Source: a virus. Taken from it: 26,090 nt of DNA. Where the stretch lies: positions 1 to 26,090 of IMG/VR virus record IMGVR_UViG_3300027896_000192. One strand, 5' to 3'. The position numbers and the translations under genes were made by a program. Positions 1-26,090 of the stretch are shown here, one piece after another (the stretch's first letter is position 1; the number at the start of each line of letters is the position of its first letter). The notes beneath the pieces are model-generated. The model was not told the DNA's origin and searched no databases. It saw nothing but the letters and a program-made list of their open reading frames with translations.

Positions 1-54
1 TGTTTCTATTTAACATTTCCGAAACTTGGTGTCAAGTAAAATTATTAATTATTT

Positions 55-118
55 TTAAAAACAAGGTGCTTCGCACCGGCCTTATATCCCCGACCTGAAG
101 GACGGGGTTTTACGGCTG
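55..118 (+). mobile_element. IS200/IS605-like right end or TnpB guide-RNA-scaffold-like remnant
   Basis: Two compact hairpins stand side by side in a non-coding stretch: GGTGC-TTC-GCACC at about 66-78, and CCCCG-A-CC-TGAA-GG-A-CGGGG at about 88-107, followed by TTTTACGGC. This arrangement resembles the right ends of IS200/IS605 elements that carry tnpB, where the end doubles as the 3' scaffold of the guide RNA. The resemblance is from memory, not from a search. No transposase gene lies inside the window; if one exists it is to the left of base 1. The second hairpin with its short T-run could also act as a terminator for a gene further left. Frame 1 is open from base 1 to a TAA at 37-39 and might be the tail of such a gene. 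Confidence 0.42.
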
Positions 119-154
119 AACAGATAAACGCATCGGCGTTTGAAGGAGATCATT

Positions 155-364
155 ATGAATGTAGGAGATATTGTTGTAGAAAATGGTTCAGAATATGAAA
201 TTTTACTAGATAAATCAACTGAAAGTCTGGAAAGGTATACCCTTGGATTAAAAAATGGAACATTGCACAAAACTGGAGATTCGTTTATTATAGAAATTCA
301 AAGATTTAAAATTATATACAGCACACAATCTTCAAATCGTATTACCATTACAAAATCAAAATAA
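155..364 (+). CDS. Small hypothetical protein (69 aa)
   Basis: This is the first of three closely packed rightward genes. The start chosen is the ATG at 155, because AAGGAG lies about 6 bases upstream; an in-frame TTG at 140 would lie upstream of that ribosome-binding site and is rejected. The protein is short and mixed in charge, with beta-like alternation (VGDIVVENGSEYEILLDKS near the N-terminus), no cysteine, no signal peptide and no membrane segment. I recognise no family. It stops 11 bases before the next gene, so the two are probably co-transcribed. It begins 37 bases after the IS605-like end, so its promoter may have been affected by that insertion. Confidence 0.7.
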   Translation: MNVGDIVVENGSEYEILLDKSTESLERYTLGLKNGTLHKTGDSFIIEIQRFKIIYSTQSSNRITITKSK

Positions 365-375
365 AGAGGTGTAAT

Positions 376-1065
376 ATGCAACAAGCACTTGAATTGGAAG
401 AATCAGTAAGTGAAGAAACGATCAGCCTTCAAAAAGTTATTCCTATTATTCCGTTAAAACAGTGGATTTTAAAACATGTTAATGAAATTGAAGATCTTGG
501 TATCAAATTATTAAACGTGGATGATTTATCTCCGCACGATGTAGTTCTTACAAAAAAATCTAATAAATATTCAAAGGTGTATTCTCTACAGGATACTCAT
601 AAAATGAATATCCCAGATATGCCCCCAAAGAATATTACTCTTTATCGGGGAAATCAGTATAGTATAGTTTTTCAAACAAAGGATTTATTCGAGGATCTCG
701 ATCCAAGCTTAACCTATTATATTAGGGCATATTATCATCGATCGACGACTTCATTATATAGCGCTATTAAATTAGAAAGAGAATCCAATCTATTGCCATT
801 TTTGAAGACAAGCGTCAAAGAAAGATCCACGTTAGATCTAATTGCACCGAATCTTCATCACATTGGAAATAAATTGGCACAAGAACCAAATATTGATGAA
901 CTGGATAAATATATCGAAAGACTTCAATTATTGAAATCTGATAGAGATGGTATGTTTACATATAGCCATCTAATAGAATGGTTGTTTGATAAGTATCAGA
1001 GTGCATATGATATCAATACTCATATAACCATCGATAATATTCTATTAGAAATAACACAAAATTAA
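376..1065 (+). CDS. Hypothetical phage protein (229 aa)
   Basis: This is the second gene of the 155-1947 group, with AAGAGGTG just upstream of the ATG. The acidic N-terminus (residues about 5-20, rich in E and S) is followed by a soluble alpha/beta protein with no membrane segment or catalytic motif that I can name. The last 50 residues look helical, with a DELDKYIERLQLLKSDRDG segment that may form a short coiled coil. The following gene begins 9 bases downstream with its own AAGGAG, so the two genes are in one operon. Its neighbour resembles DUF932-type phage proteins of unknown function, which does not help assign a role. Confidence 0.7.
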   Translation: MQQALELEESVSEETISLQKVIPIIPLKQWILKHVNEIEDLGIKLLNVDDLSPHDVVLTKKSNKYSKVYSLQDTHKMNIPDMPPKNITLYRGNQYSIVFQTKDLFEDLDPSLTYYIRAYYHRSTTSLYSAIKLERESNLLPFLKTSVKERSTLDLIAPNLHHIGNKLAQEPNIDELDKYIERLQLLKSDRDGMFTYSHLIEWLFDKYQSAYDINTHITIDNILLEITQN

Positions 1066-1074
1066 GGAGTTGAA

Positions 1075-1947
1075 ATGAAAAGATTAAAAACAGATATTAT
1101 GAATTTTCAGGATATGGGATTGAGATATGAGAACAATTCATATTTTTATTCTGATCAATACAGTCATGTGTGCTATAAACAGCTAGAAACGACACATGAA
1201 AAAGAATCAGTTCCGGTCTTGGGATTATATACAAAATTACATGATAGCGATAATTTTCAATTTGTCGGAACCACATCATATGATTATCTATTTGTTGGAA
1301 ATGCATCTATCGTAGAATCAATTAGATCTGCTGTTGGGAATACAGAAATCGTTCAAGAATATCATCATTTTAATTCAAAATTGACATGGTTTACAACCCG
1401 GCTTGTTTTGAGGAACTCTACTGCAGTTCAAAATATTGGTGATGTTTATCCCTGTATAGAGATATGGAATAGTTATAATGGATCAAAAACTGCAGAACTA
1501 TCGTTTGGAATTATTTTAAATGGTAGCAAGAATTATTTATCATTTAGGCAAACTCTGGGGGCATATAAGCAACGTCATCTACAGGGATCTCGAACAAAAT
1601 TGATCAATGTTATAGGTGGATATATAGACAATATTAATCATAATATCTCAGAATTCGTTCAACTGAATTGTTCTAATATTTTAACAACTGAAACAATTAT
1701 GAAGACATTAGACTTAATTAAAACTATGGGAAAGAAACGTCATGATGTTATTCATAGATATATCGCCGAGATGATATCTCAGAATAAAGCGATAACTAGT
1801 TGGGATATGTTTTTGGCTATTTCTGCATATACTTCCACAGAAAGAAATTTAAATGCAAAGACTCTATTAGAAAATATAATGGAATATCTGAGCATTGTTC
1901 CATCTGAAATGAAGCATGCAGCGAGTCAATTGCGGAGAGCCGCTTAA
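1075..1947 (+). CDS. DUF932-like phage protein (290 aa), tentative
   Basis: The ATG has a good ribosome-binding site (TTAAGGAGTTGAA). The middle of the protein has the order 'GDVYPCIEIWNSYNGSKTAEL' followed by a short FGIILNGSKNYLSFR segment. The C-terminal part has FLAISAYTSTERNLNAKTLLE. This recalls the DUF932 group of phage and plasmid proteins, where a 'NS..G...' strand and a terminal 'N A..T' helix recur; the function of that family is unknown. The match is by eye and weak. It is the last gene of its operon: a strong intrinsic terminator begins 13 bases after the stop codon. There are no membrane segments. It could equally be an unrelated hypothetical. Confidence 0.6.
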   Translation: MKRLKTDIMNFQDMGLRYENNSYFYSDQYSHVCYKQLETTHEKESVPVLGLYTKLHDSDNFQFVGTTSYDYLFVGNASIVESIRSAVGNTEIVQEYHHFNSKLTWFTTRLVLRNSTAVQNIGDVYPCIEIWNSYNGSKTAELSFGIILNGSKNYLSFRQTLGAYKQRHLQGSRTKLINVIGGYIDNINHNISEFVQLNCSNILTTETIMKTLDLIKTMGKKRHDVIHRYIAEMISQNKAITSWDMFLAISAYTSTERNLNAKTLLENIMEYLSIVPSEMKHAASQLRRAA

Positions 1948-1960
1948 TTTTGTATTTAAA

Positions 1961-1996
1961 AATGATCTTAGATGTTAAAGTCTAAGATCATTTTTT
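1961..1996 (+). terminator. Rho-independent terminator after the first operon
   Basis: A perfect 12-bp stem is formed by AATGATCTTAGA (1961-1972) and TCTAAGATCATT (1981-1992), around an 8-base loop, and is followed by a T-run to 1996. It closes the rightward group 155-1947 and isolates it from the gene at 2064. Confidence 0.9.
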
Positions 1997-2063
1997 AGTT
2001 TTAAACTGAAGTTGCAATGGTGCGATTAAGTTCAAAATATTTTAAAATGGATCGAGAAATCAA

Positions 2064-2780
2064 ATGAAAATTAATACAACTTCTTTATTTTATAGGGAAG
2101 TATATGTTTATGATATTTCATCTTGTCATTATCAGATTTTAATAAATTTTGGATATGATTTATCGGACATAAAAAAAGATGATAAATTAAAAAGAAATAT
2201 TAAAATTGGATTGATGATGAAAGATAATCCAAAACTGATAGATTTATTACGGGGAACTACTGAGAGAACGATATCTGAAATAATTCTATCTAATGAGTTA
2301 AAAGAAGATGAAATATTATTGAGACAATATGACGGAATTATTATAACTAGGATGATATCCAATTTAAATGTTGGATTAGATATAGGATTAAGACACGTAT
2401 TCAGTCCTATGATAATATCAATAGATAAAAATTCATACATATCCTTTGATGGATGTACTACGACAGCTAAAGGAATATCAAATATGTATGCCGGGATCTA
2501 TAAATATTATAATCGTCTTCTACTAATAAATTTTCTTAGTAAGACATCAATTTTTAAGGAGTTGGGTAAAATTAAAGAGGAATTTATAAAATCACGTGAT
2601 ATAAATGATTTTATAATCAGAGATAGAGAATCAAATAATATCTTTCTAAAAGAATTTGGTAAATTATCTATATCTGAAAATTCATTATCTATAATCGATA
2701 TAGATGATATAGACAGAACTATATACTGGAACAATTATATTGTTCCTTTTACAAAAAGTATTGTAAATACATTCGCATAA
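2064..2780 (+). CDS. Hypothetical protein with polymerase-palm-like motifs (238 aa)
   Basis: I do not recognise a family with confidence. Two motifs stand out. One is VYDISSCHYQIL (residues about 14-25), which resembles motif A of polymerase palm domains (Asp, hydrophobic/Ser, then an aromatic). The other is LRQYDGIIITR (about residues 86-96), with an Asp in a beta-turn-beta setting like a palm motif C. Between them is a basic, helical stretch. The protein is too short to be a full replicative polymerase. The region upstream of the ATG has no good SD. A 6-codon open frame, ATG at 2047 to TGA at 2067, overlaps the start as ATGA and could couple translation. It is co-directional with the phosphoesterase 9 bases downstream. 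It may be a fragment of a larger gene or an independent phage protein. Confidence 0.6.
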   Translation: MKINTTSLFYREVYVYDISSCHYQILINFGYDLSDIKKDDKLKRNIKIGLMMKDNPKLIDLLRGTTERTISEIILSNELKEDEILLRQYDGIIITRMISNLNVGLDIGLRHVFSPMIISIDKNSYISFDGCTTTAKGISNMYAGIYKYYNRLLLINFLSKTSIFKELGKIKEEFIKSRDINDFIIRDRESNNIFLKEFGKLSISENSLSIIDIDDIDRTIYWNNYIVPFTKSIVNTFA

Positions 2781-2789
2781 AGGTAGAGC

Positions 2790-3317
2790 ATGGAAGATAC
2801 ATGGGTAACTAGCGATCAGCATTTTTTCCACCACAATATTATAAAATATTCAGACCGACCATATTCAAATGTTGATGAGATGAATGAGTCTATCATCCAA
2901 AATTGGAATTCTGTAATTTTTAAGCATAATATTGTGTGGATATTGGGAGATTTCTGTTTTGGTGGAAATCAAAATAAATTAATAGCATTAACACAAAGAT
3001 TAAATGGTAGAAAATTTTTAATATTGGGAAATCATGATAGGGGGCGGTCTGAACAATTTTGGATAAAATGTGGTTTTGAATTCTCATCGAAGTATCCAAT
3101 CTTGCAAGATAGTAGATTTATATTATCGCACAGACCGGTTCCGGCTATATCAAGTCCATTTTTTAATATCCATGGACATGTACATAAAAATTCAAAAGAT
3201 GATGTACGATATTATAATGTATCGGTTGATGTAACAGATTTTTCTCCGGTTAATTTAAATTTAGTTAAATCTGAGTTACAATCACGAACCGATCGTATGC
3301 TAGGCGGTAATGTCTGA
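2790..3317 (+). CDS. Calcineurin-like metallophosphoesterase (175 aa)
   Basis: A single-domain binuclear-metal phosphoesterase, expected to hydrolyse phosphomono- or diesters in the cytoplasm. The full motif set is visible: SDQHFFH (D-x-H, residues 8-14), LGDFCF, LGNHDRG, LSHRP and HGHVH. The insert 'Y(S)..RPY..VDEMNE.II.NWN' after motif 1 is typical of the compact phage/bacterial group sometimes annotated as COG4186-type predicted phosphoesterase. The length fits that group. The SD is AAAGGTAGAG directly upstream of the ATG. It shares an operon with the unknown gene at 2064 and is followed by a terminator. The substrate cannot be told from the sequence; nucleotide or RNA-end repair are possibilities only. 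Confidence 0.9.
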   Translation: MEDTWVTSDQHFFHHNIIKYSDRPYSNVDEMNESIIQNWNSVIFKHNIVWILGDFCFGGNQNKLIALTQRLNGRKFLILGNHDRGRSEQFWIKCGFEFSSKYPILQDSRFILSHRPVPAISSPFFNIHGHVHKNSKDDVRYYNVSVDVTDFSPVNLNLVKSELQSRTDRMLGGNV

Positions 3318-3348
3318 GATCATGCGGCTAAAAATTTAATAAGTCTAA

Positions 3349-3379
3349 AATAGGCATTTGTTGAAATGCCTATTTTTTT
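3349..3379 (+). terminator. Rho-independent terminator after the phosphoesterase gene
   Basis: An 11-bp stem, AATAGGCATTT (3349-3359) with AAATGCCTATT (3364-3374), has a GTTG loop and a T-run to 3379. It is followed within 5 bases by the putative late promoter element of the next gene, so this is a terminator-promoter boundary between transcription units. Confidence 0.9.
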
Positions 3380-3383
3380 GATC

Positions 3384-3397
3384 GAACAAAATTAAAA
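3384..3397 (+). promoter_or_regulatory. Putative phage late promoter element (copy 1)
   Basis: GAACAAAATTAAAA sits between a terminator and the hub-like gene. It is the same 14-mer found upstream of the leftward genes at 5112, 19984 and 25010, so it is not explained by coding constraint. It ends only 9 bases before the ATG at 3407, and the SD AAGGTG overlaps its last bases. Confidence 0.7.
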
Positions 3398-3406
3398 GGT
3401 GATGAT

Positions 3407-4663
3407 ATGCCCGAACATATAGGTAAAAGGATTTTAACTCCAAATCAGAGTTATGATATACAGATGATTATAGGAGACTTAGATTATTCTAATGATCTAA
3501 TTGGCATCAATATTGTAAGTTCAATTTTGACGGCGTATCAAATCATATCTATCGATTTAGTATTGGATCAACAAGATATTCTTTTAAAGAGACTTTATGG
3601 TAAGGATCCGATTAAATTAGTTATTAGATTTTTGGGCCACGATGGAAATACTCGGGGACACGAACTAGAAAAAATTACATTTGATTTAATGCAGATTTCT
3701 GATGTTTCAGTAGTAAGAACATCTGCACAGAATGTTACCGGAAAACATAGAGAATTGTGTAAAGTAAGTATAGTAACAGTTCCAAGAAAACCTTTTGTAA
3801 CTATGATGTCTATGGTAAATGATGTATTTTATGGAAAAACTCCATATGATATTCTATCATCGCTGATTAAAAGTTCTAAAGCTAATGTGAATTTTGATTC
3901 TAATAATATAAATAAAAATCCTATAGATCAAGCATTAATTCCACCTATGACATTGTATAGAGCCATCAGTTATATAGATTATCAATTTGGAATTTATAAT
4001 GGTGGAGTATCCAATCAGGGATTTTGTCAATACGATAATACTGTCTGTATTTTTAATTTAAATAAAAAAGTTAATAGTGCTGTGGCATTCACTGTAACTC
4101 AGGTTGCATTAGATGCGGATAATGAAGATCTATTTAAAGATATGTATGACGGAACTAAATATATTACATATACAAATCTTGATAGTGAATATAATGGAAA
4201 CAGTAAGATATGTAATATTCCTAAAAATATAACATATACAACAAAACCAACAAATTCATTATATGGTAAGATTAAATTAGATTTTTTTGATATTTGTAAA
4301 AGTAATGGAGTCTATACCGGAAAGAATTCGGATATATATCATGATGATATTTTAGATAAACGAGAATTATTGATAACAAATCATACCGGTGCCGATTTAA
4401 CAACGGCATTTGCAAAAGCGAATATGGCCAGAATGACGATCGATTTTTCAATAATGACTGTCTACATTAATAGAAATATCCAAATTGCGAATTTATTACG
4501 AGTTGGTGAGGCCGTTGCATTGGAAACAAAGACAGTAGATTATGTCGATTTAAGTGGAAATTATATATTGAAAGCTTCAGACATTACATTTAATAAAGAT
4601 ACTATGAATTGGATGTCATATGCAAAACTTGTATTAAATAGAACGAATAAAACTCGAAATTAG
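3407..4663 (+). CDS. Baseplate hub-like protein (418 aa)
   Basis: Probably a component of the central baseplate hub, in the gp27/gpD-like group. The organisation fits: an N-terminal beta-rich domain in which IISIDLVL and KLVIRFLG strands are visible, then a PYDILSSLIKSS.. helix (residues about 146-157) and a TLYRAISYIDYQFGIYNGG segment (about 184-202). That pair is typical of hub proteins, where a 'shaft' domain links two barrels. The end, SGNYILKASDITF..., matches the terminal 'result/orientation' strands of hub proteins. There is no lysozyme domain here; that function may be supplied by the tape measure protein. It is a single-gene transcription unit, with terminator and late element upstream and a converging gene 17 bases downstream. 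The assignment rests on pattern, not alignment. Confidence 0.6.
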   Translation: MPEHIGKRILTPNQSYDIQMIIGDLDYSNDLIGINIVSSILTAYQIISIDLVLDQQDILLKRLYGKDPIKLVIRFLGHDGNTRGHELEKITFDLMQISDVSVVRTSAQNVTGKHRELCKVSIVTVPRKPFVTMMSMVNDVFYGKTPYDILSSLIKSSKANVNFDSNNINKNPIDQALIPPMTLYRAISYIDYQFGIYNGGVSNQGFCQYDNTVCIFNLNKKVNSAVAFTVTQVALDADNEDLFKDMYDGTKYITYTNLDSEYNGNSKICNIPKNITYTTKPTNSLYGKIKLDFFDICKSNGVYTGKNSDIYHDDILDKRELLITNHTGADLTTAFAKANMARMTIDFSIMTVYINRNIQIANLLRVGEAVALETKTVDYVDLSGNYILKASDITFNKDTMNWMSYAKLVLNRTNKTRN

Positions 4664-4680
4664 TAATGTTGATTTGTAGA

Positions 4681-5112
4681 TCAATATTTTCTATTTAGTT
4701 TATCCAACGTTCGGCGATATTCTTTTTCGATCTTATTTCTTAATTCGACCATCTTTTCTCTATCTTTTTTTAGATGTTTGATTTTCTCAGATTCGTCTTC
4801 TTTTTTAATATCTAATTTAGAAAGTCCTTGATCGATAGTTTGTATCATATTATGAATATATTTAAGATCTAATGTTTTTTTGCATAAATCTTTTCGTACT
4901 GGATCTTGAATTTTTTCACAATTTTCTTCTTTTCCCAATGATCGCATAATTCCCAATAATATAGATCCCAGACCAAGAGAAACTAGTATGCCAAGAGTTA
5001 CTTTTACTCCAATATTATGTTTACTTCTAAAAAATTTAATTAAAGCAATTAAGCCGCTAATTATATATTTTTTATTTTTTATATCGAAAATGTACTCTTC
5101 ATATAATTTCAT
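4681..5112 (-). CDS. Small membrane-associated coiled-coil protein (143 aa)
   Basis: Lysine-rich. Residues about 36-56 (VKVTLGILVSLGLGSILLGI) form one glycine-containing hydrophobic segment, likely membrane-spanning. Two cysteines follow at about residues 65 and 77, and then a long charged helix (residues about 85-140, rich in K and E) that should form a coiled coil. There is no recognisable family. The leftward gene at 18579 has the same plan (N-terminal helices, one hydrophobic segment, cysteines, charged terminal helix), so the two may be distant paralogues. It has its own late element 34 bases upstream, on the opposite strand from the terminase promoter. A late promoter suggests a virion or lysis-stage protein. 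A role as spanin or holin partner is possible but unsupported. Confidence 0.65.
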   Translation of the reverse strand: MKLYEEYIFDIKNKKYIISGLIALIKFFRSKHNIGVKVTLGILVSLGLGSILLGIMRSLGKEENCEKIQDPVRKDLCKKTLDLKYIHNMIQTIDQGLSKLDIKKEDESEKIKHLKKDREKMVELRNKIEKEYRRTLDKLNRKY

Positions 5113-5146
5113 TTTTAAAAATTCCCCGACGATTAATTCTCATATA

Positions 5147-5160
5147 TTTTAATTTTGTTC
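5147..5160 (-). promoter_or_regulatory. Putative phage late promoter element (copy 2, leftward)
   Basis: Read on the minus strand this is GAACAAAATTAAAA, identical to copy 1. It ends 34 bases before the ATG at 5112. It stands back to back with copy 3, separated by 20 bases, forming a divergent promoter pair. Confidence 0.7.
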
Positions 5161-5180
5161 TGAATGCAGCCCACATATCT

Positions 5181-5196
5181 GAACAAAATATAAATA
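5181..5196 (+). promoter_or_regulatory. Putative phage late promoter element (copy 3, terminase operon)
   Basis: GAACAAAATATAAATA contains a perfect TATAAATA (5189-5196), the late promoter core of T4-type phages. It precedes the terminase start at 5230 by 33 bases and would drive the run of four rightward genes up to 12554. Confidence 0.72.
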
Positions 5197-5229
5197 GAAT
5201 ATTAACGTGTGAATTGTGGGAATTTAAAA

Positions 5230-6897
5230 ATGGATAAGAGTAAATATGTATTAGAATATATAAAGTGCAAAGAAGATCCGATATATTTTATAAAGACATA
5301 CGTTATGATAGAATTGGGTGGTGGTGATGTACCGTTCCACTTATATGATAAGCAACAAGAGTTAATTGAACATATACTTAAATATCACAATTTGTGTGTA
5401 CTGAAGTCCAGACAGACGGGAATTAGCACTACGGTTCAGGCTTTAGTTTGTTGGCTTGTCGTATTTCATAATAATTTAAGAGTTGGTGTACTATCGAAAG
5501 ATCTACCAGAAGCAACTTCATTTGCAAGATTTATAAGAAGTATGGTAGAAAAACTTCCGGTATGGATGAGACCTGAGTTTTCTAAATACACTGAGCAGAC
5601 GTTCTCATTGGCAAACGGCAGTACCGTAATCAGCAAGTCTGTTAATCCAAACGAACCAACTAAAACTTTACGTGGTAAATCATTACATTATTTAATTTTA
5701 GACGAAAGCGCATTCATCAAGCATTTAGATATTGCATGGGAAAGTCTAGTACCCGCCATATCAACTGCACAGAAGAATGCTCGAGATGCTGGGATCCCAT
5801 ATGGAATAATCGTGGTATCTACCCCCAATAAGACAACTGGAACAGGTGCGTGGTTCTTTCAGATACATCAGCAAGCAATTAAAAATTCTGAAGGAGATGT
5901 TAGATCAGTTGGTACATTTAGATCATTTATTGTCCATTGGAAGGATATTCGAGAGTTAGTTGAAGATTCTACGTGGTATGAAGCTCAGTGTAATCTTTTT
6001 AATCATGATCAAAGAAAGATAGCACAGGAGTTAGAATTAATATTTCTACCTTCTTCCGGATCATTTTTAGATGAGATGACATGTTTATCACTTCAAAATA
6101 CAACATTAGATTCAAAACCTGAAAGAGTATGGAAGTTGTTCGGCGGAGAAATTTGGGAATTCCAAAAACCAGTTGATGGGCATCTATACCTTATTGGTGT
6201 CGATACTGCACGAGGAAATGCTGGTGACTTTTCTACGATAACGGTACATGATTATGTAACATTAGATCAGGTATGGGAATTTCAAGGAAAGTGTGACGTA
6301 ACCGATTTTTGTAAAGTTGTTGATTTTGTATGTGCTCAATATCCAGGTTTAGTTATACCAGAAAATAATAGTTATGGAAACCAAGTATCTGAATTTATTG
6401 ATAGGGGTGCTCATATGGATATGTTATATAAACATAGGAGAGGCGACAGCCAAGTTATACGTGGTCTAACAACTGATATTAGAACAAGACCCCTAATGAT
6501 AGAAGCTCTAGAAAGCCATCTTAGGCATCAGCCATCGATGATTAAATCAAAGAGAATGGCTTTAGAGTTAATCGGATTAGTTGAAAAAAATGGAAAGGTT
6601 CAGGCAGATGTTGGTGGAAATGACGACTTAGCTCTGGCATTATCATTCTTATGCTATGTTAGAAAATATGATCCACCGCTTTCAATGGACATACAAAGCA
6701 GTAAATGGAATACACAAGATTTTGGAAATGTACTTGGAATGAATTTTGATAGTCCATCTCTGGAAATTAAAAGTTTATTGGAAGGTGGTAGAGAAATTGA
6801 TCTCGCTTCAGCAAATGCCAGATTATTAAAAATTGTAAAAGAACGAGTAACAACTACAGATGATTCGTTTTTTAATATATCCTCCTTGCTTCAATAG
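5230..6897 (+). CDS. terL: Terminase large subunit (ATPase-nuclease, 555 aa)
   Basis: The DNA-packaging motor, which translocates DNA into the prohead and cuts concatemers. Motifs in order: an adenine-binding-type LYDKQQELIEHI near residue 35; Walker A SRQTGIST (residues 60-67); Walker B LILDE (155-159); coupling motif VVSTPNKTTG (about residues 197-206). The RNase H-fold nuclease follows, with Asp in GVDTARG (D325), Glu in VIPENNSYGNQ and Asp pair DD (465-466) in GGNDDLALAL. The order and size fit gp17-type terminases (T4 gp17 is about 610 aa). The start is set at ATG 5230, with GGGA 8 bases before it; an upstream in-frame GTG at 5209 has no SD. It heads an operon driven by late element copy 3. 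No small terminase subunit is recognisable nearby. Confidence 0.96.
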   Translation: MDKSKYVLEYIKCKEDPIYFIKTYVMIELGGGDVPFHLYDKQQELIEHILKYHNLCVLKSRQTGISTTVQALVCWLVVFHNNLRVGVLSKDLPEATSFARFIRSMVEKLPVWMRPEFSKYTEQTFSLANGSTVISKSVNPNEPTKTLRGKSLHYLILDESAFIKHLDIAWESLVPAISTAQKNARDAGIPYGIIVVSTPNKTTGTGAWFFQIHQQAIKNSEGDVRSVGTFRSFIVHWKDIRELVEDSTWYEAQCNLFNHDQRKIAQELELIFLPSSGSFLDEMTCLSLQNTTLDSKPERVWKLFGGEIWEFQKPVDGHLYLIGVDTARGNAGDFSTITVHDYVTLDQVWEFQGKCDVTDFCKVVDFVCAQYPGLVIPENNSYGNQVSEFIDRGAHMDMLYKHRRGDSQVIRGLTTDIRTRPLMIEALESHLRHQPSMIKSKRMALELIGLVEKNGKVQADVGGNDDLALALSFLCYVRKYDPPLSMDIQSSKWNTQDFGNVLGMNFDSPSLEIKSLLEGGREIDLASANARLLKIVKERVTTTDDSFFNISSLLQ

Positions 6898-6902
6898 GTG
6901 AA

Positions 6903-7805
6903 ATGATGGAAGAATTAAAAGAATTTTTTACATTACCGATAAATCAGGTTAAACTGGGAACGATATTTGGAACCGATCTCTATACTTCGGATACATTAAA
7001 ACAAAAGTTTATACATGCTATAGAATCAACTGAATATAATTATTATCTTCCAAACATTTCAAATTTAGTTAATAAGGGAATCATAGTACCAACATTCTCA
7101 AGTAAACATGTGATTTCATTTATTATGAAAAAATTTCCATTATTCACATCTTCAAATAATGATTTCGATCCAGATATATTAGCTTTTTATAATAATGAAG
7201 ACGGTAGAATATATATTCTACTTGATAGCAATGTTAGTAATATGCTCGGACATGTTAAAAATGATATCTTGGGCGCATTGGCCGTACATGAATTAATGCA
7301 TCTATTTTGTGCCAAAAAACCAAATATATATCTAAAGTATTTTGAACAAGAATTAATATGGTTTTATACAGAATCATTTAAAGAGATATTCAATGCAGAT
7401 GTTCCAAGAAATATTGTATCTGAGATGGTTAGAACATTTTGCTTAAAGTATGAATTTAAAACTCAATTTACATTAAGAGAACCTGTTAATTATATCTTTG
7501 ATAAAATTAAAAAATTTACAAGTATTCCAGATAAAGAATTATTCAGTATAGTTGTAGATTATGTGGCATCTTGGTATCACGATACTAATGATAAGAATAA
7601 TTTACAATTTAATGGATTTATGAAATTTCATATGGTTTTTCAGTCGGTATATAATAAAATTTTTCATATAGATGTTAAAAATAAAGATTGTCTACAAGAA
7701 GCATTGACTACATCTGAGGTTATTGCAACACTGGCAGAAAATGGTGAATTATTAAATTCGGTTAAGAAAATTTCACAATATTTGGAAAAAATATATTCGA
7801 GGTAA
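6903..7805 (+). CDS. Putative zinc metallopeptidase-like protein with HELMH motif (300 aa)
   Basis: The central helix reads GALAVHELMHLFC, with an HExxH zinc-binding signature at H129-E130-L-M-H133 and the hydrophobic flanks expected for gluzincin or metzincin active sites. I cannot identify the third ligand with certainty; E146, in YFEQELIW 13 residues after H133, is a candidate. No other family feature is recognised, and there are no signal peptide or membrane segments, so it should act in the cytoplasm or virion. It lies between terminase and tape measure in the late operon (SD AGGTG overlapping the terminase stop). An internal ATG at 6906 has better SD spacing. A role as prohead or structural-protein maturation protease would fit the location but is inference; T4 gp21-type prohead proteases are serine enzymes. 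Confidence 0.75.
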   Translation: MMEELKEFFTLPINQVKLGTIFGTDLYTSDTLKQKFIHAIESTEYNYYLPNISNLVNKGIIVPTFSSKHVISFIMKKFPLFTSSNNDFDPDILAFYNNEDGRIYILLDSNVSNMLGHVKNDILGALAVHELMHLFCAKKPNIYLKYFEQELIWFYTESFKEIFNADVPRNIVSEMVRTFCLKYEFKTQFTLREPVNYIFDKIKKFTSIPDKELFSIVVDYVASWYHDTNDKNNLQFNGFMKFHMVFQSVYNKIFHIDVKNKDCLQEALTTSEVIATLAENGELLNSVKKISQYLEKIYSR

Positions 7806-7811
7806 TGATAG

Positions 7812-10800
7812 ATGGCTAAATATACAGATCTTTCTGATGAAAATGATTATGGTGATTACTCTAAAATTTCACCTTTAATTGGAAAAGATTATAGTAGTGG
7901 TGGAAATATTGATAACCGCACAACTCCAAGTAGACGAGCATCCTTTTATGGAAATAAGGCGATCTCGGGTGGAAGCGATTATAAATTGGCTACAAATAAT
8001 TTAAATCATTTGGCTCTCGAGGTTACTAGACTCTCAAAGAAAATTTTAAATTCAACTGCCAATACTGTTAGTAGAACAATGTCGGGTATTAATCAAGACC
8101 TTGGTGTAAGTGGCTCTAAATTAACCGGTGCAGCACTGATGAAGATTTCTCCAATTTTAGGATACGCTGTTGCTAAAATGTTAGACAGTGGATCATTTCA
8201 GGGGGTATATACTCGTATACACAAGGGAATCAAAAGTATATTTAAATCAGTGTTTTCATGGGCCGGAATAGATACATCTTCTATAAAATCATTTTTAAAA
8301 GGTATTATATCTTTTCCATTTAGATTATTAGGAAGTTCTCTTATGTTTGTGGCAAAACTTCCATTTAAATTAATAGCTTCTGCAATATCAGCTTTTACAA
8401 AAACAACGATGTGGCTTGTAAAACTTCCGTGGAAAATTATGTGGGGTGGATTTTCTGCTATTTTTAAAATAGCCTCCATACCATTTAATATTCTAACAGG
8501 ACTTGCTAAAATACCGTTTAAGTTATTGGGTGGCATACTCGGTTTACACTCTGCCGGGGGTGGTGGTTATGGTGCACGTCATGGACTAGCACGTATGAGC
8601 GAAGGTGAACTTACATTACCAGATAAAAAATTAAGAGAAACATTTAAACCGATGAATGATTCATTAATCTCTATAAGAAAAATTCTAAAGGCGACGATGA
8701 TAATCCTTGGGGGGTTAACGATCGGATTATTGGGCGTCAAAGGATTCATGTCCGGAACTTTTAAGGCTGCAATCGCCTCAACTGGAGTTGGAATGGCTGT
8801 AGCCGGGGGATTTTTATTACGTCAGTGGGCAAAGACTAAAGGTGGAAGAGATAAGGTTAAAGCCGGAGCTGAGAGTCTTTCCGAAAAAATTTCTGAAAGC
8901 CCAATCGGATCTATATTTGCAAGCGTATTCAATGACGAGGGAGCACTTGGAAAAATACGAGGGAATATATCAGACGCAGCAGGCGACCTTGCCGGGATGT
9001 TTAGAGAATCATACGATAACATAAAAAGTGGTAAAGCAGATCTTGTTATAAATCCATTTACAAAATTATCAAAATCTGAAGTTCGCGGTAAGTTTAATAA
9101 AATAGTTGACGGTATGGAAAAAGCCCTTTCAGCTGTAGGAAAAAGTGCAGAAGGAACACTGCAGGAAGCATATTCTGGAGCGGCTGAAGCTGCAGGCCCC
9201 ATGCCAAAGGGAGTATTTGCACAGGCAAAGTGGTTGGCAAAATTGGGAATTGGAACTGCCATGAAAGGTGCAGTACCATTAGCATCGAAAGGTATTGGAG
9301 CCTCATGGGATCTGGCTACATCGGCATTAAAGATTCCCACTATAGGAATAGATGCTGCTACGGAGGAATTTACTAAAAAGACACAAAAACGAGAAGAAGC
9401 TAGAAAAAAACGCGAAGAAGTTAATAAAAAATGGAGTGGTCGTTTTAGTCCTGTCGATAAATTTTTTAAGGGTTGGGAGAAAGGAGCATCTGAACTACCA
9501 ATGATGGGGCAATTAATGAGTTGGGCTATAAAAGCCCCATTTAAAGCTACTGCCGGAATCAGTAAAGGTGTTATTAAAATGTTCGGCGAACCCATTGAAA
9601 ATAGTTTTAGAAACGTTATGACCGATCCAAAGGTAACAGAAAAGTTCGGGAAGGGATTTTTTAAGAGTTTTCTGGCAGTTGGCATACCTCTATTTATGAC
9701 ATTATTTAAATCACCATTCTCATTGTTAGGAAAACTCTTAGGTGGTGGCGGCGGAAAGCTTCTTGGAGGAATCGGTGTGGGCGGTTTAAAAATGGGCGGT
9801 AATATGCTTATTTTGTCTCAATTAGCACAGATTGCTTATAACCCATCGGCTTATGCAAAGCGCATGAGCGGTAAAGAAAAACTTGGAACTGGAGATACCC
9901 TCATTGCAGGAATTGGTGGAGTAATTTCGGGTGGCAGCAAAGAAGGTGGTCCTTGGGGAATGATACGTGGTATGGCGGCAGGAACAGCACTTGGCGGGTT
10001 CCCATGGGGAACAGTCATAGGGGGTGTGGCTGGTTTAGTCGGCGTTCAGAATATGATAAAAACTAAAGACGCACTTGTTGAAACTGGGTCTGCTTTAGGA
10101 ATTGGAATATATGATGTAATTCATATGAAGACCGGTGTTATTGGTGGGATGAAGTCATTTTTCGCAACATTAAGCTCAACGGGATCTATTAATCTCGCCA
10201 TGGCCGCATATGCAGCAGCCTATATTGGAAATGTTAAAGAAAATACTGGTAATGTATCTTCTAAGATTCCTACAAGTTATGCGAAGGCACATCCATCTTT
10301 AGCCGCTGCACTCTCAGTCGGTAAGCTTGAGAGCGGTAATGATGTCGGTATGGTCCACTGGGACGTCGATGATTGGTCATATGGTGCAAATCAAATACAT
10401 GGAACTGCAAAGGCAAAGCGCTATGTTGACAAATATTTATCAGGTCAAAAAATAGCAAAAATGCCACTCCGTACCCACAAGAATAAAGCGGGAATTGAAG
10501 TATATAATAAAGAGGATGTTGCGGCATTTAATAAAGAGTTCAAGGAAATGTCAACTCGTGCAGAGGAAACGAGAAGTACCATGCTTAATACACAGAATCA
10601 ATTTATGGGAGAAACTCAATACCAACCGATGATAAAAAGTCTCGGAGATCTGGGCATGGTTCTCGATGCTCCCCCATATAGCTTAGATGCTCGTTTACAG
10701 CTAATGCTACAATCAACAGCAAATAACCTCGGCGATTTAGCCCCCCGAGTAATAAAAAATGCATTGATAAGTCGTGAACATATAGCCGGTTGGAGCCCAC

Positions 10801-11231
10801 AACAAATAACGGATACAATAGCTAACTATAAAATTGCAAATGTCGATACAATATGGAAAAAAGCAATTACATCAAAGCAATCTACTCGTGAAGAGATGAT
10901 AAATAGAGTAAATCAAGAGGCTGGGCGCGGGACTGCCGCTACCGGTGTTCCCGGAGGTCCTTCAGGACCAAGTGTGCAACAGGTTGCTAAAACACAAACA
11001 GACGCAGTAGAAGCAAACGCAAAAATAGTTGCAGGTGCAACAGCGGCAATAAATGCAACTGCATCCAATGCGCCTACATCTCCTGTAACCATTGTTAATC
11101 AGAATCAGTCAGTTTCCAATAGTGCAAAAACAACAATGCCCGGGTCAGCGAATAATACAGTTGGATACAGTGGTATGGCACGACCAAGTTTAGACCGTAT
11201 CGTGAATGCAGAACTAACAACCGGACAATAA
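7812..11231 (+). CDS. Tail tape measure protein with C-terminal cell-wall hydrolase domain (1139 aa)
   Basis: By far the longest gene in the window. It has the composition of a tape measure: Gly/Ala/Lys-rich, with many hydrophobic patches. Repeated 'LPFKL(I)', 'LPWKI', 'IPFNI', 'IPFKLLGG' units occur at residues about 170-245, and membrane-like segments near 295-320 and 615-665. Residues about 825-970 differ: AALSVGKLESGND (candidate catalytic E840) followed by W855-SYGANQIH (856-863). That arrangement, Glu then a Gly-Gln-rich turn, is like transglycosylase/lysozyme-fold hydrolases in jumbo-phage tail and VgrG-type proteins. The last 150 residues are low-complexity Ala/Thr/Asn/Ser. The protein would set tail length and locally open peptidoglycan during DNA entry. 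The SD is GAGGTAATGA. Confidence 0.82.
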   Translation: MAKYTDLSDENDYGDYSKISPLIGKDYSSGGNIDNRTTPSRRASFYGNKAISGGSDYKLATNNLNHLALEVTRLSKKILNSTANTVSRTMSGINQDLGVSGSKLTGAALMKISPILGYAVAKMLDSGSFQGVYTRIHKGIKSIFKSVFSWAGIDTSSIKSFLKGIISFPFRLLGSSLMFVAKLPFKLIASAISAFTKTTMWLVKLPWKIMWGGFSAIFKIASIPFNILTGLAKIPFKLLGGILGLHSAGGGGYGARHGLARMSEGELTLPDKKLRETFKPMNDSLISIRKILKATMIILGGLTIGLLGVKGFMSGTFKAAIASTGVGMAVAGGFLLRQWAKTKGGRDKVKAGAESLSEKISESPIGSIFASVFNDEGALGKIRGNISDAAGDLAGMFRESYDNIKSGKADLVINPFTKLSKSEVRGKFNKIVDGMEKALSAVGKSAEGTLQEAYSGAAEAAGPMPKGVFAQAKWLAKLGIGTAMKGAVPLASKGIGASWDLATSALKIPTIGIDAATEEFTKKTQKREEARKKREEVNKKWSGRFSPVDKFFKGWEKGASELPMMGQLMSWAIKAPFKATAGISKGVIKMFGEPIENSFRNVMTDPKVTEKFGKGFFKSFLAVGIPLFMTLFKSPFSLLGKLLGGGGGKLLGGIGVGGLKMGGNMLILSQLAQIAYNPSAYAKRMSGKEKLGTGDTLIAGIGGVISGGSKEGGPWGMIRGMAAGTALGGFPWGTVIGGVAGLVGVQNMIKTKDALVETGSALGIGIYDVIHMKTGVIGGMKSFFATLSSTGSINLAMAAYAAAYIGNVKENTGNVSSKIPTSYAKAHPSLAAALSVGKLESGNDVGMVHWDVDDWSYGANQIHGTAKAKRYVDKYLSGQKIAKMPLRTHKNKAGIEVYNKEDVAAFNKEFKEMSTRAEETRSTMLNTQNQFMGETQYQPMIKSLGDLGMVLDAPPYSLDARLQLMLQSTANNLGDLAPRVIKNALISREHIAGWSPQQITDTIANYKIANVDTIWKKAITSKQSTREEMINRVNQEAGRGTAATGVPGGPSGPSVQQVAKTQTDAVEANAKIVAGATAAINATASNAPTSPVTIVNQNQSVSNSAKTTMPGSANNTVGYSGMARPSLDRIVNAELTTGQ

Positions 11232-11246
11232 AAAAGAGGAAAAAGT

Positions 11247-12554
11247 ATGGCAGAAAATATAAAGTATGTACCAGTTCCAGATAATAAACCAACACCTACA
11301 CCCAATAACCAGGGTCAAGTTCCGGGTAGCGTCACAACTTCATCTAAAGCAGCTACGCCCAAGACCGCAACTCCAGCTGCTAACCCATTTACACCCTATA
11401 AAATAGATACAACAATTTCAAATGTAATTGGAATACCACTTTCGTCTATAATCGGTACTATGGAACCGGGGAAAGATCCGGCTAGAGCGAAAACTGCAAA
11501 CCTACAATATCTATCACTTCCACATTGCAGAATCTATCCATGTGAAATGAAATTAGGAGATGGGGTAAGAAATTTCTATCTCAATCCGGTGTGGGGAGAA
11601 CAGGGGGGAGCTGCAAACCTAAATACATATTTAGGACTTTTGGCCTGGCACGGCGTACGAATCTCCAAAGCTTCTGCTCGTGGATTAGATGTACTATTCT
11701 ATCCAGAATCGTCCATAACTGAAAATTTTTCAAATAATTATGGTGATACATTTATAGGAAGTTATTTAAAAGCTTTTGGTGGTGAGGGACTAACAGATCT
11801 AAATCAGATGATGGGCAGTAGTGGTAGCTTTGAGAAAGGTTTAGATGAATTTTTAGGAGATCTGGGAGCAGCTGGAGCCGCGATCGGTGGTGCCAAGGAT
11901 TATCTTAAAAATTTTGTGACAAATAGATCAAGTCCAATAATGAAAAGTATAGGAAACGCTGTAGATAAAGCGATGGGTGGGCAGAGATTTGACTTTCCAT
12001 CAGTTTGGAAATCAAGTGGATTTAATGCTAATTATAGTCTTAATATTAAATTATTTAATCCAAATCCGAACGATGCGGCAATGACTGAAAAATATATTTC
12101 GGCTCCATTATGTGCACTATTATGTCTGGGCCTTCCAATAGGAAAAGGAGATTCATATTCATGGCCATTTATACATATAATCGAGGCACCGGGATTCTTT
12201 GCTAGTAGAGCAGCTGCAATACAGAATATAACGGTAACTAAGGGAGGGGATCAGAATTTACATTCGGCAAGAACTGGATTTGTTTGTGCACTGGATGTTA
12301 GAATTGATTTTGTTAATCTATTTGATCCTATGATAGCAGGTGACACTCAAAATTTAATGTACAGAACAAATTTGAATGATTATATTGGTAATATCACGAG
12401 CCCATTAAATCTTGAAGGACAAGCACTTGACTATATTGCAAAATTGACACCAATTTCACCTCCGACCGGGGAGGCAACTGGTGGATCTGGGACAGAACAA
12501 AGGGCAGCGATACCTTCCACTGTTGTCCCCCCCAATCCCCCCGACGGAGTATAA
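11247..12554 (+). CDS. Baseplate/tail-tube junction-like structural protein (435 aa)
   Basis: Last gene of the terminase operon, 15 bases after the tape measure (SD AAGAGGAAAAAG). The N-terminal 45 residues are Pro/Thr/Ala/Ser-rich and disordered-looking, and the C-terminal 35 are Pro/Gly/Thr-rich. The core has a tube-like beta pattern near the end: NYSLNIKLFNPN, ICAPL-like hydrophobics, WPFIHIIEAPGFFASRAAAIQNITV and ALDVRIDFVNLFDP. This resembles the tube-fold half of tail-tube initiator proteins (T4 gp48/gp54 type), and the position next to the tape measure agrees. The assignment is by pattern only. C7 and C6 runs at 12527-12533 and 12537-12542 encode the proline tail and are unusual in this AT-rich DNA. 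Confidence 0.6.
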   Translation: MAENIKYVPVPDNKPTPTPNNQGQVPGSVTTSSKAATPKTATPAANPFTPYKIDTTISNVIGIPLSSIIGTMEPGKDPARAKTANLQYLSLPHCRIYPCEMKLGDGVRNFYLNPVWGEQGGAANLNTYLGLLAWHGVRISKASARGLDVLFYPESSITENFSNNYGDTFIGSYLKAFGGEGLTDLNQMMGSSGSFEKGLDEFLGDLGAAGAAIGGAKDYLKNFVTNRSSPIMKSIGNAVDKAMGGQRFDFPSVWKSSGFNANYSLNIKLFNPNPNDAAMTEKYISAPLCALLCLGLPIGKGDSYSWPFIHIIEAPGFFASRAAAIQNITVTKGGDQNLHSARTGFVCALDVRIDFVNLFDPMIAGDTQNLMYRTNLNDYIGNITSPLNLEGQALDYIAKLTPISPPTGEATGGSGTEQRAAIPSTVVPPNPPDGV

Positions 12555-12560
12555 TAATAA

Positions 12561-13688
12561 CTATTTTTTTCCACAAACTACATGTCTAATATATAAAGCT
12601 ATATAAAACGAAAAAAATTTTAATATTTGATATTTTATCTGTTGTGAAAGTGTATTATATGTATTCGAACCTATATTTTCTATAATTAAATTTAATAGAG
12701 AAACTACTTCTTTTTGAAAAATTGGTTGATTACTTCGTTTTACGGCCAATAGGCTAGATACAAAATTTACGAAATTTTTTCCACATAAGTCAGATGTATT
12801 TGACGCCTTTGATAAGAAAGATATTGTTATAACTTTGATATGTTTTTCATATTTAAGATTGCCCAATTCTTTGATGATTGGATGTAATAACGATTCATCT
12901 TTTGGCCCCATTAAAAGGGCGCTTTTAAAAGCAGGCTGATCAACCTGTTTATACACCAACATATTTTCAATAACCCTAAAAGCCACCTTATCTATTCCAG
13001 ACTCAATGATTCCGATTTTAAATTCAGAACCACCTTCTTCTGTTTCTTTCGGCGCTTTAAATCCACGCTGACCCTTCTCAAATAAAGTCTTATACATATC
13101 ATAAAAACTCTTAAAACTTTGTTTTACACGATTCATTAATTCATAAACATATTTTGATATAAGATCTGGATTATTGAAATCATTTAAAATTTTTTCATGT
13201 TTATCTGCCATAGTTCTAGCTAAATAAACTAAGGCTGTTGGAATACCTTTTTTCTGAGAATACATATGATTTGGAGAGAGGTGTTGTAATGCTAAATCGA
13301 ATAATCCCGGATTGCAGAAAGTTTTAAAAGATCTACTATACCAAGATAAATAAAATTTTAACACTAAGAATATATTAAGATAATAATAGGTTTCTTTATC
13401 ATTTTCTTGTAGAAAATAATGCATTAAAAATAGTATGGTGGATGTACCTGGATCTTTTAAAATATAAAATTCTGTCTTATCACCAAGTGATTCATAAAAT
13501 GTAGATGAAAATTTTTTCATATCCTGTTCAGTTAAACCAATACGCTTTAATAGTTCCTGAGACGCTCTTTCAAATCCCGGCCTATAACAAGACTCTGATA
13601 AGTTTGATATTTCAGTTGCAACATGATTAAAAATATAATTTTTTAATTCTTTTTTATTAATTTTAGATTTCTTTAGAAGATCTTCCAT
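12561..13688 (-). CDS. Hypothetical helical protein (375 aa)
   Basis: Converges on the preceding operon with only 6 bases between stops, and I see no terminator there. The protein is almost wholly alpha-helical by composition, Lys/Phe/Tyr/Leu-rich, without signal peptide or clear catalytic motif. The hydrophobic stretches (LFLMHYF, LNIFLVLKFYLSWY, FFSFYIALYIRHV at the C-terminus) could pack as helical repeats. I recognise no family. The start is uncertain: ATG 13688 is used here, while GTG 13700 and TTG 13703 are in frame and closer to AAAGGA. A variant late element (CAACAAAATATAAAA, minus strand, 13707-13721) is just upstream. Confidence 0.65.
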   Translation of the reverse strand: MEDLLKKSKINKKELKNYIFNHVATEISNLSESCYRPGFERASQELLKRIGLTEQDMKKFSSTFYESLGDKTEFYILKDPGTSTILFLMHYFLQENDKETYYYLNIFLVLKFYLSWYSRSFKTFCNPGLFDLALQHLSPNHMYSQKKGIPTALVYLARTMADKHEKILNDFNNPDLISKYVYELMNRVKQSFKSFYDMYKTLFEKGQRGFKAPKETEEGGSEFKIGIIESGIDKVAFRVIENMLVYKQVDQPAFKSALLMGPKDESLLHPIIKELGNLKYEKHIKVITISFLSKASNTSDLCGKNFVNFVSSLLAVKRSNQPIFQKEVVSLLNLIIENIGSNTYNTLSQQIKYQILKFFSFYIALYIRHVVCGKK

Positions 13689-13706
13689 TATGCGGAACAC
13701 CAATCC

Positions 13707-13721
13707 TTTTATATTTTGTTG
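13707..13721 (-). promoter_or_regulatory. Variant late promoter element (leftward)
   Basis: The minus strand reads CAACAAAATATAAAA, one base from the consensus (C for the first G). It ends 18 bases from the ATG at 13688. On the other strand, a looser match (GGACAAAAATTAATTA, 13723-13738) faces the gene at 13775, giving a divergent arrangement like the one before the terminase. Confidence 0.5.
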
Positions 13722-13774
13722 TGGACAAAAATTAATTAATTGTATATATTACTTAGAGAATATTGGGAGATAAT

Positions 13775-13954
13775 ATGAATGACGGCACGAAGTTGCATGT
13801 TTTTACTACTAAAAAAATACACGAATTGAAAAACTTTGAACTTTGGTGGGAAGAAAAATCCTCCACTGATGATAGAGATATTTTTCCAGAAGAGCTCTCA
13901 AACGAGGAATGGTTCGAACAGTTTAAATTCTATATAGAAAATGTTAAAAAGTAG
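13775..13954 (+). CDS. Small hypothetical acidic protein (59 aa)
   Basis: An isolated rightward gene between two leftward ones. ATG 13775 is chosen because GGGAGA lies 6 bases upstream; an in-frame TTG at 13763 would lie upstream of that site. The protein is acidic and aromatic (FELWWEEKSS, EEWFEQFKFY) with no cysteine. I recognise no family. It is followed directly by a bidirectional terminator. Its isolation, small size, own ribosome-binding site and terminator suggest a separately regulated accessory gene, for example a small host-takeover protein, but nothing in the sequence proves this. Confidence 0.65.
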   Translation: MNDGTKLHVFTTKKIHELKNFELWWEEKSSTDDRDIFPEELSNEEWFEQFKFYIENVKK

Positions 13955-13999
13955 TGACCGGCTTACCCATCTGTTAGCTCAGGTAGTCGGTCACTATTT
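13953..13999. terminator. Bidirectional terminator
   Basis: An 8-bp stem, AGTGACCG (13953-13960) with CGGTCACT (13988-13995), encloses a 27-base loop. T-rich tracts follow on both strands (ATTTTAA rightward, ACTTTTTAAC leftward). It lies exactly between the converging genes ending at 13954 and 13999 and overlaps the rightward stop codon. Confidence 0.65.
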
Positions 14000-16515
14000 T
14001 AATACGATGCGATAATCTTTACCGAAATAGTATTTTCGGCGAAGAAAATATACTCAGGAGAGTATTCTAATAATTGAATTCTTGTAAAACTATTAAGATT
14101 AAAATTAAAGAATATATCAGTTTTTGGATCTATTAGATGACAATATGCTACACCGCTTACATTGTGAACGCAACTAATTACCTCAGATCTTCGGATTATA
14201 GAATTAATTCCAAATTTTGAAGTAAATTTATCTAATAGCGAAGTTTTAACTAACTGTATAAGATCACGATCAGACCCATAATAATCAGCCGATTTGTATA
14301 TTTCAATATTTATAGATAGTGGAATTGTATATTGCGGAACTATCCAAGCCGTTCCGGAAAAAATATATTGAGCATCTTTATTTTCAACGAGAATGACATC
14401 ATTTGTAGTCGGCTCTATATATTCCCACTGAGCTAAACCCGGTAGAATAATTCGTTGACATTGCATATACCAATTTCTATGAGATATCATATCACTATTA
14501 TATGTAGATTCGGGATCAACTATATACCTATCTCCAACAATAGGATTACTCGGTTGCGTTAATACAAAATCTTTAACCGGTCTTTTATTTGTCTTATTTA
14601 ATTGCATGCCGATTAACGCCCCAGTTGTATCTGCAAATTTTAAATTAATAAAATCTGTTAACATTCTGTACCCTTCAAAATATTGAGATAAAACAAGTGG
14701 TTGTATACAAAGGCCTTCAAAATCTTTTTTATCTACTAAATTATCGTAATAATTTTTATCTATAGTTGGAATATCATAAATAATAGAATCTGTTGATGTC
14801 GAATCTTGTACAACATTGGAAATCATTGATAGGTTTAATAATTGTGTCACCAATATATTTGTTCTATAGTCAGATACCGGAACCGGCATACCGTATACTG
14901 ATTTGTTTAATGTAAATAATGCTGTCGTTGTTCCCTGAGGATATTCAGTATATGATGAGAATGTATATCTAAAACAATGATTCGTTGAATCATTTGTCAT
15001 AGCATACTGTTGACCAGTTTCTTCTATTATAAAATAACAAGATGCTGTAGAATCCGTTCCAGTATAATTATACGTAAAATCGATGGATCCTCCAGAAGAA
15101 TTTGATACCCCCAACGTTTGCAAAACGATACTTGTATAATATGGATCGCTAACAGAAACTAAGACCGGGCTTAATAATATATCCTCAACAACATATTCAT
15201 AATATGCATAATTATTAATTCTATCTATTACTAAATCAAAAACGTTATAATAAAATTCGGAATTAAAAAATAGTGCACTGTATTTTGGTATCCTATTGAC
15301 AGAACTATCTATCGAATACCAAATATTTTTAGTCGGTACGGTATTATTAAGATACATTAACGTTGTATATAACTGTATTTCGTTAAATCGAATGTCAGAT
15401 CTTTTTAATATCGGAGAGGAATTTGCTCCAAATGGAGAATTTGGAATGATAACGTTGATATTTTGAAAATCTTTTTCCGATACTAACCTAGATAAAGATG
15501 TTATATTCTGAATCGCATTCGTTCGAATGTTTTCTAATGATTCCTCATCCACACCCCCAGATGATGGTGATGTGTTAGTACATGTATAGTCAACAACTCT
15601 CACTTCTCCGGTTGTTAATTCTACATAAATACGATCTCCAGATGTAATCGTTCCAGTTATAACATTTCCAGCCGCACCAGCTGTGGTGGAATAATTAACA
15701 TATACCGTTGAACCGGCTGGAGGCTGTACACCTATAAATCCATTTCCAAAATATAATCGTCTTCCAAAAGATTTTTTCTCGGATACAAAACCTTTTTCAC
15801 CAGTTGGTATTAGGAATACACTTGGATATTGGGTATAAATATTAGTTTCACTGCCAACTGCAACTGAAATCGATGATAATTGATCATCAAAAATTAAATC
15901 AACGCTAGTAAATACATAAGGTTGTAAATCTGATCGTATCTGTAGCTGCTGTTTATCTGATGCTGTTTGGTTAGTTGGAAGGGTTATATAAAATACTACA
16001 GGATTTGATGTTGTATCAATATATACCGGCAGATCAACTTCTCTATTATCATCTAATATTAACTTAGCAGTAACAGTTTCATTATTTGTTACTGTAATCT
16101 GAGTTCTATAATATGTTTTAAATAGCATGCTCCCGGCATAAAAATTAAAACCTTCTGGTAATGTAAATGTTGCAGATGGGGAGCCTGGATCGTAGAAACC
16201 CATTGGAAACCCCACTAATACATATGCCGTTGAGTAGGCTGCACCCTTGGGTGTATATCCAAGGAAAGATGATAAATTATATATGGTTTCTGGCAACTGT
16301 GCAGTAGTTAAAAAAAACTCTCTATATGTTGATACATTATAAAAAAATAAATTTGAAGTTAATGTTGATATTGTATTAATGATAAATGATAGAAATGAAG
16401 ATTTTGCAAGATCTACATTTCCAAGTTCTAGATAGTCATTGACGGAGGAGATTATTTGATTTCTAATTTGATCTCTAGAAATATATACTTGTGAACTAAT
16501 AGATGTATCTGCCAT
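13999..16515 (-). CDS. Baseplate wedge protein, gp6 / baseplate J-like (838 aa)
   Basis: A structural protein of the baseplate wedges, which holds the ring together before sheath contraction. Visible features: an N-terminal helical part with SRDQIRNQIISSVNDYLE and FFLTTAQLPETIYNLSSFLGYTP (residues about 65-87). That 'R..R..A.. . .N...LA..LGY.P' region is characteristic of gp6/J-type proteins. Beta-rich domains follow with FGNGFIGVQPPAGSTVYVNY (about 270-290), the repeated 'FG.G..G..P..G..I.V.Y' element of the family. Then SLENIRTNAIQNITSLSRLVSEKDFQ (about 325-350) is the conserved 'E.IR..AP....t..R.Vt..Dy' segment. T4 gp6 is about 660 aa; the extra length is in the C-terminal beta region. It is the last gene of the leftward baseplate operon. 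Confidence 0.9.
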   Translation of the reverse strand: MADTSISSQVYISRDQIRNQIISSVNDYLELGNVDLAKSSFLSFIINTISTLTSNLFFYNVSTYREFFLTTAQLPETIYNLSSFLGYTPKGAAYSTAYVLVGFPMGFYDPGSPSATFTLPEGFNFYAGSMLFKTYYRTQITVTNNETVTAKLILDDNREVDLPVYIDTTSNPVVFYITLPTNQTASDKQQLQIRSDLQPYVFTSVDLIFDDQLSSISVAVGSETNIYTQYPSVFLIPTGEKGFVSEKKSFGRRLYFGNGFIGVQPPAGSTVYVNYSTTAGAAGNVITGTITSGDRIYVELTTGEVRVVDYTCTNTSPSSGGVDEESLENIRTNAIQNITSLSRLVSEKDFQNINVIIPNSPFGANSSPILKRSDIRFNEIQLYTTLMYLNNTVPTKNIWYSIDSSVNRIPKYSALFFNSEFYYNVFDLVIDRINNYAYYEYVVEDILLSPVLVSVSDPYYTSIVLQTLGVSNSSGGSIDFTYNYTGTDSTASCYFIIEETGQQYAMTNDSTNHCFRYTFSSYTEYPQGTTTALFTLNKSVYGMPVPVSDYRTNILVTQLLNLSMISNVVQDSTSTDSIIYDIPTIDKNYYDNLVDKKDFEGLCIQPLVLSQYFEGYRMLTDFINLKFADTTGALIGMQLNKTNKRPVKDFVLTQPSNPIVGDRYIVDPESTYNSDMISHRNWYMQCQRIILPGLAQWEYIEPTTNDVILVENKDAQYIFSGTAWIVPQYTIPLSINIEIYKSADYYGSDRDLIQLVKTSLLDKFTSKFGINSIIRRSEVISCVHNVSGVAYCHLIDPKTDIFFNFNLNSFTRIQLLEYSPEYIFFAENTISVKIIASY

Positions 16516-16526
16516 ATCATAACCAC

Positions 16527-17171
16527 CTATATAAAATAGAGACCGCTATTTCTATCATATAGATGCTTTAAGCGATCACTAATTATTTGATTTTTATTTA
16601 AAATGCGTGTTAGCGAAATAGAATCATTAAGCGTATGTATCTTTTTATCATAGTCGTAAAACACAAGTGTATTCTTAACTTGTAGATCAAGATCCTCTGT
16701 AGTTTTACTTTCTCTTAAATTACAATGAACTTGCCAGTAAGCTAAATCTTGGTGGGTTTGTTTTTTAATTCCAGATATAATAAAAATTGGATTATCATCT
16801 CTAGCTTTATCAATATAATATTCATCCAATTTAAGCATATCACCAACTAGTGGTGTAAAGCCATAATCACTAGGAATAGTTATGTCTATTTCTCCAGGAT
16901 TAATGAAACCTTCTGGTCTAGCATCCCACTGAGATGCTAATTCACTTATAAAATATATTGGAAGAAATAAAATTTTATCCCATTTTAATCCAGATAATGG
17001 TCCAATAATTTCATATGGACCACCAAACCCACTATCATTATCCCATACAGTGTCTGTGGTATTAATACGATAATATGTGGTCTTATAAGCTATACCCTGT
17101 CTGGCATAGACCTCATAAATAGTTTTCCAAAATTCATAATAATAATCATATATTCTATTATAATTTTGCAT
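16527..17171 (-). CDS. Putative virion protein of the baseplate operon (214 aa)
   Basis: Lies between the gp25-like and gp6-like genes, starting one base after the gp25 stop (TGACATG), so it is translationally coupled to baseplate genes. The N-terminus is strongly aromatic (YDYYYEFWKTIYEVYARQG). The middle contains DITIPSDYGFTPLVGDMLKL, a beta-turn pattern seen in neck and baseplate adaptor proteins, and the rest is charged and helical. I cannot place it in a named family; T4 gp53 is of similar size and function class but shows no clear similarity. Its best supported description is a structural or assembly component of the baseplate wedge or neck. Confidence 0.7.
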   Translation of the reverse strand: MQNYNRIYDYYYEFWKTIYEVYARQGIAYKTTYYRINTTDTVWDNDSGFGGPYEIIGPLSGLKWDKILFLPIYFISELASQWDARPEGFINPGEIDITIPSDYGFTPLVGDMLKLDEYYIDKARDDNPIFIISGIKKQTHQDLAYWQVHCNLRESKTTEDLDLQVKNTLVFYDYDKKIHTLNDSISLTRILNKNQIISDRLKHLYDRNSGLYFI

Positions 17172-17172
17172 G

Positions 17173-17583
17173 TCATGAACTCGATGTTATAGGAATCGCA
17201 ACTTGTTTTTCTTGTCTATTATATGATACTATTATTGTTAATAAAAAACCTTTTCCGTCTTTATAATATGTAACATCAAATGTTTTTAATTTTGCTCTAG
17301 GTTCTAATGCAAATAACTGATTACGTATCACGTTATCAATTTCCATTCTTGTAATACCATCGGCAGGTTCAAAGATAAACCGATGTAGATCACAACCAAA
17401 TTCAGGATCATGATCATACGTACGGCTTGGCGTCTGTAATATTACAGAATACGAATTTATCAAAACATCTATATCGGAAATACGTTTAAAGTCTCCACTC
17501 GGAGAAATAACTGGTAGATAGTCAAAAATCTTTCCAGATGAGCCGATAACTTGAGTTTTGAATCTATCTATTAGATTGGCCAT
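17173..17583 (-). CDS. Baseplate wedge protein, gp25-like (136 aa)
   Basis: Small baseplate wedge subunit with a lysozyme-like fold that is structural rather than enzymatic. Features: TYDHDPEFGCDLHRFIFEPAD (residues about 55-75), matching the 'P.fG..L..l.FEp.' core; EIDNVIRNQLFALEPRAKL (about 81-99), containing the EPR signature of the gp25/gpW family; and a terminal beta strand LTIIVSYN. The length equals the family norm (T4 gp25 is 132 aa). Its ATG overlaps the TAA of the preceding out-of-frame segment as TAATG, indicating coupled translation. No separate SD is needed, although none is strong. Confidence 0.93.
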   Translation of the reverse strand: MANLIDRFKTQVIGSSGKIFDYLPVISPSGDFKRISDIDVLINSYSVILQTPSRTYDHDPEFGCDLHRFIFEPADGITRMEIDNVIRNQLFALEPRAKLKTFDVTYYKDGKGFLLTIIVSYNRQEKQVAIPITSSS

Positions 17584-17783
17584 TATTTTTTCATACCATT
17601 ATTTAAAATTTTTGCCTTCTCCGATTCTAATTCATTTTTCCATTGAATATATCCCTGAAAGACGATCACTGGCATTTCTATTATAGACCCATATGATTGT
17701 CTTCCAGTCTCCATTAAAGCATAAATATTCAGGCGTAGGTTTTTCCGATATTCATCTATTTCTTTAGGCAGAGAGTACCATGC
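17583..17783 (-). CDS. Out-of-frame extension of the gp26-like gene (66 codons), probable +1 frameshift product
   Basis: This fills the otherwise unexplained gap between gp26-like and gp25-like genes. In the +1 frame relative to the gp26-like gene the sequence stays open from 17798 to the TAA at 17585-17583. It reads AWYSLPKEIDEYRKNL..., then YGSIIEMPVIVFQGYIQW and a Lys/Glu helix, all protein-like. No ATG, GTG or TTG occurs before an internal ATG at 17714, so the first 23 residues can be made only by frameshifting or by a rare start (ATA 17795, ATT 17792). The candidate slip site is TTT-C (17787-17784) in the zero frame, followed by a CGC codon. Slipping +1 would fuse ...VDNFF to AWYSLPK. 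The TAA overlaps the gp25 ATG. A 43-aa product from 17714 is the conservative alternative. Confidence 0.6.
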   Translation of the reverse strand, partial: AWYSLPKEIDEYRKNLRLNIYALMETGRQSYGSIIEMPVIVFQGYIQWKNELESEKAKILNNGMKK

Positions 17784-18552
17784 GAAAGAAATTATCGACT
17801 AGGTCTACCTCCGTCTTATCTGAATATCCACAGAATTGACATGAATATTTCATATTCAATTCTATGCAATACTGACCGAATGCGTCTGCATATGCATCCA
17901 CAATAGCTCGCTTATCTTTCGGTCTTAATCCAGTATATGCATCAATTATATCGTTTCTATCTGTCCATTCAATAGGAGCTTTAGACTCCAGAATATCCTG
18001 TTCAAATTTGGAAATAACTATAGTCTGCAATGCCACGTTAATTGGATAAATTGCAGTATTAACCTTACGATAAATTTCATCTTCATCCACTAGCGTAGGC
18101 TGTTTAAGATATGCCGTAACTCCGGTAGTAGCTGGAAGAGGAATTGCAATTTCTGCTGTAAGAATATTCTCAAGGGGATATATCTTATAGCCAAACATAT
18201 CACTTGCCTTTACAGTAAGCTTTGATTCTTTTTGGCAATTTGGACACTTGACTATATAATTTCTAATCTCTTCGTAGGTTACATGATATAACCCGAATAG
18301 TAATGCATCTCTATCTTTTATCGTTGTATTTTCTAAAAAAGATTTATAATCGGTTATACTCTCAGGTTTATCAACCAAAACATCAAAAATACATTTATTT
18401 AAATGATCGGCAACTTTCCCAGAACTTAACAGACTACCCTTTAACCGCTCTTCCTCACCAACACTCAATGACCTGACTGTATATCTTAGATGTGACTGTG
18501 GTGTAATAACCTCATATACCGGTACTGCAATATTCTTAAATCCCGTAAACAT
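17764..18552 (-). CDS. Baseplate hub assembly protein, gp26-like (262 aa)
   Basis: Resembles the T4 gp26 family (T4_baseplate), which acts in baseplate hub assembly and probably chaperones. The N-terminus PVYEVITPQSHLRYTVRSLSVGEEERLKGSLL (residues about 11-42) is the family hallmark. Two CxxC pairs, CPNC (about residue 113) and CQFC (about 239), probably form a zinc ribbon folded across the protein, with the segment ENILTAEIAIPLP and PTLVDEDEIYRKV between them. T4 gp26 is 208 aa. The SD is GAAGGAGTG. It is the first gene of the gp26-like/gp25-like/unknown/gp6-like cluster. The 3' end is unusual: the last 11 codons overlap an open +1 frame that may extend the protein by 66 residues. Confidence 0.85.
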   Translation of the reverse strand: MFTGFKNIAVPVYEVITPQSHLRYTVRSLSVGEEERLKGSLLSSGKVADHLNKCIFDVLVDKPESITDYKSFLENTTIKDRDALLFGLYHVTYEEIRNYIVKCPNCQKESKLTVKASDMFGYKIYPLENILTAEIAIPLPATTGVTAYLKQPTLVDEDEIYRKVNTAIYPINVALQTIVISKFEQDILESKAPIEWTDRNDIIDAYTGLRPKDKRAIVDAYADAFGQYCIELNMKYSCQFCGYSDKTEVDLVDNFFRMVLSA

Positions 18553-18578
18553 CTATTCACTCCTTCTCATTTTAAAAA

Positions 18579-19046
18579 TTAGATTTCGTTTAATTCTTGC
18601 TGTAATTTATCGATCTTTTCATCTTTAATTCTTTGACATGTTGCTCGTTGAGTTGTCAAGTTACAATTTACTTTTTGTAATCTCTGTATTGCCACGATTA
18701 GTTTGTTTGTTTTGGCGCATCGTTTCAAACAGGAGTTATCTCCTTTGCACAATCTTTGACATGGGTTGATAACATTTTTTAATAATTTATAACCAACCAA
18801 TGCGCCAATTCCCAACGCCAATGTTTTATGTTTTCCAAATATTTTAGAACTGAGGGATTTTATTCCATTTTTTGCGCGAGGATCTTTTAATAAATTTAAT
18901 TTAACCGCTTCTTTTATATAATTGATAACTTGCGTCGATTCTGTCATATTTAAAATATCAGATAATGCAGATATCTTATCTATAGTAGATAGGTGGGATT
19001 CATATATAATCCCACCAGCAAGTTTTTTAATTATACATAAATTCAT
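18579..19046 (-). CDS. Cysteine-rich membrane-associated protein with terminal coiled coil (155 aa)
   Basis: Sits between the tube-like and gp26-like genes (SD AAGGATGA). The N-terminal 70 residues are helical and basic. Residues about 75-90 (TLALGIGALVGYKLL) form a short Gly-rich hydrophobic segment. Then come cysteines at 96, 100, 106 and 110 (CQRLC...CLKRC, a twin CX3C with a 5-residue linker), further cysteines at 128 and 137, and a Lys/Glu/Gln helix to the end. The twin CX3C spacing could form a disulfide-linked helical hairpin in an oxidising compartment or bind metal. I know no family. The general plan matches the 143-aa protein at 4681-5112. Co-transcription with tail genes suggests a minor virion or infection-stage membrane protein. 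Confidence 0.7.
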   Translation of the reverse strand: MNLCIIKKLAGGIIYESHLSTIDKISALSDILNMTESTQVINYIKEAVKLNLLKDPRAKNGIKSLSSKIFGKHKTLALGIGALVGYKLLKNVINPCQRLCKGDNSCLKRCAKTNKLIVAIQRLQKVNCNLTTQRATCQRIKDEKIDKLQQELNEI

Positions 19047-19061
19047 AATATGGTGTCATCC

Positions 19062-19787
19062 TTATAGGGGTTTAGTCATATTATTAACAGCAATTGTATT
19101 TCTAACATTCGATAAAATCCCCTGACATTGTTTATACACCCAAGGATCTGTCCATAGATAATCAAATTTAAATTCAATCTCAATATCTAACTTATTTATA
19201 TCTTCCACATTTGATCCAAATAACTGATGGGGATCTGTAATTGGATATACACCATCAAAACATGCGTAATAGTTTATATCTTGAAAATTTGGCGCAAGTG
19301 TAAAATAGTATGCAGTGGCAGAATAATTCGTTTTATTATATCTGTTGTCACCGTCAGTCAATGAAGATATTCCGGTACGATAATCACGGATCATCATTAT
19401 CCAAGAATGAATGATATTAAAAATTGGGGTATTGTTAAATTCTAAAAATTTAATATTAAATGATGTGTCATAATCAATATTAGTCGGGACTGTCCACTTA
19501 ATACCGCCCAAACCAACGAGATCGACATGATTCAATCTTCCTCCTGGCGTGGTAACTTGAAGAGCAGCTGCAGATAAAATATCTATCATCTGTCGTTCAC
19601 CGAGTTGCATTCTACCAGGAACACCACTTGATCTATTATTGTTATATGAAGTCATTAGCCCCCCGGGCAAATTTGCAAATTGAATAAAGTGATAACCTGT
19701 AATAAGTGGTTCTGCACTTCCCTTAGATCGACCGCCAAAATCTTTCGTGATTAAATTTTCTGCTAAATTTATGTACGGATTGTCCAT
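19062..19787 (-). CDS. Tail tube-like structural protein (241 aa)
   Basis: Start at ATG 19787, 8 bases after GAGGGAG; an in-frame TTG at 19805 is part of that SD region and is rejected. The protein is soluble and beta-rich, with elements like those of tube-fold proteins: YHFIQFANLPGGL (residues about 31-43), LNHVDLVGLGGIKWTVPTNIDYDTSFNIKFLEF, then a helix IFNIIHSWIMMIRDYRTG, YFTLAPNF and DIEIEFKFDYLWTDPW. A long central helix between paired strands, plus a final strand of the 'v.i.F.f....' type, is what I expect of gp19-type tubes and tube-like completion proteins. T4 gp19 is only 163 aa, so it could instead be a tail terminator or junction protein. It lies downstream of the sheath, split from it by the inserted cassette. 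Confidence 0.6.
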   Translation of the reverse strand: MDNPYINLAENLITKDFGGRSKGSAEPLITGYHFIQFANLPGGLMTSYNNNRSSGVPGRMQLGERQMIDILSAAALQVTTPGGRLNHVDLVGLGGIKWTVPTNIDYDTSFNIKFLEFNNTPIFNIIHSWIMMIRDYRTGISSLTDGDNRYNKTNYSATAYYFTLAPNFQDINYYACFDGVYPITDPHQLFGSNVEDINKLDIEIEFKFDYLWTDPWVYKQCQGILSNVRNTIAVNNMTKPL

Positions 19788-19801
19788 ATTGTGTATCTCC
19801 C

Positions 19802-19984
19802 TCAAATAAATTGTTGTTTTCGTTTATTTTTATGTTCTAATTCTTTTGGATGTAGTGACTTATTTCCAATAGCATCCAAATCCACATACTTTAATTTAGA
19901 TCTCTTAATCATGTGTGGAGAATCCATTGGGAATACCGATTCCCGATTTAATTTCTTTATGTATTCTTCAATTAATCTATTCAT
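19802..19984 (-). CDS. Small basic hypothetical protein (60 aa)
   Basis: Very basic and helical (IEEYIKKLNRESV, HPKELEHKNKRKQQ). The stop TGA lies inside the GAGGGAG ribosome-binding region of the tube-like gene, so translation of the two is probably coupled. Two starts are possible: ATG 20008 (68 aa) and ATG 19984 (60 aa). I prefer 19984 because the late element GAACAAAATTAAAA (20006-19993) would otherwise lie inside codons 1-6 and most of the coding start would be upstream of the transcript start. Neither start has a strong SD. No family is recognised. Confidence 0.6.
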   Translation of the reverse strand: MNRLIEEYIKKLNRESVFPMDSPHMIKRSKLKYVDLDAIGNKSLHPKELEHKNKRKQQFI

Positions 19985-19992
19985 ATCAATTC

Positions 19993-20006
19993 TTTTAATT
20001 TTGTTC
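19993..20006 (-). promoter_or_regulatory. Putative phage late promoter element (copy 4, leftward)
   Basis: The minus strand reads GAACAAAATTAAAA, identical to copies 1, 2 and 6. It ends 8 bases before ATG 19984, nearly the same spacing as copy 1. It would restart leftward transcription of tail genes after the inserted rightward cassette. Confidence 0.65.
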
Positions 20007-20112
20007 ATACGTTTAAAGAAAAGGGCGTGCTCTGATGGTTTTAAAAACCAAACTCTATATATATTTCTTAATAGAGAGTAATAGAATATTTAATTTAGGA
20101 GACCATAACCAT

Positions 20113-20568
20113 ATGCAATCTAAACTATTAACTACACATTTTTCAATTGCTAATTTTTTACAAAAATATGTTATAGAAAATAATGAGTTATATAAAATAT
20201 GTTCAGATCATTTTGGTTGTGGTCCTTTAGATGGAGTATGTTTCGAATTTGCAAAGGCATTAAAACCGTTTATACCCAGGACAACTATATATTCTGTATA
20301 CGATATATTTAAGGTGGAACATCATTTTGTCCTGGGAGTAAGATTTGAGGATATATTGTATATGATAGATGCTGATGGAATTTCACTACCCAATATCTTA
20401 TTAGCACGATGGGTACATGAAGAGGGGCTCGATCAACCATATATCGGCATTACACACTCTATCATAAAAGATATAATTCCCAAAGATGATGATCTTGATG
20501 GATTCGATCCATCGAAAGATTTAATTAATAAATTATTTTCCTATTTCTATAAATCATTATATTCGTAA
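20113..20568 (+). CDS. Putative Cys/His/Asp-triad hydrolase-like protein (151 aa)
   Basis: First gene of the cassette. ATG 20113 is chosen because AGGAG lies 11 bases upstream; the frame opens earlier (ATG 20035) but without an SD. The pattern GPLDGVCFEFAKAL (C43), KVEHHFVLGV (H70/H71) and YMIDADGIS (D86 or D88) gives Cys, His and Asp in the order and spacing of small papain/transglutaminase-like enzymes, each in the expected setting: Cys at a helix start, His in a strand, Asp in a 'hhDadG' turn. The rest is charged and helical. There is no signal peptide, so it is cytoplasmic. The family is not identified and activity is inference. It is followed after 14 bases by the LRAT-like gene, so the two are co-transcribed. 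Confidence 0.6.
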   Translation: MQSKLLTTHFSIANFLQKYVIENNELYKICSDHFGCGPLDGVCFEFAKALKPFIPRTTIYSVYDIFKVEHHFVLGVRFEDILYMIDADGISLPNILLARWVHEEGLDQPYIGITHSIIKDIIPKDDDLDGFDPSKDLINKLFSYFYKSLYS

Positions 20569-20582
20569 GCTGGAGGATTTTT

Positions 20583-20963
20583 ATGAGAGGGGACCATATT
20601 AGAGTATTAAGATACGGTATATTTTATCATCACGCTATTGATATTGGAAATGGAAAAGTTATACAATATCGAGGGGAGATTATAAAAGGGAAAGATCCAA
20701 AAAGTTCTATAGTCGGAATAGACTCGACATCAGAATTTATTCGTTACGGTGGGTCTGATATTGAAATTGTAAATTATGATGGAGTATTATTTTCACCAGA
20801 TGAAGTCGTAAAAAGAGCTAAGGGTAGACTTGGTGAGAATTTGTATAATATTTTCTTTAACAACTGTGAACATTTTTGTTATTGGTGTAAAACTGGACGA
20901 TCAAAATGTATACAATTAAACACAATATTTAATGATATTAGATCAATATTTCCAAAAAAATAA
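20583..20963 (+). CDS. LRAT-domain (NlpC/P60-like) acyltransferase/hydrolase (126 aa)
   Basis: Essentially a stand-alone LRAT domain, a permuted papain-like fold whose members transfer or hydrolyse acyl groups on lipids, amines or proteins. Visible: GDHIRV.R....YHHAIDIG with the catalytic His (H17) and the family's 'GDgkViqY' strand; an F..Y..G acidic middle; FSPDEVVKRAKGRLGENLYNI; and NNCEHFCYWCKTG with nucleophile C95 in the NCEHF motif. The length matches single-domain members. GGAGG precedes the ATG by 7 bases. There are no membrane segments, although many relatives act at membranes. It lies in a cassette with a second Cys-type protein and a lipoprotein protease. The substrate is unknown: phospholipid, peptidoglycan or host protein are all possible. 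Confidence 0.85.
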   Translation: MRGDHIRVLRYGIFYHHAIDIGNGKVIQYRGEIIKGKDPKSSIVGIDSTSEFIRYGGSDIEIVNYDGVLFSPDEVVKRAKGRLGENLYNIFFNNCEHFCYWCKTGRSKCIQLNTIFNDIRSIFPKK

Positions 20964-20983
20964 AAAGTAATATGGAGTATGTC

Positions 20984-21646
20984 GTGAGAAACGAAAAAAT
21001 TAGAATTATCCTATTAGTAGTATTGATTAGCTTAACACTAACATCGTGCGCACATTTTATTGATCCGACTGAAGTGGCACAAAAAGTTCTTCCCGCAACA
21101 GCCTATATTATATTGCGGGATAGTAACAGAGGCATTATGGGTATTGGGAGTGGATTTTTTATTCAGGCCGGTACTATTGTAACATGTTATCATGTTGTCG
21201 CTACCGCACTTAAAGTTCCAAATGTTAAAATATCTGTATGTATAAACGGCAAAATAGATAAAGAATATGAAATTCGTAAGATTGTATATAAAAATGAGAC
21301 CAATGATATTGCAGTTATTGCAACTGATAATATTGCTCCATCGGTTTTAAAATTAGGAAATAGCGATGATATAATGATAGGCCAAACAATATATGTAGGA
21401 GGAAATCCAAAAGGAATTCCTTCAATATTCACAGTTGGGATTATAAGTGGAATTATTGATCGTTCATTAGATCCACTGGGACAGATTATATTTTCTGCTC
21501 CAATTGCTCCGGGCAATAGTGGGGGGCCTTTAGTTGATGAAGATTGTAATGTTATTGGAATAGTCGAAGCTACGATTGCAGGCACTCAAATGACCAATAT
21601 GGCTATACCAATAAATCTATTGGATAAAATTGTTCTCCGTTATTAA
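20984..21646 (+). CDS. Trypsin-like (HtrA/DegP-type) serine protease, predicted lipoprotein (220 aa)
   Basis: GTG 20984 is preferred: GGAG lies 6 bases upstream, and the protein then begins MRNEK followed by a hydrophobic run ending LTLTSC, a classic lipoprotein signal peptide with lipidated C22. ATG 20972 is the alternative. The protease domain has all three catalytic residues: TCYHVV (H70), NDIAVI (D108) and PGNSGGPL (S179). PIAPGNSGG and the IGIVEA strand are typical of HtrA proteases. There is no PDZ domain after it, so it is shorter than cellular DegP. It should be exported and anchored at the outer face of a membrane. It is the last gene of the cassette and is followed at once by a strong terminator. 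Roles in envelope modification or superinfection exclusion are inference. Confidence 0.9.
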   Translation: MRNEKIRIILLVVLISLTLTSCAHFIDPTEVAQKVLPATAYIILRDSNRGIMGIGSGFFIQAGTIVTCYHVVATALKVPNVKISVCINGKIDKEYEIRKIVYKNETNDIAVIATDNIAPSVLKLGNSDDIMIGQTIYVGGNPKGIPSIFTVGIISGIIDRSLDPLGQIIFSAPIAPGNSGGPLVDEDCNVIGIVEATIAGTQMTNMAIPINLLDKIVLRY

Positions 21647-21651
21647 CGAAT

Positions 21652-21687
21652 AAAAAATAGGACACTTTATAAAGTGTCCTATTTTTT
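21652..21687. terminator. Perfectly palindromic bidirectional terminator
   Basis: A 36-base perfect palindrome: AAAAAATAGGACACTTT (21652-21668), AT, AAAGTGTCCTATTTTTT (21671-21687). It gives a GC-containing stem with a T-run on both strands. It lies between the converging protease and sheath genes and serves both. Confidence 0.9.
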
Positions 21688-21707
21688 TAATAGAAATCTA
21701 TTTTAGA

Positions 21708-23711
21708 TTAAGCTATGTATAAATTAATAGTTATCTGTTCTAAAGCCTCTATTGGAGTTAGAATTATATTAACATGGCAACGCTTAGTTTTAAGTTCATA
21801 ATCAGTGGCACCAACATCGACTGAATAACTTGAAAGACCGCGTCTACTTTTTAAGGTTTCTAAGAAAGAACTAACAGTACTTCCAATAGAACTCCATGTG
21901 ATAACATCGTTCTGTTCAAATAAATATGTTCTGCAGAATCCTTCTAAGGCCTTCTTGATATATAATACTAATCTTACTACATTAACATCTTGAAGTGGAG
22001 ATAGTCTTGTTTGCGATGTTAATTGGCTGAAAAGAACATATCCATTACTAAAATGTACGATAGGATTGATTTGCGACAAATACATAGCATCTCGCTCAGA
22101 TTGTTTTGGAGAAAATCTTAAAGCTTTGGCCGATCCAATCGAACCTCTATTGTAGCCAGCTACGGCATACCATAATTCACCGATCCTATCATTTCTTGGA
22201 ACAAGATATGATAGATGATATATTGGTGAAAACCATATATCTTTTCCAGTAAAAGAATCATATACTTTATTATAAGATTCATATATTGAAACAAGATCAG
22301 TATTATACGGATTATCCCCATTACGAGCACCCAATGAAATATTAACAGAAGCATTATCGCCATTATCTATAAATGCAATACAATCTTGGCGAGTCATAGC
22401 AAGATTTACAATCTGCGTCTTAACATCTGAAGAATAACCACCATCAAAAATAACATTGAAACCCACACCTTCTGAATCCAGAACTAAGTCTTCGACTGAA
22501 TTTGTAATAGGATTAAGTAACGTTCCATTAAATGCCTGTGCCAATATCATGTTCGAATTTACAGAATCATATAATCCCATACTATTCTTAATAGATCCTT
22601 CTGACCCACCTTTCATAGGAGCAATTGGATTATCGATCCAAGCATCTGCGATAGATGTATTAGATTCCTTAATTCTATATGAGATTGTGGTGTGTGGACG
22701 GAAATTAGCAACATCGCCCGACCAGACTCTTTCAGCATATGTTAAATCTCTACCATCAAACACATGAACGGTAGTTCCAGTAACATCTGGAGAAGCTCCC
22801 AACCAACCATATATCTCTGTTCCAAATGCATCTTTAGCGATTACCATAAAGGTTGCATTTCCATGCTCTGTTTCATTTTCCCAATCATGGAAGTTTTGTT
22901 TATCATCTATAATAGTAGCCTGACCACCAAGAACAACTGGTGCATTTTCAACAGTAACTCTTCCAATATTTTTATCGAATATCTGTGTTAAAAGAGTATA
23001 TCCAGAAGAATATTCTCCATCGTGTTGTATCATTATGGCTCTTAAAAGTTTAGAATAAGTTTCTAAAACATCAGTAATCCATAAAGAATTTCCACTCTGA
23101 TCGATAGATTCGGGATCAAATGATACCTCAAATGATTCGACAACAGCATCCAAACCACTAGATTGCCGTTCGTATATATCCATGACATATACATCATTAA
23201 TCATAGGATTTGCATGAGCAGTTAATCTTACACCGAGAGCATTATAGAATTCACCACGCCCAATTGGATATAAAACACAAAGTGGGTGTACGTGATTAAG
23301 AGGTTCTAAAGAAGATTGTAATTGTAGTAGTGTTTGTCTATTGTCAGCATAGCTGATTAGGATCGTAGCCGATGTATCTGTTGGCTGCAATTCTCCAGAA
23401 ATAACAATACTTGCAAAATTTGCATCTTCTGGTAAACATCTCATAAAATAAAGCGATCCAGATTCACCTAAGAAATTATATGCAAAATAATGACACTGTC
23501 CTAATGATTTTCCAAGAGATCCAAAATTACCAATATTAGGAGTACCCCACTCAGAGATTAAATCTGCCTGTGAAGCAACTAATACTAATTGATTATCACG
23601 TCCTTTTGGCGTTAAAGCACACATAAGACCAACAGTCGATGGAACTTCTTGAATGTAACTATTGAGATCTATGATATTAGTATATACACCGGGTGAAATA
23701 TTGTTTGCCAT
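21708..23711 (-). CDS. Contractile tail sheath protein, gp18-like (667 aa)
   Basis: The sheath subunit that polymerises around the tail tube and contracts to drive it through the envelope. The N-terminus SPGVYTNIIDLNSYIQEVPST (residues about 6-26) is the sheath hallmark, followed by GLMCALTPKGRDNQLVLVASQADL..WGTP. The C-terminal domain has GFCRTYLFEQNDVITWSSI (about 580-598), SFLETLKSRRGL and LTPIEALEQITINLYI, which is the conserved strand-exchange domain. The length is close to T4 gp18 (659 aa). The SD is TTTGGAGA, with a late element 28 bases upstream of the ATG. It is normally followed by the tube gene; here a rightward cassette separates them. Confidence 0.95.
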   Translation of the reverse strand: MANNISPGVYTNIIDLNSYIQEVPSTVGLMCALTPKGRDNQLVLVASQADLISEWGTPNIGNFGSLGKSLGQCHYFAYNFLGESGSLYFMRCLPEDANFASIVISGELQPTDTSATILISYADNRQTLLQLQSSLEPLNHVHPLCVLYPIGRGEFYNALGVRLTAHANPMINDVYVMDIYERQSSGLDAVVESFEVSFDPESIDQSGNSLWITDVLETYSKLLRAIMIQHDGEYSSGYTLLTQIFDKNIGRVTVENAPVVLGGQATIIDDKQNFHDWENETEHGNATFMVIAKDAFGTEIYGWLGASPDVTGTTVHVFDGRDLTYAERVWSGDVANFRPHTTISYRIKESNTSIADAWIDNPIAPMKGGSEGSIKNSMGLYDSVNSNMILAQAFNGTLLNPITNSVEDLVLDSEGVGFNVIFDGGYSSDVKTQIVNLAMTRQDCIAFIDNGDNASVNISLGARNGDNPYNTDLVSIYESYNKVYDSFTGKDIWFSPIYHLSYLVPRNDRIGELWYAVAGYNRGSIGSAKALRFSPKQSERDAMYLSQINPIVHFSNGYVLFSQLTSQTRLSPLQDVNVVRLVLYIKKALEGFCRTYLFEQNDVITWSSIGSTVSSFLETLKSRRGLSSYSVDVGATDYELKTKRCHVNIILTPIEALEQITINLYIA

Positions 23712-23739
23712 ATTTGTTCTCCAAAAAAGATAATTTATG

Positions 23740-23753
23740 TTTATATTTTGTTC
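23740..23753 (-). promoter_or_regulatory. Putative phage late promoter element (copy 5, sheath)
   Basis: The minus strand reads GAACAAAATATAAA, followed by CATAAATTA, close to the copy before the terminase. It ends 28 bases from the sheath ATG, leaving room for the SD TTGGAGA. There is no clear terminator between it and the upstream gene, so the sheath may also receive read-through. Confidence 0.65.
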
Positions 23754-23794
23754 TCATTCAAAAAGTACGTCTTTAATTCTCAAACAGAAAATAC

Positions 23795-24334
23795 TTAGGT
23801 TTGTGGTTCTATTACTATACTCATATAGAATTCATTTAAGACTGGATTTAATTTTAAACATACATTTATAGCTTTAAATTTTTTATCATCATCTATAATA
23901 AGTATAGTATTTTTTTTATCAATGGTTAATCTTGAATCCATTACATTGGTTGTATTAATTAAATTATTTTGTGAAATTTTAATATTTGCCCATGCTCGCT
24001 TATTCATTAAATTTTCAGAAATACTTATACCAAATAATGATCTGACTAATCCTGCAATAATGTCTGCATTGCTACAACATCTATTATATTCAGAATGACA
24101 AAATAAAATATCCTTAGAATTAAATACTAGATTCCATATTGTAAAATATTGTAATAATGTTGATATTCCACAATTTCTATTTTCGTGCTTATAATATATA
24201 ATACTTCGCGATAATAAATATTTTAAAAGTTGAACTTGCTCTATACGCAGAGCAAGCGGGAAATTAAAGCGTGGATGAGTTGCGTCCTTTAAAAAATTTT
24301 TAAATTTATTATATTTAATAAAGTCTAGCTTCAT
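23795..24334 (-). CDS. Terminase-ATPase-like short protein without nuclease (179 aa)
   Basis: Read against the terminase of this window, the order of elements matches. LRIEQVQLLKYLL (residues 29-41) corresponds to LYDKQQELIEHIL. NRNCGIST (52-59) corresponds to Walker A SRQTGIST. A TIWNLVFNSKDILFCHSEYNR-type segment corresponds to the strand and helix after it. ILIIDDD (144-150) corresponds to Walker B LILDE, and the final SIVIEPQT to the coupling motif VVSTP. The protein ends there, so the whole nuclease half is absent. The Walker A lysine-equivalent is not obvious, and the Walker B Glu is replaced by Asp. It may be a degenerate paralogue with a structural or regulatory role. It lies 13 bases after the structural gene at 24348, in the sheath neighbourhood. 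Confidence 0.7.
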   Translation of the reverse strand: MKLDFIKYNKFKNFLKDATHPRFNFPLALRIEQVQLLKYLLSRSIIYYKHENRNCGISTLLQYFTIWNLVFNSKDILFCHSEYNRCCSNADIIAGLVRSLFGISISENLMNKRAWANIKISQNNLINTTNVMDSRLTIDKKNTILIIDDDKKFKAINVCLKLNPVLNEFYMSIVIEPQT

Positions 24335-24347
24335 TGATATTTTTTAT

Positions 24348-25010
24348 CTATACGTAAATATACCAATAAAATATTAATCTTACATCTACAACTTTTATAA
24401 TTGATGCGAAAGTTACTCTTGAAAATAAATGGAAAGGTCCGCCCCAACCACCACTTCCACTCATTGCCGTAAATAATGCAGCCTCGTTGATGGCATAACC
24501 AACAGCGTCTCCCGAACTTATAGTAGCATTAACTTTAGCAACTAAATATTTATTATCATTTGGAACATCTTGCTCAAATGTAATAGCATCTAATACTTTT
24601 TTATAATAGCCAGATCCCGGTCGATAATCAGCGTAATCGGGTGAGGCAGAACTCGTAAAAGCTATTTCTGAATTTAACCCAGTATTATCATTTGCGGGAG
24701 GTACTGGCATTAGAGGATTTGCAATTTCACAACCCCCATTACCGATTCCAATCCAATAGATTGCCTCTGCATTAGAGGAATCAATGTGTGGATTTTGAAT
24801 ATTAAATGCCCTGGAGATTAACCATTCTCTACCAGAATAAACAACTAAATTACTTTTTCCTATTAATTGCTCAGAATTTCCATCCTTATCTGTAGAATAG
24901 ATCTCAACAAAACCCTCTGGTTTTCTGGGGCATGGTCTCTTATGAATACTAGATTGAATACAGCTGGGACCATATTTTTCAGTTATAATAATTTTCTGAT
25001 CTTCGGACAT
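24348..25010 (-). CDS. Phage virion structural protein (220 aa)
   Basis: Resembles a conserved structural protein of large myoviruses found near sheath genes. Features are: KPEGFVEIYSTDKDGNSEQLI (residues about 31-51), then SNLVVYSGREWLISRAF; AIYWIGIGNGG (about 83-93) followed by NPLMPVPPANDNTGL; GYYKKV...ITFEQDVPNDNKYLVAKV; AINEAALFT; and FSRVTFASIIKV...LIFYWYIYV at the end. The regular beta alternation and the 'INEA.LF' and 'R.TF..I.K' motifs recall tail-fibre or tail-collar proteins. The exact virion location is unknown. The SD is TTTTTTGGAGA, with late element copy 6 25 bases upstream. It begins a unit with the mini-ATPase gene and probably the sheath. Confidence 0.7.
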   Translation of the reverse strand: MSEDQKIIITEKYGPSCIQSSIHKRPCPRKPEGFVEIYSTDKDGNSEQLIGKSNLVVYSGREWLISRAFNIQNPHIDSSNAEAIYWIGIGNGGCEIANPLMPVPPANDNTGLNSEIAFTSSASPDYADYRPGSGYYKKVLDAITFEQDVPNDNKYLVAKVNATISSGDAVGYAINEAALFTAMSGSGGWGGPFHLFSRVTFASIIKVVDVRLIFYWYIYV

Positions 25011-25035
25011 CTATTAGTCTCCAAAAAACGTTATC

Positions 25036-25049
25036 TTTTAATTTTGTTC
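25036..25049 (-). promoter_or_regulatory. Putative phage late promoter element (copy 6)
   Basis: The minus strand reads GAACAAAATTAAAA, identical to copies 1, 2 and 4. It ends 25 bases before ATG 25010 and lies just after the terminator of the preceding leftward gene, again a terminator-promoter boundary. Confidence 0.7.
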
Positions 25050-25064
25050 TAAGTCCTAGTAGAA

Positions 25065-25098
25065 AAAATATTAAGGCTCTCGTTTTGAGAGCCTTTTT
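25065..25098. terminator. Intrinsic terminator after the HTH-phosphoesterase gene
   Basis: A 7-bp GC-rich stem (extending to 9 with A-T pairs), GGCTCTC (25075-25081) with GAGAGCC (25087-25093), has a 5-base loop. On the minus strand it is followed by TTAATATTTTTT, terminating the leftward gene that ends at 25103. A T-run on the plus strand would also work rightward. Confidence 0.8.
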
Positions 25099-25102
25099 AT
25101 TA

Positions 25103-26090
25103 TTAGAGAATCGGATTAAGAACAGTTTCCTTTTTATTTGAATGCATACTATGAGAATATGATTTGTAATCGTCTATAATTTCATCATACATATAAAATT
25201 TTGCATCAAAGTTTCTAAGAAGTCCGCTCTTATTCAATGATGCTTCAATGATATACGCACCAATATGTGGGAATAAACCCTTGCGCTTAAGATAATTTGT
25301 TTGACCTTCAAAACATCCGCACTGTGCACCAAAGATAGATCCAAACATCCCCTGGATTTGAATGTGTAAATGTCCAGAGAAAACAAATCTTACAGTTGGT
25401 TTTGTTCCAGCACCAGACGCCATTTTATACAATTCTGCATATGCGACCTGTTCTACATTTTTCTGTAGTCTATAACTATAGGAATAAGGAACACCTCCAC
25501 TTGGATGAATCAGTGTGGCATCAACACCAGTCAACAGTGGAACACTTGCAACATCGAATCCAATATAATGAATATCAGATCTCATATTAGCTGCTGCATT
25601 AACTATGTTATAACCACCCCCCTTCGAGACAAAGGAATAGTCGTGATTGCCACCCAACATATACCATTCAAAGCCGTCGGGTAGATTTGTAAGTAAAGAA
25701 TTAAGTTGGTCTTCTGAAGAAACTGCATATTGATCTTGCATTTGACCTGCATAAACATTATATCCGCAGACGATATCTCCAGGAACTAGAATATGCTTAA
25801 CGCCGCGCTTTTTACATTCTTCACAAAATGCCTTCAGCGCCGTAATTTGACAATGTTTAGATCCGAAGTGAAGATCTGATGCTACTGCGAAAATAATGTC
25901 ATCTGTTGCGATCTGATCGACTGTGTGGGCGGGTCGAACAACATTACCATCTAATAAAATATGAGTATCGTCCATAGAAATTTCATAACCATTCCTCTGA
26001 AGGTTCCCAATTGCACCGAAAACAATTTTTGGAGCTACGTCGTATTGATTGGCAACATCAACAATTTTTAAAATTTTCTTTTTATTGATA
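25103..26090 (-). CDS. Metallophosphoesterase with N-terminal helix-turn-helix (partial, 5' end beyond window)
   Basis: The reading frame stays open through the right edge of the window, so the internal ATG at 25975 is not the true start; at least 328 residues are encoded here. The upstream 38 residues read like a winged-helix/HTH unit (VDVANQYDVAPKIVFGAIGNL followed by QRNGYEI). The catalytic domain carries ASDLHFGSK (D-x-H), VPGDIV, GGNHDYS, a later LIHPSGG histidine and SGHLHIQ: a complete binuclear-metal phosphoesterase set. The combination suggests a DNA-binding nuclease or phosphatase, for example in DNA processing, but this is inference. The protein ends in an extended basic tail. A terminator follows the stop codon. 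It is unrelated in layout to the small phosphoesterase at 2790. Confidence 0.88.
   Translation of the reverse strand, partial: INKKKILKIVDVANQYDVAPKIVFGAIGNLQRNGYEISMDDTHILLDGNVVRPAHTVDQIATDDIIFAVASDLHFGSKHCQITALKAFCEECKKRGVKHILVPGDIVCGYNVYAGQMQDQYAVSSEDQLNSLLTNLPDGFEWYMLGGNHDYSFVSKGGGYNIVNAAANMRSDIHYIGFDVASVPLLTGVDATLIHPSGGVPYSYSYRLQKNVEQVAYAELYKMASGAGTKPTVRFVFSGHLHIQIQGMFGSIFGAQCGCFEGQTNYLKRKGLFPHIGAYIIEASLNKSGLLRNFDAKFYMYDEIIDDYKSYSHSMHSNKKETVLNPIL

Follow-up and report, generated by a model that had tools for sequence, protein, structure and literature searches.

The gp26-like gene in the DNA analysed here, a virus-derived stretch of 26,090 nucleotides which we call the window, ends in what we take, with a probability of about 0.9, to be a real and conserved +1 frameshift site of the form UUU_CGN, at which some ribosomes would pass into an overlapping frame and add a 66-residue C-terminal extension to the short product. 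A programmed +1 shift at TTT-C had been proposed from the sequence alone; comparative analysis gives strong support to the existence, position and direction of the shift, on the basis of retention in about 125 relatives, selection specific to a single frame, the lack of a start belonging to the extension itself, and a strict TTT-CGN. The features of the window on which the argument rests were as follows.

19062-19805, minus strand: tail-tube-like gene, upstream of the gp26-like gene on the same strand (phrog_45 tail tube, E=5e-6)
17764-18552, minus strand: gp26-like zero-frame ORF, 262 aa, the putative short form, TAC-N-like (ORF list, PF12322, phrog_150, Shine-Dalgarno sequence)
17788-17790, minus strand: TTC as E-site codon (most relatives have TTT here)
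17785-17787, minus strand: putative P-site slip codon TTT, with UUU to UUC re-pairing after a +1 shift (TTT in 79/79 unique relatives and 35/35 further loci)
17782-17784, minus strand: A-site codon CGC, of the CGN class (rare in the window; CGN in 79/79 relatives)
17764-17781, minus strand: zero-frame tail after CGC, five sense codons and a TAA stop (six sense codons with CGC counted)
17583-17783, minus strand: +1-frame extension, the putative C-terminal part of the long form, 66 aa and TAA (selection in the +1 frame; hairpin predicted in relative L045)
17173-17583, minus strand: gp25-like baseplate wedge gene, whose start overlaps the extension stop (PF04965, E=2.1e-7; phrog_261, E=1.5e-14)

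The gp26-like gene and its overlapping frame

The gp26-like frame ends at 17764, as the sequence-only reading had stated. The zero-frame codons across the overlap are AAT TTC TTT CGC ATG GTA CTC TCT GCC TAA; reading in the +1 frame past TTT-C gives GCA TGG TAC, and the product FF|AWYSLPKEIDEYRKNL... The +1 frame is open from stop to stop between 17798 and 17583 on the minus strand. Counted from the shift, the extension consists of 66 codons, from GCA at 17783 to AAA at 17586, followed by a TAA (17585-17583) whose last A is shared with the gp25 ATG (17583-17581); the overlap of the form TAATG described earlier was thus confirmed. Fusion of the short product and the extension gives a protein of 322 amino acids. 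ATG, GTG and TTG are absent before extension codon 24, in agreement with the claim that the first 23 codons hold no standard start. The TTC TTT CGC reported for the overlap was found in the zero frame at 17790-17782, and is better written UUU_CGN, the CGN being as strict as the UUU; the GGAGG reported upstream lies at 17812-17808. Chance is a poor account of the arrangement, which recurs in every relative that has the junction; the slip site is moreover the sole in-frame TTT CGN among the 8068 codons of the window's ORFs. CGC occurs in the window at 2.1 per 1000 codons.

Conservation of the site and the extension

Relatives were collected by three scans of IMG/VR and one genome scan, at approximately 46-57% identity, and the junction was read at 92 loci (two of which end before the extension does) and at 35 further loci; because some of these may belong to the same or near-identical phages, the total is given as about 125. 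An in-frame TTT followed by CG was present at the same place in all of these relatives, and so was the +1 extension, with the pattern ...IFxCMExxxQSYxxxxxMPVKRFxDYLKWKxxLEEEK; the earlier proposal to check whether the TTT-C site and the extension are kept was therefore answered in the affirmative for every relative that bears the junction. The zero-frame tail comprised 4-9 codons, mostly six, across the 92 and 35 loci. One of the relatives, L096, is a contig binned in the MAG of a Thermoplasmatales archaeon, and may represent an archaeal virus or a binning error.

The slip codon was TTT at 79 of 79 unique complete loci, against 625 TTT and 202 TTC at the other Phe codons of the gene (625/827 TTT). 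The codon that follows was CGT in 34, CGC in 27, CGG in 10 and CGA in 8 of these loci, and never AGA or AGG; at their other Arg codons the same genes used AGR 586 times and CGN 171 times (171/757 CGN). TTT occupied the E site in 77 loci and TTC in 2, with further TTC cases among the 35 additional loci. Elsewhere in the same genes, in-frame TTT CGN occurred only twice in 20,137 codons. The pattern persisted across 46 clusters formed at 75% nucleotide identity, among which kinship partly remains, so that nominal probabilities are to be read as indicative.

Selection was assessed in pairs at 70-97% identity, over the part of the extension downstream of the zero-frame stop. In the +1 frame pN/pS was 0.274 (dN/dS 0.138), in contrast to 0.96 and 1.35 in the other frames; the value for the zero-frame gene was 0.26. 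By this comparison purifying selection acts on the extension in the +1 frame and in no other. Two marks of a UUU_CGN +1 site are thus present: a UUU codon with CGN next to it where the two frames overlap, and conservation of both site and ORF under coding selection.

Alternative explanations

If the extension were a separate small gene, its start would have to be the ATG that follows the first 23 codons, or else a rare ATT or ATA near the GGAGG at 17812-17808, and both the GGAGG and the retention of that ATG in 71 of 79 relatives favour such a gene. The ATG, however, is absent in 8/79, and in none of the 71 relatives that have it (71/71) is it preceded by a Shine-Dalgarno match of at least 4 bases; the start of the gp26-like gene has a match of at least 5 nt in 99% of 78 relatives. 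Purifying selection moreover acts upstream of the first widely kept ATG, with a dN/dS of 0.19 in the stretch between it and the zero-frame stop. These three observations make an independent start of the extension very unlikely. A separate gene is also at odds with the lack of any ATG, GTG or TTG among the first 23 codons of the extension in 50 of 79 relatives. The rare ATA or ATT start that the sequence-only reading had offered as an alternative is likewise disfavoured: directly upstream of the slip TTT, a stretch of 15 nt contains at best a 4-nt Shine-Dalgarno match (in 20% of 79 relatives), and the conserved shift site, with its strict TTT-CGN, would be left unexplained by either start.

A -2 shift of the kind known from phage Mu, taking place on the run of U, would link the same two frames as well, and the TTT TTT of most members would keep Phe pairing after such a shift; the window and several relatives read TTC TTT, however, so that a -2 slip would place tRNA-Phe on UCU, and the strict CGN, the C of which is needed for UUU to UUC re-pairing in a +1 shift, would have no role. 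A -2 shift, also allowed for in the earlier reading, is accordingly most improbable. Slippage of RNA polymerase on the T run, shifting the frame in part of the transcripts, could draw on the T6 of most members, but the window has only TTCTTT, with a longest run of 3, and some relatives likewise have no homopolymer; since it also leaves the conservation of CGN unexplained, we regard it as having scarcely any likelihood. For a sequencing error or a recent mutation that split one gene, nothing speaks beyond the split itself, and a second contig record (L002) is identical to the window and the same split recurs in all relatives; the probability of this explanation is negligible.

Proposed mechanism of the +1 shift

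We propose that most ribosomes terminate at 17764 and release the short gp26-like protein, and that a minority come to a pause while peptidyl-tRNA-Phe sits on UUU and the A site holds CGC. The tRNA-Phe would then slip by +1, from UUU to UUC pairing, and reading would continue to 17583, so that shifted ribosomes would yield the 322-aa protein with a predicted C-terminal helical hairpin. The slip from UUU to UUC needs a C after TTT, and every member has that C.

No downstream RNA structure that might act as a stimulator was evident (z 0.71), and no well-placed Shine-Dalgarno sequence was found before the slip site in 79 relatives; for these reasons the efficiency could be very low, and it probably does not exceed a few per cent. 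The upstream GGAGG was considered as a stimulator or start signal and rejected, as it is not generally conserved and its spacing is bad.

Gene family, neighbourhood and predicted structure

The zero-frame product matched PF12322 (T4_baseplate) with 35.8 bits, against a cut-off of 24.5 (E=9e-9), and phrog_150 (baseplate hub) with E=5.5e-10; T4 gp26 and T4 gp51 both match PF12322 and the same PHROG. When the fusion was used in place of the zero-frame product, the end of the phrog_150 match moved from profile position 236 to 249. Genes for tail sheath, tail tube, gp26-like and gp25-like proteins follow one another in this order on one strand of the window, an arrangement that fits a contractile-tail cluster, and T4 likewise has 26 directly before 25. 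The gp26-like gene adjoins gp25 and not the tape-measure candidate (7812-11231, plus strand), a placement that counts against the explanation proposed here. That candidate, read from the other strand than the tail tube and gp26-like genes, encodes a 1139-aa tape-measure-like protein whose C-terminal domain, residues 845-1036, is VgrG3-like (PF21277, E 5e-11).

Other genes were also seen in the window. An ORF at 23795-24334 (minus strand) gave a weak match to a terminase large subunit (phrog_5989, E 0.0039) and is possibly a terminase fragment or an unrelated ATPase; a full terminase gene lies at 5209-6897. An LRAT-type acyltransferase domain is encoded at 20583-20963 (plus strand; PF04970, E 1.5e-22), adjoined at 20972-21646 by the gene of a trypsin-like protease (PF13365, E 1.9e-24).

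An AlphaFold2 model was made of the fused protein of relative L045 from 52 aligned rows. Its mean pLDDT was 79, with a weak linker at residues 256-265, and the extension was predicted to form a helical hairpin (263-282 and 294-322). Matches of the model in BFVD were to T4-like hub-assembly proteins and jumbo-phage proteins, and a Foldseek search of the PDB yielded nothing significant. In a second comparison with the PDB, YqbN (3klu), which we take to be an XkdN-type chaperone, ranked first with a weak Z of 4.6 (rmsd 5.5 over 99 residues). In third place came 2ob9, the tail assembly chaperone of HK97, with a weak Z of 3.9 (rmsd 4.6 over 97); at such Z scores a fold shared with tail assembly chaperones is not provable. 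Nor is the want of a trustworthy PDB fold score evidence for a new fold.

Comparison with the tail assembly chaperones of lambda and T4

Frameshifted tail chaperone genes of the lambda type are reportedly the subject of Xu et al. 2004. Homology to T4 gp26/gp51, taken with the analogy of lambda G/GT, suggests that the short and long forms serve jointly as tail-assembly chaperones: the short form would coat the tape-measure protein, and the tail of the rarer long form would recruit tube subunits or the baseplate. That the pair are tail assembly chaperones is likely, given their family membership, the short/long design and the role of T4 gp26 and gp51 as hub-assembly chaperones (PMC3004832); the role given to the tail of the long form is our inference. 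In lambda, too, gpG and gpGT are the short and the frameshift-extended forms of one gene, with the shift near its 3' end, as appears to be the case here, whereas the direction differs, being +1 here, -1 in lambda and SPP1, and -2 in Mu (PMC5009743). At the sequence level gpG and gpGT belong to a different protein family.

Vladimirov, Gautam and Davidson are said to have identified the tail-assembly chaperone genes of T4-like phages in 2022 and to have proposed for them a mechanism without frameshifting. If so, the clade of the window would be the frameshifting counterpart. The sequence-only reading had known of no described frameshift in a T4 gp26-type protein, a statement that needs the context of that other mechanism. 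According to PRFect, citing Vladimirov et al. 2022, some T4-like phages have a short chaperone gene and a second, long and fused one, in place of a frameshift (PMC10885494). From the Pfam and PHROG matches we read these two genes as gp26 and gp51. T4 shares with the window the Pfam family and the 26-25 order and, on this reading, the pairing of a short form with a long one. Reports assign these forms to two genes in T4-like phages, whereas here a single gene would suffice with a +1 frameshift. One PF12322 gene above the cut-off was found in each of three relatives of 277, 248 and 224 kb (records that may be incomplete), against two in T4; with a single such gene, frameshifting would be the sole source of the long form in these large relatives.

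In the pseudotevenviruses RB43 and RCIP0002 the long gene is followed directly by the short gene and then by gp25; the long gp51-like and short gp26-like genes lie in tandem with overlapping ends (L107, 1501-2794, for RB43; L108, 1501-2795, for RCIP0002). The gp51 and gp26 genes of T4, unlike this tandem, diverge. Around [IV]M.MP..R the extension resembles the gp51 tail, but the likeness is not significant by sequence, as 18/150 and 29/200 permutations scored as high; full-length hhalign against gp51 aligned only a repeated Cys motif, out of register, and its global modes produced no meaningful alignment. Whether the gp51 tail is the same element as the extension we would put at even odds.

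A probable -1 shift in AR9-type jumbo phages

In AR9, PBS1, BpSp, Machias and DC4, an ORF that lies in the -1 frame and has no start codon overlaps the end of the gp26-like homologue. These -1-frame extensions, annotated as separate hypothetical genes, were located as follows.

AR9 (L018): 4771-5073
BpSp (L099): from 3289
Machias (L101): from 3187
DC4 (L102): from 3331

When a profile of the jumbo extension was aligned with the +1 extension, none of 150 column permutations reached the alignment score. The two frames would be joined if tRNA-Phe, after CTT, slipped by -1 from UUY to UUU, and a -1 frameshift at CTT TTY in AR9-type phages is probable, as judged from four distinct sequences only. 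The viral contigs searched contained no further relatives of AR9 gp230.

UUU_CGN in other systems and significance

In influenza, PA-X is made by a +1 shift at UUU_CGN, the direction of which was fixed by a site-spanning peptide; the authors predicted a UUU_C class in which CGN is preferred in the A site, and left its cellular use open (PMC3498833). It is also prevalent in plant amalgaviruses, in which all four CGN codons are used (PMC5052127). Both systems share slip codon and A-site class with the present site, and differ from it in being RNA viruses of eukaryotes with other proteins, whereas a phage-type tail gene is concerned here. PA-X has UCC in the E site, in place of the UUU or UUC seen here; it has no evident stimulatory structure, as here, and an efficiency of ~1% (PMC3498833). 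The +1 shifts of the phages PSA (of Listeria) and SPP1 likewise concern structural genes, encoding tail or capsid proteins, and use CCC_U rather than UUU_CGN; the tail chaperone of SPP1 itself has a putative -1 shift (PMC5009743, PMC6316719). Our literature search, conducted largely outside the subscription journals, returned no paper on UUU_CGN in a phage, and as far as we found the signal has hitherto been reported only in viruses of eukaryotes.

We put forward, tentatively and at somewhat less than even odds, a broader proposal: that UUU_CGN is a general +1 signal on prokaryotic and eukaryotic ribosomes, at which CGN owes its effect to decoding geometry and not to one rare tRNA, and that T4-type chaperones were ancestrally frameshifted, the duplication that gave 26 and 51 having replaced the frameshift in T4.

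If the site is what it appears to be, the UUU_CGN +1 motif is not confined to viruses of eukaryotes but occurs in a phage lineage too, and bacterial (or archaeal) genetics could be used to dissect the requirement for CGN. The T4-type chaperone family, described as not reliant on frameshifting, would include a large lineage that is, and the direction of the shift would vary within it, being +1 here and apparently -1 in the AR9-type jumbo phages. The long form encoded in these genomes will escape gene callers that take no account of frameshifts. It would also become possible to test directly what gp26 and gp51 do and whether short and long form must be made in a fixed ratio.

Follow-up and report, generated by a model that had tools for sequence, protein, structure and literature searches.

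A sheath-tube cargo slot in an uncultured jumbo phage holds an orphan gene, an LRAT-family gene and a lipoprotein serine protease gene

Three consecutive genes in the viral fragment IMGVR_UViG_3300027896_000192 form a compact cassette, inserted against the direction of the tail genes between those for the tail tube and the tail sheath, and the slot that it occupies is shared with related phages, where it holds other cargo or is empty. Our confidence in its anatomy, in the slot and in its status as cargo is high. The combination of genes and its genomic context are new, while a new system is not demonstrated. The window, by which we mean the whole stretch of 26,090 bases that was analysed, is a fragment of a contractile-tailed phage and encodes, by profile matches, a terminase, baseplate, sheath and tube proteins and a protein of tape-measure size. 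The reading we favour, tentatively and at a little short of an even chance, is that the cassette is early, interchangeable accessory cargo of the "moron" type that would probably act on lipids of the host membrane and on proteins of the envelope. Features are listed in Table 1.

Table 1. Coordinates of the cassette, its flanks and associated promoter-like elements in the window
Feature	Position	Strand	Description
Second opposite-strand insert	13743..13954	+	early-like element TATATATTACTTA and 59-aa ORF
Tail tube gene	19062..19793	-	slot flank; PHROG tail tube E 5e-6, virion structural protein E 3e-11
60-aa ORF	19802..19984	-	apparently a shortened 'ESIF.MDS' HAD-like gene
Late-type promoter-like motif GAACAAAATTAAAA	19993..20006	-	faces tail tube operon, divergent from cassette
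Early-type promoter-like element CTATATATATT-TC-(6N)-G	20055..20074	+	putative transcript start G20074
Gene A	20113..20568	+	151 aa, orphan
Gene B	20583..20963	+	126 aa, LRAT-family (permuted NlpC/P60)
Gene C	20984..21646	+	220 aa, lipoprotein trypsin-like serine protease, HtrA-type protease domain
Terminator	21652..21687	both	perfect palindrome, 36 bp, 18-bp arms
Tail sheath gene	21708..23711	-	other slot flank; PHROG tail sheath E 3e-68

The cassette and the slot between sheath and tube

The original prediction, made from the letters of the window, was of three co-directional enzyme genes ending in a dedicated terminator. The genes, their strand, their coordinates and both intergenic gaps (14 nt between A and B, 20 nt between B and C) are all correct, and each gene is preceded by a Shine-Dalgarno-like sequence (AGGAG, GGAGG, GGAG). 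It also holds that no gene of the three resembles a tail component, that catalytic motifs are present, and that the whole appears to be a self-contained transcription unit. The palindrome downstream of gene C is predicted to form a hairpin of -19 kcal/mol on either strand and has T runs at both ends, one per strand. Lying between the convergent cassette and sheath genes with a T run on each side, it is a bidirectional terminator common to both; the predicted terminator is thus real, but it is not dedicated to the cassette. Codon usage and GC content of the cassette equal the background of the remaining contig, so that a recent foreign origin finds no support in composition. The only other copy of the cassette in IMG/VR, in 3300003852_000092, is identical save for nine N's; it therefore belongs to the same population and adds no independent support.

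Searches with tblastn connect the sheath, the tube and another virion protein to AR9, BpSp, PBS1, staphylococcal jumbo phages and phiR1-37, and the tube gene can be aligned with tube proteins of the AR9 group. By these comparisons the phage is a jumbo phage with AR9, PBS1 and phiR1-37 as relatives; these have two multisubunit RNA polymerases. It resembles them in these three proteins and in its early and late promoter consensus, but protein identity is only 19-30%, and in those phages nothing intervenes between the sheath and tube genes. The tube gene, or the gene annotated in its place, directly follows the sheath gene in AR9, BpSp, phiR1-37, Machias, LPJP1 and PaBG.

A sheath profile search returned 79 loci of an environmental clade (L136-L214) that are 51-62% identical to this phage in the C-terminal part of the sheath. 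Where both genes were present (38 loci, 52-62% identical in that part), the distance from sheath to tube varied widely: at one extreme the open frames overlap by 27 bp, at the other 5,920 bp separate them, and the wide gaps contain cargo mainly on the opposite strand. This cargo is mosaic across the relatives. At 18 loci it includes a radical SAM/SPASM-like protein and at 9 loci small proteins that start 'K.DFVTNSSSS.F' (the 'VTNSSSSSF' proteins). Seven loci encode a CreA-family protein that begins with a hydrophobic leader (PF05981, E 3e-25; for example L136:7572-8063 and L142:7704-8207), and small membrane proteins and HNH-like proteins also occur. The presence of the CreA-family protein, with its hydrophobic leader, in the slot of seven relatives suggests that envelope-directed cargo recurs there.

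Phage morons resemble the cassette in having their own promoter-like element and terminator and in lying between neighbouring late genes. As in morons, the insertion here separates genes that are adjacent in related phages; the terminator is clear, and the promoter is recognized by motif only. A deviating composition, often but not always used to recognize morons, is not seen. Superinfection-exclusion lipoproteins such as Llp of phage T5 likewise offer a parallel in their lipoprotein product, but T5 Llp is small and blocks a receptor instead of acting as a protease. The cassette differs from both morons and T5 Llp in that its composition is not foreign and the phage here is probably lytic.

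Several further observations concern the slot and the window. The radical SAM/SPASM-like protein adjoins 'K.DFVTNSSSS.F' proteins in L136, L139, L141, L144, L156, L163, L164, L169, L180 and others. The small proteins look as if they could be modified by a peptide-modifying enzyme; the string TNSSSSSF was not found in the literature searched. In 14 relatives the gene ahead of the tube gene is a HAD-like one with the motif 'ESIF.MDS', and the 60-aa ORF at the corresponding place in the window contains ESVFPMDSPH, which by eye resembles this 14-locus cluster, with a phmmer match in 2 of the 79 loci. A longer, 68-aa reading of that ORF (19802-20008) overlaps the late-type motif, so its start is probably 19984. 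Two small proteins encoded on the minus strand at 4681-5112 and 18579-19046 share, by eye, a similar paired-Cys pattern and charged C-termini and are possible paralogues.

Promoter-like motifs and expression class

Two promoter-like motifs divide by strand in the clade. Among the 79 relatives, GAACAAAATWWAAA has 54 copies on the tail strand and one on the other, and CTATATATATWAAT has 63 opposite the tail genes and two on their strand; shuffled controls give 0-2. A ribosome-binding site and open reading frame follow 46 of 54 copies of GAACAAAATWWAAA and 54 of 63 copies of CTATATATATWAAT, against 13% for random positions. Transcript mapping in AR9 established an early promoter consensus, AAATATATATTAT-(6N)-G, and a late one, AACA-(6N)-TA/G (PMC5312081); the clade motifs CTATATATATWAAT and GAACAAAATWWAAA resemble the AR9 early and late promoters, respectively. 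On this resemblance to AR9, CTATATATATT would be assigned to the early class in the clade. Four large contigs of relatives each encode two different RNA polymerase beta-subunit (Rpb2) proteins, as expected for one virion and one non-virion RNA polymerase; the window fragment has none.

The window repeats the arrangement of its relatives. The 14-mer GAACAAAATWWAAA has six exact copies and the 13-mer AACAAAATWWAAA seven, with none expected for the 14-mer by shuffling. Late-type sites at 3385, 5147, 5182, 13708, 19993, 23740 and 25036 all lie 8-34 nt ahead of a start on the same strand, a range that widens to 8-42 nt when both early-type sites (13743 and 20055) are counted as well. Exact CTATATATATT is present in a single copy, against 0.14 expected. 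Of 22 relatives, 15 have the early-type element ahead of their opposite-strand cargo and 17 have a AACAAAATATAAA-type motif at the place equivalent to 19993-20006; in most relatives the two types point apart within the spacer between the cargo and the tube operon. Beyond CTATATATATT the cassette element departs from the consensus of the relatives, the match being one of the core only. It was not among the top matches to a rigid 28-column matrix built from the relatives and was not ranked by a scan with the literal AR9 early consensus, and a generic sigma-70 scan gave no clear excess over shuffled sequence. We consider it probable, on the analysis of these motifs, that the cassette is expressed early.

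The second insert in the window has a similar design. Its 59-aa ORF runs from an ATG at 13775 to 13954 between opposite-strand late genes and ends at a hairpin (13948-14000). An exact TATATATTWCTTA occurs at two places in the window only, in this insert and at 20058.

The three products and their distribution

As predicted, two of the proteins are without a lipoprotein signal and one has it. That one, the product of gene C, was called a lipoprotein serine protease, and the call is upheld by a match to PF13365 Trypsin_2 (E 1.9e-24), an intact triad (H70, D108, S179) and a lipobox, LTS/C22, which follows by inspection the n-region and hydrophobic core of the signal VRNEKIRIILLVVLISLTLTS/C. The start is the GTG at 20984 and not the upstream ATG at 20972. 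The protein also matches phrog_11383 (E 1.6e-27) and HtrA structures (E 1e-18 to 1e-9). It resembles HtrA, DegP and DegS (MEROPS S1C), which are exported in Gram-negative bacteria, in its trypsin-like domain with intact triad, but it has a lipobox anchor and scores far under all HtrA equivalog cut-offs; because the PDZ domain is absent and the protein ends directly after the protease domain, we class it as an HtrA-like protease domain and not as HtrA. Elsewhere in the clade, a 119-kb contig of a relative (L177) encodes, away from its sheath gene, two trypsin-like proteins (L215 and L216), of which one has a signal peptide.

The LRAT domain predicted for gene B is real, with PF04970 matching at E 1.5e-22 and 80.6 bits, above the curated cut-off of 24.3. 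A structural model made with 32 relatives in the alignment (mean pLDDT 83.6) has HRASLS2 and PLAAT3/4 as best solved folds (E 6e-7 to 2e-5), and alignments and model agree on a permuted order in which the catalytic His16 precedes the Cys95 of an NCEH motif. Like PLAAT/HRASLS proteins, B thus combines the fold, the His-before-Cys order and the Pfam LRAT assignment, H16 and C95 corresponding to PLAAT H23 and C113. Unlike them, it has Gln28 in place of the third residue His, is without the C-terminal membrane tail, and is phage-encoded with a predicted activity; in the HRASLS2 alignment its His16 and Cys95 fall in catalytic positions and Gln28 in the third. Loss of catalytic residues in most homologues, named beforehand as an outcome that would count against the idea, is not what the family shows: in 119 LRAT homologue fragments the Cys is kept in 118 and His16 in 114. 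The third residue, Gln28 in B, is His in 109 and Gln in two, one of them from this phage itself. In papain-like enzymes generally, Gln is a known third catalytic residue. By profile and predicted fold, B is a member of the LRAT family with a variant active site. In most bacterial homologues the family core is followed by a long extension, which frequently includes a hydrophobic stretch and which B lacks; after the core B has nine residues, against a median of 114 in homologue reading frames (frame lengths). Neither a C-terminal hydrophobic tail nor a signal peptide was found in B.

LRAT proteins appear to be scarce in characterized phages. No convincing example was found among 50,697 phage records, the two matches being contigs of one 'phage' project that contain bacterial genes, and those annotated phage-database matches to LRAT and trypsin that were opened proved to be bacterial-looking sequence. 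The record CAKLQH020000039.1 (L006) is labelled Acinetobacter phage MD-2021a but encodes putA, metK, tktA and trmA and is bacterial sequence in a phage collection. A 770-aa phage protein at L040:368-2680 has an LRAT domain on its C-terminal side and an N-terminal part that by eye is like the Mu gpF type; this head-protein-like fusion may, from its sequence, represent a lipid enzyme packaged in the virion. An Anaerobiospirillum contig (L049) has LRAT-matching fragments side by side in three reading frames.

Gene A was described as a Cys/His/Asp protein. The candidate residues C43, H70/H71 and D86/D88 are present and lie in the region matching PF24591 (Phage_YunG-like), but the reading hangs on a weak match (E 0.018 for the protein, 0.004 for the core) of 15.4-17.4 bits, below the curated cut-off of 27 bits. 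A YunG-like protein with papain-like fold is possible on this sequence match. The product has no signal peptide. No relatives of A were found in phages or plasmids (tblastn), PDB, NCBIfam, PADLOC or 12 contigs of related phages, and the PF24591 profile found none in 349 genomes of one bacterial phylum plus 12 other genomes or records. An AlphaFold model from the single sequence had a pLDDT of 39 and was discarded for claims about fold.

The original prediction regarded the trio as the best candidate in the window for an undescribed system, and co-occurrence does not bear out a recurring one. About 115 LRAT loci were scanned (28 viral contigs, this phage excluded, the best 80 genomic loci and 7 plasmid or 'phage' records). 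No homologue of A was found near any of them, and none of C except a weak trypsin-like match in L052 (E 4e-4), about 3 kb from the LRAT gene. Near the sheath gene in the 79 relatives none of the three is present. LRAT and gene A are absent from 12 larger contigs of relatives, one of which has two scattered trypsin-like genes. The genes thus largely occur, where they occur in relatives, singly and scattered, the pattern that had been named as refuting. A conserved three-gene system is not supported; as far as searched with HMMER-type methods, which can miss strongly diverged copies, the A-B-C combination appears specific to this phage. Since the trio was found nowhere else, a shared pathway is without support from co-occurrence.

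The same distribution gives weight to the explanation that A, B and C are unrelated passengers, collected singly by the slot and directed at separate targets, with their adjacency reflecting the slot. No two of the three were found together at the LRAT loci, the sheath loci or on the large contigs; LRAT genes on plasmids are single, with varied and unrelated neighbours; and the cargo of the relatives is mosaic. Against it stand the tight spacing, the single promoter-terminator unit, and the envelope connection that B and C have in common. We regard independent cargo as a serious possibility, nearly as likely as the reading we favour, because nothing else unites the three genes.

Possible action of the cassette

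The permuted NlpC/P60 enzymes characterized to date, namely the mammalian PLAATs, LnsA (PMC7387801) and Tox-Act1 (PMC12994826), act on acyl chains. Bacterial LnsA carries out lipoprotein N-acylation (PMC7387801), and Tox-Act1, a type VI secretion phospholipase, cleaves PG and PE in E. coli (PMC12994826). B is like LnsA and Tox-Act1 in its permuted NlpC/P60 chemistry for acyl chains, but these two act outside the cytoplasm, whereas B is without a signal peptide, has no LnsB-like partner and is their kin at the superfamily level only.

If the cassette is envelope-directed accessory cargo, as we tentatively prefer, it would be transcribed from the early-type element; the polymerase would presumably be the one that is injected from the virion, and the products of the cassette would act at the start of infection. 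B, as a soluble enzyme, would form an acyl-thioester on Cys95 from phospholipid of the host inner leaflet and then hydrolyse or transfer the acyl chain. C would be exported, lipidated at Cys22, and would cleave an envelope protein from its own position at the membrane, and A would be a cytoplasmic papain-like enzyme. Together B and C would change the envelope of the infected host, with exclusion of other phages, suppression of an envelope defence or host takeover as candidate outcomes. Early expression, an unexported enzyme of lipid type and a lipid-anchored exported protease would fit action on the envelope shortly after the DNA enters the cell. The role of the cassette may be to modify the envelope or to exclude superinfecting phages, while a joint action of its products on the envelope is something we regard as possible but somewhat doubtful. 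HtrA-type proteases often serve in quality control, for which B is not needed, and this counts against the envelope reading, as do the Gln28 of B and its missing C-terminal extension.

It is unlikely, in our judgement, that the cassette serves instead in cytoplasmic counter-defence, with A and B as papain-like enzymes that would inactivate a defence protein, peptide modifier or signal early and with C incidental. The early-type element and the absence of export signals from A and B would suit such a role, and papain-like folds, permuted and canonical, are common in conflict systems (PMC12994826). However, A and B match no PADLOC model, C matches retron-associated and other proteases there through its generic trypsin domain only, and characterized LRAT-like enzymes work on lipid. 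Least credible, to the point of being very improbable, is late lysis or virion maturation, with the protease and lipid enzyme weakening the envelope or processing tail proteins: the cassette does sit inside the tail genes, but it lies on the opposite strand with no late-type motif ahead of it and a terminator separating it from the sheath gene, no relative that builds this tail carries it, and the C product has the signal of a lipoprotein.

A bolder form of the envelope-directed reading, which we think improbable, is that B and C constitute one early device for envelope takeover that excludes other phages from a cell carrying the jumbo phage. B would remodel inner-leaflet phospholipid or supply an unusual acyl chain, and the tethered C would destroy a receptor, a defence protein or the entry factor of a competing phage.

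Characterized phages very rarely carry lipid enzymes of the LRAT type or lipoprotein serine proteases, and a phage-borne pair of the two would offer a testable route to envelope takeover. The more general result is the cargo slot between sheath and tube, with its strand-separated pair of promoter-like motifs, in a clade of uncultured jumbo phages: slot and motifs together offer a means, from sequence alone, to spot likely early, host-interaction genes among late structural genes.
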